DNA of 64,000 bases from a virus: the IMG/VR virus record IMGVR_UViG_3300021962_000060, positions 26,922-90,921 of that record, one strand, 5' to 3'. The notes below the pieces were generated by a model that was not told the DNA's origin, ran no database searches, and worked only from the letters and a program-made list of their open reading frames with translations. A program made the translations under genes and the position numbers. This document shows positions 1 to 64,000 of the stretch, piece after piece. Position 1 is the first letter of the stretch; every line of letters begins with the position of its first letter.

Positions 1-105
1 TTCGCTAAGACCTTTGTTCTGGCAACTGTCAGCCATACAATAATTCAAACCAATCTCAGCACGCTCATCTGAATAATCACAGTTACAATAAATGCATTTA
101 GCCAT
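1..105 (-). CDS. Small cysteine-rich protein, cut by the window edge
   Basis: The visible 35 residues start MAKCIYCNCDYSDE and carry a C-x2-C-x-C cluster at residues 4, 7 and 9, then two more cysteines near residues 24 and 29. This looks like a small zinc-binding module, but no family is recognised. The ATG at 105 shares its first base with the TAA stop of the upstream gene (TAATG), which suggests translational coupling. The C-terminus lies outside the window. Confidence 0.6.
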   Translation of the reverse strand, partial: MAKCIYCNCDYSDERAEIGLNYCMADSCQNKGLSE

Positions 106-284
106 TACTCCCAACTCTTTCTCTCAAAGTTGCCATCAAACGATTCAATAATCAAAGCAAGCATCTTGGCCATTGACTTAAACTTTTCTTTTTCCCAAAA
201 ATCAAGAGAAGCACTTGTGCTCCAATAATGGCAAGATTCATACTCACTTTTCAATTTGTTAAGAATTTGTTCTGCGGAAGCCAT
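105..284 (-). CDS. Hypothetical small protein
   Basis: 59 residues starting MASAEQILNKLKSEYESCHY, mostly helical and charged, with no recognised motif. The start at 284 is chosen because it forms a TGATG overlap with the stop of the gene before it; upstream in-frame starts at 293 and 305 would overlap that gene further. It belongs to the run of short overlapping genes that closes this leftward operon. Confidence 0.6.
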   Translation of the reverse strand: MASAEQILNKLKSEYESCHYWSTSASLDFWEKEKFKSMAKMLALIIESFDGNFERKSWE

Positions 285-505
285 CACAGCCATTCTTTCA
301 TCCAAGCAATATCTTCTTCCTTAATACCACGAACAAAATCTGAAACAAAAGACATATAGAATCTAAGTTCACTCACAGTAATAGTTCCATCATGAATTTG
401 ATTCAAAAGATAATTCAACTCTTTTGTAACAAAAGCAAGCTGCATCCTTTCGACCAAATCAAAACGAGAAGCATAATCTGTGTAGTTATTCACTGGCTTC
501 ATCAA
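284..505 (-). CDS. Hypothetical small protein
   Basis: 73 residues starting MMKPVNNYTDYASRF, predicted helical and ending in a Trp-rich tail (IAWMKEWL). No domain is recognised. It overlaps the preceding gene by four bases (ATGA), and its own stop overlaps the next start, so it is translated as part of the small-gene operon. Confidence 0.65.
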   Translation of the reverse strand: MMKPVNNYTDYASRFDLVERMQLAFVTKELNYLLNQIHDGTITVSELRFYMSFVSDFVRGIKEEDIAWMKEWL

Positions 506-687
506 ACCCTCGCTTTTGGCTTGTCTTCATCATTAATCCAAACAGAATTCATGGTTTTCTCAAATGCTTCACTATGAGAATGACCATTGTAAACTCTTTC
601 CATATAATATTCACGACAAAAAGCTTTTGACCATCCAAGATTCATTAGTAAATTAATTGCATTTTCATAGTTTTCTTTTTTGGACAT
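502..687 (-). CDS. Hypothetical protein, paralogue of the gene at 665-877
   Basis: 61 residues. Its core can be aligned with the adjacent upstream gene: both have an aliphatic helix ending in GWS, a short aromatic helix (REYYMERVYNG here, IEYFIAKRFDG there), an S-x-x-AF-x-K-x-MNS stretch and a basic end containing KPK. This is a tandem duplication that has since diverged. Function unknown. The repeated Trp/Phe/Tyr pattern suggests a small helical interaction domain. Confidence 0.65.
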   Translation of the reverse strand: MSKKENYENAINLLMNLGWSKAFCREYYMERVYNGHSHSEAFEKTMNSVWINDEDKPKARV

Positions 688-877
688 TAGATTTATCTCC
701 TTTTGGTTTTTTTGAATTAGGAATATAAGGTGAATTCATTGCTTTTTTGAAAGCTCTTTCACTAGAAAGACCATCAAAACGCTTTGCGATAAAATACTCT
801 ATTGCGAATGGATAAGACCAACCAAACTTCACAACAAGTTCTTCGATTTCTTTTCTGTACAGTGGATTAGAAAGCAT
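665..877 (-). CDS. Hypothetical protein, paralogue of the gene at 502-687
   Basis: 70 residues if read from the ATG at 877 (MLSNPLYRKEIEELVVKFGW), which lies two bases after the stop of the upstream gene; an earlier in-frame start at 901 would overlap that gene. It has the same GWS / AF-x-K-AMNS / basic-tail layout as the next gene, with a longer lysine-rich C-terminus (KKPKGDKSNVQKRKL). Function unknown. Confidence 0.6.
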   Translation of the reverse strand: MLSNPLYRKEIEELVVKFGWSYPFAIEYFIAKRFDGLSSERAFKKAMNSPYIPNSKKPKGDKSNVQKRKL

Positions 878-879
878 AA

Positions 880-1074
880 TCAATCTCCTACATACCACCA
901 AAGATCGCCAAAGTATTCGGAAAGATTATTCCAATCTTCCTTTGTAATAATACCGGCAGCAACAGCACTTTGGCAATAACTAGCTCTACTATTATAATTA
1001 AATGTATCAGGAACATTCACTCTTGCCCATTCAGCAGCAATATTGAATACTTCTTTCATTTTAGCTCTGTCCAT
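880..1074 (-). CDS. Hypothetical small protein
   Basis: 64 residues from the ATG at 1074 (MDRAKMKEVFNIAAEWARV). This start is preferred over a much longer in-frame extension because the extension would lie inside the upstream gene, and because the 1074 ATG follows a GGAG ribosome site (CGGAGAACTGAA) and begins one base after the upstream stop. The sequence is acidic and Trp-rich at the C-terminus (LWWYVGD). No family recognised. Confidence 0.6.
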   Translation of the reverse strand: MDRAKMKEVFNIAAEWARVNVPDTFNYNSRASYCQSAVAAGIITKEDWNNLSEYFGDLWWYVGD

Positions 1075-1075
1075 T

Positions 1076-1546
1076 TCAGTTCTCCGTTTCTTTGTATTCT
1101 TCTTCCAAATTACAGGCAATACACATACACAAACCATCTTCCTCAATCCACAATTCATCATTTGGATATTCTTCATCACAGAAGTAGCAGAAGAAAGTTT
1201 GAAATTCTTCTTCTGTATCTTCTTCACAATCCTCATTGTCAATGATTACAACATCTTCAACAACATCTTCATCTTCAACATCAGAGACATTGGTGAAAAC
1301 CGACTCAAGAGCAATCTCATAAAGCCATCTACCCTCAAGATACTTATCGTAAGGATTCTCCTTGCCAGAACCCTTATTCCTTCTCTCCCACATACGATAA
1401 AGAGTAAGATAGTGTCGAGTCTCATCTTTACCGTCACACAAACGAAAAGCACCAATAACCCACCTATCTCTAGGCTTGCGATTGCGTCGAGTTGTCTGAA
1501 CAGAATCAGAATCAATAATCACAAAGTCATCATTCACATCAGTCAT
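1076..1546 (-). CDS. Acidic protein with C-terminal zinc-finger-like motif
   Basis: 156 residues from the ATG at 1546, two bases past the upstream stop; a GTG at 1552 is the alternative. The N-terminal half is mixed and moderately basic. A middle stretch (about residues 95-117) is almost entirely Asp/Glu/Val. The C-terminus has two CxxC pairs (FFCYFC ... CIAC) about 20 residues apart, which looks like a single treble-clef or rubredoxin-like zinc site. Function unknown. Confidence 0.65.
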   Translation of the reverse strand: MTDVNDDFVIIDSDSVQTTRRNRKPRDRWVIGAFRLCDGKDETRHYLTLYRMWERRNKGSGKENPYDKYLEGRWLYEIALESVFTNVSDVEDEDVVEDVVIIDNEDCEEDTEEEFQTFFCYFCDEEYPNDELWIEEDGLCMCIACNLEEEYKETEN

Positions 1547-1548
1547 AA

Positions 1549-1872
1549 TCACTTGCCTTTCTGTACGGGGAAATAAGCAACATTCTTGATAGTAGAACCA
1601 AAGAAAGAACCACCGTTATGATTATGCTTTGCCCTACGGCCGGCTCGCAGTTTCATAACATAATCAGTACCTTGAGGATAATGAATCTTCTTCTTGATGT
1701 AATCAAACAAGGAGTTTGCCTCAACTCGTTTGCCAGAACTAAACACAAAGACGTAATAATCTTTGCCATCTTTGCTGACGATTTCCCAAGACATAATGCG
1801 ACCGTAATCAACACCATTTACATCATAGGAAATACCAACAATAGCATTACATTTATCTTCCATCTCAGACAT
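1549..1872 (-). CDS. Hypothetical protein
   Basis: 107 residues starting MSEMEDKCNAIVGISYDVNG. The first two thirds look like a small beta-rich fold (alternating hydrophobics, YYVFVFSSGKRV). The last third is basic (KLRAGRRAKHNHNGGS). An AAAGGG ribosome site lies eight bases before the ATG. No family recognised. Confidence 0.65.
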   Translation of the reverse strand: MSEMEDKCNAIVGISYDVNGVDYGRIMSWEIVSKDGKDYYVFVFSSGKRVEANSLFDYIKKKIHYPQGTDYVMKLRAGRRAKHNHNGGSFFGSTIKNVAYFPVQKGK

Positions 1873-1893
1873 AACTGTTTCCCTTTCTATGAT

Positions 1894-2025
1894 TTATCTT
1901 GCCCAATACCTGAACACTTGCGAGATAATACGCAGAGATAATACCAAACAAACACTTACAGAAATAGTAAGCAATACTCTCGCATTTGACTCGCCCATTG
2001 CTTTCCACAAATACGAGACTATCAT
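1894..2025 (-). CDS. Possible small membrane protein
   Basis: 43 residues from the ATG at 2025, with one clear hydrophobic helix (ARVLLTISVSVCLVLSLRII) followed by a basic/aromatic end. The frame is open further upstream, to a TTG at 2094. A different frame over the same bases (1865-2086, GTG start) is also open and would overlap the next ATG by eight bases. Neither has a convincing ribosome site. The membrane-protein frame is preferred on composition only. Confidence 0.35.
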   Translation of the reverse strand: MIVSYLWKAMGESNARVLLTISVSVCLVLSLRIISQVFRYWAR

Positions 2026-2094
2026 AGGGACAAACCCAGGGAAAACTGAACAGTAATTTTGTTTTTTGGCGAGAAAAGATTTGCACAAACGCAA

Positions 2095-2306
2095 GGAAAT
2101 GCGTCGAGACCGGCCCTCTAACGTTAGAGGGGTTCTAACGTTACAGATGCTCTAACGTTACAGAGGAAATACATCAAAGATAGGGCCGGCTTTTAGAAAG
2201 AACAAGCTCGAGATTTTACATCGTCTTGGTATGTAAAACATAAGGTAATGAACACCACGCATTCTTTTACTCAATTCATACAAAAATTGAGTATGCGGCA
2301 GAGCGA
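2095..2306. other. Non-coding control region between operons
   Basis: No convincing gene. Besides the iteron cluster it holds two more inverted repeats: TTTTACAT/ATGTAAAA (2214-2221 and 2231-2238, 9-nt loop) and TACTCAATT/AATTGAGTA (2268-2276 and 2285-2293, 8-nt loop). The second lies just after the stop of the glycosyltransferase gene but has no T-tract, so it is at best a weak terminator or processing site. It is the longest non-coding gap of the window other than the thyX control region. Confidence 0.6.
2110..2189. repeat. Three 17-bp iterons inside an inverted repeat
   Basis: The 10-mer TCTAACGTTA begins at 2117, 2134 and 2151, exactly 17 bp apart, giving three tandem 17-bp units with a conserved first 10 bases and a variable tail. 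Each unit holds the palindrome TAACGTTA. The first extends to the perfect 16-bp palindrome CCTCTAACGTTAGAGG at 2115-2130. The cluster is bracketed by an 8-bp inverted repeat, CCGGCCCT (2110-2117) and AGGGCCGG (2182-2189). This is the layout of protein-binding iterons at an origin or operator array. Confidence 0.75.
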
Positions 2307-3176
2307 CTATTTTTTCTTCTTAGAATTTTTGGATTTTGAAACTGAATTGACTGGATTACCATCATCATCAAGCACAGTTGCGTTATCGACAATCCAATCA
2401 ATAAGCCGGCCCTTATACTCAAACCGACCTAGGTGAGTTAACTCAATAGAAGGATCCACCCAAACCTCTCCGCCAATCTTCTGCCAATACCTTCCAAATC
2501 CATAGTCCTCAGACAAGAATCTTCCATCTTCATCGACATAACTATTGAACAGAGCATAAGAATAATCTCTTTCTGGACCCTTTAATGCACCAGTATCATC
2601 AACATACTTTAACTCAGGATAGGCTTCAAACAACTTCTCAAAAGCAGAACGCTTGATCAACATAAATCCTGTGCCGGCATCATAAATGGAAAGAGCACCA
2701 TTTTCCATTCTAATCTTATTGTCGCCCTTAGTCGCAGGATTGACCACAAATCTTGTGCTCTTTTCGGCAATCTTATCTTTGTCAAAATCATTTTTAGCTA
2801 GATGGACGACTTTATCCCACAAAATTTCTTTGATCGGATAAGCACCTGTCATAATTTCTTTATCATGCCATAGCATCTTGAGAATATCTTCATAATTGTA
2901 ACCAAGATCAACATCAATGAAAAGAAGATGCGTAAACATTGGATTAGCCATAAACTTAGCAACTAATTGATTTCGCGCTCTAGAGATTAGAGAATCACTA
3001 ATAGTGCTAATACCAAACTTCATACCGTATTCCTTAAAAGCCATAGCTGCCTTTATGGTGGACATAAAAAAAGGCTCAGTGATTTGCCTATCATAACAAG
3101 GAAGGCAAATAAGAGGATGCCAAGATTGAATTTGATCGGCAGAAATTTCAATATTTTGTTCGGTGGTTTCAAGCAT
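2307..3176 (-). CDS. GT-A type glycosyltransferase (DXD motif)
   Basis: 289 residues from the ATG at 3176. The fold looks like a family-2-like GT-A nucleotide-sugar transferase. Near residue 70 there is the hydrophobic strand HLLFIDVDLGY, whose DVD is the metal/nucleotide-sugar DXD motif; an acceptor-side region with aspartates follows, and the C-terminus is basic (SKSKNSKKKK). The target is unknown: glucosylated phage DNA, a virion protein or a host wall polymer are all possible. The gene is alone between a terminator and the iteron region, and has a -10-like TATACT only six bases before the ATG, so its mRNA is probably leaderless. The in-frame extension to 3197 runs into the terminator and is rejected. 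Confidence 0.75.
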   Translation of the reverse strand: MLETTEQNIEISADQIQSWHPLICLPCYDRQITEPFFMSTIKAAMAFKEYGMKFGISTISDSLISRARNQLVAKFMANPMFTHLLFIDVDLGYNYEDILKMLWHDKEIMTGAYPIKEILWDKVVHLAKNDFDKDKIAEKSTRFVVNPATKGDNKIRMENGALSIYDAGTGFMLIKRSAFEKLFEAYPELKYVDDTGALKGPERDYSYALFNSYVDEDGRFLSEDYGFGRYWQKIGGEVWVDPSIELTHLGRFEYKGRLIDWIVDNATVLDDDGNPVNSVSKSKNSKKKK

Positions 3177-3182
3177 GAAACA

Positions 3183-3188
3183 AGTATA
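3183..3188 (-). promoter_or_regulatory. -10 box TATACT, likely leaderless promoter for the DXD glycosyltransferase
   Basis: TTGGTATACT followed by six bases (TGTTTC) and the ATG at 3176. A start site about seven bases past the hexamer would fall on the A of the ATG. No clear -35 is seen. Confidence 0.55.
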
Positions 3189-3194
3189 CCAAAA

Positions 3195-3231
3195 CAAAAA
3201 ACCCTACGGTGTGAAACCGTAGGGTTTTTTG
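3195..3231. terminator. Bidirectional intrinsic terminator
   Basis: Perfect stem ACCCTACGGT (3201-3210) / ACCGTAGGGT (3216-3225) with a 5-nt loop, extended by A-run and T-run on both sides. It lies about 20 bases past the stop of the 3252-3608 gene and would end transcription from either direction. Confidence 0.9.
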
Positions 3232-3251
3232 TTTGATTATTTTAATGAAGA

Positions 3252-3608
3252 TTACTTGCTGGAAGCCTTAGCATTGCTAGTCTTGATCGCCTTGATATCA
3301 GAAGTCTTTACTTCGGTAGTAGTGTTACGCTCAACACTATCAGCACCCATACGAGTAGCCTTGAAGTAGAGTTTCTGCTCAGTAGCATCAAAACGAATAA
3401 TAACCTTGTAATTCAACTTCTTAGCCTGTGCGCGAATACGCTGTTGCATTGAATTATAAGCCTTACCAGGCTGAACGCCAGACAAAGCAAAACGCTCTCC
3501 GTTATTAGCAGACTCAGTTAAAGCGCTAATAATTGCCTGAAGTTCTTCACTAACACGACCGGAACGAGTAAGTTCGGGGAAAGTGTCCACTTTGCTCAGA
3601 TTAATCAT
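3252..3608 (-). CDS. Small basic protein, monocistronic, possibly DNA-binding
   Basis: 118 residues from the ATG at 3608, six bases after an AAGGAG ribosome site; an in-frame extension to 3653 would include that site and is rejected. The N-terminal half is helical. Residues 50-90 contain a basic helix-plus-strand section (SMQQRIRAQAKKLNYKVIIRF) followed by beta hairpins. The C-terminal 30 residues are a low-complexity Thr/Lys/Ala/Ser tail. It has its own promoter and a strong terminator, and its codons are richer in C and G than its neighbours, which together suggest separate and strong expression. A nucleoid-like or transcription-related role is possible but unproven. Confidence 0.75.
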   Translation of the reverse strand: MINLSKVDTFPELTRSGRVSEELQAIISALTESANNGERFALSGVQPGKAYNSMQQRIRAQAKKLNYKVIIRFDATEQKLYFKATRMGADSVERNTTTEVKTSDIKAIKTSNAKASSK

Positions 3609-3651
3609 TTGTATTCTCCTTGATAGTGGGCGGTTGCCCTTGACGGAAAAC

Positions 3652-3657
3652 ACTATA
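3652..3657 (-). promoter_or_regulatory. -10 box TATAGT for the 118-residue protein
   Basis: GTGTATAGTG lies about 44 bases upstream of the ATG, leaving an untranslated leader of roughly 35 bases. The leader holds a small GGGC-AACC-GCCC hairpin before the AAGGAG site. This is one of the few promoters here with a true leader. Confidence 0.45.
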
Positions 3658-3718
3658 CACGCCCCATAGGGCAGGCGTTGCGAAAAGGCAAGAAATGTTA
3701 TTTCTCTCGAAAAGAAAT

Positions 3719-3907
3719 TTAATTCTTGGTCTTATTCCTCGTCAAGGGCGTATCGGGAGGAGTAGAGAAATCGTCGGTATTACCAGATGCAATCTTCTCC
3801 AATTTTGTGATATAAATCCTTGCAACAGCCAGTTCAAAATTCAAAGTAGCTATTTGATTATTAAGCACAGAAATAATCTCACTAGGCTCGATCTCTATAT
3901 TGCTCAT
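3719..3907 (-). CDS. Hypothetical coiled-coil protein after terL
   Basis: 62 residues from the ATG at 3907, which overlaps the terL stop by four bases (ATGA). The centre is a helix with heptad-like hydrophobics (IISVLNNQIATLNFELAVAR), typical of a short coiled coil. The C-terminus is polar and Thr/Pro-rich. Its coupling to terL suggests a packaging accessory, but nothing in the sequence proves this. Confidence 0.6.
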   Translation of the reverse strand: MSNIEIEPSEIISVLNNQIATLNFELAVARIYITKLEKIASGNTDDFSTPPDTPLTRNKTKN

Positions 3908-5646
3908 ATTGATTCTATCCATTTCTCATTATTAATATAGTCAACATTGTGTTGACCATACCCTGGTGTAAACTCACCAAGATCTCTATTGTACACCTTT
4001 ACAGTGCCAAAATCTTCCATTTCCTCTTCATAATCCCATACTTTGTCAGGTGTCAATATTTCAATATCAACTTCTGTATCGTAGGCCATATTTTGAATAC
4101 AATTAAATACAGCGCCGGCTAATGCATCTGCTAAGTCTTTAGAACCACTACTTGGGTGATCTATCTTGTTATTATTAAACAACCTTAACTTCAAGAGCTC
4201 TTCTTCAACAAGAAGTTCATTCCAATATCCGCGAAGTCGAGTATCGTATATTGAAGTCATAAGAGTATCATAATCTGACTTTTTAACAGAATGGAAGTCG
4301 GCATTAATACCTTGAGATCTTAATGATTGAATCATTTCTACAGACTGCCATCTATCAAAAGTTACTAATCCAACTTGAAATTTACGACAAAGATCAACAA
4401 CCATCTGTCTTACAGAAGCAAAGTTAATTTCCGCACCAACACTTGCTTCCCAAGAATGAACTAGATCAACATTAACCACAGGTAGTGTTTCAACACCCAT
4501 AGAAGTTTTAACTTCTTTAAAGCCGGCCCCATGAGCCATGCATAAAGCAGCCCTATCTCGTTTTAAACCCAAGTCAATATGTATAAACCTTGTGTGACCG
4601 TCAGTACCATTAAACCACTTCTTAAAGTTGCCATCCTCTTCATCAATAGGATCCTCACCATAAGTAAAAGCTTTTCTAACAAGATCAGCATCTCTAAAAT
4701 ATGCGTCTTCCATATTCGGCGGTTCACACTCAAAACGCGCTCTTGCCTCAATAGGATTTCTAATAAACTCAGACTCAAGATCACTACGCTTAATCGTAGG
4801 ATTAACTTCCCAAGTTGCAGCTTTGATAAACCAAGTTTTTGGTTCTTTATTCTTCTCAGCACCAAAATATCTTTGCTGAATAAAGTCACCTTTGTACCGA
4901 GGGAAAGACAATAGAATTACCTTACCAACTTCTGGGAAACGTGACATTACAGATAATTTACTCATGTTATAAATAGCAGAAGCGGAGCCTTTAGATCTTG
5001 TTTCTCCACGTAATTCAGCATCAGTTTTGAAAGCAGAAATTTCGTCTAAAATCACAGACATAACCTCATAACCTTCCCATCCTTCACTTTCAGAGTGACC
5101 AGAGAAACACCTTACAGGTCTAGAGAAGAAAAAGATTTCCGATACTCTTGGCTCAAATCCAACTTCATTGAAGAAAGGTGAAGATAGCAAAAGATTTTTT
5201 AAAGGCTCAAAGAAAACTCTCTGAGCTTGCTGAGCGTTCACTGCAAGGTTTAATAGATCTATATACACACCAGTAGCTTTGCCGTAATAAGCCAATGGAT
5301 CCCTTAAGCAGTGTAACAAATATGCTGTATAAGCAATAGAGATTCTGGCACAGTGATCCTTACCGGATCCCTTTCCAAGCATGCATATAACCTCATTGTC
5401 AGTATATTTGTTATACCACTCTTCACCGGCCTGTTCACCCATAATCTTTTGTAACGTATGTTTTTTTAAAATTTGTGTGGAATGGCGCACAATTTCCAAT
5501 TGGATGGGCGATAATGGTGGTAGCCCAAGGTATTTTTTGTCTTGCACAAAAACTTCAATAGGAACAGGTTCTGTGGACAATTCATCTTGCTTTAATAATC
5601 TATCAAAATCTTTAAACTCAAGATTCATTCCAATAAAATCTGACAT
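3904..5646 (-). CDS. terL: Terminase large subunit
   Basis: 580-residue packaging motor, made of an ATPase and a headful/cos nuclease. The ATPase half has the P-loop GKGSGKD at residues 91-97 and the Walker B strand VILDE at 198-202. The RNase H-like nuclease half has its acidic residues in IHIDLG (D358), TFDRWQ (D431) and KDLADA (D504 and D507). Length is at the upper end for the family. The start at 5646 has an AGGAG site, somewhat far away; M7 (5628) is possible. It lies just after the likely small subunit, separated by a non-coding segment with two tandem 36-bp repeats. Confidence 0.95.
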   Translation of the reverse strand: MSDFIGMNLEFKDFDRLLKQDELSTEPVPIEVFVQDKKYLGLPPLSPIQLEIVRHSTQILKKHTLQKIMGEQAGEEWYNKYTDNEVICMLGKGSGKDHCARISIAYTAYLLHCLRDPLAYYGKATGVYIDLLNLAVNAQQAQRVFFEPLKNLLLSSPFFNEVGFEPRVSEIFFFSRPVRCFSGHSESEGWEGYEVMSVILDEISAFKTDAELRGETRSKGSASAIYNMSKLSVMSRFPEVGKVILLSFPRYKGDFIQQRYFGAEKNKEPKTWFIKAATWEVNPTIKRSDLESEFIRNPIEARARFECEPPNMEDAYFRDADLVRKAFTYGEDPIDEEDGNFKKWFNGTDGHTRFIHIDLGLKRDRAALCMAHGAGFKEVKTSMGVETLPVVNVDLVHSWEASVGAEINFASVRQMVVDLCRKFQVGLVTFDRWQSVEMIQSLRSQGINADFHSVKKSDYDTLMTSIYDTRLRGYWNELLVEEELLKLRLFNNNKIDHPSSGSKDLADALAGAVFNCIQNMAYDTEVDIEILTPDKVWDYEEEMEDFGTVKVYNRDLGEFTPGYGQHNVDYINNEKWIESI

Positions 5647-5681
5647 TATAAACCATCTCCTATACGCAACATGATTCCTCT

Positions 5682-5753
5682 GACTTTATGTGAGCTAATT
5701 TTTGAGTCCGAATGAATGACTTTATGAGAGCTCAATTTTACGTCCGAATGAAT
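5682..5753. repeat. Two tandem 36-bp repeats between likely terS and terL
   Basis: Unit 1 (5682-5717) and unit 2 (5718-5753) are directly adjacent and match at 31 of 36 positions by hand alignment. Both start GACTTTATG and end GTCCGAATGAAT. The position between the terminase genes fits a packaging-initiation (pac/cos) or TerS-binding site. Confidence 0.8.
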
Positions 5754-5762
5754 CATTTTTTA

Positions 5763-6377
5763 CTATTCAACAATTTCTGCATCGTCAATGTCGGTAGTAT
5801 TATAAGTATCTGGATCAGACGCTGATTCAGCGTTACCGTTCATTATTTCAAATGCGAGAGCAAGTTCTTTTCTAACTTCTTCAGCAATTTCTGGATATTT
5901 TGATATAACATCTCTCAAAATTTTTGAGAGAATTTGATTGACACTCTCTGCTTTTTGCATTCGTGCAATGTAGTCACTGTCAGTAGAATTTCCTCCACTA
6001 ATCAATTTATGGAGTTGAGCCTTTTTGCCGGCAATATCTGACGCAAGTTTTAAAGCCTGGATTCTAACAGCAACCATGCCATGATCAGTAGCGATATTAA
6101 CAGTCTCCCAGGCTTCTTTGCTTATTTGATCAAATTCCTGCAGCGCTTTGATAGTATTAAACTGTATTTTTTCTAGGAAGTAAGGATCTTCATCAGCCTT
6201 TTTTTGCAAGAAATTTTTATACTGTTGAACATACTCTTTTGCCTTAGTGGAAGATACAGATAAAAGAGATCCTATCTCGCTGTAAGAGTAGCCTTTAATA
6301 TGCAGAATACCAGCATCCTCTATATCTTTAAGTTCAGATAAAATATCTTTACTGTTTGACTTTTCTATTTCAGTCAT
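5763..6377 (-). CDS. Probable terminase small subunit (helix-turn-helix)
   Basis: 204 residues. Residues about 20-50 form a helix-turn-helix (HIKGYSYSEIGSLLSVSSTKA) like the DNA-binding domain of small terminases. The middle is long and helical, suited to oligomerisation, and the C-terminus is acidic and Asp/Ser/Thr-rich. It directly precedes terL in transcription order, which is the main support for the name. A plain HTH regulator is the alternative. Its ATG overlaps the stop of the preceding glycosyltransferase (ATGA), so packaging and sugar-transfer genes share a transcript. Confidence 0.65.
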   Translation of the reverse strand: MTEIEKSNSKDILSELKDIEDAGILHIKGYSYSEIGSLLSVSSTKAKEYVQQYKNFLQKKADEDPYFLEKIQFNTIKALQEFDQISKEAWETVNIATDHGMVAVRIQALKLASDIAGKKAQLHKLISGGNSTDSDYIARMQKAESVNQILSKILRDVISKYPEIAEEVRKELALAFEIMNGNAESASDPDTYNTTDIDDAEIVE

Positions 6378-7420
6378 ACAAGTTCCATCAACCTCTGTTT
6401 ATAAGGTAAGACAACATTATCCCAAGAATAACGGTTATGAATGTAATGCGACCCATGTTTTGTCTTTTCTAATATCATGTCATAATTATTAATGACATAT
6501 AACATTTTATCACAAACATCATCAATTTTTGGGTCAGCCCAGTCACCATTTTCATAAATTCCAAACTGGTAAGCACTTGACATATCAGCCTCCAGAGGCA
6601 CGGAGAGGTACGCAAATTCGCTACAGGCTGTTCTATTTGTACAGATGGTCGGTAGCCCCGTAGCAATTGATTGAAAAGGAGCCATGCCCCACCCTTCACC
6701 TCTGGTTGGGTACACCATACAATGACACCTATTAAACAAAGCAGCAAGTTCTTCGTCTGTTAGATAGTAATCAATGATTTCAATATTAGAGATATCATAA
6801 AGACCACCTATATTTTGACCGTCAACAATGACTCTAGCATCAGGCTGACCATTGCTTTTTAAAACTAACTTATAATTAGGATTATCTTTAAAAAGTCTAA
6901 GAAATGCATTAACAACAAGTTGCGTATTTTTTCTTGTAGACGGGCTGCCTACATGAATAAAGGTAAATGGGCCAACACAGTTTGAGCGATTAAAATAAGA
7001 AAAAACATTTGTATCAACACCAAGATCAAAACCATACACAGGAACACTTACACCACTATTTAAAAATACATCAACAGCCCAAGACGATGTAGTCCACACC
7101 TCATCACACAAATTTATTCTTTCAACCCAGTCAGGCGGCAACATTGTTGTTTCCCAGTATGTAAAACCTATAGTGTAATCTTGATCATATGAGTAATCTG
7201 TTGGAAGACAATTATTCACCACAATATCAATATTCTCTGGTTGGGGAATAAGACGTATCCCATCAATTTCTGAGATAGAAATGCTATATGTATCGCTACA
7301 AGAAATATCCTCAAGACTTAGAACATTCATAGATCTAAGCCTTGAGGATATATTCATAGACGCATAGGAATAACCGTCAGCCTTCGCTTTCGTCAGTGTT
7401 CTCCAATATACGCTCTTCAT
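6374..7420 (-). CDS. Glycosyltransferase family 4-like (GT-B)
   Basis: 348 residues from the ATG at 7420; the frame stays open to a TTG at 7426. The N-terminus MKSVYW matches that of the glycosyltransferase at 62399-63412 (MKKVSW), supporting this start. The C-terminal Rossmann domain has FIHVGSPSTRKN, the nucleotide-sugar site, and the family's E-x7-E-type loop YPTRGEGWGMAPFQSIATGLP. This is one of three related GT4 proteins in the window. It probably moves a sugar from a nucleotide-sugar donor; the acceptor cannot be read from sequence. It overlaps a 42-residue gene at its start. Confidence 0.85.
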   Translation of the reverse strand: MKSVYWRTLTKAKADGYSYASMNISSRLRSMNVLSLEDISCSDTYSISISEIDGIRLIPQPENIDIVVNNCLPTDYSYDQDYTIGFTYWETTMLPPDWVERINLCDEVWTTSSWAVDVFLNSGVSVPVYGFDLGVDTNVFSYFNRSNCVGPFTFIHVGSPSTRKNTQLVVNAFLRLFKDNPNYKLVLKSNGQPDARVIVDGQNIGGLYDISNIEIIDYYLTDEELAALFNRCHCMVYPTRGEGWGMAPFQSIATGLPTICTNRTACSEFAYLSVPLEADMSSAYQFGIYENGDWADPKIDDVCDKMLYVINNYDMILEKTKHGSHYIHNRYSWDNVVLPYKQRLMELV

Positions 7421-7505
7421 TCTCAATTACCTTATAAAGCTTCACATTGCCAAGATCCGCAATCAGAACCTCTTCCTGTTCCACTTTCTCAATTTTAACA
7501 GACAT
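7377..7505 (-). CDS. Very small acidic protein with strong ribosome site
   Basis: A 42-residue frame starting MSVKIEKVEQEEVLIADLGN and ending ENTDESEG, overlapping the start of the glycosyltransferase gene by 44 bases in another frame. The ATG at 7505 is preceded by AAAGGAGG, one of the best ribosome sites in the region, with a suitable gap. The beta-like pattern with Gly-Asn turn (DLGNVKLYKVI) and acidic tail suggest a genuine small protein rather than chance. Function unknown. Confidence 0.6.
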   Translation of the reverse strand: MSVKIEKVEQEEVLIADLGNVKLYKVIENEERILENTDESEG

Positions 7506-7551
7506 ACTACCTCCTTTCTTCAATAAAATTAAAAGATATAGTAATACTTAG

Positions 7552-8460
7552 TCAGTCTTCAGTTGAATTACTAAATTCGCAAGTTGAGCATAAATCTCCA
7601 ACTTGTAAATTCGCTTTATGCTTTATATTTTTCTCACTGCCCCATCCCCACTTTTTTCTTTCATCGGGTATGGAATTATTACATTTAACTTTTTCTTCTA
7701 AAGTGTTTAAATATTCAACAAAATCTGGGAAGAAGAATTGCAATTGGTCTTTTTCTCCACGCTTAGCAAATGAACCACACAAGCACTCACCAGACATATG
7801 AATCATATCAGAAACGGGATTCCTAGGGATATCTTTATTAATTTTTCTATACAAATTAATATCGGCTTTTGTCCAATTGACAATCGGAGAAATCCATACA
7901 ACAGATCTATTACGAACAAAAACAGGAGAGTCTTTTCTACGGGAAGACTCATCTCTTCTTTTACCACTTAAAAACACAATTCTTTGCTTTTTTGGTATAT
8001 TATTTTCTTTAACAGCTTTTCTTAAAGCCCTTTCTTTAAGTCTTTGATACATTACAAAATGTTGACTTGGGCCAGGAAATCCATTTTCAATTATTAAATT
8101 TTCATAACTGTCTTTATCATCAGACATATATGTTTTTAAAGGAATATTGAAATTTAAACAAGTATTTTTTACATAATCATACGTTTGAGAAATACCAATC
8201 CCTGTGTTTACATGAATTGCAAAATTTGCTATATCTTTGAATAAATAAAACAATACAGTCGAATCATTACCGCCAGAAAATAAAATGCATGTATTTGACA
8301 ATTCTTTTTTATCATCTAAGATATGACATTGAACTCCAAGATTGTATATCTCATAAGCTTCTTGAATCAATAAATTCAATCTTAATAAAGCATCATCATC
8401 ACTTAAAAGTAAGACTTCTTTATTAGTCATTTTTAAGTTTTGAAACTTGTCTAAGTCCAT
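7552..8460 (-). CDS. PAPS-reductase/DndC-like ATP-pyrophosphatase
   Basis: 302 residues of the adenine-nucleotide alpha-hydrolase superfamily. The PP-loop SGGNDST lies at residues 62-68 in strand ILFSGGNDSTVLFYLF. A central FLSGKRRDESSRR matches the conserved 'GxRxxES' region of PAPS reductase and DndC relatives. The end has cysteine motifs ECLCGSF and LCSTCE that could bind Fe-S or zinc. Such proteins either reduce activated sulfate or activate a substrate for thiolation, including DNA phosphorothioation. No dndB/D/E partners are seen, so the product is open. The next gene upstream is a YkgJ-type cysteine cluster protein, three bases apart, a likely functional partner. Confidence 0.8.
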   Translation of the reverse strand: MDLDKFQNLKMTNKEVLLLSDDDALLRLNLLIQEAYEIYNLGVQCHILDDKKELSNTCILFSGGNDSTVLFYLFKDIANFAIHVNTGIGISQTYDYVKNTCLNFNIPLKTYMSDDKDSYENLIIENGFPGPSQHFVMYQRLKERALRKAVKENNIPKKQRIVFLSGKRRDESSRRKDSPVFVRNRSVVWISPIVNWTKADINLYRKINKDIPRNPVSDMIHMSGECLCGSFAKRGEKDQLQFFFPDFVEYLNTLEEKVKCNNSIPDERKKWGWGSEKNIKHKANLQVGDLCSTCEFSNSTED

Positions 8461-8463
8461 AAA

Positions 8464-9216
8464 TCAACTCCATTGAAAAGCAATCGGTATACCGGATTCC
8501 GAGGATTCCTTTTCAAGTTTCTCTTTTTCATACCCATGAATTTTAGTAAACTCAACTCTATAGTTGAACCAGCCAATAACGCCATTCCAAAACTTATCTT
8601 CTGTTGTATCGCGAAGTTTAATCAATTCCTCGTCTGTTAATAAAAAGCTTAAAACACCAAGAGGCATGTAAACTGTCAAATCATAGTTAACATCTTTATC
8701 AGCAGAATACTTTTTTAGAAGCATCTGATAGTCTTCAACTATCCTTTTAACAGCAGGGCCGGCATAGTGATCAATTGCATCATTTTCATTTCTTATTCTT
8801 GGACAAAAATCATCAACACTTGTTATGGTTCCAAAAGATCTACAAACAAGCGGTCTATAACCATATATACTGCATCCACCTTTATAGAAGGCACAATGAC
8901 GTTCAGTTTCTCCACCAGGCTTCCAGTCATCATCATGCATTGCATCAATTAAATCCTGAATGACACCGCCAATCCACTCATTAGCAAAGTCTTCACCTTT
9001 GCTTTCCATGAGGCGATAGCATTCCTGCTTCAAACTAAAAGCAATATTCGCACATTCCATCATGGGAATGGTCAAACCAATTTTACAACAATTACCAGAG
9101 CCAAGACACTTGTATTTTGTTTGATTTTGTTTGGCTTCTAAAACACGAACTTGATTGTAAATCATATCAAGATGTGCAAAAGTAGTAATATCTTTAATAT
9201 CGACACTTCTTCTCAT
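8464..9216 (-). CDS. YkgJ-family metal/Fe-S cluster protein
   Basis: 250 residues. It has the full cysteine signature of the YkgJ (zinc- or iron-chelating) family: CLGSGNCC at residues 37-44, then near residues 108-131 a HCAFYKGGCSIYGYRPLVCRSFG block with the typical C-x-Y-x-x-RP-x-x-CR-x-F spacing. The family's role is poorly known; members resemble Fe-S oxidoreductases. The gene lies between an HTH gene (ATGA overlap at its start) and the PAPS-reductase-like gene, suggesting the two act together in a sulfur or redox step. Confidence 0.8.
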   Translation of the reverse strand: MRRSVDIKDITTFAHLDMIYNQVRVLEAKQNQTKYKCLGSGNCCKIGLTIPMMECANIAFSLKQECYRLMESKGEDFANEWIGGVIQDLIDAMHDDDWKPGGETERHCAFYKGGCSIYGYRPLVCRSFGTITSVDDFCPRIRNENDAIDHYAGPAVKRIVEDYQMLLKKYSADKDVNYDLTVYMPLGVLSFLLTDEELIKLRDTTEDKFWNGVIGWFNYRVEFTKIHGYEKEKLEKESSESGIPIAFQWS

Positions 9217-9512
9217 CTAAGTTTCTTACCCTTTTTTTTCAAAGCATTTGCTTTACGCATTTCTCGTCTTTTTCTTTCGACCATCTCTTGCATTGGCGAT
9301 TTAGGTCTCCTGAGAGTTGTACTCTTCAGATTACGACCTTTTCCTCTATACTTTAAAAGATCATACTTTTTAACCCAGTTGTACAAAGCCTGAGGTGTGA
9401 CTTTAATGTTATAGGTCTTTTCAAGATGCTTACAGATATCAGTCAAATTCATACGGCGTTTAACATACATCTCGTAAAGAAACTGCTTATCTTTATATGG
9501 TTCTAAAGCCAT
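9213..9512 (-). CDS. Helix-turn-helix DNA-binding protein
   Basis: 99 residues from the ATG at 9512 (MALEPYKDKQFLYEMYVKRR); an earlier ATG at 9524 is possible. Residues 20-50 form a homeodomain-like HTH (NLTDICKHLEKTYNIKVTPQ followed by ALYNWVKKY), like resolvase or transposase HTH modules. The C-terminus is strongly basic (RKRREMRKANALKKKGKKLR). It overlaps the resolvase gene before it and the YkgJ gene after it. Probably a regulator or DNA-structuring protein. Confidence 0.7.
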   Translation of the reverse strand: MALEPYKDKQFLYEMYVKRRMNLTDICKHLEKTYNIKVTPQALYNWVKKYDLLKYRGKGRNLKSTTLRRPKSPMQEMVERKRREMRKANALKKKGKKLR

Positions 9513-10083
9513 GAGTAATACCATACCACATCCCGATGCCTATTGCGTCGGTAATATCACTATCAAGCCCTTCAGAAACAAAATTTTCTATTTTTTGATC
9601 CAAAATATCCTTGACGCGCTGTTTTCTTTCATTACTTAGTCTTTGCTGAATTCCCTTTTTACCGAATTCTTTTTCTATCGATGCAGCCTCTTTTTTAGAA
9701 ACATTCTTATACCCAATTCCAGATTTCCAAGTTAAAGGATTTACATCAGTTACATTCTTACAATAATCATCAAGAATGCCCCATGTAAAACCAATAATAT
9801 ATGAAATAATACGACTTGATTGAAAGTTCTGAATAAATACAGATTGCTCAATCACGCAAGCATCGGGCTTGTAGTTACCACATATTGCCGGCAATTCATT
9901 CTTTATTATTGTAAATTTACGACTCATTTCAGGAGTTGATGCAAGATGTATCTTGCCATAATCTACAACAGTGATATTGTTTTCACTTATATCAAGGACA
10001 GACCAAGCGAGCGAATGAGATGCAGGATCTATGGAAAGAACACGACAGTTTTTTACTTTAGAAACAAGAGAAGATATACTCAT
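9493..10083 (-). CDS. RuvC-like Holliday junction resolvase
   Basis: 196 residues with the RNase H-like layout of RuvC. The first strand LSIDPASHSLAWSV supplies D19, ACVIEQS supplies E79, and the C-terminal helix SDITDAIGIGMWYG supplies D176 and D179. These four acidic residues form the two-metal site that cuts branched DNA. It sits in the recombination block with a RecA-like protein and a Cas4-like nuclease and probably clears junctions before packaging. Confidence 0.85.
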   Translation of the reverse strand: MSISSLVSKVKNCRVLSIDPASHSLAWSVLDISENNITVVDYGKIHLASTPEMSRKFTIIKNELPAICGNYKPDACVIEQSVFIQNFQSSRIISYIIGFTWGILDDYCKNVTDVNPLTWKSGIGYKNVSKKEAASIEKEFGKKGIQQRLSNERKQRVKDILDQKIENFVSEGLDSDITDAIGIGMWYGITHGFRTI

Positions 10084-10406
10084 TGATCTTCACTCCTTAG
10101 TTTGGCTTCATCCCAACCCCAAGAAACAAGTCTTTGAATAAATCTCTCTTTTTTGCACCTTTCGCAAATCTTTTCTTTATTATATCTAGATAGTACTGTT
10201 GAACAATTCGGCGTAGAACAAACTCTTTTCTTTTTTCTATTACTTTTTGTTGTATAGTATTTTTCTAAAAGTTTTTTATTTGTAACTATTTTTCTACACT
10301 CGGCTGAGCAATATATACCGTTATAAGTTTTTGGTATAAAGCTTACTGAACAATCAGTATTTGCACAAAACCTTTCTTTAAAAAGGTTCAAGTCCTTTTT
10401 CGTCAT
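10080..10406 (-). CDS. Double zinc-finger protein
   Basis: 108 residues with two four-cysteine sites. The first is CANTDC ... YCSAEC (residues about 14-37); the second is CSTPNC ... ICERC (about 63-84). The linker between them is very basic (KSNRKKKRV). The paired C-x4-C/C-x2-3-C sites suggest nucleic-acid or protein binding. It overlaps the resolvase start (ATGA) and the end of the nuclease gene upstream. No named family. Confidence 0.65.
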   Translation of the reverse strand: MTKKDLNLFKERFCANTDCSVSFIPKTYNGIYCSAECRKIVTNKKLLEKYYTTKSNRKKKRVCSTPNCSTVLSRYNKEKICERCKKERFIQRLVSWGWDEAKLRSEDQ

Positions 10407-11136
10407 TTGTATCCGACCAGCATTGAGAATACAAATCGCAACCCGAACAATTCTTAGAAGTTTTCTTATAAGGCTGGTCGGGTATTGTACCCTCTGTGAA
10501 GTTTTTATAAAACTTCCTATATTTAGTAAACAATTTATCTATAAAATCATCATCTTTATCTATAAGAATCGGAAGAATCTGCTGATTGTTCTTATTTTCA
10601 TAAATAACAAAAGCCTGATCAAGTTCTAGACAGCGCATATAGATTTGAGCCTGTCTATAGTGATCATCTTTAGGCTTATTATAGATTCTACGATACTCAA
10701 AACCCTCATTAGAAATTGACTTTAGTTCAATAAGTTTATGGCCATAAAAATCAATAATACCATCAGCAGTACCTTCAATCGGCGGATCAGAATAAGTAAC
10801 AGGGATTTCTTCTGCTACGAGTATGCCCATATTTTTCAGATAACTATATATTCTTTCATGCACAGCATGACCATTATCAAAAATACGATATGTCTGAGGA
10901 CTAAAAGAGGATTCAACATCAACCCCATTAAAAAGATAGTACCAGTATCTAGCACATTGATTTGTGTAACTAGGATGGAAACCACCAACCTTTTTGGTCT
11001 GGACAGCATTTCTAGACACAAAAGACTGATCAATTTTTTGGATCAACTCTAGTTCTAGGTCGGCTGAGCTTTTCTTAATTTCATCAGTCTTAGTATTCTC
11101 AGTCTTAGGAGATTTAAGAGCCTGTAGCGACTTCAT
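10378..11136 (-). CDS. Cas4/RecB-type PD-(D/E)XK exonuclease
   Basis: 252 residues. Nuclease motifs in order: H90/H93 in NGHAVHER, D125 in EGTADGIID, E137-x-K139 in KLIELKS, and Q162 in YRQAQIYM. Four cysteines are placed as in Cas4, one at the start of the domain (C61, CARYWYY) and three at the end (C230, C233, C239 in NCSGCDLYSQC), so an Fe-S cluster is likely. In phages this family prepares DNA ends for recombination. Neighbours are a RuvC-like and a RecA-like protein. Confidence 0.85.
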   Translation of the reverse strand: MKSLQALKSPKTENTKTDEIKKSSADLELELIQKIDQSFVSRNAVQTKKVGGFHPSYTNQCARYWYYLFNGVDVESSFSPQTYRIFDNGHAVHERIYSYLKNMGILVAEEIPVTYSDPPIEGTADGIIDFYGHKLIELKSISNEGFEYRRIYNKPKDDHYRQAQIYMRCLELDQAFVIYENKNNQQILPILIDKDDDFIDKLFTKYRKFYKNFTEGTIPDQPYKKTSKNCSGCDLYSQCWSDTNDEKGLEPF

Positions 11137-11453
11137 CAGTTATTACCCTTTCCAATAATTTTTAACACATTAATATTTTCAACAAGAGCTTCGTACATAG
11201 TTCTCCAAACATCATTTACAAACTTATCCTGCTCAGTCATCATGCTAGACTTGCGCTTATAGGCCTGAGATTTAACAATCATCATCGTTCTATAACCAGC
11301 AAGAACATTTGCATACTTCAGAGCCTGAGCGCCAACATAAAAATCAGGATTATCTATAATATCCTGAACAATACGCATGCATTCAAGAAACTCTTCAGCC
11401 TTATCGCCCATCTGCTCAGAAAGCCAATCAGGGTCTACAATAATATCTGCCAT
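11136..11453 (-). CDS. Hypothetical helical protein upstream of the Cas4-like nuclease
   Basis: 105 residues, nearly all helix (MADIIVDPDWLSEQMGDKAE at the start), ending NVLKIIGKGNN. Its stop overlaps the ATG of the Cas4-like nuclease by one base, so the two are coupled and may work together. No family recognised. It has its own likely promoter in the short gap after the DNA methylase gene. Confidence 0.65.
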   Translation of the reverse strand: MADIIVDPDWLSEQMGDKAEEFLECMRIVQDIIDNPDFYVGAQALKYANVLAGYRTMMIVKSQAYKRKSSMMTEQDKFVNDVWRTMYEALVENINVLKIIGKGNN

Positions 11454-11466
11454 ATTTATCCTTTAT

Positions 11467-11472
11467 ATCATA
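11467..11472 (-). promoter_or_regulatory. Promoter TGGTATGAT for the 11453 operon
   Basis: ATGGTATGAT (hexamer TATGAT) with 13 bases to the ATG at 11453 and an AAGGAT ribosome site between. It starts the leftward run that carries the nuclease, resolvase and PAPS-reductase genes. Confidence 0.5.
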
Positions 11473-11482
11473 CCATAGTGAA

Positions 11483-12922
11483 TTACAAATATTCTGTCAT
11501 AACAGAAGCAATCCAAGAAACAACCGGAACAGCAACAGCATTTCCAATCATCTTGTATCGATTAGTGTTAGACACTTCTTTACCATCAGCACCATATCTA
11601 GTGTGATCATCATCAAAACCCATCAGACGCTCGCACTCAATAGGCGTAAGCCTTCTCAAGACCAAATCAGGTGTACAAACACCATGCTGAGAAACGGTAT
11701 CAAGAGTATAGGACGGGTCATTTGGCTCACCAAAACCCCTACCAGCAGGACCGGCAGAATCAGAACGCCCAATGATAGTACCCTGAATCGGAATAGCAGT
11801 AGGATCGCCAATCATAGGAACATTATTACCACCAGTACCCATCCTAGCTTTCAAAGTTGGCATAATACCATCATCATAAACACGAACATCATTGACTCTA
11901 GTACCATCCAAAATAAGAACAGTAGAACGAGATTCACTGTTATTATCAAAAGCATTCAAAGTGGGACTAACAGACTCATTAGCCCAAACTTCAGGCGGTA
12001 AATTGCCTTCAGCATCACGGGCACCTGACCTAATCACCTTGACAAACGATTCAACATTAGAATGCAAAACAAAGTTTTCATCAGGACGCTTATGACTAGT
12101 AGCCCTAAACGTAGAACCACCTTCCTTGTAATTACCAAAACCAGTCTTCCCATACAAGACAGGCTGGGCCACAGCGTTACCAGTACTCTCACGCCTCATC
12201 GGTGGAAAAGCATCAAAAGAAGGTTGACAATCAATACCATTCTTGTGGTTAAAACCTATTGCTTCTCCGCCAACAAGTCCAGCGCTTTCTTCAGAGCCGG
12301 CGGAAGAGCGTTGCCTCTTCTTTCTGACCTTCTTAAGATTCCCACTGCTGTCTTCGGGGACAGGTAGTATTTGGTTTCCACTTCTTCCAACGATTGCAGG
12401 ATCGAAACAAGCAATGAGGAAGACTCTACGCCTTCTGTGTGGGATTCCAAACCATTGTGCATCCAACACGTGCCATTCAATTGCCAATGCCCCGATGTTT
12501 GCCATTTCGTCAAGGACTGCTGCGAAGTCGTTTCCTTTATTACTTGTGAGGGCACCTGGGACGTTTTCCCAAATAGCGACTCTTGGATATGTATTTCCTG
12601 TTGCATTTCTCATCTCCTTAATAATTCTGGTTGCTTCAAAAAACATAGACGATCTCTCGCCATCTAAACCGGCACGCTTACCAGCAACAGACAAGTCCTG
12701 ACAAGGCGAACCAAAACTAACAACATCAACAGGCTTAATATCAGCACCATTGACACCACAAACATCCAAATACTTATCAGTATCTGGCCAATGATAACTC
12801 AACACATTCTGGCAATGCTTATCCCATTCAATTTGCCAAGAACACTCCCAGCCGGCAGACTCAAAACCACGATCAAAACCGCCGATACCAGCAAACATAC
12901 TACCAAAAGTAATCTTATTCAT
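11483..12922 (-). CDS. DNA (cytosine-5) methyltransferase
   Basis: 479 residues from the ATG at 12922. Motif I SMFAGIGGFDRG, motif IV SFGSPCQDLS with the catalytic cysteine at about residue 74, motif VI ENVPG, motif VIII RRRRVF, and motif X RYKMIGNAVAVPVVSWI are all present, so the enzyme looks active. A long variable section between about residues 195 and 430 includes the target-recognition domain and repeated phrases on S-x-TL (SVSPTL, IMPTLKARMG, PSYTLDT), as in other multi-domain Dcm-like enzymes. No restriction partner is seen, so self-protection against host enzymes is likely. Its target is unknown; GCCGGC is a candidate worth testing. Confidence 0.9.
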   Translation of the reverse strand: MNKITFGSMFAGIGGFDRGFESAGWECSWQIEWDKHCQNVLSYHWPDTDKYLDVCGVNGADIKPVDVVSFGSPCQDLSVAGKRAGLDGERSSMFFEATRIIKEMRNATGNTYPRVAIWENVPGALTSNKGNDFAAVLDEMANIGALAIEWHVLDAQWFGIPHRRRRVFLIACFDPAIVGRSGNQILPVPEDSSGNLKKVRKKRQRSSAGSEESAGLVGGEAIGFNHKNGIDCQPSFDAFPPMRRESTGNAVAQPVLYGKTGFGNYKEGGSTFRATSHKRPDENFVLHSNVESFVKVIRSGARDAEGNLPPEVWANESVSPTLNAFDNNSESRSTVLILDGTRVNDVRVYDDGIMPTLKARMGTGGNNVPMIGDPTAIPIQGTIIGRSDSAGPAGRGFGEPNDPSYTLDTVSQHGVCTPDLVLRRLTPIECERLMGFDDDHTRYGADGKEVSNTNRYKMIGNAVAVPVVSWIASVMTEYL

Positions 12923-13214
12923 AATCACTACCTTTAATCAAATCGTTGAAAACATCCCAATCAATAATTGCTACCTTGGTATCAGAATCCTCACCAAGAA
13001 CAACAGAAATACAAGGATACTTGTAATTAGATCTCCAAGCATCCTTTCTCATCTTGATCCAAGCGTCACGACTTAAAGTAAAAGACGATCCATTATGCTT
13101 ATAATCAAGTAAGAACTTATGGTAAGTAGCGTCACCTTTGTTGACACCCCGACCCGAATTTTTGACAGCCTTTGCCTTATCACGCTTAATTTCTTCTTTC
13201 TCAGTACGCTTCAT
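12915..13214 (-). CDS. Hjc-like PD-(D/E)XK nuclease
   Basis: 99 residues. After a basic N-terminus comes NSGRGVNKGDATYHKFLLDYKHNGSS-type sequence: G-D (about residue 28), then strand FLLDYKH giving D-x-K, then SFTLSRDAWIKMRKDAW and the strand CISVVLG. This order matches short actinophage proteins of the archaeal Hjc/RusA-like resolvase-nuclease group. It lies between the UV glycosylase and the DNA methylase, overlapping both by a few bases. Confidence 0.65.
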   Translation of the reverse strand: MKRTEKEEIKRDKAKAVKNSGRGVNKGDATYHKFLLDYKHNGSSFTLSRDAWIKMRKDAWRSNYKYPCISVVLGEDSDTKVAIIDWDVFNDLIKGSDYE

Positions 13215-13618
13215 TCTACCGGCCAGACATACTCAAGATCAACAGGATCATTGAAGAACTGCGAGTAATACTCAAAATTCTTACGCAACAAATTAGAACG
13301 ATGAGACCTATGAAAATCATAGTTGCCAAACCAAGAAGGCATAACAACATTAGACTCATCAACAACCTCAAAAGACATGGTATTCTTATAACCACGCTTT
13401 ACCCACTCTGCAATCGTCAAATTCTGATATACCTTCATGGCTTCCTCATAACCCCTCCACATACGAGTAACAGGATGATTCCTCCAGCCTTGACTATCAG
13501 TACGACCAAGAAGTACGTTCAAAACTTGAAAAGTCTCAACACGTTGCTTCCCCAGCCGTCTATAATCCAAAACCTCAACAGACTTCTTAAAGTCATCAAA
13601 AGGTAAAAAAGTTTGCAT
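13211..13618 (-). CDS. Pyrimidine-dimer DNA glycosylase-like protein (MSMEG_6728/DenV type)
   Basis: 135 residues from the ATG at 13618, which follows GGAGG by six bases; the in-frame extension to 13663 crosses the promoter and ribosome site. The N-terminus MQTFLPFDDFKKSVEVLDYR followed by RLGKQRVE, then HPVTRMWRGYEEAMKVY, is the hallmark of the MSMEG_6728 group related to T4 endonuclease V. Such enzymes excise UV-damaged pyrimidines, which would suit a phage in sunlit water. It has its own promoter. Confidence 0.8.
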   Translation of the reverse strand: MQTFLPFDDFKKSVEVLDYRRLGKQRVETFQVLNVLLGRTDSQGWRNHPVTRMWRGYEEAMKVYQNLTIAEWVKRGYKNTMSFEVVDESNVVMPSWFGNYDFHRSHRSNLLRKNFEYYSQFFNDPVDLEYVWPVE

Positions 13619-13641
13619 ATATCCTCCAATCGGTTTTGCAC

Positions 13642-13647
13642 AGTGTA
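13642..13647 (-). promoter_or_regulatory. Promoter TGTGGTACACT for the glycosylase-methylase operon
   Basis: Extended -10 TGTGG-TACACT lies 23 bases upstream of the ATG at 13618, giving a short leader that includes GGAGG. The TGTG extension is shared with several other promoters in the window. Confidence 0.5.
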
Positions 13648-13692
13648 CCACACCAGCAACCAAAATTTCCCAATTGCAGATTTATCACAAAA

Positions 13693-14925
13693 TTATTTAT
13701 CAACAAAAGTTAGCTCTTCGTCCGACAAAGCACGAAACTGACTCTGCGACAACAAAGAAGTATATAGTTTTTCGTCCACAGCCTGGATACGATGATCTGA
13801 ATCAAATGTTATACCAGTATTTGTTGAATAACTCCCATTGCCTGAATAGTATAAATACAGAGATGAATTTTTATACCCTTCAATTTCATTGAACATCTTA
13901 ATACCTACACGGCGTATTAGCGATTTTAACATAAAATCACATCTAGACTTCCAGTTGTATTCTGCATACACAGAATCCGCCTGATTATAAAAATATGAAC
14001 ATTCAGAAGATATATTGTTATACACTTTTTTCATTAGTTCAATCATTGAATCAAAATTAGCTAAAACAACATCTCCTTCAAAATATCCAGTATAAGTAGT
14101 AGGCCCAATTGTTGAATCTATTACATTATCACCAAGATATTTTTCATAAGAACACCATCTACCTGTCGATATTACCGGCATACCTGTAGCAAGAGCCTGA
14201 AGAGGTATGAATCCAAAACCTTCGCCTTCCGATGGATAAACCAAAACATCATGAGAATAAAAAAGATCAATCATTTCTTCATGAGAAAGTGTTTTATAAA
14301 TTTTCCGAATATTAGGAAGAAGAATTGATAAACCTTGATTGGAACTTCCTTCATGAGTGTGATACTTAAGAGTTAGTTCAACATTTGGATTATTTCCAAA
14401 AAGAATAATAAATGCTTGCTCAACCAGATCAGCACGCTTTCTTGGTGAACCGGAGTCAACATGCAAGAATCTAATCTTATCTCCTTGACCACGAAGCTTT
14501 GGTTTCCACATATCATCAATGCCATGTTCAAAAACATAAGTAGGAGTTTTAACTCCTGAATTCAAAACAGCGTCAGCCGCAAATTGGTTGCCAACCCATA
14601 TTTCATCAACACGATTCATTGGCTCAACCCAATGACTCCAAACTTTTGTAGCTTCTAAGTGAGTACCATATATTTTATATTGATGATCATGGAACTTTTT
14701 AAAACCAGGTGCTCTTAAGTCCTGCATGTTTTTTAAGTTATACCACTCTGGTTCCATATAAAACATTTGTATTGGCGACTGGCCACCATTCTGAACAACC
14801 TGCATTGTTTTATTTCTGTAGGTGAATTCAGAAAAATGTTTGCATATACGATTATACCCGTATGCATAACCAAAAATATCAACAGCATCCTTAATATGCT
14901 GATCTGTATGCATTGAAAATATCAT
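13693..14925 (-). CDS. Glycosyltransferase family 4-like (GT-B)
   Basis: 410 residues. The donor domain has FLHVDSGSPRKRADLV and the loop YPSEGEGFGFIPLQALATGMP, the same pattern as the other two GT4 proteins here. It is longer than those two, with an extra C-terminal part of about 60 residues rich in Ser, Tyr and Asn (YLYYSGNGSYSTNTGITFD). The ATG overlaps the RecA-like stop (TGATG). The acceptor is unknown; its place in the replication block makes DNA or an early target possible. Confidence 0.85.
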   Translation of the reverse strand: MIFSMHTDQHIKDAVDIFGYAYGYNRICKHFSEFTYRNKTMQVVQNGGQSPIQMFYMEPEWYNLKNMQDLRAPGFKKFHDHQYKIYGTHLEATKVWSHWVEPMNRVDEIWVGNQFAADAVLNSGVKTPTYVFEHGIDDMWKPKLRGQGDKIRFLHVDSGSPRKRADLVEQAFIILFGNNPNVELTLKYHTHEGSSNQGLSILLPNIRKIYKTLSHEEMIDLFYSHDVLVYPSEGEGFGFIPLQALATGMPVISTGRWCSYEKYLGDNVIDSTIGPTTYTGYFEGDVVLANFDSMIELMKKVYNNISSECSYFYNQADSVYAEYNWKSRCDFMLKSLIRRVGIKMFNEIEGYKNSSLYLYYSGNGSYSTNTGITFDSDHRIQAVDEKLYTSLLSQSQFRALSDEELTFVDK

Positions 14926-15842
14926 CAGGAATTCAAAATAATATTATAGATGTCCTGTCTATCAGACTCAGAAAGTTCTATAGAAGACAGACCATTCCAT
15001 TTCTTATCTCCATAAGCATACCAAGCGCCTCTGCGCTCAATTATATTTGACTCAACAGCCATGTCAATTAGTTCTCTATCTTGGTCAATACGACCTTCAT
15101 CAGGTAGAACATAGTAATAACCAGTAGTCCCAATAGTAGGCAACTGCTTAGTCTTCTCAATAGTCCATGTAGCACGCTGACTTAGGATACGGCTTGACTC
15201 ATCGCGCTCCATTTCTTTTTGCGACATGGAAAGAAAAAGCTTTACAATATTATGCATATTATGATGAACAGTATTACCCATCTTAGCTTTTGTAACAGCA
15301 TACATACCGCTCAAGTCAATAGTCTGATGGGCAATAAAAAGCATTATATTCTTTTCTTTATGAAGATGATTTACAAGCTTCTGCAAGAAGTAACCCTGAG
15401 AACGAGCCTGAAGTCCCATAGCTTTACCACCGTCAGGCTTATCATAAAACTCTTCTTTGATAATATTAGAAAGACTATCAAATAAGAAAATATGCTTTTC
15501 ATCAGGATGATTCAAATATGGAACAAGGTTCTTTAAAATCTCTTCAACAATAGTTGACTGAATAACTACAATATCATCAATATCGATACCGCACTTTTCC
15601 GCATAACTATCAGAGTAAGAATACTCTGAATCAATAATTACCGGCCTATACCCCATCTTTTGTGCCTCAGAAATAATCCTAAAGCACATAGTTGTCTTAC
15701 CTACGGACGGAGTACCCCAGAATAAATGAGTAGCACCAGTATTCAGTCCACCACCAAGTGCTTTATTCAAACCCAAACTAGGAGTCGGAATAATATCGTG
15801 AGTGGGCATTTTATCGCCCTTACGCTTATCAACAAATAACAT
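14925..15842 (-). CDS. RecA/UvsX-like recombinase
   Basis: 305 residues of the RecA ATPase core. Walker A is GTPSVGKTT at residues 43-51, Walker B is HIFLFDSLS near residue 118, and the following helix-strand (LMLFIAHQTIDLSG-type) fits the RecA Q/sensor strand. It lacks the long C-terminal domain of bacterial RecA and is closer in size to phage UvsX-like proteins. It forms filaments on ssDNA for strand exchange or replication restart. The ATG shares one base with the stop of the upstream methyltransferase gene. Confidence 0.85.
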   Translation of the reverse strand: MLFVDKRKGDKMPTHDIIPTPSLGLNKALGGGLNTGATHLFWGTPSVGKTTMCFRIISEAQKMGYRPVIIDSEYSYSDSYAEKCGIDIDDIVVIQSTIVEEILKNLVPYLNHPDEKHIFLFDSLSNIIKEEFYDKPDGGKAMGLQARSQGYFLQKLVNHLHKEKNIMLFIAHQTIDLSGMYAVTKAKMGNTVHHNMHNIVKLFLSMSQKEMERDESSRILSQRATWTIEKTKQLPTIGTTGYYYVLPDEGRIDQDRELIDMAVESNIIERRGAWYAYGDKKWNGLSSIELSESDRQDIYNIILNS

Positions 15843-16348
15843 TAGTTAACCTTTCTTAAAACAATCATTGTTCTTAAATTATAAACTGGGAATCCATCAA
15901 CTTCAACATTTGGAAGATTTAAAATAAACTTAGCTTCTCTTACAAAAGAAAAGCTTAAATCCATAATTAAACGATTCAATTGATTAGCCGATGGCCCAAA
16001 CTCGCTAGCACATTCTACTACTAAAACATCAACTTTGCTCAAAAAACGAACTAAATAATCCCATTCATTTTGATTATCTTCAAAATCAAAACCAAGAAGA
16101 GCCATGCCAACACTACCATGAATATATGGATTAGAATCGACCCATTCACTAAAAGTTCCATGAAAAGAATTATTTATTGTTTTCAATGGATCAATTGTAT
16201 AAACAGTAGCATTATGTTTAATAGGCAGCTTTTTTCTAAAAGCACCTACGTCAATAATTGTTTCACAGTCATGCAAATAATGACACGCAATAACTTTTCT
16301 AATTTCAAATTCAGAAGAGACCAGATACTCCCATTTCTTTGTATCCAT
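15842..16348 (-). CDS. Possible SAM-dependent methyltransferase (FkbM-like)
   Basis: 168 residues from the ATG at 16348, chosen because AAAGGAGG stands six bases before it. The N-terminal strand TIIDVGAFR resembles motif I of class I methyltransferases, a later acidic strand ends VYTIDPL, and a third strand reads VDVLVVECAS. It is short for the family and motif I is not glycine-rich, so the call is tentative. It follows a clearer methyltransferase by a 38-base overlap; the pair may modify sugars or small metabolites. Confidence 0.5.
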   Translation of the reverse strand: MDTKKWEYLVSSEFEIRKVIACHYLHDCETIIDVGAFRKKLPIKHNATVYTIDPLKTINNSFHGTFSEWVDSNPYIHGSVGMALLGFDFEDNQNEWDYLVRFLSKVDVLVVECASEFGPSANQLNRLIMDLSFSFVREAKFILNLPNVEVDGFPVYNLRTMIVLRKVN

Positions 16349-16937
16349 TTTCAACCTCCTTTGGCATTATCAAGCCAGTACCACAACCAATATAAAAATT
16401 AATATAATATAAATTATTAGAATCAGCATAATCCTTCATAGCATGAAAAGATCCAATTTCTGGATGATTGCCATTAGAATTATTCCAAGTATCATGAACA
16501 GTTATAGCCCAATCGCCTGACATCTTTGCACCATAATTATTTAAATCATCTAAAACTTGATTGTAAGAATGATCAGCATCTACATGTAGATAATTTATAG
16601 AGTCAAACATTTCAACAGCATCATTTGTAAGTTTTTTAATTACAGTGACTTCAGGATAGTTTTCAATATTATTTGTATATTCAGGCCTACCCCAAGGGCC
16701 CACATCTGCATCGACCAAATAAACTTCTGTATTTTCTATGCAGCCTTCTTTGATAAGAGTCCGCTGTGCTTCTGCCATTAATTTAGGGACAAAGCCTGCG
16801 CCAGAACCAAGACACACACACCTTTGTGATTTCAGCATGTATGGCAATATAAAATAAAGACTTCCAGCCCCAAGATGCAATCCATCAGCACCATGAGAAT
16901 TAGCATATGGGGATGTACTAATTACATTATCAAACAT
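16311..16937 (-). CDS. Class I SAM-dependent methyltransferase
   Basis: 208 residues. Motif I is CVCLGSGAGFVPKLM (near residue 42), an acidic strand-end YLVDADVG follows, and NYLHVDADHSYNQVLDDLNN with ITVHDTW matches the Methyltransf_24 / cephalosporin-hydroxylase-like group that often methylates sugars. Together with the glycosyltransferases nearby this suggests a glycan-decorating pathway. Confidence 0.7.
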   Translation of the reverse strand: MFDNVISTSPYANSHGADGLHLGAGSLYFILPYMLKSQRCVCLGSGAGFVPKLMAEAQRTLIKEGCIENTEVYLVDADVGPWGRPEYTNNIENYPEVTVIKKLTNDAVEMFDSINYLHVDADHSYNQVLDDLNNYGAKMSGDWAITVHDTWNNSNGNHPEIGSFHAMKDYADSNNLYYINFYIGCGTGLIMPKEVENGYKEMGVSGLF

Positions 16938-19900
16938 AAGTATCTTTCACCAAATTTTTTCTAGCAATATAATCTTCAATACAGATAATTGAACTGTCAC
17001 TAGCAAGTTTATACGAATCCAGTCGCGTCAATGACTCTTTTTCAATAATCTTTGACATTTTTATAGCAAACCATCCAGTCTTTGAAATAATATGCTTAAC
17101 TTTGCCATAAACAGCTGGGAAGATAACAATCTTTATAATCTTCACACCATCCCAAGCGTAAATATTAGCCATGCTTTTACCTTTGGCTGTTACAAATGTT
17201 CTCATGCTAAAAACATGAACAAGACTTTTTTCGCTCTCTGATGTACCCATCTCTTCATTATAAAGCCATGAATATTCATGATCCATTCCTTTATCCATCA
17301 TTTCAATTAAAGACATCAAATCAGAAGAGTGACACTCATAAGCATCGCAAAAAGTATGCAAAGTTCTATCACCAATTAATGCATAAATTAACTGTCTATT
17401 TGCTATCTCCGCATTCCGATCACAGAATATCGTGGTTGACCCAGATTGATCTTCTATTTCCACCCGTAGGTATTGAGGCGTTTTCTTTGTAGAACGCACC
17501 ACAGCCTTCACCACGGTCAAAGGCGAGTTGATTTCATGGAAGTCCGCCAATGGCTGAACGTACTTATCTATCTCATTTTCATCTTGATTTAGATTAATAG
17601 CAAAACCCAAGATTGGCAAGTAGTATTTTTCATGATCATAGGCAGATACATGATTTAAACTTTTATAAGCTCCTACTTTATCAAGAGTATCCCTCAATTT
17701 AGAATTGATACTTCTTTTGCTACATTTGGCATAAAACTCATCAATTGAATGAAAAGGCCTAAGAGAAAGTATTTCGGTAATCGCAGTATTACCACAGCCC
17801 GATACATTTCTTAAACCAAATCTAATTCCTTCATCGTCAATTGTAAAAGATTCATCAGACAAGTTGATATCCGGTGGATTTATCTTGATACCAAGACGAT
17901 TTGCTTCCATTAGATATGCAGTAATTCTGTCTTGAGCATCCTCATTGTACAATAATGACCAGATGTATTCCATTGGGTAGTGTACTTTCAACCACATTGT
18001 CTGGTAAGACACCATAGAATACGCTACGGCATGAGATTTATTAAACATATATAGAGCCGCCATTTCAAACTCAGACCACATTTTTTCAGCAGCCTGTCTT
18101 GAAATAATTGCATTACTAATAAACTTATCACGATACTGATCAAATTCAGCAGCATCACGCTTTTTACCAATGATCTTACGAAGTTTGTCAGCCTCAGCCC
18201 AACTAAACCCAGCAATACTCACAGCCATCTGCATTAGTTGCTCTTGAAAAATCACAGCACCGTATGTTTCAGATAAAATCTCTTCAACAGATGGATGGGG
18301 ATACTTTGCTTTTTCAATACCTTTTTTACAATTAATATACTTTTCACCTTGTGAAAGTAATGCACCAGGTCGAACAAGCGCATTACTTACAGCAAGATCA
18401 CTAAAGTTATTAATACCCATTCTTTCAATAAGATTACGATATGCCGCAGCATCTACTTGGAAAATACCTACTGTATTTCCCTCATCAAAGTTTTTATAAA
18501 CTAAGTCGTCATCAAGTAAAAGAGATAGACTACTAACATCAACACCATGACGCGCATTTATTTTCTCCAAACAGTCTTTTATAACAGAAACAGCCTTAAG
18601 ACCCAAGATGTCAACTTTAATTAAGCCGACAGCCTCAGCGTCTTCCATATCAAATGCAGTAACAACTGATCTACCATTATCATCATTACCACGCCTAGTT
18701 TCTACTGGGCATACTTCACTTAGCGGAACAGAAGAAACAACCATTCCGGCAGCATGAATGCCAGCAGTACGAACTCTATTTTCAAGTTTACGTGCAATCG
18801 GAATAATATCAGGATATTTAGAGTTGAACACCTTACCCTTAGGAGATGACTCTAGTTCATCAAGAGTTTCAAAGAACGGTGTAATATTATTAATTTCTTC
18901 AAATGGAACTTGATATACTCTAGCAATATCCTTAATAACACTTTTTGCTTTAAATGTACCATAAATAGAAATAGCCGCAACATTATTGCTACCCCATCTT
19001 TCACGAAGATACTGCTTGACCTTATCACGTTGCTTATCTTCAAAGTCTAAGTCAATATCTGGATAGTCATTTCTTTCTGGATTCAAGAATCTAGAGAAGA
19101 GAAGGCCATACTTGATTGGATCTACTTTGGATATATCAAGCAAATACGCCAATAAACTTCCACCAACAGAACCTCGACCAGGGCCACGACCAACTGAATT
19201 ATTATCAGCCCATTTAATCAAATCCCAAACCATAAGGAAATAATCAGAGAAACCAAGTTTGGCAATAATCTGTAGTTCTTCATCAAGGCGATCTCGGTAT
19301 TCAAGACCAAGACCACGACGATCTAATTCGTAAGTTGATATTTCTTTTAAGTATGAATCCGAATCAAGTGACTTTAAATACTTAGGTAATAACTTTTGTT
19401 TTACCGGTATCTGTGCTGTACACTTTTCAGCAATTTCCATTGAAGAATCAAATATGTCAGTTCTATCAATACCAACAGTTTGAAACCAAGATTGGATTTC
19501 ATCAGCAGATGCTATATATGGATTAATTTGATCAAATCTCAAAAATCTATCAGGATACATAGCATTCATTTTTTCAATGATGCTACCCTCATGCCTCATA
19601 TTCTCTTTTGCTTTTCTAATGTCACCAGCATTTAAAGATGGGTACTGAGATATCATAAGCAAGACTTCTTCATGACCATGATCTTCATGAGTAGGGAAAT
19701 GACAGTCGGCAGTCGCTACAGGCTTCTTGTTAAAAGAAGATGCTAAATCAAATAAACCGCTGTTAATCTTTGACGGATTCCAAGCTTGAACTTCATAGTA
19801 AAAGTCGTCACCAAATATCTTGATAAAACGCTCAGATAGATATTCTGCTCTACTAGTGTTGCCGGCCTCTATAGCCTTGCATATTGCACCCCCAAGACAG

Positions 19901-20313
19901 CCTGAAAGGGCGACAATATCATTGTCAACCATATCTTCAAGTAATGCAAAATCAATACGAGGTTTATAGTAAAAATTATCAGTCCATCCCGTTTGAGATG
20001 CTTTAAACAGTTTCTTTAACCCATCGTTATTTTTAGCCAAAAGAATAAGATGAAATCTCTCATGTCTCCCATCACCATCAGAATCAACCGAATCAACAAA
20101 ATAAGCTTCAACACCAAAAATAGGCTTAACACTAGTTTTTTTGCAAGCATCTTGGAATTTAAGAACTCCACCCATAGTGCCATGATCAGTAATAGAAGCA
20201 GCATACTGCCCATTAACAGAAGCAATAGATGCAATATCCAATGGGGTTGACATCCCATCAAGCAATGAGTATTCGGAGTGACAATGTAGGTGTACAAAAT
20301 CTTGCACTTTCAT
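16930..20313 (-). CDS. dnaE: DNA polymerase III alpha subunit
   Basis: 1127 residues, near full length for DnaE. The PHP domain opens with FVHLHCHSEYSLLDGMS and DHGTMGG. The fingers/palm region has GRGPGRGSVGGSLLAY and, near residues 410-420, the catalytic PDIDLDFED. The helix-hairpin-helix part FGLRNVSGCG and an OB-fold near the end (VRSTKKTPQYLRVEIEDQSG) complete the order. The phage therefore brings its own replicative polymerase. The ATG overlaps the nucleotidase stop (ATGA). Confidence 0.95.
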   Translation of the reverse strand: MKVQDFVHLHCHSEYSLLDGMSTPLDIASIASVNGQYAASITDHGTMGGVLKFQDACKKTSVKPIFGVEAYFVDSVDSDGDGRHERFHLILLAKNNDGLKKLFKASQTGWTDNFYYKPRIDFALLEDMVDNDIVALSGCLGGAICKAIEAGNTSRAEYLSERFIKIFGDDFYYEVQAWNPSKINSGLFDLASSFNKKPVATADCHFPTHEDHGHEEVLLMISQYPSLNAGDIRKAKENMRHEGSIIEKMNAMYPDRFLRFDQINPYIASADEIQSWFQTVGIDRTDIFDSSMEIAEKCTAQIPVKQKLLPKYLKSLDSDSYLKEISTYELDRRGLGLEYRDRLDEELQIIAKLGFSDYFLMVWDLIKWADNNSVGRGPGRGSVGGSLLAYLLDISKVDPIKYGLLFSRFLNPERNDYPDIDLDFEDKQRDKVKQYLRERWGSNNVAAISIYGTFKAKSVIKDIARVYQVPFEEINNITPFFETLDELESSPKGKVFNSKYPDIIPIARKLENRVRTAGIHAAGMVVSSVPLSEVCPVETRRGNDDNGRSVVTAFDMEDAEAVGLIKVDILGLKAVSVIKDCLEKINARHGVDVSSLSLLLDDDLVYKNFDEGNTVGIFQVDAAAYRNLIERMGINNFSDLAVSNALVRPGALLSQGEKYINCKKGIEKAKYPHPSVEEILSETYGAVIFQEQLMQMAVSIAGFSWAEADKLRKIIGKKRDAAEFDQYRDKFISNAIISRQAAEKMWSEFEMAALYMFNKSHAVAYSMVSYQTMWLKVHYPMEYIWSLLYNEDAQDRITAYLMEANRLGIKINPPDINLSDESFTIDDEGIRFGLRNVSGCGNTAITEILSLRPFHSIDEFYAKCSKRSINSKLRDTLDKVGAYKSLNHVSAYDHEKYYLPILGFAINLNQDENEIDKYVQPLADFHEINSPLTVVKAVVRSTKKTPQYLRVEIEDQSGSTTIFCDRNAEIANRQLIYALIGDRTLHTFCDAYECHSSDLMSLIEMMDKGMDHEYSWLYNEEMGTSESEKSLVHVFSMRTFVTAKGKSMANIYAWDGVKIIKIVIFPAVYGKVKHIISKTGWFAIKMSKIIEKESLTRLDSYKLASDSSIICIEDYIARKNLVKDTYV

Positions 20314-20846
20314 CCAATCTTCATGTCAGTTAAGTTTTTAACCGAATCAAATTTTTCTATTAAGTGACTATTGTACCATGTCTCCATCACTGCGACAGTG
20401 GTATTTGTCATAGAACTTACTTTTTTTATTTCGCGAGGATTATCATCAATAAAAAATATTGGTTTAATCTTATCTATAATTTCATATTTATGATACATGT
20501 CAGCAACAACAACATCATTATACTGAACGCACCATCCATCAAGCCAAGGATGTATCTCATTTTGTGAGATATCAGAGCGACGAGATGTTATGAATATAAT
20601 ATCAAATCCATTACTAAACCAATCATTTATACAATGCCATGACTCTTTGATTGGCAAAAGATTCTTCCAAAATAAAGGATCTTTATATATGTATTCGACT
20701 TCTTCAACACCATCGGGTGTTAATAAAGAATCACTAACTAGATTAAGGTTGTATTCAATACTAGAATTAGCTTTTATGTAATTTAAAACTTGTGATCCGA
20801 TATCGGTAATAATACCATCCAGATCTAAACATATTGTTTTGTTCAT
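20310..20846 (-). CDS. HAD-family 5'(3')-nucleotidase-like protein
   Basis: 178 residues with HAD motifs: CLDLDGIITD (nucleophile aspartates 8 and 10), FITSRRSD (motif II Thr/Ser), and FFIDDNPREI (motif IV acidic pair). Size and motif spacing fit deoxyribonucleotidases, which would adjust nucleotide pools; a PNK-type phosphatase is the alternative. It follows the SSB-like gene after a strong GC-rich hairpin and overlaps dnaE. Confidence 0.75.
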   Translation of the reverse strand: MNKTICLDLDGIITDIGSQVLNYIKANSSIEYNLNLVSDSLLTPDGVEEVEYIYKDPLFWKNLLPIKESWHCINDWFSNGFDIIFITSRRSDISQNEIHPWLDGWCVQYNDVVVADMYHKYEIIDKIKPIFFIDDNPREIKKVSSMTNTTVAVMETWYNSHLIEKFDSVKNLTDMKIG

Positions 20847-20854
20847 AATGAATA

Positions 20855-20884
20855 GTGCCGGCAGGCGTAAGATCCTGCCGGCAC
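20855..20884. other. Strong GC-rich intergenic hairpin
   Basis: Perfect 11-bp stem GTGCCGGCAGG (20855-20865) / CCTGCCGGCAC (20874-20884) with an 8-nt loop, in the 48-base gap between the SSB-like gene and the nucleotidase gene. There is no T-tract on either side, so it is more likely an attenuator or mRNA 3'-stabiliser than a full intrinsic terminator. Each arm holds one GCCGGC. Confidence 0.85.
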
Positions 20885-20894
20885 CACTCCTTTC

Positions 20895-21533
20895 TCACCA
20901 AGAATCTTTGGCGAGTTCACCAGTCGTCAAATACTTTTCCTGATCGGCATAAGGAAGAGTCTTGTAGATATTATCAAGATCATGCATCGGCAGAGACTTG
21001 ATATTATCAGGCATAGGCGACTGATCCAAGGGGATCAAAGTATAATTTGTATCCTGAGGACCAGATCCAGTGCGTGAGCACTTATAGTAACGATCAGTAA
21101 TCGTACCAAACTCCTTAGCATACTCAATTAAAATCAAAGCCATATGGCGCTGATTGTAAGTGGTATCCATAACTCTAGGCTCCCAAGTGCCAGGCTCAAC
21201 TTCAACAGCAATGTTGACAAGCAAGTGCGGCTTCGGTCTCCAACGAGTATCCTTAGCAATCTGCTCACTAGCCCAGCATCTATAGTTGAAGTCCGGTAAC
21301 TCACGTGTAGAAGCAACTCTCCACTTCCAGTTAATTGGCGAAGTAACAACGGGCACTGTTATGGCAGTACCAACTGCTTCGTCAAAATTCTTTGAGTCTT
21401 GTGCAAGTTCTTGACGAAAACGAATCTTAAAAGTATCTCCCGATTGTATTGAGAAAAACTTATTTTTGCTTACGCCTCCGCTTGACGGTATATTTTTTTC
21501 TAAGTCTTTAAGTGATTTTACTGAATTAAACAT
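20895..21533 (-). CDS. Phage single-stranded DNA-binding protein (gp32-like)
   Basis: 212 residues. The core is beta-rich with many aromatic and basic residues (FKIRFRQEL, NWKWRV, FNYRCWASEQIAKDTRWRP) and has the phage-SSB phrase YYKCSRTGSGPQDTNYTLIP, which matches the OB-fold end of T4 gp32-like proteins. Place between primase and polymerase genes fits. Codons are richer in C/G than its neighbours, as expected for an abundant protein. Two GGAGG-like sites precede the start. Confidence 0.75.
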   Translation of the reverse strand: MFNSVKSLKDLEKNIPSSGGVSKNKFFSIQSGDTFKIRFRQELAQDSKNFDEAVGTAITVPVVTSPINWKWRVASTRELPDFNYRCWASEQIAKDTRWRPKPHLLVNIAVEVEPGTWEPRVMDTTYNQRHMALILIEYAKEFGTITDRYYKCSRTGSGPQDTNYTLIPLDQSPMPDNIKSLPMHDLDNIYKTLPYADQEKYLTTGELAKDSW

Positions 21534-21536
21534 TTC

Positions 21537-22451
21537 CTACCTACCTCCAATGATTGGTTCTTTATATGTGTATGATTTTTGTATTTCCTGCTCAGACATT
21601 TCACCTGGATCTTTAAGATTGTCAGGTATGACCATCTTAAACAGTTCTTTGCCTTCGCAAGAATCTATTATAGCATGACGCATGGCATCGCCAGCATCAT
21701 CTTTATCTGAAAAAATGATTATTCTGTCGAACCATTTTTTCAACATTGACACTTGATTAGCTGATACTTTTGCACCAAGTGTTGCTACACAATTTACATA
21801 ACCGGCTTGAATTACTTTTGCACAGTCTAGACTTCCTTCAACAACAATACACTCATCAAATCTCTTAGCATTTTGAATATTGAAGAGCACATCCGCACGC
21901 TTGAATCCCTTATTATATAAATAACGAGGATCTTGCCAGTCGTGAACTGCACGACCGATAAGGCCAACTATTTCATACTGTGTATTTCTAACAGGAATTA
22001 CAACACGATCTTTAACTTTAGAGTATCCTATTTCAAGGAATGATAATGTTTCCTTAGTAAAGCCTCTTTCAATCAAAGATTGCAAGTTTAACAACTCTTC
22101 ACTATTATAATTAATCCTTATTGAATCAAGAGTCAACTCTTCCTCTTTTGGTGGATTTAGTGACATTTCAAGTTGATACTGTAAATTGACAGGATCAACA
22201 ATATTTTCACGACCATAAGATTTGCCAGTAATATGCTTATATAACTGCCTAAAGTTACCTTTTTTATCACAAGATGGATTGAAGCACTGCCATAATCCTG
22301 TTTTAAGATTTATATAAAATGCAGGACTATGAGTGTTTTTGTGAAAAGGGCAGTATATCGTAGCTTCTTTTCCAGTTTCAGTTTGAATATTTATATTAAA
22401 AGAATCAAACAGGCTTCTAATATCTTGCTCTAAGTTATTTGATGAATACAA
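21537..22451 (-). CDS. DnaG-type DNA primase
   Basis: About 304 residues. An N-terminal zinc site (YCPFH ... CFNPSCDKKG) resembles the CHC2 finger of DnaG. The Toprim domain has CIVVEGSLDCAKV and, later, RIIIFSDKDDAGD, giving the Glu and Asp-x-Asp metal residues. Start uncertain: the frame stays open to 22520, but that part overlaps the gene at 22435-22629. TTG codons at 22451 and 22463 are the most likely true starts; neither has a clear ribosome site. No helicase domain; a separate DnaB follows upstream. Confidence 0.8.
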   Translation of the reverse strand: MYSSNNLEQDIRSLFDSFNINIQTETGKEATIYCPFHKNTHSPAFYINLKTGLWQCFNPSCDKKGNFRQLYKHITGKSYGRENIVDPVNLQYQLEMSLNPPKEEELTLDSIRINYNSEELLNLQSLIERGFTKETLSFLEIGYSKVKDRVVIPVRNTQYEIVGLIGRAVHDWQDPRYLYNKGFKRADVLFNIQNAKRFDECIVVEGSLDCAKVIQAGYVNCVATLGAKVSANQVSMLKKWFDRIIIFSDKDDAGDAMRHAIIDSCEGKELFKMVIPDNLKDPGEMSEQEIQKSYTYKEPIIGGR

Positions 22452-22629
22452 TTTTAAACTCAAAAGTTTCAGTTTCTTGCTTATAATCAGTATAAAGCTT
22501 TGTTGTTGTAAAGTCACCAATTGATGATCTTATTTCATCTTCGATCCAAGGTCTTAGTCTAATGATTGTTTCAACATCACGACTAGTCCCATGTGATACA
22601 TGAATAATTGAATCATTTTTAGTACTCAT
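22435..22629 (-). CDS. Small hypothetical protein between helicase and primase
   Basis: 64 residues from the ATG at 22629, which forms TGATG with the helicase stop. Starts MSTKNDSIIHVSHGTSRDVE and ends in beta-like strands. No domain is recognised. Its position between dnaB and primase genes suggests an accessory in primosome function. Confidence 0.6.
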   Translation of the reverse strand: MSTKNDSIIHVSHGTSRDVETIIRLRPWIEDEIRSSIGDFTTTKLYTDYKQETETFEFKIVFIK

Positions 22630-23846
22630 CACAGATCCCATTCCTCACTCCACTTTCCTGTTTCAAGATTCCATCTAAGATAGAATCCAAAATGTGTAGC
22701 TCTTCTAACTTTTCTAGAAACAACCTGAAATAGATCAGAGTTATATTCGCGATGGATGGCCAAAACCAAGTCAGCATCATAAGCCAACTGCTTAGACCAA
22801 GCAACTTCTTCAAGCTCCGGTGGTCTTTCACTATGACCTTCACTCATCGTAACAGCCGCAACGTCAATAATCGGAATATTGTTCTTTACAGCAATACGCT
22901 TGAAAGCTTTAGATAGATTCTTGGCCTTCTCAGTTTCATTCCTAGCACCACTAGAGTCATCAAAAAGACCATGATAATCAAGAATCACCATGTCGGGTTG
23001 GTACTGATCAATCTTAGCCTGCACCATGTTCTGGTCTGCTGTCTCTAGCCCCTCCGAGGTGATAAGATAAATAGGTTGCTTTCCTTCAAATGTTTTAGCA
23101 GCCCATTGTTCATATCTACCAACAATACTGGCATTAGCCTTTACTAAATCAGTATTTGTAAAGTTACCTTCGCCATTATTTAGTAAAGTATCAAGCCTTT
23201 GACCTTCTTGAAGTTTATTCATCTCCAAAGAAATAATCATTGGTCGATAGCCTGCTCTCCAAGCATTAGCAGCAAATAATCTTGCTATAAATGATTTACC
23301 AACACCTGTCCAGCCAAGCAAAACAATAAAGTCTCCAGCCTGCCAACCACCAAAGACCTTATCAATAACAGAAATACCGCTAGGAATGCCTACAATATCT
23401 TTGTCGGGATTGAGTGATCTTTCTTTTAATTCATTGAAACGGTCACGCCATTCACCGGCTAAGTCTGTATCTTTTAAATTGCTAGAATACTTATATAGTT
23501 TAGAAGTATTCTCCATTAAAAAAGACAAGGCTTCTTTAGGACCAAGTTCACCAAGCATTGAATGGGCCTGAGCAACTATTCTACGTGTTTGTAGTGCTAA
23601 CGATTCACGCTTTGCTTGTTCAATATAATAACTTAAAGGCTCAGAAGAATTGATAAATTCAAAATCACCAAAATGAGATTTAATCGTATCTTTTGATGGA
23701 ACCTTGCTGTGCTTATCATAGTGACCAAGAATAAAATTCCAAATATCACGGTATTCAGAAAATACACCATCAACTCCCTCGTTAACTGCGGAAACCATGT
23801 CACCGCTTTCAACAATAGAGTTTATTAATCTCATCTCATAGTTCAT
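22629..23846 (-). CDS. Replicative DNA helicase, DnaB family
   Basis: 405 residues from the ATG at 23846. The N-terminal helical domain (about 1-125) is followed by the RecA-like motor: GGWQAGDFIVLLGWTGVGKSF with Walker A near residues 178-185, PMIISLEMNKLQ, and Walker B MVILDYHGLF near residue 290. The C-terminus has KNLSKAFKRIAVKNNIPII and the arginine-finger region. It unwinds DNA 5'-to-3' ahead of the phage DnaE. The start overlaps the preceding small gene by 11 bases. Confidence 0.9.
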   Translation of the reverse strand: MNYEMRLINSIVESGDMVSAVNEGVDGVFSEYRDIWNFILGHYDKHSKVPSKDTIKSHFGDFEFINSSEPLSYYIEQAKRESLALQTRRIVAQAHSMLGELGPKEALSFLMENTSKLYKYSSNLKDTDLAGEWRDRFNELKERSLNPDKDIVGIPSGISVIDKVFGGWQAGDFIVLLGWTGVGKSFIARLFAANAWRAGYRPMIISLEMNKLQEGQRLDTLLNNGEGNFTNTDLVKANASIVGRYEQWAAKTFEGKQPIYLITSEGLETADQNMVQAKIDQYQPDMVILDYHGLFDDSSGARNETEKAKNLSKAFKRIAVKNNIPIIDVAAVTMSEGHSERPPELEEVAWSKQLAYDADLVLAIHREYNSDLFQVVSRKVRRATHFGFYLRWNLETGKWSEEWDL

Positions 23847-24144
23847 CTTCAAGCAACTTTCTCGTATCTGCTACAACCTGTTTAAATTTATTTATTGAAC
23901 TCTGCTCTCTTTTTATCTTGTCAACCAAATTTCTTGATTCAAGAGCAAAGTTGAATACAAGAATCGGGCCATCATTAGTATCAATGTACCATTTGATGGC
24001 CATCAACAAATCATCGCTATCATAATGCTTTGCTAAACTATCTGCAACATCATCTTGCCTAGGAGAATCTGGAAGAAACAATTTCCCTTTTTCTTCACAA
24101 AAAACTCTAAAAGCAGATACAACATCACTCCCAATTATTGTCAT
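23836..24144 (-). CDS. Hypothetical protein upstream of dnaB
   Basis: 102 residues starting MTIIGSDVVSAFRVFCEEKG, helical, with a Trp/Phe-rich middle (MAIKWYIDTNDGPILVFNFA) and a charged coiled end. The position directly before dnaB, overlapping it, is where phage helicase loaders or accessory factors often sit. No loader motif is visible, so function remains open. Confidence 0.6.
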   Translation of the reverse strand: MTIIGSDVVSAFRVFCEEKGKLFLPDSPRQDDVADSLAKHYDSDDLLMAIKWYIDTNDGPILVFNFALESRNLVDKIKREQSSINKFKQVVADTRKLLEDEL

Positions 24145-24370
24145 TTACATCCTCAACTTTTTTCCATTTTGACATTAAACGATCAAACTCTGTTGTGCCG
24201 GCTACAACTCCAATAACTTCTTCTAATTCAGAATTATATAATATACATTCGTTAACGACAGTACATTTTTTGCACCCATTAACAGCATACTCAATTTTTT
24301 CTAAATTATAAGAAACCCAATGGGAGTGATGATTGTCATTGGCACAAATAGCTTGATTTCGCCAATTCAC
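24125..24370 (-). CDS. WhiB-like Fe-S transcription regulator
   Basis: 81 residues. Four cysteines with WhiB spacing: C9 (WRNQAICA), then CKKC and the following C-x5 cysteine (GCKKCTVVNEC), so a [4Fe-4S] cluster is expected. The next block GVVAGTTEFDRL lines up with the WhiB 'G-[VI]-W-G-G-x-T-x-x-x-R' turn that contacts sigma factor, with V and A replacing W and G. The C-terminus lacks the usual basic DNA-binding tail and ends acidic. WhiB proteins are confined to actinobacteria and their phages, so this gene is the strongest host clue in the window. Confidence 0.85.
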   Translation of the reverse strand: MNWRNQAICANDNHHSHWVSYNLEKIEYAVNGCKKCTVVNECILYNSELEEVIGVVAGTTEFDRLMSKWKKVEDVNDNNWE

Positions 24371-24561
24371 TTATCTAACTCTTTAAGCTTTGCTTCAATC
24401 TGCTCATCAAGAGATGCCCAAAGCTTTTGCCAAGAGGATTCATCATCTAAAGACGAAGCCAAAATCTTTGCCCCTGCATCTAAACGAAGTGACTCATAGT
24501 TTCCAAGATTTTTGGTGATTCCAATGGAAGCCCAAATTTCTGCTTTGTCATTATCAATCAT
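24367..24561 (-). CDS. Small conserved-looking phage protein (GNYESLR motif)
   Basis: 64 residues. It contains the phrase ITKNLGNYESLRLDAGA, a pattern seen in small phage proteins near replication genes whose function is not known to me; the rest is helical with two Trp residues (WQKLWASLDEQ). Four-base overlaps on both sides place it inside the regulator operon. Confidence 0.6.
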   Translation of the reverse strand: MIDNDKAEIWASIGITKNLGNYESLRLDAGAKILASSLDDESSWQKLWASLDEQIEAKLKELDK

Positions 24562-24992
24562 AGGTTATCCACCTTTTGTTTAAGAGAAACAATGCTGTTT
24601 CTAATGTTGTTATTTTTTACGCTGACAGGTCTACCAGGTGACCTGCCAGAGAAGAATGCTACCACATCAAGAACCTCAGATTCGCTGTAGAAGCGCCAAT
24701 TTTTATAACAATTTTGCTCATCATCAATAACAAAAGATGGTTTTGGAAGCAAACCATTCTTTTCATACTTTCTTATTGTGTCAGAGCGTTTGTTTGTAAT
24801 TTTAGATAACTCACCAATTGTATACAAACGACTAAGTAAAATTTCAGATCCAGCAAGAGGCACCACTTCTTCTACTTCTATATTAACAAATCTAACAATA
24901 ATGCTATTAGAAGATTTGTGAATTTTTTTGACTTTTACAAGTTGTGCTTTGTATAAATAAAATTTATTTTCTATAATTTTATTTGTTATCAT
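24558..24992 (-). CDS. MerR-type DNA-binding regulator
   Basis: 144 residues from the ATG at 24992; an earlier in-frame start at 25046 would overlap the upstream gene more. The N-terminal 55 residues form a small beta-rich domain (YLYKAQLVKVKKIHKSSNSI). Residues about 75-130 form the winged helix: LYTIGELSKITNKRSDTIRK, then YEKNGLLPKP and WRFYSESEVLDVVAFF, which are the MerR/excisionase HTH and wing. No ligand-binding domain is seen. It may control early-late switching. Confidence 0.75.
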   Translation of the reverse strand: MITNKIIENKFYLYKAQLVKVKKIHKSSNSIIVRFVNIEVEEVVPLAGSEILLSRLYTIGELSKITNKRSDTIRKYEKNGLLPKPSFVIDDEQNCYKNWRFYSESEVLDVVAFFSGRSPGRPVSVKNNNIRNSIVSLKQKVDNL

Positions 24993-25182
24993 TTTGAATC
25001 TTCTTTTGAGTTTGTTCAATAAACTTTTCAAGTTTAGCAACTTCAATATCTACAGAATGAGCACACTGAATACAGGTGACATCAACCCATAACTCACCTA
25101 GACTATAATATTGTTCACCAATATATTTAGTACCACCGCATCTTTTACATATCCAATTTATTGGCGGAAACTTAATCACCAT
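24979..25182 (-). CDS. Small zinc-ribbon protein
   Basis: 67 residues from the ATG at 25182. Two knuckles, ICKRCGG and TCIQCAHS, about 23 residues apart make a single four-cysteine zinc ribbon, followed by a charged helix. The start overlaps the stop of the preceding gene. Likely nucleic-acid or protein binding; no named family. Confidence 0.65.
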   Translation of the reverse strand: MVIKFPPINWICKRCGGTKYIGEQYYSLGELWVDVTCIQCAHSVDIEVAKLEKFIEQTQKKIQNDNK

Positions 25183-25378
25183 ACACCGCCTGTTCAAATG
25201 CTTCAATTTCTGGTGTAGTCATATGTTCACCGATTATCCTTATAGATAAACCATAGAGATCATTGGCAATATTACGCCAACGGTCACGATCTGCTCGCAT
25301 CTTTTCAAACATCACTCTTAGGATGTCAAAATCGTTTTCACAGTCTTCTAGTTTATATGCAAAACTCTCAGTCACCAC
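25172..25378 (-). CDS. Small helical hypothetical protein, GTG start
   Basis: 68 residues. No ATG exists near the start of the frame; GTG at 25378, about ten bases after the phosphoesterase stop, is the best choice. The sequence is charged and helical (VMFEKMRADRDRWRNIANDL). Function unknown. Confidence 0.5.
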   Translation of the reverse strand: MVTESFAYKLEDCENDFDILRVMFEKMRADRDRWRNIANDLYGLSIRIIGEHMTTPEIEAFEQAVYGD

Positions 25379-25387
25379 GCACCGCCA

Positions 25388-26548
25388 TTACAACCAGCAG
25401 TTATACTCAGCAGTAACAATGCCCTTTTCAGGATGGACAAACATCAAAGGTTGTGAGGGCTGACCAATTGCAGCCAAACGTTCCATAGCGTATGTGTTTG
25501 TAGACTCAGGGCTACCAGAGATTCTGAATTGAACCGTATTAAAAGTAAACTTAGTAGGGGTATGGAAATGTCCGCAATAAACATCATTAAACTCTTCAGG
25601 GACAGCACCAATCTTCCATCCATAAACTTTTTTCTGGAATGCATATAAAGTAGAAAGCGTACCAAACTGATCGCCATGAATTAGCATTGATTTGTAATTG
25701 CCAATCTCATCTACAGCATACCAATTCCTATCACCTTTACCGTCTGGAATATTAAATGATATGCGCTTTTCATTCTCATACATCAACTGAACGATACGAT
25801 ATAGCATTCTATCGGCATTGGTTTCAGGATCATGATCTCGGCGCGATCTACCGCCAATAGCACCGTGATTACCAATAACACCGACAAAGACAACTTTTTC
25901 AAAGTTCTGTAGCATCTTGTCAATAAACTTACGCATAATTCTAGGCCCATCAACAGTCACTTGACGATATAAGCCTCCATCGACCAAGAAGCTTTGACCT
26001 GGAAAAATAAGTTCACCTTCAACAATGTCTCCAAGACACCAGATATGAATCTCATTAACAGGATGATCTGCTCTTTGAATATTTGTTAAATCAACAACTT
26101 TCTCTGCAAATCTTTCAATTCTTTCTTCACAAACAGAAGAGTTGTAGTCAGGAGTGACTTTTGCCAACTGCCAATCGGCAAGGACTGCTACAGCAACCTC
26201 TTGATTCTTGTTAGCTTTCTTAGATTTAATACCAACAAAATTTCTTTCAACAGGAGGCAGTGGATTCTGAGAAACAACATCTTTAACGGCCATATAAACA
26301 GCATTAACAATCTCATCTTGTTTAGACTTTATCTTTTCATATTCAGAAAGTAGTTTTGCATATGCGACCTTGAGTTCGGGTCTGTCGGAATCCAAATCAA
26401 CAGGAACGTTCACAAGACCGTTTTCCTTCCTAAATTTACAAAGACCCAATGAATCTATAGATTTACGGCAGCTAGGATGGGCGTACCTTTGATTAGCGGA
26501 GTTAGGCTCAAACTCTAAATCGCAATTATTTCCTTCACATTTTTTCAC
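25388..26548 (-). CDS. Calcineurin-like metallophosphoesterase (SbcD/Mre11-like)
   Basis: 386 residues from a GTG at 26548 that follows AAGGAGG by four bases. A small cysteine motif opens the protein (KKCEGNNCDLEF ... HPSC). The phosphoesterase motifs follow in order: VLADWQLAK (D-x-Q in place of the usual D-x-H), WCLGDIVEG, GVIGNHGA, LIHGDQ and YCGHFH. These residues bind two metals. Likely a DNA nuclease or phosphodiesterase in DNA processing. It has its own extended -10 promoter. Confidence 0.85.
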   Translation of the reverse strand: MKKCEGNNCDLEFEPNSANQRYAHPSCRKSIDSLGLCKFRKENGLVNVPVDLDSDRPELKVAYAKLLSEYEKIKSKQDEIVNAVYMAVKDVVSQNPLPPVERNFVGIKSKKANKNQEVAVAVLADWQLAKVTPDYNSSVCEERIERFAEKVVDLTNIQRADHPVNEIHIWCLGDIVEGELIFPGQSFLVDGGLYRQVTVDGPRIMRKFIDKMLQNFEKVVFVGVIGNHGAIGGRSRRDHDPETNADRMLYRIVQLMYENEKRISFNIPDGKGDRNWYAVDEIGNYKSMLIHGDQFGTLSTLYAFQKKVYGWKIGAVPEEFNDVYCGHFHTPTKFTFNTVQFRISGSPESTNTYAMERLAAIGQPSQPLMFVHPEKGIVTAEYNCWL

Positions 26549-26572
26549 GGTGCCTCCTTCAGGCTTCCGTCT

Positions 26573-26578
26573 ATCGTA
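26573..26578 (-). promoter_or_regulatory. Promoter TGTGATACGAT for the phosphoesterase-regulator operon
   Basis: Extended -10 TGTGA-TACGAT, 24 bases before the GTG start, with AAGGAGG in the short leader. It matches TGTGATACAAT at 55180 in all but one base. It would drive the phosphoesterase, MerR, WhiB and primosome genes. Confidence 0.55.
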
Positions 26579-26598
26579 TCACACCTGAGGGGAAGGAA

Positions 26599-27042
26599 TC
26601 AGTCATTAGGAATATTTTTTTGAATAATTCTTTTTCGTGAAATATCACGTTTTTTTGTATGGGGCTTAGTGCTTTTAACAGTTTCTCTCTGTTTATCTCT
26701 TTGAGCTTGGGTGGGCTTTCTGCCTTCCATGTGTATGGCACTATGTTCTTTATGAAGACATAGAAAAAAATTTTCTATTCTATTATCTGTTTTAATTTCA
26801 TTTATATGATGCACTGTCTCCCAAGGCTGTAAATATCGACCAAGATAATTTTCCATGACCAATCTATGCTCATAAACATAACCACGAATATTACGTGGAT
26901 GGTCTGGCAGGAGGACTCTCACATATCCTTTATCATCAATATACTTACCGCCAGCAAAATTAGGATTACTAGCTCCACTATTGTTTTTTGAAGACCATTG
27001 AATATCTTTACGCTTAGACGCTAACTCTCTACGAGCAGACAA
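26599..27042 (-). CDS. HNH endonuclease
   Basis: 147 residues. The HNH core is VYEHRLVMENYLG then WETVHHINEIKTDNRIENFFLC with the metal histidines and asparagine in place, and a following HKEHSAIHM. The C-terminal 40 residues are very basic. It looks like a free-standing homing endonuclease of the kind that inserts between phage genes. It lies at the border between tail and replication modules. Confidence 0.85.
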   Translation of the reverse strand: MSARRELASKRKDIQWSSKNNSGASNPNFAGGKYIDDKGYVRVLLPDHPRNIRGYVYEHRLVMENYLGRYLQPWETVHHINEIKTDNRIENFFLCLHKEHSAIHMEGRKPTQAQRDKQRETVKSTKPHTKKRDISRKRIIQKNIPND

Positions 27043-27044
27043 TT

Positions 27045-27722
27045 TTAGACACCGCCAGCGTCTTCGACATAAATCTGAATAGGAGCACTAGCATTACCTT
27101 CAATTCTCCAGTTAGGAGCATTATTCGTATTAGCGCCAGCAGTGCGTGCAACAGTTAAAAAGAAACTCTGGTTAGTTAAAGCAGATCCAGTAGTCTTAAG
27201 CACGCTATACGTGCCTAAACCTATTTTGCTTGGATAAGTATTAGACTTTACTGCTTCATTAGCAATATTAGCAGGTAATCCCGTAGATACGTTAAGGAGC
27301 GAATACGTATGGGGAGTTACTTCCCAGTACGCCAGTTTCTGCTTGCCAGAGTCTGCTAGGCTAGTGCCATTATACACAGTTATAACATACTTGGAATCCT
27401 CCGCGCCGGCAGAAAGCACAGAAATTGCTGGAATGTTTACAGTTATTTTATAATATCTATTTTCGGCAATAGTAACTCGTCTATCCGAGCCGCCAGTACC
27501 GCTTTCGTCTTTAAGATAAATAATTTCTGTTTCAGCAAACGTAGAATAGCCAGTCGAGTTAGGAACTTGAGATGTTAACTCGTTCATTCTAATAACGCCA
27601 GTTGCTTTATCATCAATAACATCTTTAACTTGCTCAATATTGGTAGACATCTGAGCAAGGCGAGCTCCGGTTATAGGAGTTCCATCAGTCCAAGAAACAA
27701 AATTATAGTTTTCGTAAGCCAT
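27045..27722 (-). CDS. Virion (tail) protein of unknown role
   Basis: 225 residues starting MAYENYNFVSWTDGTPITGA. A short helical section (LAQMSTNIEQVKDVIDD) is followed by a long beta-rich domain with many Thr, Asn, Gly and Ser residues, the composition of receptor-binding or tail-tip proteins. It comes last in the tail module and has its own strong promoter, so it may be a tail accessory or adsorption protein. No family recognised. Confidence 0.6.
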   Translation of the reverse strand: MAYENYNFVSWTDGTPITGARLAQMSTNIEQVKDVIDDKATGVIRMNELTSQVPNSTGYSTFAETEIIYLKDESGTGGSDRRVTIAENRYYKITVNIPAISVLSAGAEDSKYVITVYNGTSLADSGKQKLAYWEVTPHTYSLLNVSTGLPANIANEAVKSNTYPSKIGLGTYSVLKTTGSALTNQSFFLTVARTAGANTNNAPNWRIEGNASAPIQIYVEDAGGV

Positions 27723-27730
27723 ATATCTCC

Positions 27731-27736
27731 ATTATA
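27731..27736 (-). promoter_or_regulatory. Consensus -10 TATAAT upstream of the 27722 gene
   Basis: GTAGTATAAT with only eight bases (GGAGATAT) to the ATG at 27722. A start site seven bases past the hexamer would leave at most one or two leader bases, so the GGAG would be mostly untranscribed from this promoter; it can serve only read-through mRNA. Confidence 0.6.
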
Positions 27737-27748
27737 CTACAAAAATGA

Positions 27749-28498
27749 TTAAAAATGTATTGTGCCTCTATACTGGTAGTTTAATAGTTTACCCTCAATC
27801 CAAGACTCAAAAAGAGGAGTGATATTCGGGACTCCGGCCGGTCTGTTTTGTGCATCAGGATTTCCCTGTAAATAGAGAGCAACATGAGTATCTGGGAAAG
27901 ATTCAAGAATTTCCTGCTTAACCAATTCTGGCATCTCTAATTTTTCAAGAATAATTTTACTAAGTTTTGCAGCAGGTTCCTGATTATTAAATGGCTCATC
28001 TGCAACCATACTCCATTCAATTATTAATTTAAAAAGTTCACCAAGAGTTCTTGCATGTCTTTGCGGATGAAGTTTAATAAGTTCATTTTCAACCCATTCA
28101 GAATGAATTTTTTTATCAGAGCCTGGTGCCCATCCGTTATCTATGGCATCACGCTGCCATTTTGGTAATGAGTCATATTGACGCTTTAAAATATCAGATT
28201 CTGACTCTTTCCATTCCGAATAGAGTATATAAAAGTGTGGAGAAAAGTCAATTATTGGAGTTAAAAATTGTATATTTTCAATCTTCATTCCTAGTGGTAA
28301 TCTGTATGGATTACTAGGGTTCCAATCTAAACATACCGGTCCATATGTATTGTTATCGCACCTAGACTCGGATTGGTTGTATCTACTGATTTCAACCACG
28401 GATGTAAAAGAAAAAACTCCAACATTGTCATCTTGGTCTACTATTTTATCGTAGTAACCAATATTAGCTTTACTTGAACCATAATTTTTAAGCCCCAT
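27749..28498 (-). CDS. Fibre-associated protein, paralogue of 48732-49454
   Basis: 249 residues. Two blocks match the 240-residue protein at 48732-49454: HARTLGELFKLIIEWSM here against HARTLQEIFRLLLEWDF there, and further on a GNPDAQNRPAG...PNITPLFESWI section against GSDNAQQRGDV...SQIPALSDEFSEWL. Both genes follow a fibre gene with a short overlap. This suggests a fibre chaperone or tip protein, with one copy per fibre. No known family name; the function is inferred from gene order. Confidence 0.65.
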   Translation of the reverse strand: MGLKNYGSSKANIGYYDKIVDQDDNVGVFSFTSVVEISRYNQSESRCDNNTYGPVCLDWNPSNPYRLPLGMKIENIQFLTPIIDFSPHFYILYSEWKESESDILKRQYDSLPKWQRDAIDNGWAPGSDKKIHSEWVENELIKLHPQRHARTLGELFKLIIEWSMVADEPFNNQEPAAKLSKIILEKLEMPELVKQEILESFPDTHVALYLQGNPDAQNRPAGVPNITPLFESWIEGKLLNYQYRGTIHF

Positions 28499-30110
28499 TA
28501 CTCATTACTCCTTCAATATTTTCAATTTTGATTATAAGCTCTTGAACAGCTTTTGTTAATATACTAACTATACCATTTATATCATAAGATGAAGCAACAA
28601 AATTAGATGGATTGTCAAAATCAGAATCATTTACAGGTCCATTTTCGTATACATGGTCGTAGTTAATAAGCCCTCTATCTACAGATTCCACATCTTCAAC
28701 AATAAAACCAGTCTTAATGTCATTATCTTTTAAATATTTTATAATATTAGAGCTATTTTCATTAACTCTAAATTTAAAAGTAACTGGATTTAATAATTTT
28801 ACTTTATTTATTGCATTCTCTACAGATTGTATGTCGTATTTGTACTCTCTTCTTGAAACTGCTCTTACAAATTGACCTGAGCTATATAAAATATTTGATC
28901 CAGTTCCAGTTGGTAATTGTGCAAACATGGATACATTAGATCCACCATTGTAGATGTAAAATAGTGGACTTGCATCAAAAAAATTAGAGCCAGTATGTGT
29001 TATTGTTCTAATTCCTAGAAATGGATCAACACCGCCAGCAATAGAGCCGGCGTTAACACCAGTATATTTAAAATACACAATTCCACCACTAATATCTGTT
29101 AAACGAGTTCCATCATCAACTTTGACACTATTTCGCAGCGTCACGCTTCCCTGTACAAAACTATTTGTACCCAATGCAAAACTTGCAAGATTACCTAAAA
29201 TACTTTTTATATAGCCATTAGCATTGAATGCCGAAGCTCCAGCATTAATATTTGCGTCAGTAATTGAACCTCCACCATAAGATGCACTAGTAAACGAAGA
29301 ACCAGTAGCAACAATATAGCCATTAGAGTATAAAGTAGTAGAACCACCAGAAAGCGTTGTGCTTGAAATAGACCAACCACCAATATTCCCGCTATTGGCG
29401 GTTAAAGCACCACCATTTGTAACCCTAAAAGGCGCTGAAAGGAATGTTCCATTACCCAAAGACATACTGCCGTTTGAATAAACTTTAAAAACATTAGGAT
29501 CAGTACCAATTGTCAAACTACCACCAGTAATCGCTCCATTAGAAACAGAACCATTAGCAAAAGTACCACCAGCATTTATAGTTCCAGTAAAGTTTCCAGA
29601 AGTAGCCTCAATCTGGCCTCTGACAATAATATTATTGTTAAATTCAGCACTGCCATTGCTTCTAATTTGCCATCCAGTAGTTCCTAAAACATAGTTATTA
29701 CTGCTAATTGTGTCTCCAACTTGGACAACATTAATTGCTAGTTCAGCAGCAGTAATTGTATTAGATGCTATCTCATTAGCAGTAATTGTATTTGCAGCTA
29801 TATTGTTTGCAGTAATTTCGTTAGCACCAATATGTACACCCCTAACAGAATTCTCTAGCAATTCGATGCCGGCCGGCGCTAATATCTGGGTTGATATAAA
29901 ATTAGCAATATATTGATTAAATCTATTTTGATTATTTTGTCTAGTTATATCTCTTTGGGCATCCTGACCAGATGTTGTATTATCAGTACCAAAGTCAAAA
30001 ATGCTGTATTTACTAAAATCAATAAGTGACGAAGAAACTCCATCATGTTTATGGCCGCCAGATCTAAAAAATCTTATTGCTGACTCAGATGTGCTAGTGT
30101 TTGCTGGCAT
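28488..30110 (-). CDS. Tail fibre with C-terminal S74 intramolecular chaperone
   Basis: 540 residues. N-terminal GGHKHDGVSSSLIDFSKY may attach to the tail. The shaft has beta-helix-like repeats on NTITANEIASNTITA and G/S/N-rich stretches. The last 130 residues are an endosialidase-type chaperone: VSRREYKYDIQSVENAINKV (cleavage expected before the Ser), LNPVTFKFR, KTGFIVEDVE, then helix SYDINGIVSILTKAVQELI. Such domains fold the trimer and cut themselves off. It is the fibre nearest the tail-tip genes. Confidence 0.85.
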   Translation of the reverse strand: MPANTSTSESAIRFFRSGGHKHDGVSSSLIDFSKYSIFDFGTDNTTSGQDAQRDITRQNNQNRFNQYIANFISTQILAPAGIELLENSVRGVHIGANEITANNIAANTITANEIASNTITAAELAINVVQVGDTISSNNYVLGTTGWQIRSNGSAEFNNNIIVRGQIEATSGNFTGTINAGGTFANGSVSNGAITGGSLTIGTDPNVFKVYSNGSMSLGNGTFLSAPFRVTNGGALTANSGNIGGWSISSTTLSGGSTTLYSNGYIVATGSSFTSASYGGGSITDANINAGASAFNANGYIKSILGNLASFALGTNSFVQGSVTLRNSVKVDDGTRLTDISGGIVYFKYTGVNAGSIAGGVDPFLGIRTITHTGSNFFDASPLFYIYNGGSNVSMFAQLPTGTGSNILYSSGQFVRAVSRREYKYDIQSVENAINKVKLLNPVTFKFRVNENSSNIIKYLKDNDIKTGFIVEDVESVDRGLINYDHVYENGPVNDSDFDNPSNFVASSYDINGIVSILTKAVQELIIKIENIEGVMSNGA

Positions 30111-33100
30111 TACACGACCTTCCTTAGTGTCATACTTTGAGAGTAATCAGATCCAACAGATGTAGAAATAGAAACAATCCAATAATCACCATTAATTATA
30201 TCAAATTGATCAAATGAAGTTATTCTAATTCGATCACCAACCTGCAAAGTTGGAATTAAAACAGTTCTAACCTCAATAATCGGGATAGGTTCGGATAATT
30301 TTTCTATAATAAAATCGGCAAGCGCCTGGGCTTGAAGAGTGTCTGTTATATAAGGGCTGTCAATAACAACCTCTTTAAGACCATATTTTCTTCTATTTTC
30401 AGAATTAATAGCTTTTTGTTCAATAATTTGTGATTTGTTTTCACTAACCTCAATGGGTATTCCGGCTATGGATGTAAAAGCAACTTTTTCTGTTATTGGA
30501 TTTGTACCTTCTGCAAAAACAATTGAATCGGATTCAATATTTTCTGACGCAGATATAATCAAATTCCCCTTGAATGGCGAAGCCGACCAGTGAAGTATGT
30601 TAATCTCATCTGGATCTTCAAACAAAATACCTGTAATAAAAGGATTTTTTACGTTCAAAGAAGGGGATTTATCATATTCAAAATTAAAATACCTAACCTC
30701 CCTAATCAAAGCATTTGCATTGTGAGAAGCAATAGTTGTCCCCAGCGCCCCTCTTTCAATTGAAAGAAAATTAAGTTTATCTTTATTATTGTATTTAATA
30801 ATTTCATTATCTATAATAATATATCCCGCATTGGAGAAAGGAACAAAATCAAAACCACTACACGGAATTGAAGTAACAGCATTAGAATTACTTACAGCAC
30901 TAGTCAGCGTAATAACACCAAGAGTAGTATTATCAGGCGCTCTCCAGATTGGCTGAGTCTGTGTAGTATTTGAAGCAATACCTGATACTTTAACAATAAC
31001 ACTATTAACTTGAAGATTTTTATCTATTGAAGCCTCAGATATAAAGGTTGTGTCGGCAATTTCTTTTTGAACGTTTGCATGTTGATCAATAGAGCTTTCA
31101 AAAAAAGCATAATAATGATCATACTTTATAAAATCTTTTTCATCAATAAATACTCTACCTAATTCAGCAAATGAAATATCTTGAATTGTTTGATATATGG
31201 ATTGATTTATGCCGTACAAAAAAGGAAATTTTTTAACTTCTTTAATTTGTGTTTCGCGATATCTTTTTAAAACATCAGAAGATGACATTGCCTTAGGATA
31301 AATAATAAACTCATCAATTCCAAGTTGCACCCCTTTTGAATCAACCGAGTTGGTCGGTTTCACAACCCCAGTGCCATTAACAAAACTTACACCTCTTCCG
31401 CCAAACGCAAGATCGTTTTGACCAAATTCTGGGTAAACATTAGCGGCCAAAGTGGTATTACCATGCTTAACACCATCAACATAATAAGTTAAAACTTTAC
31501 TGTCATTATCATATGTTGTAATAAAATGATTCCAACCATTCGGATCTGGAAGAATAGTTGTACTCGTTATTGTTGCAGTACCAACGGCATTGTTGGAAGA
31601 ATTTAATGTTTTAAGCTTAACACCATGACTTGTTGAGTTAGAATGAAAAAATTCAATCCCAGCAGTAGAGCTAGCATTTGACCAACTACTAATATATTCA
31701 CCGCCAACATTCGCAAAAGAAACAATATGTTCTATACTCCAGTTGCGATATGGATTAATAGAATCATCAGTTATATCCCATGAAGAGTTATATGGAAGTC
31801 TAATAAAAGAATCAACCGTAGCGCTATTTGCAATAGGTTCAAGTTCAACACTTTTATCGGTAAGATCCCATGATATAGATGGAAGTTGTTGAAAAACAAC
31901 GCTTGGTGTCGCTATAGCATTATTTCTTTTATTAAAACTATTAATATTAGTTTTTGATCCAATATGATCTAACACAATATTGGTAACCAACTCATTTGAT
32001 TCTATAACTGTTCTTCCGGCACCAATTGTTAAATTTAAATCAAAAAGATCGTTATTACCAGAATGATAAAATTCCAATCTAATTTTGTATGGCACACCAG
32101 AAGTAAACGACGCTACACCAGAAGCATACGTTAAAACTGTATTTTCATTCCATGCATCAATAACTAAATTATCATCAATATAAAGCCTGGCTCCACCCTC
32201 GTCTATTTCAATACCAATTTCTTCATCAACCACAGTATAAATTGGGACATAGTAACCATCAAAAACACCCTGATAATTTTTATCATTTAAAAGTGCATCA
32301 TCACTAGACAAAGTATATCCACTTAAATAAACATTAGATTTAAAACCGACAAAAGAAGGCGTAACAGAAGAAGCAAGACCAAGAGCCTTGTCTAAATCAG
32401 ACAACTCTTTCTCATTAATATCTAATTGCAAATCTTTTACAGTACTTTCAAACCCATCAGGTGGTTGATACACCCTAAATCTAAGCCCTTCACCAACATA
32501 AATAGGACTTCCGGTATTTTTATTTTCATCATTAAATTTTAAATGCAATATAGCATCATTTAAAACAGCAGAATCTTGAAATCTATCATATTTAATAAAT
32601 TTATTATTTGGAAAATTAGCAAAATATAGTAATTCTTTTAAAGCATCTCCGACAGTTGTGTTTTCTTTAAAAAATCCTTTTTCAATAACTTTGTCATTCA
32701 AGAATTTAAATCTATCACCAAGTTGAAGATTGACTGTCATATCAGCAGAAGAAGACGATATATCCTCAATAAAATATGTTCCTATTTCAACATACTCAAA
32801 TGGATCAAAAGTTATAGTTGCGTTTTGAGAGTGAGAAACTGAATCGGTATTCCCAAAACCTCTTTCTGCAATTTCTAAAGAAACATTATCAATCTTCTTT
32901 TTTACAAGAATTTTTTCTTCAGAAAATTTATCTTTATCAATAGTGACTATGTAATAATTTGACTCAAGGCCTGTGTTAGATACATCCCCACTAGGGAACT
33001 CTGTTGCATTATTAAGATATATGTAAGAAGCACCAGAAGAAGCAAGATTTGCAGTTAAAAAGGATTCTACGGTTAAGCCTTCAGACTCATACGATTTCCA

Positions 33101-33958
33101 GCCATAGCAAACATTAACTTTTAAATCTTTTTCTAAATACTTACCATACTCAGAATTTGTATTAAGAATATTAAATTTTTTATCTGTATTATCAATTACA
33201 AGATCACAGGACGACTGAGATGAGCCGGCGATGGGCAAAGAAGTTTCATGCAGATCTCTGATGCGATTATCGCTTATAGAAACAACATAATCTGATATAT
33301 CTAATTCATAAACAGGAGACACGGACATTATTCTGGAATAATCAGGCGTATTTTTATTTGACACTATAGTAACAACAACTCTTGTAATATCCGTATAAGT
33401 ACTATCAAGATTAACGATTTTTTCAAAACCATTATTATCAAATGATAAAGATTTTGTTAAAACATTAACATTACCACTTCTATAAACATCTATATTAAAA
33501 GCATTAACCTTGCCCAGCTCATTAGATGTCACAATTTTAATTTTATTTGCTACTGTAGCATCAAATGATATATCTAATGTTGGATATGCAGCCCAGTTAA
33601 TATTTTTATCCTTTGATCTCCAACCATATTTAAAATCACCGGACAAATCAGATGGCATAGCATAAAATTTACCATTTGCCGTAATGACTCTTCCTCTAGA
33701 ATCAAGATCCCCAGCAACAGCCCAAGGGAAAGACTCATACTCGGCACCGCTAACAACTTGTGTTTTATCAAAATAATAACCTATTGAGCCAGCAGTGTTG
33801 GTTGTATGATCATTATTTGTAGTAACAACAACATTAGATAAATGCCTACCATCTCTTAATACAATAGTAACTTTAGGTTTTACAAACTGAGAAGGTGCAA
33901 TTGTTGCAGAATTAAAAGCATTACTAAGTGTTTTACCATTAAAGTCAATAGTCTGCAT
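30110..33958 (-). CDS. Large tail-tip/baseplate hub protein with PA14 and LamG-like domains
   Basis: 1282 residues. The first 480 and last 350 residues resemble the hub part of siphovirus tail-associated proteins (LQLGDRFKFLND, TTVGDALKELLYFANFP, VGDRIRITSFDQFD, YWIVSIS). Near residues 550-660 is a PA14-like carbohydrate-binding segment (GYYVPIYTVVDEEIGIEID, ARLYIDDNLVIDAW). Near 720-900 is a concanavalin/LamG-like domain (NWSIEHIVSFANVGGEYISS, GWNHFITTYDND, TYYVDGVKHG, IDEFIIYPKAMSSSDVLKRY). Two sugar-binding folds in the hub suggest direct host-glycan contact. Confidence 0.75.
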   Translation of the reverse strand: MQTIDFNGKTLSNAFNSATIAPSQFVKPKVTIVLRDGRHLSNVVVTTNNDHTTNTAGSIGYYFDKTQVVSGAEYESFPWAVAGDLDSRGRVITANGKFYAMPSDLSGDFKYGWRSKDKNINWAAYPTLDISFDATVANKIKIVTSNELGKVNAFNIDVYRSGNVNVLTKSLSFDNNGFEKIVNLDSTYTDITRVVVTIVSNKNTPDYSRIMSVSPVYELDISDYVVSISDNRIRDLHETSLPIAGSSQSSCDLVIDNTDKKFNILNTNSEYGKYLEKDLKVNVCYGWKSYESEGLTVESFLTANLASSGASYIYLNNATEFPSGDVSNTGLESNYYIVTIDKDKFSEEKILVKKKIDNVSLEIAERGFGNTDSVSHSQNATITFDPFEYVEIGTYFIEDISSSSADMTVNLQLGDRFKFLNDKVIEKGFFKENTTVGDALKELLYFANFPNNKFIKYDRFQDSAVLNDAILHLKFNDENKNTGSPIYVGEGLRFRVYQPPDGFESTVKDLQLDINEKELSDLDKALGLASSVTPSFVGFKSNVYLSGYTLSSDDALLNDKNYQGVFDGYYVPIYTVVDEEIGIEIDEGGARLYIDDNLVIDAWNENTVLTYASGVASFTSGVPYKIRLEFYHSGNNDLFDLNLTIGAGRTVIESNELVTNIVLDHIGSKTNINSFNKRNNAIATPSVVFQQLPSISWDLTDKSVELEPIANSATVDSFIRLPYNSSWDITDDSINPYRNWSIEHIVSFANVGGEYISSWSNASSTAGIEFFHSNSTSHGVKLKTLNSSNNAVGTATITSTTILPDPNGWNHFITTYDNDSKVLTYYVDGVKHGNTTLAANVYPEFGQNDLAFGGRGVSFVNGTGVVKPTNSVDSKGVQLGIDEFIIYPKAMSSSDVLKRYRETQIKEVKKFPFLYGINQSIYQTIQDISFAELGRVFIDEKDFIKYDHYYAFFESSIDQHANVQKEIADTTFISEASIDKNLQVNSVIVKVSGIASNTTQTQPIWRAPDNTTLGVITLTSAVSNSNAVTSIPCSGFDFVPFSNAGYIIIDNEIIKYNNKDKLNFLSIERGALGTTIASHNANALIREVRYFNFEYDKSPSLNVKNPFITGILFEDPDEINILHWSASPFKGNLIISASENIESDSIVFAEGTNPITEKVAFTSIAGIPIEVSENKSQIIEQKAINSENRRKYGLKEVVIDSPYITDTLQAQALADFIIEKLSEPIPIIEVRTVLIPTLQVGDRIRITSFDQFDIINGDYWIVSISTSVGSDYSQSMTLRKVV

Positions 33959-34474
33959 TTATACCTCTTGAAAACTTATAGAACAATTCCAATAGTATTC
34001 ATCATTGTTCAAATCCCTTCTAACAAGTTCTTCAGAATAATTTGTCACTAAAACAGTATAGCTTGTTTCTGTATAAGAAGTAAGACCATTGGCATCTAGA
34101 TTTCTAATTTTTAAAGTATGAGATCTGGGATCTAGTGCTATTTTTTTAACATAATCCCGACCGGCCTTTAGGTCAACGGTGTTTTGCTGTTTTCCAGGCA
34201 GAAATGACCAATCAATATTTATAATTCTTTTATTATTTGCAATATTAAAATAAACACCTTTTCGACCATTAGCTCTTTCATTTGTTACATAGTTAATATT
34301 ATTAGAAAAAGATGTTTTTCTATTGTGCTCTGAAAGCGGGATGGAATCAACAGAAAACATCGGTTTAATATCCGATGTATCCTCCAGAAAAGCAGATTTT
34401 AAAACATCTACGGAACTAACAAGAAAAGATGAAGATCCGCCAGTAGAAAAAGAAGTAATGGATACAGTAGCCAT
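33959..34474 (-). CDS. Distal tail protein, paralogue of 34474-34872
   Basis: 171 residues. Shares with the adjacent upstream gene the pattern HNR, a long beta section, W-x-(F/Y)-LPG/D-K, then TVD-x-(K/R)-x-GRD(Y/F) (SFLPGKQQNTVDLKAGRDYV here). Place between tape measure and hub genes suggests a distal-tail or tip ring protein. It overlaps its upstream copy by one base. Confidence 0.65.
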   Translation of the reverse strand: MATVSITSFSTGGSSSFLVSSVDVLKSAFLEDTSDIKPMFSVDSIPLSEHNRKTSFSNNINYVTNERANGRKGVYFNIANNKRIINIDWSFLPGKQQNTVDLKAGRDYVKKIALDPRSHTLKIRNLDANGLTSYTETSYTVLVTNYSEELVRRDLNNDEYYWNCSISFQEV

Positions 34475-34872
34475 CAGATTTCCTCTAGCACCATGTCTAC
34501 ATCAAAATACCTGCATTGACTTTGTATAACATTTTTTAACATAGTTTCATTATATGAGGATAAAAGACAGGTATAGTTGTTCCATTCATCTTTTCTATCA
34601 TTTTGTATAGATAATGTAACAAGTGAGCCGGCTGTAACAAGTGAATACAAAAAGTCCCTACCAACTCTGGTATCAACAGTTTTTGCGGCTTTATCTGGTA
34701 GATATTTCCAAGAAAAAGAAAAAGAGTTTTTAGCCGGCTTATAAAATCTTTTCATAGAACCAGATGCAATACTGATATCAGTATTTTGATATATTGGTGA
34801 ATCTGAAAATGCTCTATTATGCTCTGTGATTTCAGTATTATTAATTTTTATTAAAGCATTCAAAGTCATCAC
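34474..34872 (-). CDS. Distal tail protein, paralogue of 33959-34474
   Basis: 132 residues; lacks the 35-residue N-terminal extension of its neighbour but shares the HNR ... SWKYLPDKAAKTVDTRVGRDF core. The two genes are a duplication. The first gene after the tape measure, where the distal tail protein usually lies. The start overlaps the tape-measure stop. Confidence 0.65.
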   Translation of the reverse strand: MMTLNALIKINNTEITEHNRAFSDSPIYQNTDISIASGSMKRFYKPAKNSFSFSWKYLPDKAAKTVDTRVGRDFLYSLVTAGSLVTLSIQNDRKDEWNNYTCLLSSYNETMLKNVIQSQCRYFDVDMVLEEI

Positions 34873-37800
34873 ATACCCCTAGATAGACCAGAGTAAGTTG
34901 TTACAACCCTATTCTCCATACCAGCAGACTTTTGTTTAGCCGGCAAAACATTCATATTGTATTGCTTAAGCATAGAATTAAACCACTCATCTTCACCAAT
35001 AAAGTTTTCAACATAAATATTAGTTGTAGTAGTTGAGGAAGAAGTACTAGCATATTCAGGTGTTCTAGTCTGAGGCGTAGCAAATCTCATCTTATTAAGA
35101 TTTTCTAATGCAGCATAGCCAATGTTTTTGACAGCATTTGAATTAATAACATACTCACCACCATGCAACATGGCCGGAATACCCTGCGAACCAAACCCAG
35201 GAACAACATAACCACCAGCCCCAAATTTCGGAACACGACCACCATATCTTAGTGAATAGTGAATCTGGAAAAGACCAGCAACGCCGTTATCGCCAGCATC
35301 TTTTAATTTTTGAAGCTCCAATCCAGCTTTTGCATGTTTTTGTTGAGCAGTTCTACCCATCTGACTCATATCAAATTGAAAAATATAATTAGCTGCTTTT
35401 TTAATTAAAGCTTCTTTTTCTTGAGCGTTAAGTCTCCTCAATGTTTCAGAATTTTTATTCTTTTCAAAATTTGCCCTAGTTTGTCTTAATATAGCATTAT
35501 AAGTTTCTGATGACGGCGCACCCCTAGTGGGCGTTGTGCTAGGTTCGTTATCACCAGCACCATCATCACCAGCAGCATCTTCTGCTTGATTCGCCAAATA
35601 ATTAGCAACAGAAAGCCTAGCAAGCATCACATCAATTCTAGTAGCAAGACCATCAACCATACTACCAACAGCACCAACTGTTCCTGTAATTTCTCTAATC
35701 AAAGTTGTATTAGCAATTCTTATAGCCTCTTCAAACACAGTGAAAGGATTGTTTTCTTCTAAAATAGCAGCAATAGACTGCATCGCCGGTAAGAATATTG
35801 ACTCTCCAATAGTTGAAAAACCAGCCGCTAAATCAAAAACATTATCAACAATTCCAGCAAAAGCAGCACTAATAGACTCTTGACTACCAACCATTTGACC
35901 TTCAATACCAGTCAACATCGCAACAGTTGCGCCAACAACTGAATTTTGATCAGATGCATCAGTTAAACCATATTTAGCCTGTGCAGTAGTAATCAATTGA
36001 TCCAAAGAAGTTGCAAAAACACCAACAGCCTCATTGGGAAGAGCAATATTTTCAGTCATGCTGTTAAGCATTTCTTCAAATATTTGAGAATTTTCTTGAG
36101 CAACCCCAGAAGCAGCCGTGTTCAACTGATCCAGCATTGATCTATATTCTTCAATTGTTTGCGGCGGGAATTGTGTTATCTTTTTAGCAGCATCCTCAAA
36201 GCCCTTTATTTGCTCATCAAAAAACTTTCCCGCCTCATCTTTAGCAGCACTAATTGCATCTTTAAGAGCTTGCAAGTTCTCTTCAGCAAGATCTTTTCTT
36301 CTGCTCTCGTCAAGTTTGGCAAGATCCTTTGTGTAATCAAGACTGTTCTTCTGATCTTCAAGAGCCAAGACTCTTGCGTCATCAATACGGCCTTCATAAA
36401 TAGCAAGAGCTCGTTCTCTCTGGTAGTTTTGCATTTGCAAGGCGCGTTCATCAATCATCCGCCTACGTTCAACTTGATACTCTTTTTCTTTAGTTAGTGA
36501 TTCTTCTGCTTTAGCAAGCTTATCTAATGTTTCAATCTGGGTATCATAAACAGCCAAAGCAGCATCTTTTTGACTCTGAAGGGCATCGTTTAAGCCTTCA
36601 ACAACATCCTGAACTTTCTTAGAAACCTCATCAAGAACTAAGTCAACAAATCTTTGTTTTAAATCATTCAAGAACTTTGCAAGCTCACCGTCGGCTTCGT
36701 TATACACCTTATCCAAGCCAGCAGCAATCGGATCTGTAAAAGCATCAGCATATTCTTTACCATAATCATTTGCGTCCTCAACAATATTCTTTCCAGTACT
36801 ATCCATTAAAGACTTAGTGCTTTCAATAATCTTATCAAGCATGCCTTGACCCCATTGACCAAGTTTTTCAATTGCTTTGACACCAAAACCAAATCCAATG
36901 TCAATGGCTTTATTTACAACTTTGCCTAAACCATCAACACCATCAGCAGCAAGCTTCACAGCACCGGAGACACTCTTGCCGAAAACCTCAACGGTCTTTT
37001 TTAAACCATCAGCAATATTGTCTATACCCAGTAGTTTTCCAAGTCTTGATCGTCCAATAGAACCTACAGTTTTATCAATTAGCTTTATAAACATTCCGGT
37101 AATAAAATCAATGGCTTTAGCAAAAATTCTTATCATTCCAGAAGCAACACCAGTAATACCTTTAACTATAGCCTTATATACACCAGCCATAATCTTAAGC
37201 CAAGTTGTAGCAATTTTAACTACAATTTTAAGAATAACATTGGCAAATAAAGCTATTCCTTGAGCCATTTGACCAAGCCCCTTTTTCCAGTCACCCTTGA
37301 ATATATTAATTAAACCTTGAATAAACTTTGTGACTCCACGAATAATATTTATTGCACCAACAAGCATAAACTTTAATGCTGGCACAACATACTTTTCAAA
37401 AAAGTCTTTTACAGCACTAGCTACTTTCATTAGAGTATCGCCTAGACTACTAAACTGACTTTTGGCATCAGAAGCACCAGTCATCATGGTTAAAATAGTA
37501 TGAATAGCGTCTTTGATTGGTTTAATAACCATTTTTACAACTTGAGCTAAAATTCCAAAAGCAGCAGAGAACTTCTTCTTAATATCATCTCCACCTTTAC
37601 CCATAGTTCTAAAACCATTAATTAAGTAAATAACAGCAGCGGAAATTGCAAGAATAACAGCAGTAATACCCATGCTCATAAATACAATTTTAACCAATTT
37701 CATGATATTCATAGATTTCAACAAACTCATAGTAAATGCTTTAACAGATTTAGCCATCATTACAAAAGCATTTTGTTTTCCACCAAAAGCCGCTTGTGTT

Positions 37801-40800
37801 GTTTGATACTGCAAAGCCGCAAACTGAGCTTCGTAAATAGCCTTTTTAATGGCTTTGTATCCAGTAATCTCAAGAGCAAAATTGGTTACTCTTGCAACCT
37901 TACCACCAATATTTGTAGTAGCAAGTTTGGCATTTAATGCTTGAATTTGAGCAATTCGTGCTTTCAATACAGTAACAGCTTGTTTTGTTCTGGCTTTAAT
38001 CACTGTAACAAAACTAGTAAGTGCTTGTTTAGGATCAGTAAATAGTGTATGAAAAGCCTGACCTAGTTTACTACTTTTAATTGCAGTACCAACTTTAACC
38101 AATCCGGCTTTAGCAGTTAAAGCCATCTTCTTAAAGCCATTACCAATCATATTAGTCGTATTTAAAATACCATTCTTTATTGCGGTAAGTCTTTGACCTT
38201 TTGTGAATAAACCTTGGAATCCATCCATAAACTTATCCATCGCCAGCCCAATAGAGTTACCCATTCTTTTTATTGCTGGAACCATTGCATTAAATCCATT
38301 TACAACAGCATTCTTTACAGCCTTTGCGCCTCGTATAGCATTTCTCTTCATGGCTTCATAAGTAGGTGTTAAACGAAGCTTCATTTTCTGCAAAGCACCT
38401 AAAATACCACCCTCAACAATTCTTCTTTCTTGATTGGGTGTTAAAGCAACGCTCCTGTAGTAATCGCCAGCAAACTTTCCGCTTTTTTGTTTAAACAAAG
38501 AAGCCATCTTATAGTTTGCCTGAGCAACAGGCGCTCCGGGTCCAGAAATAGGAGACTTATCATAAATAAGCCCCTTAGCAACGCCTCCTGTAAATCTTCT
38601 ATCAACAGCCTGCCTGAACATACGAGTTCTTGTAGTCCCAAACCTTTTCATGGCTCGTTTCTCAGCATCAGGATCAAAACCAGGACTTGTTGGCATAATA
38701 TTCACAAGACTTTGATCTAAACCAAGACGAGCCGCTCTACGCATAGCAACTTTAGTTATTGTTTGTTCACGTGCTATTCTCGCAGCAGACATTCTTGATG
38801 ATATTGGTCGAGAACCTTGATCTAAAAGCCTTTGGTTGGTAGCTGCGCTAACTGCTGAACCTATATCTCTCTGGAACATTGTTGGTGGTAAACCGAGAGC
38901 CTGTGATTGAGCAAGAGGCTTTGCAATTGCTACATCTCTACTACCTTTCATAATACTATCTATAGTTTTTTGATTAGTTATTCCACTTTTTGCAATATAT
39001 GCTTCTCTTACTGCATCATCAATAACAGGTCTTTTTGCAACACCCAAGCCAGTAATATTTCCCGCCCCTAGAGCAACACCAGTACCTCTAGTGACATTGA
39101 GAGCAGCAACTGCCGCTTGTACTTCTTTAGCAGCCGTTGCTTCTCTCTTAAGCATTCCTGTCATAAGCCCAATCCGTCTAGCCGCAGCGCCAATCGGACC
39201 ATTCATAGAAGCAAGGCGGGCTGTGAGGAGTGCAGTTCTAGATGCACTTGTTGTCATAGCATTACCAACCATAACAACAGGACTAGATAATCTCATCAGA
39301 GCAGGGGAGGCTGCAAGGGAAGCGGCGTTTAAACTGGTGAGGCCAGGAACAACGCGAAGAAGACCTTGAGCCAAGACTCCAATGGCAGACTTGGCAAGTC
39401 CAAAAGCATAGATGAGTGGTCCGAGAGCCGCCATGCCAGCAATTGCTACGCTTATGGCAATTTTGGCGGCAGGACTCATATCTCTAAATCCTTGAGCAAT
39501 TCTTTGCATTGCTCTATCAATAAATTCAATTACAGGTCTAAAACCTTTAATTAATTCTGCTGCTATTAATTGAAAATTAACTTTTATTCTTGTCAACGAA
39601 GAGCTAACAGATTTCAAAGCAATGTCAACTTCTTGCTGTGCTAGTTCAGCAGCAGTGCTGACACCGACCAACTGAGCAACCATCACCTTGCCAGTTTGAG
39701 TTTTAATACTTGCAATTAGGTCTTCACCTTGAGCTCTTTGGGCAAGAACTTCATCTCCAACTTGTTGTCTTATTTGTTTTGCAAGATCAACATCTGCTTG
39801 AGTTACGGTTTTTGTAACAGTCTTGCCATTTTCAATAACATCAATAACATTCTTTGTAACATCTTCACTAATATTCATTGTTGATATGCGAGCTATATTT
39901 CCTAAATCACTAAAAGATTTAATTAAAGGAACAGCCGAGTCCTGCGCTCTTTCCACTCCATTGGCTAGATCAACAATTGTTTTTAATGATTCATCAATAC
40001 CAGTACCACCAAAATTAATTTTTGCTATATCCTCATTAAGTTTGGCAATATCAGCAATAGACTCAGCCATTCTTGGCCCCTGCCGGAGAACGAATAACTG
40101 AGTCATGAACTCCATTGCGCCTTCGGCTCCAGCTGCGCTCTCCTGAACTTTATTGAAAGCTTGTGCTAAAAAGTCAATAGAGTTAATACCAATATGTGTT
40201 GCCTGTGAAAAATCAAAGCCTAAAACACCATTTAATTTTTCAATCATCTCACGGCTTTCATTAGTAGGATCGTTCAATCTCTGCAAAGAAACCTTGATTG
40301 CGTTAGCAGAAGATGCAACATCAAAACCGGCCGCTTTCATTGGTGCAAGCAAAGCCATTGTTTCAGACATTGACAAACCAAACTGAGTTGCAGCAGCACC
40401 AGCCTCAGGAAGAGCTCTAGCCATATCCTTTAGACTCAAAACAGTCGTGTTTTCAATCAAGTTAAACTGCGCTAGTGTTCCATTTACAATGGCAAGAGCC
40501 GCATTTTCTCTTTCAAGTGCAGTCTTTACATCGTCATGGGCTTTGGCATTATAGTCAAGCGCCTTGTTTGCTTGGAAATAAATAGTTTGAACAAAGTCTT
40601 TTGCCTGACCAATATCAACATCACCGAGCTTTTCAGCCATTAAAACTGCATCAGTTAAGGCAGAAATTGTTTCATTGGCCTGAAGACCCAACTGAGCAAA
40701 ATCCGAACCGAGGCTTATAACTAGTGCTCTATTAGCAGCATAAGTGGTAGAAAGATCAGTAAATGCTTGCTCAAGCCTCCTGTATCTTTCCATATTCTCT

Positions 40801-41438
40801 TCAGCGTGCTTTTTTTGCTCCGCATTAGCCGTTTCTGCGGACACACCCATTTTCATGTAGGCTTTTTCAGCTGTAGAAGAAATATTTTCAACAATCTTTT
40901 CGATCATTGTCAGTTCTTTATCAACAGCGGAAAAAGTGGTAAGAGCAATCCTGCCAAATGCTAGCATTGGCAAAGTAAGACCAGTTATCAACTGGCGACC
41001 AGTCCACTGAGTTTCTTTACCGGTTCGCTTCATTTCGTAAGCAAGGGAGCGTAAATCGCTAACCAATGCTTTTGCTTTAATACCCTTTAAAGCAGTATTA
41101 TACTGTCTTAATTGAGTAGTTGCGGTAGCAGTACTAGAGGTCGCAAAATATTGCGATTTAGTCATGTTTTTAAGATCAGTTGACGACCTTCTAATTTCAT
41201 TACTTAATGCGCTTTGATTCGCAATAAGCTGAGAGATGCTTTTTGCATGTTGATTTACACCAGAGGAACCATAGCCAATAGCCTGATTTAATGCTTTTTG
41301 ATTAGCATCAAGATTTCTTACGGCTTTAGCATTTCCTGCTAAAGCGGCATTAACTTGTCTAAGACCATTACTTAATGCATTTAATTGATTCAAGTTATTA
41401 ACTTGAAGGTTAATTATAATGTCATTAGGATTACTCAT
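34869..41438 (-). CDS. Tape measure protein
   Basis: 2189 residues from the ATG at 41438 (MSNPNDIIINLQVNNLNQLN); an in-frame TTG at 41456 is less likely. Long helical N-terminal region with AAETANAEQKKHAEE-type coils, hydrophobic segments near residues 690-715 (AISVAIAGMAALGPLIYAFG) and 1245-1280 (ITAVILAISAAVIYLINGF), a second charged coil region, and the common C-terminal tape-measure phrase GGYVVPGFGSQGIPAMLHGG. It fixes tail length: at about 0.15 nm per residue it predicts a tail of roughly 330 nm. No peptidase motif was recognised. Confidence 0.95.
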   Translation of the reverse strand: MSNPNDIIINLQVNNLNQLNALSNGLRQVNAALAGNAKAVRNLDANQKALNQAIGYGSSGVNQHAKSISQLIANQSALSNEIRRSSTDLKNMTKSQYFATSSTATATTQLRQYNTALKGIKAKALVSDLRSLAYEMKRTGKETQWTGRQLITGLTLPMLAFGRIALTTFSAVDKELTMIEKIVENISSTAEKAYMKMGVSAETANAEQKKHAEENMERYRRLEQAFTDLSTTYAANRALVISLGSDFAQLGLQANETISALTDAVLMAEKLGDVDIGQAKDFVQTIYFQANKALDYNAKAHDDVKTALERENAALAIVNGTLAQFNLIENTTVLSLKDMARALPEAGAAATQFGLSMSETMALLAPMKAAGFDVASSANAIKVSLQRLNDPTNESREMIEKLNGVLGFDFSQATHIGINSIDFLAQAFNKVQESAAGAEGAMEFMTQLFVLRQGPRMAESIADIAKLNEDIAKINFGGTGIDESLKTIVDLANGVERAQDSAVPLIKSFSDLGNIARISTMNISEDVTKNVIDVIENGKTVTKTVTQADVDLAKQIRQQVGDEVLAQRAQGEDLIASIKTQTGKVMVAQLVGVSTAAELAQQEVDIALKSVSSSLTRIKVNFQLIAAELIKGFRPVIEFIDRAMQRIAQGFRDMSPAAKIAISVAIAGMAALGPLIYAFGLAKSAIGVLAQGLLRVVPGLTSLNAASLAASPALMRLSSPVVMVGNAMTTSASRTALLTARLASMNGPIGAAARRIGLMTGMLKREATAAKEVQAAVAALNVTRGTGVALGAGNITGLGVAKRPVIDDAVREAYIAKSGITNQKTIDSIMKGSRDVAIAKPLAQSQALGLPPTMFQRDIGSAVSAATNQRLLDQGSRPISSRMSAARIAREQTITKVAMRRAARLGLDQSLVNIMPTSPGFDPDAEKRAMKRFGTTRTRMFRQAVDRRFTGGVAKGLIYDKSPISGPGAPVAQANYKMASLFKQKSGKFAGDYYRSVALTPNQERRIVEGGILGALQKMKLRLTPTYEAMKRNAIRGAKAVKNAVVNGFNAMVPAIKRMGNSIGLAMDKFMDGFQGLFTKGQRLTAIKNGILNTTNMIGNGFKKMALTAKAGLVKVGTAIKSSKLGQAFHTLFTDPKQALTSFVTVIKARTKQAVTVLKARIAQIQALNAKLATTNIGGKVARVTNFALEITGYKAIKKAIYEAQFAALQYQTTQAAFGGKQNAFVMMAKSVKAFTMSLLKSMNIMKLVKIVFMSMGITAVILAISAAVIYLINGFRTMGKGGDDIKKKFSAAFGILAQVVKMVIKPIKDAIHTILTMMTGASDAKSQFSSLGDTLMKVASAVKDFFEKYVVPALKFMLVGAINIIRGVTKFIQGLINIFKGDWKKGLGQMAQGIALFANVILKIVVKIATTWLKIMAGVYKAIVKGITGVASGMIRIFAKAIDFITGMFIKLIDKTVGSIGRSRLGKLLGIDNIADGLKKTVEVFGKSVSGAVKLAADGVDGLGKVVNKAIDIGFGFGVKAIEKLGQWGQGMLDKIIESTKSLMDSTGKNIVEDANDYGKEYADAFTDPIAAGLDKVYNEADGELAKFLNDLKQRFVDLVLDEVSKKVQDVVEGLNDALQSQKDAALAVYDTQIETLDKLAKAEESLTKEKEYQVERRRMIDERALQMQNYQRERALAIYEGRIDDARVLALEDQKNSLDYTKDLAKLDESRRKDLAEENLQALKDAISAAKDEAGKFFDEQIKGFEDAAKKITQFPPQTIEEYRSMLDQLNTAASGVAQENSQIFEEMLNSMTENIALPNEAVGVFATSLDQLITTAQAKYGLTDASDQNSVVGATVAMLTGIEGQMVGSQESISAAFAGIVDNVFDLAAGFSTIGESIFLPAMQSIAAILEENNPFTVFEEAIRIANTTLIREITGTVGAVGSMVDGLATRIDVMLARLSVANYLANQAEDAAGDDGAGDNEPSTTPTRGAPSSETYNAILRQTRANFEKNKNSETLRRLNAQEKEALIKKAANYIFQFDMSQMGRTAQQKHAKAGLELQKLKDAGDNGVAGLFQIHYSLRYGGRVPKFGAGGYVVPGFGSQGIPAMLHGGEYVINSNAVKNIGYAALENLNKMRFATPQTRTPEYASTSSSTTTTNIYVENFIGEDEWFNSMLKQYNMNVLPAKQKSAGMENRVVTTYSGLSRGM

Positions 41439-41488
41439 AGGCTGTACCAAATACAATTATGTCATTAAAACAACATAAAAGCAATAAT

Positions 41489-41821
41489 TTAACCTTCATA
41501 ACCCAATCCAATTGGAATAAATCTAAGATCACTACCTTGAATTGGTTTAGGAGGTTCAATGGGTGCTGGGTCATACCAATCATCATCAAATGAGGTTTCA
41601 CCGCCCCAAGCCATAGCACTTATTTGAACTTGCTTGTTAAATTCATTACTACAAGCTCTATATAGCAAAAATAATTCTTCTAAATTCAAATTATCTTCTA
41701 ATTCAAAAATATTCTTCCAAGCACCAACTTGGACAAAAACTTCTGATTCATATTTCAGCAAAGGGAGGTCATCCCAAGGCACAGCCTCGGCATTCCCCCC
41801 TTCACCACTAATCAGTTTGGG
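41489..41821 (-). CDS. Tail assembly chaperone, frameshift extension (GpT-like)
   Basis: The second frame of the G/GT chaperone pair. Read from the slip site it begins LISGEGGNAEAVPWDDL and runs 100 or so residues rich in Trp, Glu and Asp to FIPIGLGYEG. There is a possible GTG at 41782 but no ATG and no ribosome site for separate translation, so the part is most likely made only as a -1 fusion to the upstream frame. Lies between the major tail and tape measure genes, where this pair always is. Confidence 0.8.
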   Translation of the reverse strand, partial: PKLISGEGGNAEAVPWDDLPLLKYESEVFVQVGAWKNIFELEDNLNLEELFLLYRACSNEFNKQVQISAMAWGGETSFDDDWYDPAPIEPPKPIQGSDLRFIPIGLGYEG

Positions 41822-42111
41822 TCGTTACCCATTGCAGCAGACATGAGTTCGCCATAAGAGCGAAGATCTAAAATGTCTTCTAACGCATCACGGTCAGCAG
41901 ACAATTCGGGATCAGTAGCAGCCAAAGCGATACTGGCAGAGTCAATCATCTTATCAATATCTTCATCAGTCATCTGACCGTCATCGCCGGGCTTCATGTT
42001 ATTGGCAATCTTCATAAACTTTCTTAACTGACGAATAGTGAGAGGTCTAATCGTTCGCTTCTTGCCGTCAGCGAAAGTGATCTCAACACCACCATGAATA
42101 TCCTTGTTCAA
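41812..42111 (-). CDS. Tail assembly chaperone (GpG-like), TTG start
   Basis: 99 residues. The start is TTG at 42111, six bases after AGGAG; no ATG fits the N-terminus MNKDIHGGVEITFADGKKRT. The N-terminal strands and RPLTIRQLRKFMKIAN helix match phage tail chaperones. It ends MGNDPN at a TGA that directly follows the slippery heptamer CCCAAAC. Most ribosomes stop here to give the short form; some slip -1 to add the T domain. Both help thread the tail proteins onto the tape measure. Confidence 0.85.
   Translation of the reverse strand: MNKDIHGGVEITFADGKKRTIRPLTIRQLRKFMKIANNMKPGDDGQMTDEDIDKMIDSASIALAATDPELSADRDALEDILDLRSYGELMSAAMGNDPN
41815..41821 (-). promoter_or_regulatory. Programmed -1 frameshift site CCCAAAC
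   Basis: On the coding strand the codons GAC CCA AAC TGA contain C-CCA-AAC, a canonical X-XXY-YYZ heptamer. A -1 slip reads CCC AAA then CTG ATT, which is the open downstream chaperone frame. The zero-frame stop TGA follows at once, as in many efficient sites. Confidence 0.85.
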
Positions 42112-42136
42112 AATAATCTCCTTTTAGATAGGCAAA

Positions 42137-42168
42137 AGCCTCAGGTATATTTTACCATACCTGAGGCT
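42137..42168. terminator. Terminator hairpin after the major tail gene
   Basis: Perfect 12-bp stem AGCCTCAGGTAT (42137-42148) / ATACCTGAGGCT (42157-42168) with an 8-nt loop, followed on the minus strand by TTTTGCC. The U-tract is short, so some read-through into the chaperone and tape-measure genes is expected; this would set a high ratio of major tail protein to tape measure. On the minus strand the loop reads GGTAAAAT, which could double as a -10. Confidence 0.8.
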
Positions 42169-42193
42169 CTTGCACATTAAAATTTTAACTATT

Positions 42194-42784
42194 TCACACT
42201 TCGTCAATAATCTTGCCGTACTCATATCCAACGTCAGCGCTGACGGGCAGAATGCGGAACGACACTGCGAAAACAGTAGCCTCAGCACGCTTCATCGAAA
42301 TCGTGGACGATTCCATCGAAATTGCACGCTTCGTGTTGAACTTACGAGTCTTGGTCGTAGCGGCATCCGAACCAGGGGCGTTTCCAACAATCTGGATAGC
42401 CTTCTCAAACGGATACACATTCTGAACACCGAACAAGAACGTCTTCGTGTTAGCACCATCGTTGTTGTTGATAACATCCGAGCCGCCAGTTGCGCTGTCA
42501 TAGCTCCAAGCAAGAGCAAGGTTGTTCAGCGTAGCCTCAGCCAAGGTCGTCTTGACCATGACCTTAACTTTGGACTGAATAACCTTGGCAGCATCACCGT
42601 ACTGGTCAACTTCAATGTCAACCATGTCAGGCTCCCAAGAGATCTCAACACCACCCTGAGTACCTCCAACCGAGGTCAGGCTGTTGAAATCGCTATTGGT
42701 CATCGTCGTATTAGACGCGCCAATCTTAACTTCTGCTTCGCCAACAACAATGTTAGCAGTAGTAACTGTATTTGCACCGGGCAT
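42194..42784 (-). CDS. Major tail protein
   Basis: 196 residues, beta-rich, with phrases expected of tail-tube proteins (GGVEISWEPDMVDIEVDQYGD, then KVKVMVKTTLAEATLNNLALA). It stands just before a terminator and the chaperone pair, the usual place. The ATG has a strong GGAGGA ribosome site. A 60-base sample (42541-42600) is about 48% G+C against about 25-35% around it, in line with codon choice for very high expression. Confidence 0.85.
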   Translation of the reverse strand: MPGANTVTTANIVVGEAEVKIGASNTTMTNSDFNSLTSVGGTQGGVEISWEPDMVDIEVDQYGDAAKVIQSKVKVMVKTTLAEATLNNLALAWSYDSATGGSDVINNNDGANTKTFLFGVQNVYPFEKAIQIVGNAPGSDAATTKTRKFNTKRAISMESSTISMKRAEATVFAVSFRILPVSADVGYEYGKIIDEV

Positions 42785-42795
42785 ATTTCTTCCTC

Positions 42796-42990
42796 CTATT
42801 CACAGACAAAAATTCTTTTGCCTCGCTTATCTCGCCATTTGGCAATTTTTTTGGCATGCTCGGGTCTGACACTTCCAGACTTCCGACCAATACCTAAACC
42901 TTTATTCCATTCAAACTCATAAATCGAATTATCGACCTTAGCGGTATAGCCAGAGTTTTTTCCAACATAAGTAATTGTAACATAATCCAT
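42796..42990 (-). CDS. Small basic protein before the major tail gene
   Basis: 64 residues from the ATG at 42990 (MDYVTITYVGKNSGYTAKVD). First half beta-like, second half very basic (KHAKKIAKW-type RDKRGKRIFVCE). No family is recognised; position suggests a tail or connector accessory. A TGTGGTATCAT box ends six bases before the ATG, so transcription probably starts at the ATG, giving the major tail gene behind it a strong late promoter. Confidence 0.6.
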   Translation of the reverse strand: MDYVTITYVGKNSGYTAKVDNSIYEFEWNKGLGIGRKSGSVRPEHAKKIAKWRDKRGKRIFVCE

Positions 42991-42996
42991 ATTTAT

Positions 42997-43002
42997 ATGA
43001 TA
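42997..43002 (-). promoter_or_regulatory. Leaderless-type promoter TGTGGTATCAT for the major tail transcript
   Basis: Extended -10 (hexamer TATCAT) followed by exactly six bases (ATAAAT) and the ATG at 42990. It lies in the 18-base gap between two genes and would start a transcript covering the major tail gene up to the 42137 terminator. Confidence 0.6.
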
Positions 43003-43007
43003 CCACA

Positions 43008-43427
43008 CTATTTTTTTACATGATGAATAACGAACTCCAAATTCAGGTTGTACCAGCCATCTCTTTCGTCAGGCGGTTCCAAAGAAGTATCCGTTATTTC
43101 AGTAGAGAGAATCCTAAAGTCAGTGCCTTCGGCACCTCCTGATTGAGAAATCTGATCGCCCTTGCCTAGTAACTCGATTATTCTTTCTCCAATATTCATC
43201 ATTCTTTCCATATCAATATCGTAGATAGAATAAAGAACAGAATCTTTTCTATACCAAAAAGCTTCTACATCGGGAATGACAGGGGAATAGTAATAAACAA
43301 TAAATGGCGGGGTAGCATCACCATAACCAATTGTCGGGAAAATGTCTATTGTAGAACCGACAAGCGACGTTATATTAGAATCATTTTTTATAAAAGTATT
43401 AATGTCGTAAACGCTTATAGTAGTCAT
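43008..43427 (-). CDS. Tail terminator / tail completion protein
   Basis: 139 residues starting MTTISVYDINTFIKNDSNIT. Size, alpha/beta pattern (IGYGDATPPFIVYYYSPVIP, YSIYDIDMERMMNIGERIIE) and place between the gp10-like protein and the major tail protein fit the gpU/HK97-gp10-neighbour tail terminator family. The call rests on order and general pattern. Confidence 0.6.
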   Translation of the reverse strand: MTTISVYDINTFIKNDSNITSLVGSTIDIFPTIGYGDATPPFIVYYYSPVIPDVEAFWYRKDSVLYSIYDIDMERMMNIGERIIELLGKGDQISQSGGAEGTDFRILSTEITDTSLEPPDERDGWYNLNLEFVIHHVKK

Positions 43428-43431
43428 ATAA

Positions 43432-44007
43432 TCACAATCTCACATTTTTATATTTTTTACTTAATTCTTGAACGGCAATTCTTCTACTCATAGTAGAAAT
43501 TTTTTCTCGTTTCATACCATTCTTTGCACTGAAATGGAATGGGCCAACTTGAGGTATCTTCAAAGGACCGAGCATTTTTGTACCCTTCTTCCATCGACCA
43601 CTAGTTCTAGATATCACATAGCGTCGAGTTCCACCACTCTTGCCCCTTCTTGGCCCTTGGACAGTCGCCCTTCTACCAACCTTCCCTTCTTCAGAATTTA
43701 AAAATATTCTAGTAGCCCATATAACGCTATATTGCCTCTTATGACCACCAGAGCCTCTTCGACCACCGCGTCCTCTTGGATCGTTTTGAATAACCAATTT
43801 CACGCCAACTTTTCCAACTCTCCTGTAGTACACGGCAACAAATCTGCCGGCACCACCTCTTCTTTTCAAATTGTCTTCAATTAAAAGTGCAGAACTAAAA
43901 ACTGCCTTTTCATTAGCTTTTGCAATTCTATTTGGAAAAGAGTTAACTTTTTCTTCTAAATTTTTAATATTATTAAAAGCTGTTTTATTAATTGTGACAT
44001 TAAGCAT
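43432..44007 (-). CDS. HK97 gp10-like head-tail/tail component, very basic
   Basis: 191 residues from the ATG at 44007 (MLNVTINKTAFNNIKNLEEK). N-terminal helices followed by NEKAVFSSALLIEDNLKRR resemble the HK97-gp10 family. The middle is an unusually basic Arg/Gly insert (RGRGGRRGSGGHKRQ, RRGKSGGTRRYV). The charge could help it contact DNA in the connector channel. Overlaps the stopper gene by a few bases. Confidence 0.6.
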   Translation of the reverse strand: MLNVTINKTAFNNIKNLEEKVNSFPNRIAKANEKAVFSSALLIEDNLKRRGGAGRFVAVYYRRVGKVGVKLVIQNDPRGRGGRRGSGGHKRQYSVIWATRIFLNSEEGKVGRRATVQGPRRGKSGGTRRYVISRTSGRWKKGTKMLGPLKIPQVGPFHFSAKNGMKREKISTMSRRIAVQELSKKYKNVRL

Positions 44008-44374
44008 CTTCAACCACCTTTTTGGTGCCAACGACTATATGATGTACTTTACCACTAAATTGCATTTTTTTCTGAATAGCAATAATTTCAAAAAAAGAAG
44101 AATCAATAATATTACCATATCTGTCTTTTAAGTTTTTTAATCTAATTGAATATGAAATATCATCAATGTAATTTTTAGGAACAAACAGATCTAACTGTTC
44201 AAAGTTTGCTACATAAGGTTGGTTTAAACTTTCAGAGGATGACTGCTGTGCAAATACAGGTATAGTCCTACTGTATCCAAAAGTCACAAACCTCTGACCG
44301 GCGGCGTTAATGGTCGTTACTTTAGAATAAATATCAATTTGATGATGAAATTTTATAAAAGTTCCGTATGACAT
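44000..44374 (-). CDS. Head-tail stopper/joining protein
   Basis: 124 residues starting MSYGTFIKFHHQIDIYSKVT. Its small beta-barrel pattern (GQRFVTFGYSRTIPVFAQ, QLDLFVPKNYIDD, FFEIIAIQKKMQFSGKVHHI) fits SPP1 gp16-like stoppers. It lies after the adaptor gene, with a one-base overlap, which supports the name. Confidence 0.65.
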   Translation of the reverse strand: MSYGTFIKFHHQIDIYSKVTTINAAGQRFVTFGYSRTIPVFAQQSSSESLNQPYVANFEQLDLFVPKNYIDDISYSIRLKNLKDRYGNIIDSSFFEIIAIQKKMQFSGKVHHIVVGTKKVVEDA

Positions 44375-45300
44375 CAGACAATATAATCCATCACAAACAT
44401 CATGTAGTCCATCAGCAAGACATCTGCTTCAATATTACCTGTAGACTCGTAGAAGTTGGGAGACATATTAAAACTAGTAGTATCCATGCTAATACTTGAA
44501 ATACCATGCCTTCTGTATTCAGAATCGTCATTCATTAAATCTGCAATTATAAGATTAGCGGCTTGCTTGATGTTACTGGGTACAAATCTCCAACCAAAAT
44601 CTCCTTCAACTTTGTAATCAGAATCATTTCTAAATTTTTTATTATAAATTCTAGTTGACTCAGTTTGAATAATATTGGCTTTATATCTTAAATAATAAGA
44701 AGATTCAAAATTGCCTGCTTGACGAACTCTCTCGATATTCAACAAAGTAGAATCACTATAGTCATGAATAATTTCCGAATCAGCATCGCCATAATTCATA
44801 GTAACTTTTCTAAGAGTATTAATTGGATATGGCAAATGTAAATTATTGTGATTATTTCCATCTATAGTAAATGATTTATTAGGATAATAATCAAATGTTT
44901 GACCACAATATGTGTTAATAATATTTCTTGCTCTTAGTTCATACTTTTCAAAAACATCTTCATGAGTATCAATTAATTCAGGATATTCGTCAAAAAAATC
45001 ATCCGATGTTGTGTATGGTACATAAACATTAATATATTTAGATTGTGTGTACTCAGTAGAACTAATAGTGTAAGTAAAGTCTGCTCTGTGTGTTCCACAA
45101 GAACTTAGTACATATATTCCAGATGCTTCCTGACCAAAAGTTACTGTATAAACACCAGAACTAGATCTTGTTGCAGACACGTTAGCTTTAACAATATCAC
45201 CAAATTCATGATACAAATTCACAATTACACTATTTGATGCAGGATCAGAAGGTAGTGTAAGAGTTAAAGTTTTACTTGTATCTATTTTTACGCTATCCAT
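44374..45300 (-). CDS. Head-tail adaptor (connector) with N-terminal beta domain
   Basis: 308 residues. The C-terminal 200 residues resemble the gp6/gp15-type adaptor: DDFFDEYPELIDTHEDVFEK helices, ARNIINTYCGQTFDYYP, then KQAANLIIADLMNDDSEYR. The first 95 residues form an added Ig-like beta domain (TLTLPSDPASNSVIVNLY, GIYVLSSCG), which makes it longer than usual adaptors and may show on the neck surface. First of four connector genes in order. Confidence 0.7.
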   Translation of the reverse strand: MDSVKIDTSKTLTLTLPSDPASNSVIVNLYHEFGDIVKANVSATRSSSGVYTVTFGQEASGIYVLSSCGTHRADFTYTISSTEYTQSKYINVYVPYTTSDDFFDEYPELIDTHEDVFEKYELRARNIINTYCGQTFDYYPNKSFTIDGNNHNNLHLPYPINTLRKVTMNYGDADSEIIHDYSDSTLLNIERVRQAGNFESSYYLRYKANIIQTESTRIYNKKFRNDSDYKVEGDFGWRFVPSNIKQAANLIIADLMNDDSEYRRHGISSISMDTTSFNMSPNFYESTGNIEADVLLMDYMMFVMDYIV

Positions 45301-45308
45301 TTAGACTC

Positions 45309-45398
45309 CTAGCAGTCGCATTCTTCGCAACCACAATCGCAATGCTCTACACATTCACAACCACAATCGCAAGCTTTAGTTCTTTTTTGTATATCCAT
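45309..45398 (-). CDS. Cysteine-rich microprotein, metallothionein-like
   Basis: A 29-residue frame starting MDIQKRTKA and then almost only Cys, Asp, Glu and Gly. The hexapeptide CDCGCE occurs twice (residues 10-15 and 20-25) around CVEHC-type spacing and the protein ends EECDC. Nine of 29 residues are cysteine, arranged C-x-C, as in metal-thiolate proteins. Its ATG comes one base after the endolysin stop (TGA-C-ATG), so it is likely coupled to the endolysin. It fills the gap to the connector gene exactly. No family is recognised. Confidence 0.6.
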   Translation of the reverse strand: MDIQKRTKACDCGCECVEHCDCGCEECDC

Positions 45399-45399
45399 G

Positions 45400-46146
45400 T
45401 CAGCCAAACATTTTTTTCCAAGTAGTGGGTCCAGCAACACCATCAGCCTTCAAGCCATTTGCAGTCTGCCAGGCTTTCAAAGCGGCATCAGACTTGGCAC
45501 CAAAATCACCGTCTGGAGTAGCCCCGATAATTGCCTGAACTAGCTTGGCAGCATCACCTTTGGAGCCGAGTTTTACGGGCGTTCCTGGGTATTCAAATTT
45601 CAAACCGCCCGAAGTGCCTCCTCCGGCAGTAGAGGAAGCCTGAGCGGGCGCTGAGGGGGCAGGAGCGGGCGATCCAGAGCCAATAGCAGCCAAGGCATTC
45701 CTTACAGCATCGGGGTTGTCAGCCATAGCTGGGCTAATTTCATAATGCACCCATTTACCACCAGGCGAGCCAATCCGATTTCTGTCATACACAGTCCATT
45801 TATCTTTATCGCATCTATACCCAGCACCCCAGCCCAAAGGGTTTGGCATGTATGCGCTTGAATAATCGTGGATTTCTTCAATGCCTAAAGCATCACGATT
45901 ATCATACAAAAATCCAATAACAGCCTTTAATTGATCTGGGTTTCCACCAAGATCAACAGCACGCCATGTAGCATGTACAGATTTAGGCGGATTAGGATTG
46001 CTTGAACCCTTAACTGGGCGATCAGCAAATATTCCTAAATTTTTAAGCCCAAATTTTGCCATAAGAGCATCTGCTAAAACTTTGGTGCCCTCTCTTTTTG
46101 CTGCGTGAACAGCGTCTTTGTTTCCCGTATAAGGTCTAACGGCCAT
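45400..46146 (-). CDS. Endolysin: M15-type peptidase plus peptidoglycan-binding domain
   Basis: 248 residues. The N-terminal 150 residues have the D-Ala-D-Ala-type M15 metallopeptidase order: HATWRAVDLGG (His and Asp), IEEIHDYSSAY, then KWVHYEIS (second His). A linker rich in Ala, Pro and Ser (SGSPAPAPSAPAQASS) leads to a PF01471-type peptidoglycan-binding domain (GSKGDAAKLVQAIIG, ATPDGDFGAKSDAALKAWQ, NGLKADGVAGPTTWKK). It has AGGAGG and its own TATAAT promoter, and no signal peptide, so it needs the holin. Higher G+C than neighbours. Confidence 0.85.
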   Translation of the reverse strand: MAVRPYTGNKDAVHAAKREGTKVLADALMAKFGLKNLGIFADRPVKGSSNPNPPKSVHATWRAVDLGGNPDQLKAVIGFLYDNRDALGIEEIHDYSSAYMPNPLGWGAGYRCDKDKWTVYDRNRIGSPGGKWVHYEISPAMADNPDAVRNALAAIGSGSPAPAPSAPAQASSTAGGGTSGGLKFEYPGTPVKLGSKGDAAKLVQAIIGATPDGDFGAKSDAALKAWQTANGLKADGVAGPTTWKKMFG

Positions 46147-46185
46147 TTTGCCTCCTATTAATATTTATTTATTAGTACCAATATC

Positions 46186-46191
46186 ATTATA
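46186..46191 (-). promoter_or_regulatory. Consensus -10 TATAAT for the endolysin gene
   Basis: GAGTATAAT, about 40 bases before the ATG at 46146, giving a leader that carries AGGAGG. It lets endolysin be made apart from the holin transcript. Confidence 0.6.
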
Positions 46192-46216
46192 CTCTATTTG
46201 AAAGTAGTAAACAAAA

Positions 46217-46468
46217 TCATTTCGTGTTAGAAACGTTTTTTTCTACACCAGTAAATGCCTCGTTAATTTCTTCCATTGTTAATTCTCCATCAAGCGAAGC
46301 CCTAGCCAGCTTGATAAAAACCTCTGTGCAGGCCGTGAATCCAGCCAAAAGAGCAGCCTTCCAGACGGGTATATCACCCAGCATTGAGGCACCACCAATA
46401 ATTGGCAAAGAATTAACAATAAAAACAGCGATAACTCTTTGTATAATTGATTTAAATTTATTACTCAT
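46217..46468 (-). CDS. r1t-type holin
   Basis: 83 residues from the ATG at 46468, which overlaps the preceding small membrane gene (ATGA). Two hydrophobic helices, RVIAVFIVNSLPIIGGASM and WKAALLAGFTACTEVFIKLA, are followed by a short acidic tail ARASLDGELTMEEINEAF that is characteristic of the r1t-like actinophage holins. It would open the membrane for the endolysin downstream. Confidence 0.8.
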   Translation of the reverse strand: MSNKFKSIIQRVIAVFIVNSLPIIGGASMLGDIPVWKAALLAGFTACTEVFIKLARASLDGELTMEEINEAFTGVEKNVSNTK

Positions 46469-46638
46469 TTCCCATCCTCCTTGGCAAGCATTGCACCAAT
46501 ATAATGAACTGCTAGTGCTATACCCGTTATCCATATAGCCTTTTGTAATACTGTACCAGATAGCGTTATCAAAACCATTGCACTTCCTGCGACAGTCCAA
46601 ATTAACCCATAACTTTCTTTAATAAACTTTTTAAACAT
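46465..46638 (-). CDS. Small two-helix membrane protein before the holin
   Basis: 57 residues starting MFKKFIKESYGLIWTVAGSA, with two hydrophobic segments (LIWTVAGSAMVLITLSG and AIWITGIALAVHYIGAML) and a charged end AKEDGK. ATG at 46638 follows AGGAG by five bases. It overlaps the holin ATG. Typical of a second holin or antiholin. Confidence 0.7.
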   Translation of the reverse strand: MFKKFIKESYGLIWTVAGSAMVLITLSGTVLQKAIWITGIALAVHYIGAMLAKEDGK

Positions 46639-46646
46639 ATAATCTC

Positions 46647-48011
46647 CTATTTTCTTCTTCTTGCCGAATTAGACCCCTGCGCAGCAGCACCAGAAGGCAT
46701 TGTGAATGCAACAGCGGTAGCGGCAATCAAAACTCTTCTTTGACCAACATTTATATTTGAACCAATTGGAACGTAAACATCAAATTGACCACTAAAAATA
46801 TTAATTTGGTCTTCAAATTCTTCTTTAACCTCAATTGGCGCATCCGAAAGCGCCTCGGCAATGGCCTCGGCTTGCTCATCGGTTAAATCAGATTCAGAAA
46901 TATTCTCAATCAACTGAGAAACTTCCTCACTAGACAAATCTTCTAGATTATCTGGGCTTAGTACTTCTAATATCTCATCCGAAGATAACTCAGATACGAT
47001 TGCCGATTCTGGATCAGGAGGAAGGGTCTCTACTGGATCTGTCTCTGGAGGTAACGGCTCCGTCACCACCGGCGGTTCTGTTGTAATATCCACTATTGTC
47101 GTTGACGTAGTTTCCGTGACAGGGGCAACTGTTGTCGGGACAGAAGTAGTACTGGTCGTCGTCGTAGTTGTGGATGTTGTAGTAGCCGGCCATGTTGTCG
47201 TTGTCTCTGGGACTATTATAACAGGTAATGTTGTAGTAGTTGTTGATGTAGTCGTAGTACTTGTGGTGGTAGTAGTTGTAGTAGGCGGTAGAGCCGTTAT
47301 TACAGAAACAACATCGCTCCAGCTAGAATAAATGCCAAGTGTGTCATTGTCTGCTCTAACTTTAAATTGGTACTCTTTACCAGAATCTAAATTTTCAACG
47401 ATACCAGTTGTCGTATTTGAAGAAATTGCCCACCCTGAAGAAAAATTATCTTCTGACCAGAAAATAGCATATCTTTCAACAGATACATTTGATTGCTCTG
47501 GCTCATCCCATGATAAATAAACTTTAGAATCATTAAAAGATGTGACAGTCAAACCCCTAGGCGGATTCAAAATCAACGGGATAGTTGTCGTAGTTGTGCT
47601 AGTTGTAGTGGTAGTTGTCGTTGTACCGCCTACGACAACACCCGAAACATTCGTTTCAACACGATATGACACCCCATACCAAGCGTCAGGATTACCACAG
47701 CAAACTCCAGCACGAAGTCGATATGTACCAGGCTGTAAGTTTATGTTTAAATAAGAATCAAGACCATAATGATCATCATTGGCAGCTACCAGATTATTAT
47801 TTGAATCATACAACCATAAATGACTATCTATACCATACTCTTGAGCATATGTTCTTATATTTAAATTTTGTAAAGAATCAAGAGTTATTGTTATATCAGT
47901 AGGCTGAAGAACAATAAATGTATCAGCTTTTGCTTGAGAAGCAAAAGGAAGAGAAAAACACCATATACCAACAGGTAGAAATCTAATTAACTTTTTGGTT
48001 ATACTTTTCAT
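46647..48011 (-). CDS. Secreted, anchored Thr-rich surface protein (PPC, FN3)
   Basis: 454 residues. Signal peptide (KKLIRFLPVGIWCFSLPFAS, cleavage near AKA). Residues 30-125 resemble a pre-peptidase C-terminal beta domain (HLWLYDSNNNLVAANDDHYG, LQPGTYRLRAG). Next a Thr tract, a fibronectin type III domain (PPRGLTVTSFND, VYLSWDEP, GKEYQFKVRADND), then about 90 residues of Thr-rich mucin-like linker, an acidic helical region (SDEILEVLSPDNLED), and a final hydrophobic stretch with a basic end (VLIAATAVAFTMPSGAAAQG, ARRRK). It looks host-like and cell-surface. It shares a transcript with the lysis genes. Confidence 0.8.
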   Translation of the reverse strand: MKSITKKLIRFLPVGIWCFSLPFASQAKADTFIVLQPTDITITLDSLQNLNIRTYAQEYGIDSHLWLYDSNNNLVAANDDHYGLDSYLNINLQPGTYRLRAGVCCGNPDAWYGVSYRVETNVSGVVVGGTTTTTTTTSTTTTTIPLILNPPRGLTVTSFNDSKVYLSWDEPEQSNVSVERYAIFWSEDNFSSGWAISSNTTTGIVENLDSGKEYQFKVRADNDTLGIYSSWSDVVSVITALPPTTTTTTTSTTTTSTTTTTLPVIIVPETTTTWPATTTSTTTTTTSTTSVPTTVAPVTETTSTTIVDITTEPPVVTEPLPPETDPVETLPPDPESAIVSELSSDEILEVLSPDNLEDLSSEEVSQLIENISESDLTDEQAEAIAEALSDAPIEVKEEFEDQINIFSGQFDVYVPIGSNINVGQRRVLIAATAVAFTMPSGAAAQGSNSARRRK

Positions 48012-48018
48012 ATAACCA

Positions 48019-48024
48019 ATTATA
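48019..48024 (-). promoter_or_regulatory. Leaderless-type promoter TATAAT for the surface-lysis operon
   Basis: TTTATAAT followed by seven bases (TGGTTAT) and the ATG at 48011. Transcription would start at or next to the A of the start codon. It drives the surface protein, the small membrane protein and the holin. Confidence 0.65.
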
Positions 48025-48040
48025 AACGAAAAAGTTTTAT

Positions 48041-48763
48041 TTAGAAATCATTAGTGTTCTCATGATGTGTATGAACATTGTCATCACTATCATTATGAGT
48101 ATGGTCATCGGGGTGAGATGGGGGCTGTCCGTTTGACCACTGATCATTTACAATAAAAGTTGAAATAATCCATTTATCATCTGTTATAGGAACACAAGAC
48201 TCATGAGGATGAGTCCACGAAGCAGGAAATAATGCAATCCTACCAGCTTTTGGTTTTATCTTAACACTATGCAATGGAAAATTTGTTTCTCCACCATACT
48301 CTACATCGTTAAGATAAACAACACATCCTAAAACTCTATTATTAATACTTGAATTTAGAACTGGGAAAGAGTCTACGTGAGGTCTGTAGAAACCAAAATT
48401 TTTAGAATATTTCTGCACCTGAAAACCAGTGTCAGCAACTTGCACCCATGAATCAAGATGACGATAGTTTTGTTTATATATTGAGACAGCAGAAATTAAA
48501 GCATCAGCAAAATGCATTTCAAGAGAATACCAAGATTCATCCCAAGCTATACCAAGTTCTCTGAATGCAAATTCAGAAACATGAATATCCTCGGTAGTTT
48601 TGCTTTCTATATTAACACCACCAAGTGTTTTGCCAAGGTGTGATTTATCCCAAACAGTTTTTAATTTTTCAATAAAGTTAAAACATTTGGACTCGTCTAT
48701 CAGCCCATCAAGTGTCATAATTAAACTGGAATCACCCGCCGGCTGCGTCGTTTCTATCTGCAT
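48041..48763 (-). CDS. 2-oxoglutarate/Fe(II) oxygenase (prolyl-hydroxylase-like)
   Basis: 240 residues from the ATG at 48763, six bases after GGAG; ATG at 48766 or 48718 is possible. The double-stranded beta-helix motifs are FYRPHVDSFP (H-x-D), a central GCVVYLNDVEYGGETNFP, KAGRIALFPASWTHPHES (second His) and a trailing basic region. The C-terminus is rich in His and Asp (HPDDHTHNDSDDNVHTHHEN), able to bind metal. Lies just after the fibre-associated protein; hydroxylation of a virion protein or a host surface target is possible. Confidence 0.8.
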   Translation of the reverse strand: MQIETTQPAGDSSLIMTLDGLIDESKCFNFIEKLKTVWDKSHLGKTLGGVNIESKTTEDIHVSEFAFRELGIAWDESWYSLEMHFADALISAVSIYKQNYRHLDSWVQVADTGFQVQKYSKNFGFYRPHVDSFPVLNSSINNRVLGCVVYLNDVEYGGETNFPLHSVKIKPKAGRIALFPASWTHPHESCVPITDDKWIISTFIVNDQWSNGQPPSHPDDHTHNDSDDNVHTHHENTNDF

Positions 48764-49454
48764 CATATGCTCCAATTGATCTAGTGTTAGAAATTTTATC
48801 ATAAAGCCATTCGCTAAATTCATCACTCAGTGCTGGAATTTGAGAAACATCGCCTCTTTGCTGAGCATTATCGGAGCCTGATAGGAATCTACCGACCTTT
48901 TCCATAGGAACTTCATTGATAATCCAATCCTTAATTGATTCAGGTATATTCAATACCTCAACCATTCCATGAGAAACAATAGCAATTTCTTCACGACTAT
49001 TAAGTTCTGTATATGCAAAATCCCATTCTAAAAGTAGTCTAAATATTTCTTGTAGAGTTCTAGCATGTTCTGTATGAAAACCTTCAATTGTTTTAATTTC
49101 ATCAATTTGGTTATCTAATTCAAAATACATTATATGGCCATAAGGCAGCGCTTCGATAATGGGGAAAATAGCCAACATATTGTCAAAACGAACATGGTGA
49201 TGTCCAGTTAAGCCATGAGGTTTCTCAAGACTACCACAAGTGCATTTTTCACCTAACCATTTGTGAAAACCCTGCGGCCCTTTAATAGAATTAGCGTCAC
49301 AGCGCAAATAGATTTTATCTTCTGTTTCAACTTGAATATTTGAAATCTCTACATGTTGTGCAATAGCAAAAAATCCAGGTACATCATTAATGCCAGGAAT
49401 TTTTTCCCAGAATCCAATTCGACCATGCTCTTTGGAACAATCACTAAGTTTCAT
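48732..49454 (-). CDS. Fibre-associated protein, paralogue of 27749-28498
   Basis: 240 residues. The C-terminal two thirds match the 27749-28498 protein (HARTLQEIFRLLLEWDF and the GSDNAQQRGD...FSEWL block). The N-terminal 100 residues differ and include a cysteine/histidine-rich patch (GEKCTCGSLEKPHGLTGHHH). It overlaps the long collar fibre gene by one base, as its paralogue does with the S74 fibre gene. Probably a fibre chaperone or tip; not in a family known to me. Confidence 0.65.
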   Translation of the reverse strand: MKLSDCSKEHGRIGFWEKIPGINDVPGFFAIAQHVEISNIQVETEDKIYLRCDANSIKGPQGFHKWLGEKCTCGSLEKPHGLTGHHHVRFDNMLAIFPIIEALPYGHIMYFELDNQIDEIKTIEGFHTEHARTLQEIFRLLLEWDFAYTELNSREEIAIVSHGMVEVLNIPESIKDWIINEVPMEKVGRFLSGSDNAQQRGDVSQIPALSDEFSEWLYDKISNTRSIGAYDADRNDAAGG

Positions 49455-52069
49455 TATGTAGCCCTAATAATAAATAAAATATTTGTAACTGGCGTTGTAT
49501 GAGTATGAGCCAAAGTAGAAGCATTAACAGTACTTGCTGTACCAGCTGTAAAGGTTGAGTTAACACCAGTTGTGGAGTTGTTATTAGCAGCAGCATTAGC
49601 GCCAGTTCTTCCACCTTCATTAGACAAATAGTGAACATGGTAAACATCAGCAACACCATTAGGACCAACTTGACTTCCGGTGCCAAAGTTTGCATTATAG
49701 TTGTGCGAGTGAGATCCTTCTCCGCCGGTATTGTTATTAGCACCAGAGTTTGGCTTAAAATAAACGTGCGTATGGTTTCCAACGTTTCCAGTATTAAAGT
49801 TTACATTGGCAAAATGGTGGTGCAAAGTAGATTCATTTGTTGTGCTTCCACTAAGAGGATGAGTATGAGCAGTAGCATTGCCAGCAGTAAAAGAGGAGTT
49901 TACTGTATGAGTGTGTGCATCAACGGCCGACGATGCGCTACTAGTTACCGTATCTGGAACCGTAGGTGTCCCAGTAATGCCCTCTGGAACTCTACCGGCG
50001 AAATCAGGAACTCTGAATGTTCCAGCACCTGCCGATCCATAGCGAGTACCAATAACATTTGACAATGAAGTATATGAACTTGTATTATACGCAGTACCAT
50101 CACACAGCAACCATCCTGCTGGGATTGTAGCAGTATTACCAGACCACATGATCACTCCGCCAATAGGCGTAAAGCCAGCGTATGCAGTGTCAACCGCAAC
50201 AGTAGCAGTCGAACCTTCAGCCGGAGTATGAGTGACACTAATACCTGTTCCGGCAGAAACATTTGACATATAATTACCTGTAGTATCAGTACCAAGTGCA
50301 ACTGAATTAGCAGCAATAGTTGCTACACCTGTATCAGAAATACTAATATCACCACTAATTGTAGTGTATGTAGGAACTCCTGAACTATTGGCAACAATAA
50401 CTTGCCCTGATGAACCGGATGCTAATTTTGAAAGAGCAACAGCTGCTGAAGAACTTATGTCGCCGTTTACAATGGTTCCATCAGCAATCATTGCTGACGT
50501 AACCGTACCGGAGTCAGAAGCTGTAATAATATTACCGTATGTGGAGCCATCATTTGTTAACTCCCATTTATCATTTGTTTCATTCCAGCGAATAAGCACA
50601 TTAGTAGATGTTCCACGCTCAACTTCAATGCCGGCATCTTCTGTTGGAGATCCAGTAGCATTATTATTAAGAATAATAATATTGTCATCAACTGTTAATG
50701 TTTCTGTGTTTACAGAAGTTGTTGTACCAGAAACTGTTAGGTTTCCAGTTACAACTAAATTGTCATCAACTGTAACTGTTCCACCGGATGAATCAATAGT
50801 TAAATTACCACTTGCAGTATCAATCTCATTTGATGCAGTAACTCCAATTTGAATGGCATCTAATGTAGCTCCAGCAAATGTAGGATTTGCTGAAGTATGA
50901 ATATCCTGTGGAAGAGAGAGTGTTACAGCGGCAGTTTCAGATCCCGATCCAGAGACAGTGATTTGATTGGCTGTTCCAGAAATTGTTGCAACATAATTGC
51001 CCGATGTATCAGTACCTAAATCAATAGCATCAGCAACCCATAAAGATCCATTATATTTTAAAAATTCACCGGAGCTAGGTGAAGGTAAACTTACATTATG
51101 TAGTTCATCAAGCTCATAACCATTCTGAGTAGCAACATAAATAATTCCATTATTAGTTGCTCTTACAACTACACCTATAAAAACAAGATGATCTGGAGCT
51201 GTTGGCTTAGTCTTAGTGAATGCACCATTCTCGCCAAGCCATAAAACATCACCAGCAGTATATCCAGTAGATAAATCAATACCATCAACATATCCACGTG
51301 TAATTACTGGACCATTTTGGCTAGCGGCTATGCTTGCACCAACAACACCAATAGTTTTAGATGATGTACTATCATTATTATTGTCAGCTCGTTTTACAGT
51401 AGCATGGTCTCCAGTTGCACCAAATAAATAAACACATGTGCCAGTAGTTAAAGTGTTAGCTTCGGCATTTTGAACATAAGAAACTAATGGAATATAACCA
51501 TTTATCCAAGATGTTCCATTATATGATAAAGACTGGAATTCTTCTGGCGAAGTTATAACAACATCTGTTAGACCATCTAAAGTAGTTGCACCACCACCGC
51601 CAGAAAGAAGATTAGTCCCCGCACCGCTAGCGCATGCGGTTAAGTCAATATAAGCACCTCTAGCGGAACCACCTTGCTCAAAAAATCTAATTTTATTTTG
51701 ATATGCATCAATTGTTATACCACCATCTAGAGTGGTATTCGCCTGAGGCTTTGCTAAAAAAAATTCACCACCTTCATCACCAGATGAATAATTTGATATA
51801 ATTTTTCCATTAACAGTTATACTATTAGAAATAGTAACATCACTTGGTAAACTAATCGTAAACACACCAGATGACTCACTAACGGATATCTGATTGGTAG
51901 TGCCAGCAATATTGCTTATCAACCTTGTGTTTACTACAATATTTGACGTATTTTTATAAAATAGTCTACCATCAGCATAATTTATTGCTAGTTCACCATG
52001 CTCTAAATTGTTTGATGCAGGGACATTGGAGGATGTACCACTATTTTTAATTTTTATAGTATTAGACAT
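49454..52069 (-). CDS. Long tail fibre with tail-collar domain and His-rich tip
   Basis: 871 residues. N-terminus MSNTIKIKNSGTSSNVPASN is shared with the next fibre gene. The shaft has beta-repeats (NLTVSGTTTSVNTETLTVDD and LGTDTTGNYV) like cyanophage fibres. Near residues 645-710 is a tail-collar domain (GFTPIGGVIMWSGNTATIPA, GWLLCDGTAYN, TFRVPDFAGRVPEG). The last 140 residues repeat H-x-H motifs (HTHTV, HTHP, HHHF, HTHV, HSHN, HVHY), as in T4 gp12-type tips that hold metal ions along the fibre axis. Confidence 0.85.
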   Translation of the reverse strand: MSNTIKIKNSGTSSNVPASNNLEHGELAINYADGRLFYKNTSNIVVNTRLISNIAGTTNQISVSESSGVFTISLPSDVTISNSITVNGKIISNYSSGDEGGEFFLAKPQANTTLDGGITIDAYQNKIRFFEQGGSARGAYIDLTACASGAGTNLLSGGGGATTLDGLTDVVITSPEEFQSLSYNGTSWINGYIPLVSYVQNAEANTLTTGTCVYLFGATGDHATVKRADNNNDSTSSKTIGVVGASIAASQNGPVITRGYVDGIDLSTGYTAGDVLWLGENGAFTKTKPTAPDHLVFIGVVVRATNNGIIYVATQNGYELDELHNVSLPSPSSGEFLKYNGSLWVADAIDLGTDTSGNYVATISGTANQITVSGSGSETAAVTLSLPQDIHTSANPTFAGATLDAIQIGVTASNEIDTASGNLTIDSSGGTVTVDDNLVVTGNLTVSGTTTSVNTETLTVDDNIIILNNNATGSPTEDAGIEVERGTSTNVLIRWNETNDKWELTNDGSTYGNIITASDSGTVTSAMIADGTIVNGDISSSAAVALSKLASGSSGQVIVANSSGVPTYTTISGDISISDTGVATIAANSVALGTDTTGNYMSNVSAGTGISVTHTPAEGSTATVAVDTAYAGFTPIGGVIMWSGNTATIPAGWLLCDGTAYNTSSYTSLSNVIGTRYGSAGAGTFRVPDFAGRVPEGITGTPTVPDTVTSSASSAVDAHTHTVNSSFTAGNATAHTHPLSGSTTNESTLHHHFANVNFNTGNVGNHTHVYFKPNSGANNNTGGEGSHSHNYNANFGTGSQVGPNGVADVYHVHYLSNEGGRTGANAAANNNSTTGVNSTFTAGTASTVNASTLAHTHTTPVTNILFIIRAT

Positions 52070-52080
52070 CTAAACTCCTA

Positions 52081-53817
52081 TTAGAAAGTTCCTCCATCTA
52101 TTGTAACAAGATCAAGCGTGATACTGCTGATATTTCCACCAGTAATTGACACATTATTAGCATTTTGAGTAGCCATAGTGCCAAGCCCCAAAGTGGTTCT
52201 AGCGGCTGAAGCATCAGCATCATCAAGCAAAGTTCTTGCATATGAAGTTAAAGTTGCAACATCGAAAGTATCTAGGCCAGTAGCATAAATTAGACTATTA
52301 GCGGCAGTTGTGACATTAGCCAGCGCCGCTAAAGTTGCATCATAAGCCTGGACATTCGTGCCTATAGCAAGACCAAGATTAGTTCTCGCAGTACCAGCAT
52401 CAGTTGCGCCAGTGCCTCCGTATGCGACAGCGATAGCAGTGCCCTGCCAAACACCAGTACCGATTGTTCCAACCGATGTTAGGCTAGAACCAGTTACACC
52501 AGAGCCAAGAGTGGTTCCCGACAAAACAGTAACTCCATTAATCTTATACTCTTTACCAGTTAAAAGATTAAGGTGTTCCGAAGAAGTCCAAGAGTCAGTA
52601 GCATCAACCCAGTTGAATGTCTTATCAGTTGTACCCTTCAGAGTAATACCACCGCCATCAGCGCCAGCATCAGACGGAGTGTAAGAATCGGAAGCAGAAC
52701 CTAATTCAAGATTCTTATCATCAACAGTGATAGTAGTAGAATTAATTGTAGTAACTGTTCCATTAACAGTTAAGTTGCCTGTAACAGTAGCATTACCGCC
52801 AACAGACAGATCGGTTGTAATAGTAACACTAGACGGCAATCCAATAGTCACAGAGCCGGTAGAGTTATTAACCTCAACCTCATTTGCGGTTCCAGTAATC
52901 GAAGTAACACCGGCGTTAGTAACGGTAAAAGTACCGCCTTCAGTACCCGTATTAGACAGACTGATCCCAGTTCCTGCCGAAATAGAACCAACATAATCAC
53001 CAGTAGTATCGGTGCCAAGAGCAACCGAGTTAGCAGCAACAGTCGCATTTAAAGTAGCACTACCAAGATTTGTAATAGTAACATTACCAGTAAGATCACC
53101 ACCAAGGGTTATTGTGAAGTCAGCAACATCTAAGTTAAGTTTTGAATTAGCATCATCATAAGTAGCTCCAATACCACTATGGGTTCCATTAGTAAAAAGA
53201 GCAGCAGCGGCATCTTGGGCATCTTCAGTAAATCCACTAATTTGACCGGCATTGATTGAAATAGTTGTATTCCCAGCAGCGGTCAAACGACCATACGAAT
53301 CAACAGTAAAAGTAGCAACAGTGCCGGCTCCACCATACGATCCAAGAGTAACACCTGTAGTAGTTAAGGAAAGATCAATAGCGCCATCGCCAGCATCATC
53401 ATAAGAAGCAGATATACCAGTATGACTACCATTAGTAACAAATTGACCGCCAACAACATCCTGCACCTGCTCGGAACTAACAGTAGCTCCAGAAACAGCA
53501 GCGTCAACATAAGCAGTAGTAGCTACCGCAGTTGAATTATTATTAGGACTTTTAGTTGCAGCAATAGCGCTTGAACCAAGATCAACCGTTCCAGAAAAAG
53601 TCTTATTACCAGTAATGGTCTGGACACCGGACAGGGTTAAGAATGCACCACTGCCTCCAATGGAAATGACAGTATTCGCATCGCCATTGATATCAGTTCC
53701 AAAACCATAATATAAAACATTATCGACTTCATTAAATGCCAGTTCAGCATTCTTCAAAGAAGCGGGTGCGCCAGAAGCACCACTAGCCCTTCTTTTGATT
53801 CTAATTGTATTAGACAT
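52081..53817 (-). CDS. Long tail fibre, shaft only
   Basis: 578 residues. Shares MSNTI(K/R)IK and a GELAIN/AELAFNE segment with the collar fibre at its N-terminus, and the NLTVNGTVTTINSTTITVDD section in the shaft. C-terminus is a set of phage-fibre repeats (VAYGGTGATDAGTARTNLGL, LDDADASAARTTLGLGT). No receptor tip is recognised. It probably forms the proximal part or a separate fibre joined to the 871-residue one through their common motifs. Confidence 0.8.
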   Translation of the reverse strand: MSNTIRIKRRASGASGAPASLKNAELAFNEVDNVLYYGFGTDINGDANTVISIGGSGAFLTLSGVQTITGNKTFSGTVDLGSSAIAATKSPNNNSTAVATTAYVDAAVSGATVSSEQVQDVVGGQFVTNGSHTGISASYDDAGDGAIDLSLTTTGVTLGSYGGAGTVATFTVDSYGRLTAAGNTTISINAGQISGFTEDAQDAAAALFTNGTHSGIGATYDDANSKLNLDVADFTITLGGDLTGNVTITNLGSATLNATVAANSVALGTDTTGDYVGSISAGTGISLSNTGTEGGTFTVTNAGVTSITGTANEVEVNNSTGSVTIGLPSSVTITTDLSVGGNATVTGNLTVNGTVTTINSTTITVDDKNLELGSASDSYTPSDAGADGGGITLKGTTDKTFNWVDATDSWTSSEHLNLLTGKEYKINGVTVLSGTTLGSGVTGSSLTSVGTIGTGVWQGTAIAVAYGGTGATDAGTARTNLGLAIGTNVQAYDATLAALANVTTAANSLIYATGLDTFDVATLTSYARTLLDDADASAARTTLGLGTMATQNANNVSITGGNISSITLDLVTIDGGTF

Positions 53818-54110
53818 TAATAATTACCTCCATTAACGGTGTGACCTGTTGATGGATGAACATGATCAGACCTAGATGCTGTTATCGCAACCCCAGCGCT
53901 ACCTGTATTGGCTAACTCTGTAGGTATTGAATCACTAAATTGTAAACTTGCTGGTACAGTAATTGTAGCAGAAGAAGTATTCAAAATAGTAATTTCTGAA
54001 TTTGTACTTGTATTTGTACCAGATTGTATGATTGTTACATCATTGGTTGAAACAGTAAGGATCGTTGAATCGTTACCAATGACTGTTAAAGTAGTTATGT
54101 CACCCGGCAC
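53817..54110 (-). CDS. Small beta-rich virion protein
   Basis: 97 residues, rich in Thr, Ser, Asn, Val and Ile, ending ITASRSDHVHPSTGHTVNGG. The SRSDHVHPS phrase is common at ends of phage structural and fibre proteins. One-base overlap with the fibre gene and 11 bases with the gene before. Likely a short fibre or connecting piece. Confidence 0.6.
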   Translation of the reverse strand: MPGDITTLTVIGNDSTILTVSTNDVTIIQSGTNTSTNSEITILNTSSATITVPASLQFSDSIPTELANTGSAGVAITASRSDHVHPSTGHTVNGGNY

Positions 54111-54438
54111 GTGTAACCTCTCCTTGTACCGTAGCCTTACCTGCTATTAAAGTGGTAATAACAGTACCATTAGTTTCTTGAAGATCATAATAGTAAACAC
54201 CGCTTCTAATATTGGATGTGACATTTGGTAACAAAGAGAATTGCAAAACCCCGTTTGGGCCATCAGTTATTGACGTTGTGAACGTAGCAACAATGGTATC
54301 AGAAGTCTTTGTTTTTCTAACTTGGCCCGAATAAGTCCTAGTTGATATATTAATATTGGCATTAGCGCTATTACGTAACTTAACTTCATGTAAGTATGTA
54401 TCTCCTTGATAAATAATAATATTTCTTTCAGCAGCCAT
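54100..54438 (-). CDS. Small virion protein (BppU-N-like)
   Basis: 112 residues starting MAAERNIIIYQGDTYLHEVK. The IIIYQGDTY-x8-LRN opening and an S-G-Q-V-R strand resemble N-terminal domains of baseplate upper proteins found in many phages, which attach fibres. Its own TGGTGTATCAT box lies upstream with a GAGGA site. Tentative. Confidence 0.6.
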   Translation of the reverse strand: MAAERNIIIYQGDTYLHEVKLRNSANANINISTRTYSGQVRKTKTSDTIVATFTTSITDGPNGVLQFSLLPNVTSNIRSGVYYYDLQETNGTVITTLIAGKATVQGEVTRAG

Positions 54439-54454
54439 ATCTAATCCTCATAAT

Positions 54455-54460
54455 ATGATA
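54455..54460 (-). promoter_or_regulatory. Promoter TTGGTGTATCAT for the fibre operon
   Basis: Hexamer TATCAT 16 bases before the ATG at 54438, with GAGGA between. The upstream sequence TTGGTG resembles that of the 60304 promoter (TGGTGTATTAT). Confidence 0.5.
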
Positions 54461-54487
54461 CACCAAATATTGTTATAAACGCATAAA

Positions 54488-54871
54488 TCAATCTAAAGTA
54501 ACTGTCAAATTGCCAGATGATATAGAAACGGTATCGCCAGAACTTACGCTTCGACTAGATGCCAAAGTCCCCCAGTACAATAAATTTCCAGATGTTAAAC
54601 TATCAAGAACGCCTATTGCAGTCACAACACATGTTGGCATTGTTGTAAAATTGACATTCACATTGCTACTTGCTGAGCCAGAAGAGGCAGCAGAAAAAGT
54701 TACAACCTGTCTAGAGTAAGAACCACCAGTTACTTCTACACCACCACCAGTATCAGATGGTGATGTGGTATATAGTGCTACATAAACAGCACTAGGTTTA
54801 GTATATGTAGTTGTACCTAAAGAATGATCTATAAGTTTATTTTCTAAATAATTTGATGCGGAACCCGCCAT
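54488..54871 (-). CDS. Virion protein of unknown role
   Basis: 127 residues from the ATG at 54871, two bases after the upstream stop. Starts MAGSASNYLENKLIDHSLG and continues with SAVYVALYTTSPSDTGGGVE, a pattern repeated in a widespread phage structural family with no settled name. Beta-rich, Ser/Thr-rich. Likely a tail or fibre accessory. Confidence 0.65.
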   Translation of the reverse strand: MAGSASNYLENKLIDHSLGTTTYTKPSAVYVALYTTSPSDTGGGVEVTGGSYSRQVVTFSAASSGSASSNVNVNFTTMPTCVVTAIGVLDSLTSGNLLYWGTLASSRSVSSGDTVSISSGNLTVTLD

Positions 54872-54873
54872 GA

Positions 54874-55173
54874 TCAACTCTTTTTCAAATACTCTTCAAG
54901 CTCAATCTGATCTAGCAACCTGAAGTTATCGAGTTTTAATAGACGATCCGCCTCTTCATTCGGAATTAAATGAATAGGGTCTTCTCTTGAAAAGATATAT
55001 CCATTAGCAGTAATGTAAGCAGCGCCGCAAGAAAAATAAATATATTTAAATCCTTCATTGGACTTAACAATAGATGATTCCACATCTTTTTTAGGCTTAG
55101 GAGTTGTTTTCGCAGTAGTTTTTTTTGCAGGCTTGGGATCAACTGCATCAGAAGTAATAATATTTTCAGTCAT
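54874..55173 (-). CDS. Hypothetical small virion-region protein
   Basis: 99 residues. First 40 residues are Lys/Pro/Thr-rich and flexible (KKTTAKTTPKPKKDVES); the rest is a small folded part (FKYIYFSCGAAYITANGYIF, NEEADRLLKLDNFRLLDQ). First gene after the capsid terminator, with a leaderless-type promoter. Role unknown. Confidence 0.6.
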   Translation of the reverse strand: MTENIITSDAVDPKPAKKTTAKTTPKPKKDVESSIVKSNEGFKYIYFSCGAAYITANGYIFSREDPIHLIPNEEADRLLKLDNFRLLDQIELEEYLKKS

Positions 55174-55179
55174 AATATA

Positions 55180-55185
55180 ATTGTA
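55180..55185 (-). promoter_or_regulatory. Leaderless-type promoter TGTGATACAAT
   Basis: Extended -10 (hexamer TACAAT) followed by exactly six bases (TATATT) and the ATG at 55173. Starts the adsorption module just after the capsid terminator. Confidence 0.65.
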
Positions 55186-55210
55186 TCACAATTTAACTTA
55201 TACAAAGCAA

Positions 55211-55234
55211 AAGCCCCAGTTTTCACTGGGGCTT
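55211..55234. terminator. Terminator after the major capsid gene
   Basis: Perfect 10-bp stem AAGCCCCAGT (55211-55220) / ACTGGGGCTT (55225-55234) with the GAAA tetraloop on the minus strand, followed by TTTTGCTTTG. Lies 39 bases past the capsid stop. Confidence 0.85.
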
Positions 55235-55272
55235 CCACCGAACATTATGTGTAACTATAACGTCCTAAGGTA

Positions 55273-56304
55273 TCAGAGGCTACGAAGCTTAACGTTCTTA
55301 GCAATCACATACGAATCAGCATTCTCAATGTTGGAAGCAACTCGCATATACTGCGTATACTCAATAGTGTCAGTCTTCGGCTTGAACTGGCGGTACACCG
55401 TGATGTCACGATGGATACCAATCACACGGTTATTCGGGAACGTAAGCTCCACATAACCATGCGAACCAGCAGCACCCGAGTAGTCACCGCTAACAGCCTC
55501 AGGCATCAACGGAACCTCAACCAACGGAATACCGAAGGGGGCGATTCCAGTAGCACCCGCACCACCATTCGCACGCATCGCACCCGTCAAGAACGCAGTG
55601 TCGCCAATCATAGAGCCAGGCGAAGGCGCACCAGCAGTAGCAGCAGTAGCGCTGTTGGGATTAGACAGGCTGAAGATGGTGTCCTGAACAACGCCAGCAC
55701 CAGAGAAGAACTTCAACTCGTTGCGACGCTGCAGGTACTTAGCCGGCAAGTTACGAAGAATGCGATCATAAGTCGCACGCGACACGTTGTTGCCAGCCTC
55801 ATCAACGGTACGACCGTCAGTGATAGCCAACTTGACAAAGCCATTAAGAGCCTTAAGCAAGGTGTTGTTGGACGAGGTGTTGCCATTGATGAAAAGATCG
55901 TCCATGTCATTCGCCGTCTGACGGGCCATGACCTGAGCGATGTGATCCTCAAGCGAGGCTCCCTCAATATTGTCCTCAAGGGACTCGGTGCTGATCGCCC
56001 AGTCAAGACGAAGCTTGACGGTGCTCAAAGACACCTTAGTAAAGGTAACGGCGGCATTAGCGCCGGTGTCAGTCGCCTCGGTAGCTTTTGCAAGCAAACG
56101 GGTTCCAACGGAGAGCTTGTCAATCTCCATCTGGGGGGTACGCATGCGAACCACTCGCGAGTTCTGCATAAGAACCGACTGATCAATAACGAAGTCAATA
56201 AAACGATTCGACTGCGCCGGCTTCATCAAACCACCACTATCGTTGTTCACAACGCTAGTGGTGACTTCATCTGCCTTGGATAAAATTTCATTCTGAGTTG
56301 CCAT
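55273..56304 (-). CDS. Major capsid protein (HK97 fold)
   Basis: 343 residues. N-arm, then RFIDFVIDQSVLMQNSRVVR (spine-like helix), YVELTFPNNRVIGIHRDITV and a C-terminal beta section with TDTIEYTQYMRVAS match capsid proteins of the PBSX/XkdG-like HK97 group. It follows the protease/scaffold gene and has AGGAGG before the ATG. A 60-base sample (55561-55620) is about 57% G+C against about 25% in the portal gene (59041-59100), in line with very high expression. Confidence 0.9.
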   Translation of the reverse strand: MATQNEILSKADEVTTSVVNNDSGGLMKPAQSNRFIDFVIDQSVLMQNSRVVRMRTPQMEIDKLSVGTRLLAKATEATDTGANAAVTFTKVSLSTVKLRLDWAISTESLEDNIEGASLEDHIAQVMARQTANDMDDLFINGNTSSNNTLLKALNGFVKLAITDGRTVDEAGNNVSRATYDRILRNLPAKYLQRRNELKFFSGAGVVQDTIFSLSNPNSATAATAGAPSPGSMIGDTAFLTGAMRANGGAGATGIAPFGIPLVEVPLMPEAVSGDYSGAAGSHGYVELTFPNNRVIGIHRDITVYRQFKPKTDTIEYTQYMRVASNIENADSYVIAKNVKLRSL

Positions 56305-56319
56305 ATTTAATTCCTCCTA

Positions 56320-58047
56320 TTATGACTCATAACCAAGGGCAGTGATCAAGCCCTGGGGTAAATAAACGTTGTTCCAGATAGAAGCCGGAGCCGACTTGAC
56401 AATAACCTCGTCATCCTCTTCTTCCACATCAACACTCTTCTTGATAGCACCAGAAGCGGCAATTGCCTTAACAGTCTCTTCCTGCTCAGCCAAAGCCTTC
56501 TCAGTTGCGCTCAACTTCTCTTCAAGTTCAGTCTTCTGAACTTCAAAACTCTTTGAAATGCTGTCAATCTTTTCCTGAACAGCAACTTCAACCTCTTCCT
56601 TAATCGAAGTAGCGAAGTTAGCCAGTTTCTCGTCAACTACAGCACCAAGAGCATCCTTAAGGATTTCAATATCCATTTCTTCCTCCAATGTGTTCTCAGT
56701 TACTTCAACTTTAGATTCTGTTGAAGCTGTCTCTTCTACATCTTGAACAAGCCAATTAACAAAACGCTTAAGAAGCGAAAGTTTCTTATACTCTTGCTCA
56801 TCCATGTTTAAGATCGTATCATATTCTACATCATTTTGCAATGACTGGTCTTGCGTTTTAAAGATTTCTTTGCTCTCATCTAATTCAACAGAATCTTGCA
56901 TTTCTAAAATCTCATTCAACAATTCAATAATATCATTTTCACTAGCATCTAGTTTATTATTTTCAATATTTATACTATCTAGATCCAAAGTAACAGAATC
57001 ATCTTTTATCATATTTGACTCCCTTTTAACTTTAATCTTCTTTCTTCTTCTGGGCTTCATAGCTGAAGGTTCCTGAGTATATCCCTGAGTAGGATTGGCA
57101 ATTCCAGATCCCATTGATCCAGTAGAAATCTCGCCCTCTTTTTCAACAGAACATCCGCAAGAGCATTCCTGCTTTTCAATATCAAAATCAGACTCAGACT
57201 TGGTAGTGCAATTATTTAAAGTTTCAGTTTTTGATCTAGCCCAAGCCCATCCAGCATCTCCACCCCATAGATTCCAAGCAATACGACCATTTGATGGGTA
57301 TCCTTCTTCACCAGGGTTCCAGCCTTTACCTTGCTTATCAACTTCATGGCGCGGAAAGTATTTAGCAACTTTCCTTACAAACTCAGGAGTTGCCTTACCA
57401 CCAGCTGCAAGCCTACGAGCAGATCCAAGACCGACACTAGTACCACCTCGACCATGCTCTTTTCTTTGATTAAGACCAGCCTGAGCCGCCTTCCTAACAG
57501 CATCGGGAATTGTAAGATCAATATCATTGCAATCAACTTTTAATATATAATCCAATTCACCATCATTTGACATCTTAACTATATCAATAACAGCAATTTG
57601 ATTTGCAGGATTGTCAACTAAACTTAATTCACCAAGTTCATATCTTTTAATCACATTAGCCGGCTTTCCTCTAAAAACTTTTTTAGTATCAACTTCTTTT
57701 TCAAGAATACGACCGCCTATAGAAAAAGCACGTAAAGTGCCATCAAGAACTTTTTCCCAAGTATCTTGAGCACCTTTAGAAATATAAGCCTCTACTCTGA
57801 TAGCATTAAACTCTTCACCGTCAGCATTTTTAATTTTTACTGGTTCATAATTAATAGCTTTGCCAACAGCAATCGGAGAATGCATTTCTCTTATATTGCC
57901 GGCCCAGTTCTTAAAAGCAAGCAAAGATGCGTTAAAATCAACAATATCTCCGGCTTTATCAATATTGTCAGCAGTAGCAATACCAACAACAATTCTTTCT
58001 TCTTTTTTCACCATAGAAATGGGAAACATTAAATTAAAATTTTCCAT
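56320..58047 (-). CDS. Prohead protease fused to a conserved basic domain and scaffold
   Basis: 575 residues in three parts. Residues 1-160: XkdF/S78-like prohead protease (GIATADNIDKAGDIVDF, MHSPIAVGKA, TWEKVLDGTLRAFSIGGRI, LGELSLVDNPANQIAVI). Residues about 180-270: a basic Trp/Gly-rich domain (IPDAVRKAAQAGLNQRKEHG, RHEVDKQGKGWNPGEEGYPS, NGRIAWNLWGGDAGWAWA), which I have seen as a recurring phage domain of unknown function. Residues about 350-550: acidic coiled-coil scaffold with a long helix (SFEVQKTELEEKLSATEKAL). It organises capsid assembly and is then degraded. Confidence 0.8.
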   Translation of the reverse strand: MENFNLMFPISMVKKEERIVVGIATADNIDKAGDIVDFNASLLAFKNWAGNIREMHSPIAVGKAINYEPVKIKNADGEEFNAIRVEAYISKGAQDTWEKVLDGTLRAFSIGGRILEKEVDTKKVFRGKPANVIKRYELGELSLVDNPANQIAVIDIVKMSNDGELDYILKVDCNDIDLTIPDAVRKAAQAGLNQRKEHGRGGTSVGLGSARRLAAGGKATPEFVRKVAKYFPRHEVDKQGKGWNPGEEGYPSNGRIAWNLWGGDAGWAWARSKTETLNNCTTKSESDFDIEKQECSCGCSVEKEGEISTGSMGSGIANPTQGYTQEPSAMKPRRRKKIKVKRESNMIKDDSVTLDLDSINIENNKLDASENDIIELLNEILEMQDSVELDESKEIFKTQDQSLQNDVEYDTILNMDEQEYKKLSLLKRFVNWLVQDVEETASTESKVEVTENTLEEEMDIEILKDALGAVVDEKLANFATSIKEEVEVAVQEKIDSISKSFEVQKTELEEKLSATEKALAEQEETVKAIAASGAIKKSVDVEEEDDEVIVKSAPASIWNNVYLPQGLITALGYES

Positions 58048-58087
58048 ATAGACCTCTATAATAATGTATTTTTATTTAAAATACAAA

Positions 58088-58348
58088 TTAACCTATTGCA
58101 TACACAGCTAAAGTTACATTCGCAGTAAGGATTTCAAACTTTGTGAAATCTCCAATGATCTCTGTGTACCCACCACCATGAACTGCATGCGGAATCAAAA
58201 CAGTATGCGGACCACCATTCAACCTTACAGTTGCATTGTTATTGACATCCGTGTTGTAAAAATATATAGCATCAGTATGATGATTGGTTGATACAGCGCC
58301 ATTTGCACTAGTAACACCGGTTGCGGAATAAACAATTCCAGTTGCCAT
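58088..58348 (-). CDS. Small beta-rich virion protein between portal and protease
   Basis: 86 residues (MATGIVYSATGVTSANGAVS ... FTKFEILTANVTLAVYAIG). All-beta with an Ile-Pro-His-rich loop (VLIPHAVHGGG). Possibly a head decoration or fibre-related protein; position in the head module is the only evidence. Confidence 0.55.
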   Translation of the reverse strand: MATGIVYSATGVTSANGAVSTNHHTDAIYFYNTDVNNNATVRLNGGPHTVLIPHAVHGGGYTEIIGDFTKFEILTANVTLAVYAIG

Positions 58349-58350
58349 TA

Positions 58351-59973
58351 TTAAACCTCCTCGTTACGACCAGCATCTTGTTGCTGACCTCTTTCTGATC
58401 TTTCTCCATTAGCATTTATATCACTTGCCCCTGCTGGGGTATCGGCTCTTGCTCTTGGAGGATTAGAAGATTGATTATTGCTATTCATAGGAGGGGCACC
58501 GGGCCCCTCTTTTTTAATTTTAGTCGGGAAAGGAAGGACAACATCCCCATCCTCTCTTTCAGGAAGCCCAAGTTCACTTCTAACTTCATTAGGACTAACA
58601 ACTTCAGTACGAAGATATCTATCAAATATTCTTGACTGAATATCTTCATCGACAAGATCAATTCTTTTGAATCTCAATACAACAAGATCAGAGAACTCTT
58701 GAATAATTTTATTTATTCTTTTTTCGATAACAGCCTGATCTGGCCCAATAACTTGTGTCTTGAAAGTCTTATCAGCATCTCTAGAGACAGCCAAGTTTGC
58801 ATTATCATAAACGCCAACCTTGGGAGCAGGAACCCTGTTGGCTACAAGTATTTCATCTCTATTTGATTTTCTAAACTTATCAAAAGAAGAATCTTGGACA
58901 TTTGCTTCAAGTTTCTCAAACTTGATATCAGCATCTGAACCAATCGAAGACGGAATCGGAATTACCAAAGTTCCATGATTTCTTCCTTTAACCTCATTTC
59001 TAAAATAATTAACTAGTTCTTGTTTTGATTTAGCACTTAGTTTTGCACCCTTTAATATAATTGCATATCTAGGAATTGCTTTATTTTCAAAATAGTCAAT
59101 ATTGTATTCTTTTGCATATTTATCGCCAACAATTGCAGCAGCAGCAGATACCGATGCAGGAATTCCATAATAGGTATTGTTTGGAGAATAAACTTTAAAA
59201 TGAATTATTTCATTCGGGTTAGGATCTCCATTTATTGGATCAACAGTTTCAGTATCTTGAAAATTTCTAAAGAAGACTGCCTGTATCTTATTACTTTTTG
59301 CAATTTGCACATAACCATCGCGCTTTCTTCTAACTCTAACAAGAGTAGCTGGAACATGACCTATATATCCAATTTGACCAGACTTGGTTCTTCCAATCTC
59401 AAGATATCCATTTCCAACAGACATAGCATCAAGCCAGACTTTAATCATAGTCTCAAGAAAAGTCTCTTCATCATTAAGTTCTTCAAAAATATCTTCTAAT
59501 TTTTGTTTTTCATTATGAATAAGTTTTCTAGCTCTAGAAAGTTTCTCGGGAGATGATTGACTCTTTTCAAGAATTCTTCTTGCTTTTGTAGTTTCAATAA
59601 ACTCGTAACCAAGGCCAACAGTGTTCATAACTCTTGCATTAACAGATGCATTATGAATAGCACTTTGATCGTATAGACCAGCAAGAGTGTCTTGGTCATA
59701 CGGAGGCGTTACAACGTCATACAGCGAGTAACCATCAATTTGCTCAGGATCAACATATTTAGTACCAATAGAATCCGGCTGACCGGTAAATTTCTTTTGA
59801 AGATTATAAAATCTTCTTTTCATTTTAGGTGATAAATTAGATGATTTAATTTTCTTAAAAGGATCATCCGATTCTAGTTTTGTAAGAACCTGATCATATG
59901 TAACTTCATCTATTTCAATACCGTCTTTAAACGGATCATCTTCATCAATATGCGATATAACCGGTACGCTCAT
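58351..59973 (-). CDS. Portal protein (PBSX/HK97-like)
   Basis: 540 residues. Typical portal layout: N-terminal arm, LYDQSAIHNASVNARVMNTV, the wing with DAMSVGNGYLEIGRT and NEIIHFKVYSPNNTYYGIPA, clip/stem helices near TFKTQVIGPDQAVIEKRINK, and an acidic/Pro-rich C-terminal tail. The dodecameric portal is the DNA gate and terminase dock. It overlaps the preceding small gene (ATGA). Confidence 0.9.
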   Translation of the reverse strand: MSVPVISHIDEDDPFKDGIEIDEVTYDQVLTKLESDDPFKKIKSSNLSPKMKRRFYNLQKKFTGQPDSIGTKYVDPEQIDGYSLYDVVTPPYDQDTLAGLYDQSAIHNASVNARVMNTVGLGYEFIETTKARRILEKSQSSPEKLSRARKLIHNEKQKLEDIFEELNDEETFLETMIKVWLDAMSVGNGYLEIGRTKSGQIGYIGHVPATLVRVRRKRDGYVQIAKSNKIQAVFFRNFQDTETVDPINGDPNPNEIIHFKVYSPNNTYYGIPASVSAAAAIVGDKYAKEYNIDYFENKAIPRYAIILKGAKLSAKSKQELVNYFRNEVKGRNHGTLVIPIPSSIGSDADIKFEKLEANVQDSSFDKFRKSNRDEILVANRVPAPKVGVYDNANLAVSRDADKTFKTQVIGPDQAVIEKRINKIIQEFSDLVVLRFKRIDLVDEDIQSRIFDRYLRTEVVSPNEVRSELGLPEREDGDVVLPFPTKIKKEGPGAPPMNSNNQSSNPPRARADTPAGASDINANGERSERGQQQDAGRNEEV

Positions 59974-60296
59974 ATTTTAAACAACCTCTTATAAGTATCT
60001 TCATACGGATCTGGCGTAAGACCATTCAATAGTCTTTCTCTTTGGTCATCATGCTCTGAATTCGTCACTTTTCTAGCGCCAGGAACCCAAGCTATATGTC
60101 CATCTTCTTTGCCAGTCCAATACTTTGCAGCCTCAGCAACTCTTTTTTCTACACCAGGATCATGCATCATGCCTTCCGCCGAGAGGACTCCATCACCATC
60201 AGATAACGGTAAACCATCAGGCATAATCCAAATACAAACCCCAAAAGCAGATTCGGGAACCCAAATCTTTTTACTATCAACAATTCCGTTTTCCAT
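59970..60296 (-). CDS. Conserved small phage protein before the portal
   Basis: 108 residues. The phrases AFGVCIWIMPDGLPLSDGDG, MHDPGVEKRVAEAAKYWTGK and WVPGARKVTNSEHDDQRERL form a pattern that I recognise in small proteins coded next to phage portal genes; role unknown. Its ATG stands seven bases after a TATTAT box. Confidence 0.65.
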   Translation of the reverse strand: MENGIVDSKKIWVPESAFGVCIWIMPDGLPLSDGDGVLSAEGMMHDPGVEKRVAEAAKYWTGKEDGHIAWVPGARKVTNSEHDDQRERLLNGLTPDPYEDTYKRLFKI

Positions 60297-60303
60297 TCTA
60301 AAT

Positions 60304-60309
60304 ATAATA
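60304..60309 (-). promoter_or_regulatory. Leaderless-type promoter TGGTGTATTAT for the head operon
   Basis: Hexamer TATTAT followed by seven bases (ATTTAGA) and the ATG at 60296. It lies right after the ribonucleotide-reductase terminator and starts the head transcript. Confidence 0.6.
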
Positions 60310-60342
60310 CACCATGTTGACTAAAAAAGCATAAATAAATAC

Positions 60343-60371
60343 AAAAAGCGTACACAGCGTGTACGCTTTTT
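60343..60371. terminator. Bidirectional intrinsic terminator
   Basis: Perfect 13-bp stem AAAAAGCGTACAC (60343-60355) / GTGTACGCTTTTT (60359-60371) with a 3-nt loop and A/T runs on both sides. It separates the nucleotide/early block from the head operon. Confidence 0.9.
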
Positions 60372-60394
60372 GCACGAATTGAATGTTTATAGAA

Positions 60395-62329
60395 CTACTT
60401 GATTGGACAAGCTCCGCCTTCACATTCAAGACTATCAATAGATAGATCATTTATGGTATCAACAAAATGCACATCATGCTTTATATTGGATAACATTTCA
60501 TAATACTTATCTTCTGATATCTCTTCATACGGTGCTAACATAAAACCATGCTCAGAGTGCAGTAAAAATGATACAGACTTAATCTTATTTGTATAATTCT
60601 TCTTTAACCATTCCTTTATCTCATCTAATTCATTTTTTTTATAGTAAACAGTAACACTAACATTATTGTCAGCCCATTCAGACTGGGCCTTGACAACCCA
60701 TTCCATTTGCTGAACGGCGGTCAATTCAGACGCAAGAGTTGCGTTATCCGGTGTTTTACACGGAAACTCGACGACAAACTTTGTATGGTCAGAAGTCCCA
60801 TCAAACTTAACATCATAGACAACATTGTAACCTTTATCACGACAATACTGAACTAGTGGATCATTACTACCCATTCTAATTCTTCTTATATAAAATTTTG
60901 CATAGGCAGGATGAATACCGGGTGTCACTCCAGCAAGCAAGCTAAGTGTACCACTAGGCTTTACAGTTGTTAGCTTAATAGATGGATTAATCCCAAGAGT
61001 CTTAGACCATTCTTGATCAAACTTTTTTAATGCGGTATAGCAATCAGAAACCCAAGAAAGTTGCTCCTCGGTAGACTGAAGCCAGCCAGTAATGCCTTGA
61101 CCAAGCCGTCTATTTCTGGCGATGACTTCTCTGCTCTTTTGATATGGATAGTACAAAGTAGTAATTGCTTTTTGTGTCTTATATAGAAGTTTACTTAAAT
61201 CAATCAATTCTTCCTTTGAAGAAATATTAGGCAAGAAAATTTCAGCAAGATTACAAGGTTCACCATCTTCTAATCCAATTTCACCACAAGGGTTAGTTCC
61301 AATAACCTTAGAGTCATTAACTTTTTCACCAAGACGGCCGTATTTACGAATAAGTTTTCTATTAATAAGGCCATAAGGTTCACCAGAGCCATCATATCCC
61401 TTCCAAAACTCATTATTCATTTTGTCAACAGAGTCAGCAAATATAGAGTTATTAGAATTAGATCTCCAGTCAGGTATTGTTACAGACTCATCACCCCAGT
61501 TCTTTGCACGCAAGAAATGCGTATCATCAGGATCACCAATAGCGATCTGAGCCGAACGGCGAGCCGAACCTGCTACAACAATCTTGCCAATAATATTCGC
61601 AATATCCAAAGCATCAATAGGTCTCATTTCACTACCGACTCTATTGTTAAGAATATTACAAATTTCGGCTATGCCATCAATAAGCACTTCAGGGCCAGAA
61701 GCAGTACCACCGAATGTTTTTAATGGCGCACCATAGCCTCTAATCAACAACGTGCTATATGTAAAAGACTCTCCAGTCTCAAAGTAACTACGTAAAACTT
61801 TACCAAGCAACTGGGACCAGCCTAGCCGAGAATCAGGAACAATAAAATCTGCATCACTTGTTCTTTCATGTCGAATAAAATCAACACTTCTAACTTCTGG
61901 CATTTTATAAATAAAATGTCTTTCAAGAGAAAAACCGACACCACCGCCAACCATCAAGTGGTCCATCAAGAACTGGAAATCTTCAACAGAAGAAATTTTT
62001 GTCATCCAGCAGTTAACAAGAGATACACCACTCATCTTCTCAACAAGAGGTGTCCCAAGCTGCCATAAGGATCTACCAGCGAATATTCCTTTAAGATTAA
62101 ATATGTAATCAAAAAGTCTTTCAGCTTCTTCCTGTGTGTATCCGGCACCAATAGCCTGAGCACCATTAATACACCTGCCAATTGTTTCATGCCATTCTTC
62201 TTTTCTATTCAGCTCTTCAATATTACGAGCATATGTTCTTTTATAGGTGATTTCACCCATACCATTAAAACCCCAAGGGGCTTTCTTGTTTGCATATGAG
62301 TTAATAAACTCATCAGAAATAATATTCAT
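60395..62329 (-). CDS. Class II (B12-dependent) ribonucleoside-triphosphate reductase
   Basis: 644 residues from the ATG at 62329, which follows AGGAGGACAG. Matches the monomeric RTPR type: GIFAGRSLWQLGTP, NCWMTKISSVEDFQFLMDHL, VAGSARRSAQIAIGD, the catalytic NPCGEIGLEDGEPCN and LTTVKPSGTLSLLAG. The C-terminus ends ECEGGACPIK, the redox cysteine pair. Such enzymes need adenosylcobalamin and work without oxygen. With thyX beside it, the phage makes its own dNTPs. It lies between a GT4 gene and a terminator. Confidence 0.9.
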   Translation of the reverse strand: MNIISDEFINSYANKKAPWGFNGMGEITYKRTYARNIEELNRKEEWHETIGRCINGAQAIGAGYTQEEAERLFDYIFNLKGIFAGRSLWQLGTPLVEKMSGVSLVNCWMTKISSVEDFQFLMDHLMVGGGVGFSLERHFIYKMPEVRSVDFIRHERTSDADFIVPDSRLGWSQLLGKVLRSYFETGESFTYSTLLIRGYGAPLKTFGGTASGPEVLIDGIAEICNILNNRVGSEMRPIDALDIANIIGKIVVAGSARRSAQIAIGDPDDTHFLRAKNWGDESVTIPDWRSNSNNSIFADSVDKMNNEFWKGYDGSGEPYGLINRKLIRKYGRLGEKVNDSKVIGTNPCGEIGLEDGEPCNLAEIFLPNISSKEELIDLSKLLYKTQKAITTLYYPYQKSREVIARNRRLGQGITGWLQSTEEQLSWVSDCYTALKKFDQEWSKTLGINPSIKLTTVKPSGTLSLLAGVTPGIHPAYAKFYIRRIRMGSNDPLVQYCRDKGYNVVYDVKFDGTSDHTKFVVEFPCKTPDNATLASELTAVQQMEWVVKAQSEWADNNVSVTVYYKKNELDEIKEWLKKNYTNKIKSVSFLLHSEHGFMLAPYEEISEDKYYEMLSNIKHDVHFVDTINDLSIDSLECEGGACPIK

Positions 62330-62398
62330 CTGTCCTCCTAAATGTGTAAATTCAATAGTATCAATCAAGCCTGCATAAACAAAGCAACAATGCTTAGG

Positions 62399-63412
62399 CT
62401 AATTAAAATTTTTTTCAAAATCCGCGAGGCGGGCGATCATCTTATCAGCAATTGAAGCCCAGGACATCTCAGCGTGAATTATTTTTGCAGATTTCAAAGT
62501 ATATTTTTTGAAATCATCGTATTCGTTAACAACATGCTCCATTAAATCAAGTAAGTTATCATAATTAGGAACAGCCCAGTCGCCAACATTACAAGAGTAC
62601 AGATGCTCATGAAAATCTGACTTACCCCATGTTGCTGGAAGAGGTATAGACATCTCAGCAAAGTCGGCACAGCCGGTTAAATTAGTGCAGATTGTTGGCA
62701 AACCTGTTGCAATTGCTTCAAATGGGATCATGCCAAAGCCTTCACCGCTTGTTGGATAAACAAGACAATGTGCTTTGTGATAAAGTCTAACAAGTTGATC
62801 AACACTAAAATTGTCTGGTATGCCAATAATTTGTGGATGGTTGTATGCGGGAACAATATGGCCATCAATATAAACATCCGCAAAACAAAACTTGTTATAT
62901 TTTAGTATAAGTTGATAATCGTCTTGACCTTCATAAAGTTCAAGAAAAGCATCAACAACAAGTTGAGCATTTTTTCTTTTAGAATCTCCACCTATATGAA
63001 GAAAATTAAACTTACCAGTAAGTTCTCTTTCATAAATTTGAAAATCATCTGATATCCCATGAGGTATAACATGAACATTCGGGTGTATGTTATTCTTAAT
63101 GTAAATATCTTTTACAAAATTTGATGTAGCCCATATCTCAGAACATCTAGACATATTGTACTTCCAGCTATCTGGAACAATAGTAGATTCCCAAGGTGTA
63201 TAACCTATATTGTAATCATTATTAAATTGATAATAATGCGGTGGACAAAAATTGATATGGAAAGGTATTTCTTCTCTGTTATAAAATACAGCTATGCCTT
63301 TATCTTGTAGAGCGAGAATAGAACTAACAGCAGCATTATGGTATCCTTGGCTAAACCAATGCTCTCCGCTTAAGTCTGTATTGTTGAGACTAAACCAACT
63401 AACTTTCTTCAT
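62399..63412 (-). CDS. Glycosyltransferase family 4-like (GT-B)
   Basis: 337 residues. MKKVSWFSLNNTDLSGEHWF at the start, YTPWESTIVPDSWKYNM in the acceptor domain, then FNFLHIGGDSKRKNAQLVVD and YPTSGEGFGMIPFEAIATGL, the same three blocks as in the GT4 at 6374-7420, its closest relative here. It overlaps the small gene before it by 14 bases. The target is unknown. Confidence 0.85.
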   Translation of the reverse strand: MKKVSWFSLNNTDLSGEHWFSQGYHNAAVSSILALQDKGIAVFYNREEIPFHINFCPPHYYQFNNDYNIGYTPWESTIVPDSWKYNMSRCSEIWATSNFVKDIYIKNNIHPNVHVIPHGISDDFQIYERELTGKFNFLHIGGDSKRKNAQLVVDAFLELYEGQDDYQLILKYNKFCFADVYIDGHIVPAYNHPQIIGIPDNFSVDQLVRLYHKAHCLVYPTSGEGFGMIPFEAIATGLPTICTNLTGCADFAEMSIPLPATWGKSDFHEHLYSCNVGDWAVPNYDNLLDLMEHVVNEYDDFKKYTLKSAKIIHAEMSWASIADKMIARLADFEKNFN

Positions 63413-63638
63413 AGAAACTACTTATATTCTGCTTTTCGATATCTAGACATTGTACACCTTTTTGGATAAGAACTAGAGCATCTTCTTTAGAAATTTCAGA
63501 AGTAATAGGCGTATTACGATAAGCACAACGAGTAGCTGCTATATAAACATCTCCAACCTTCATAATAGAGATAAGTTCAGCATCTGTAATAACGAACGGG
63601 CCGCAATCATCAGATTCGGCAACGGCAATAATTTCCAT
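63399..63638 (-). CDS. Hypothetical small protein, first leftward gene
   Basis: 79 residues from the ATG at 63638 (MEIIAVAESDDCGPFVITDA). The in-frame TTG at 63644 is rejected as it would be inside the promoter spacer. Mixed alpha/beta with two Cys. No family. As the first gene left of the divergent control region it is expected early. Confidence 0.6.
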   Translation of the reverse strand: MEIIAVAESDDCGPFVITDAELISIMKVGDVYIAATRCAYRNTPITSEISKEDALVLIQKGVQCLDIEKQNISSFYEES

Positions 63639-63644
63639 AATCAA

Positions 63645-63650
63645 AGTATA
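63645..63650 (-). promoter_or_regulatory. Leaderless-type promoter TATACT, leftward
   Basis: ATATATACT followed by exactly six bases (TTGATT) and the ATG at 63638, the same spacing as at 3183, 42997 and 55180. Confidence 0.6.
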
Positions 63651-63678
63651 TATCTCTTTCTATAAAAAACATAGTCAA

Positions 63679-63723
63679 CGCTTAGCATGCTTAGCACGCT
63701 AAGCGTGCCTAGATTACTTAGCG
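63679..63723. promoter_or_regulatory. Operator-like array of GCTTAGC half-sites
   Basis: Perfect palindrome GCACGCT-A-AGCGTGC at 63694-63708, overlapped by CGCTTAGC (63679-63686) and GCTAAGCG (63698-63705) as an 8-bp inverted repeat; further TTAGC units at 63691 and 63718. It lies between the two divergent promoters, where a repressor or activator could control both. Confidence 0.65.
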
Positions 63724-63760
63724 TACTATTACTATATATACGCTTTGCTGAGTATAAAGA

Positions 63761-63835
63761 ACTTTATCACAAAAATTCGATGCGCGTGCCTTTTTTGATA
63801 TTTTTTGCACATTCACCATTTATTTGTGATAAAGT
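63761..63835. promoter_or_regulatory. Two mirrored TTTGTGATAAAGT promoter boxes
   Basis: ACTTTATCACAAA (63761-63773) and TTTGTGATAAAGT (63823-63835) are a perfect 13-bp inverted repeat, 49 bp apart. Each arm read outward contains TGTGATAAAGT, like the extended -10 boxes TGTGATACAAT and TGTGATACGAT elsewhere. The right arm ends seven bases before the thyX ATG, so thyX is probably leaderless. The left arm would give a leftward transcript with a leader of over 100 bases through the operator array. Confidence 0.6.
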
Positions 63836-63842
63836 GCTCATC

Positions 63843-64000
63843 ATGAATGACATTCAATTTAAAATTTTAAACGCTGGAGAAGTTAAGTTACTGGAGTACA
63901 TTGGAGATGATCTAAGCATTGTTAACGCAGCAAAAGTCTCATTTTCGTCTTATGAACATAGCATGTCTGATAAAGCTTCTGGATTAATTAACTACTTAAT
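63843..64000 (+). CDS. thyX: Flavin-dependent thymidylate synthase, N-terminal part
   Basis: The visible 52 residues start MNDIQFKILNAGEVKLLEYI and contain DDLSIVNAAKVSFSSYE, the ThyX N-terminal signature (V-x-AA-[RK]-V-S). ThyX makes dTMP from dUMP with FAD and methylene-tetrahydrofolate and is common in actinobacteria and their phages. This is the only rightward gene in the window and is cut by its right edge, so catalytic motif RHR is not visible. Confidence 0.85.
   Translation, partial: MNDIQFKILNAGEVKLLEYIGDDLSIVNAAKVSFSSYEHSMSDKASGLINYL

Follow-up and report, generated by a model that had tools for sequence, protein, structure and literature searches.

Between the endolysin and head-tail adaptor genes of a virus that probably infects actinobacteria lies a micro-gene that is a genuine protein-coding gene missed by annotation. 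It stands in the window, by which we mean the whole stretch of 64,000 nucleotides analysed here, itself part of a 90,921-bp IMG/VR virus record. The encoded peptide is extremely rich in cysteine (9/29 residues, about 30%). We interpret it, with a probability of roughly 0.6, as a small phage-encoded metal-thiolate peptide of metallothionein-like type that would be translated late, as a cistron between the lysis and the virion genes.

The gene had been proposed in a sequence-only reading as an unannotated phage gene of the lysis/neck block, and the strictly conserved C-x-C cysteines support it as real and protein-coding. The sequence, coordinates, length of 29 residues, nine cysteines and two CDCGCE units given there are all exact, and the strand is (-). 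The start does follow one base past the endolysin stop (ATG at 45398, endolysin stop 45402-45400), while the distance to the next gene, put at nine bases, is in fact eight (stop ending at 45309, adaptor ATG at 45300). First-order Markov simulations of the 64-kb window (100 runs), in which open stretches were scored for Cys per 20 aa, never reached nine Cys within 20 aa (0/100); the simulated maximum was seven, whereas the real window holds one stretch with nine. The cysteine cluster is thus not a product of chance.

Table 1. Features of the micro-gene locus (window coordinates)
Feature	Position	Strand	Description and basis
Head-tail adaptor gene (type A partner, downstream)	44374..45300	(-)	308 aa; phrog_442/33253
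Adaptor-gene ribosome site, AGGAG	45301..45310	(-)	begins inside the micro-gene stop (TAGGAGTCTAA); read from sequence
Cys9 micro-gene	45309..45398	(-)	29 aa, MDIQKRTKACDCGCECVEHCDCGCEECDC, stop TAG; sequence and family comparison
Conserved 20-residue core	45312..45371	(-)	C-x-C-G-C-x-C-x3-C-x-C-G-C-x2-C-x-C, its end coincides with the last sense codon; all family members share the spacing and the stop directly after it
Basic lead-in R-T-K-A	45372..45383	(-)	conserved; the family consensus there, immediately ahead of the first Cys, is [RK]-x-K-x; Arg/Lys at -4 and Lys at -2 from the first Cys, each in 38/38 distinct sequences at positions unforced by the search pattern
Endolysin gene (upstream)	45400..46146	(-)	248 aa; PG_binding_1 (C-terminal) as the only Pfam match; N-terminal M15-like H-x6-D and W-x-H read by eye

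A conserved family of nine-cysteine peptides

A search with the downstream adaptor led to a locus (L001) in which the same peptide precedes the same gene behind a different upstream gene. Scanning all of IMG/VR for the motif CGCEECDC followed by a stop gave 24 stretches, and a looser scan that fixed only the spacing of nine Cys and two Gly gave 72. Nine of the latter were of low complexity or otherwise outside the family, so that 63 contigs remain in addition to the record of the window. In all 63 the stop codon directly follows the last Cys, although the pattern did not require a stop. All 38 distinct coding sequences have C-x-C at fixed spacing, which the main scan forced. Searches with the two neighbouring virion genes, which were blind to the motif, added two more variant types on three contigs; Gly4 is replaced by Asn in L130 and L131 and by Asp in L200, and each keeps all nine Cys. 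When the pattern left Gly and the last three Cys free, the family members among the matches listed likewise all kept nine Cys, the remaining frames among them being of low complexity or unrelated. A recurrent unrelated Cys-rich frame, FSSVKSCSCGCYCIKSCYCIKRCNCTKRGCSFF, was also seen in L325, L329, L330, L332 and L339 and is possibly the antisense of another gene.

Selection on the residues around the cysteines can be judged from positions that the search left free. Besides the basic lead-in (Table 1), position 9 is E/D/Q in 38/38 distinct sequences and position 16 is E/D in 37/38. Variation is highest at codon position 3 (0.54, versus 0.28 and 0.32 at the other two). The sequence-only reading had suggested a dN/dS check and a search for the repeats at the same locus in relatives: pN/pS on unforced codons is about 0.25 for the 59 close pairs and rises to 0.54 when all pairs are taken (uncorrected values, from pairs that are not independent), and frame and cysteines are kept in the relatives. 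The constraint on the micro-gene acts at the protein level.

Family members have nine Cys, in one case ten, among 25-33 residues. The spacers between them are mostly D/E/S/T/N, and a hydrophobic core is absent. The window peptide contains no aromatic residue at all, and some other members have scattered single Y/F/L/V/I.

Genomic setting, probable hosts and loss

One of two genes invariably stands 3' of the micro-gene. Type A encodes a phrog_442-like head-tail adaptor of about 308 aa, type B an LtfC-like beta-sandwich protein of about 111 aa, kin to cyanophage proteins annotated in L-shaped tail fibre assembly; some phages possess both. The upstream gene is usually an endolysin, with exceptions. 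A Shine-Dalgarno-like start is present in 20 of the 38 distinct upstream regions and a stop-start overlap (TRATG) in 14, with at least one of these signals in 33. The junction in the window, TGA-C-ATG, has a spacing that fits re-initiation after the endolysin, and in L031 and L097 the endolysin stop overlaps the ATG of the micro-gene (TGATG). In one lineage the micro-gene is flanked by a conserved TTTTTTAGGTATAAT element on one side and the adaptor ribosome site on the other.

The nearest named kin are Streptomyces phages of the Stanwilliamsviridae (BoomerJR, Phredrick, Wakanda), with about 43-47% amino-acid identity in the portal and 24-27% in the adaptor. The micro-gene is missing from the sampled members, both before the adaptor and in the rest of the record; Phredrick has a single pattern match, at another place and without the family motif. 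Each of the eight phage records checked encodes WhiB, whether or not it has the peptide, and the hosts are therefore probably Actinobacteria; in a control on 14 genomes the WhiB family matched only in Corynebacterium glutamicum. A link between WhiB and the peptide was rejected on the same distribution. The window's virus has two WhiB-like genes (window 24179-24364, (-), and record position 21237-21446), and each of the seven relatives has at least one. Among 84,980 species genomes of bacteria and archaea, a scan returned no genuine family member, only two low-complexity Cys-rich frames; a host origin of the micro-gene was rejected on this result, and in the data searched the family is phage-only. 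Named phages gave no match with blastn or tblastn, the low-complexity filter rendering the latter uninformative.

The micro-gene was present in 23/80 adaptor loci and 29/80 LtfC-like loci, some of which are shortened by contig ends. On the adaptor tree, carriers with the peptide before type A fall on one side of a branch (support 94) together with a group that lost it, carriers with the peptide before type B are placed elsewhere, and at least three changes in presence or absence are needed. L115-L123 and L117 align closely on both flanks of a clean deletion of the micro-gene, with no frameshift or decay. In the deletion group (L115, L119-L123), compared with L117, L124 and L125, the gene is gone between TTTTTTAGGTATAAT and the adaptor ribosome site, about 100 nt before the adaptor, and the downstream gene and its ribosome site are intact. 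We regard the micro-gene as accessory because this sister group lost it; L115 and L119-L123 thereby provide a natural knock-out group among close relatives. Two long records with no peptide near either partner gene (G006, G007) have none elsewhere in the record. We found neither a metal-handling gene linked to the micro-gene nor a correlate of its presence or absence that points to metal.

Proposed metal binding and related peptides

The fixed spacing of the C-x-C pairs, the Gly between them, the acidic spacers, the lack of a hydrophobic core and the stronger conservation of Cys than of Gly are what is expected of a metal-thiolate cluster peptide. That the peptide binds metal appears likely from these features. 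Arranged as C-x-C pairs, with turns at Gly and acidic residues in the spacers, the nine Cys would enclose d10 metal ions in a small cluster, and nine thiolates would suit three divalent ions (M3Cys9) or several Cu(I), both cluster types being predictions from residue number and spacing. Its use would then be buffering or sequestration as in metallothioneins, a further step that we hold to be slightly better than an even bet. The likely benefit would be that zinc, copper or thiol stress is buffered in the cytoplasm of the host late in infection, the position in the gene block suggesting the late timing. It is a more tentative idea, for which the odds are somewhat against, that the peptides represent a virus-encoded family of metallothionein type, by which actinobacterial phages would control the availability of metal or thiols late in infection, possibly gating lysis or disarming host metalloproteins.

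The beta domain of mammalian metallothionein is an M3Cys9 cluster, in which nine thiolates hold three divalent ions. This domain and the fungal copper metallothionein of the Neurospora crassa type have 20-30 residues, repeated C-x-C motifs and no hydrophobic core. The micro-protein resembles both in size and C-x-C repeats, and the beta domain also in its nine Cys. The Cys spacing, however, differs from both types, the micro-protein is acidic and not Lys-rich like the beta domain, and the searches revealed no relationship in sequence.

Bacterial metallothioneins (SmtA/BmtA, PF02069; PflQ2 MT) are likewise very short and Cys-rich with C-x-C motifs. They bind Zn/Cd, with comparable numbers of Cys as ligands, and the Pseudomonas protein PflQ2 MT, which about equals the micro-protein in Cys number, forms Zn3Cys9His (PMC7387436). 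The micro-protein differs from them in being about half as long, in lacking a Pfam match and a conserved His, and in being encoded by a phage; no SmtB-like regulator was seen close to its gene. The micro-protein most likely works like a metallothionein, to judge from its composition and Cys arrangement, and matches none of the known metallothionein families.

Searches of Pfam (all models, including PF02069), PHROGs and NCBIfam gave no match at E up to 10, with a sensitivity limited by the length of 25-33 residues, and the PDB, searched also with a profile, gave none either, a negative that the short length weakens. The paired CxxC or CxxH knuckles of zinc fingers and zinc ribbons are absent; there is a single CxxC (C15-x2-C18), and the spacing is otherwise C-x-C. 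The gene type had been taken to be undescribed, and our search, in a full-text library that covers a minority of subscription papers and preprints, agrees in that no phage-encoded metallothionein turned up. If the metal-thiolate reading is true, the conserved Cys9 peptide of probable actinobacterial phages would constitute a minimal natural metal-thiolate module of 25 residues, and metal handling during phage infection would become testable. The case also illustrates that family libraries overlook conserved phage genes when these encode no more than about 30 residues.

Alternative roles and neighbouring genes

The foremost alternative is a part of the virion or a factor in its assembly: the peptide, perhaps with metal or disulphide cross-links, would help to assemble the neck or tail fibres alongside the product of the following gene. 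This reading draws on the position of the micro-gene, as a head-tail adaptor or LtfC-like tail-fibre gene lies 0-34 nt 3' of every member. However, these are two different partners, most loci with the same partners are without the peptide, and sisters that lost it have adaptors near-identical to those of carriers. The sequence likewise offers no hydrophobic or aromatic interface, and we consider such a role unlikely.

Less probable still is a cysteine-responsive leader ORF, in which ribosome passage over the Cys codons would control the downstream virion gene. In mycobacteria, Cys-rich leaderless uORFs upstream of cysA2 were proposed to be cysteine-responsive (PMC4633059), and the micro-gene shares with them its shortness, its Cys content, the adjoining downstream gene and the actinobacterial setting; its frame moreover runs up to the next gene's ribosome site. 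A conserved TATAAT directly precedes the ORF in one lineage, and in L092 and L117 so little separates the ATG from TATAAT that a leaderless mRNA would result, as is apparently the case in L092, if the element is indeed a promoter. In contrast to the mycobacterial uORFs, the micro-gene has strict Cys spacing, conserved residues between the Cys and no RNA-structure signal, and is usually internal to a gene block with virion genes downstream; at most loci it follows an endolysin or other genes and would probably not come first in the transcript. A leader ORF is disfavoured because synonymous-codon shuffles fold as well (158/200 and 70/200) and because the identity of the inter-Cys amino acids is constrained. 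Its deletion, furthermore, leaves the downstream gene and ribosome site. Conservation at the protein level is better explained by a metal-thiolate peptide than by a regulatory leader.

An RNA element as such was rejected: comparison with column-shuffled alignments gave low folding energies, with z of -3.7 and -6.4, but the signal was removed by synonymous-codon shuffles. The window phage possesses a PAPS-reductase-like (cysH-like) gene (7552-8460, (-)), which would suit a cysteine-responsive leader, but the PAPS_reduct family is confined to this one of the eight records and absent from the seven related ones. A link of the micro-gene to sulfur supply was rejected on this distribution.

About as improbable as the leader is a partnership with the endolysin, in which the peptide would load or withhold Zn for the adjacent metallo-endolysin and thus time lysis. 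Most carriers have an endolysin directly upstream, VanY (M15) domains are confirmed in those of L112 and L263, and lysis gene and micro-gene occur together at two different positions. Yet the endolysin of the carrier L129 is a non-metallo, glycoside-hydrolase-like enzyme of the Rv2525c type. Conversely, VanY endolysins stand right before the same type B gene without the peptide in L205, L235 and L252 (the last by close similarity to L205), and M15-like endolysin relatives in other phages are without it as well. The tie between micro-gene and endolysin is therefore loose, and Zn-endolysin coupling as the sole role is weakened.

It is hardly credible that there is no independent protein and that the frame forms a C-terminal tail of the endolysin by slippage on an A7 run (TGGAAAAAAATG) near the endolysin end: relative to the endolysin the micro-frame is indeed shifted by +1, and the window, L031 and L097 have the run upstream, but L001, L045, L065, L073 and L098 have neither the run nor a directly upstream endolysin and possess their own start with a ribosome site, so that a frameshift fusion was rejected.

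Other genes around the lysis cassette display features of their own. Adjoining the lysis genes, window 46647-48011 (-) encodes an fn3-domain protein with long Thr-rich runs, and several related loci have large proteins with such runs at a similar place. The small gene at 46217-46600 (-) matches phrog_26427 ('nuclease'), a label that may be wrong, as its position and composition are more like those of a lysis-cassette membrane protein. Of the two genes at window 48041-48826 and 48732-49454 (-), a 2OG-Fe(II) oxygenase gene overlaps its upstream neighbour by about 95 nt when read from the first listed start, and probably has a later one.
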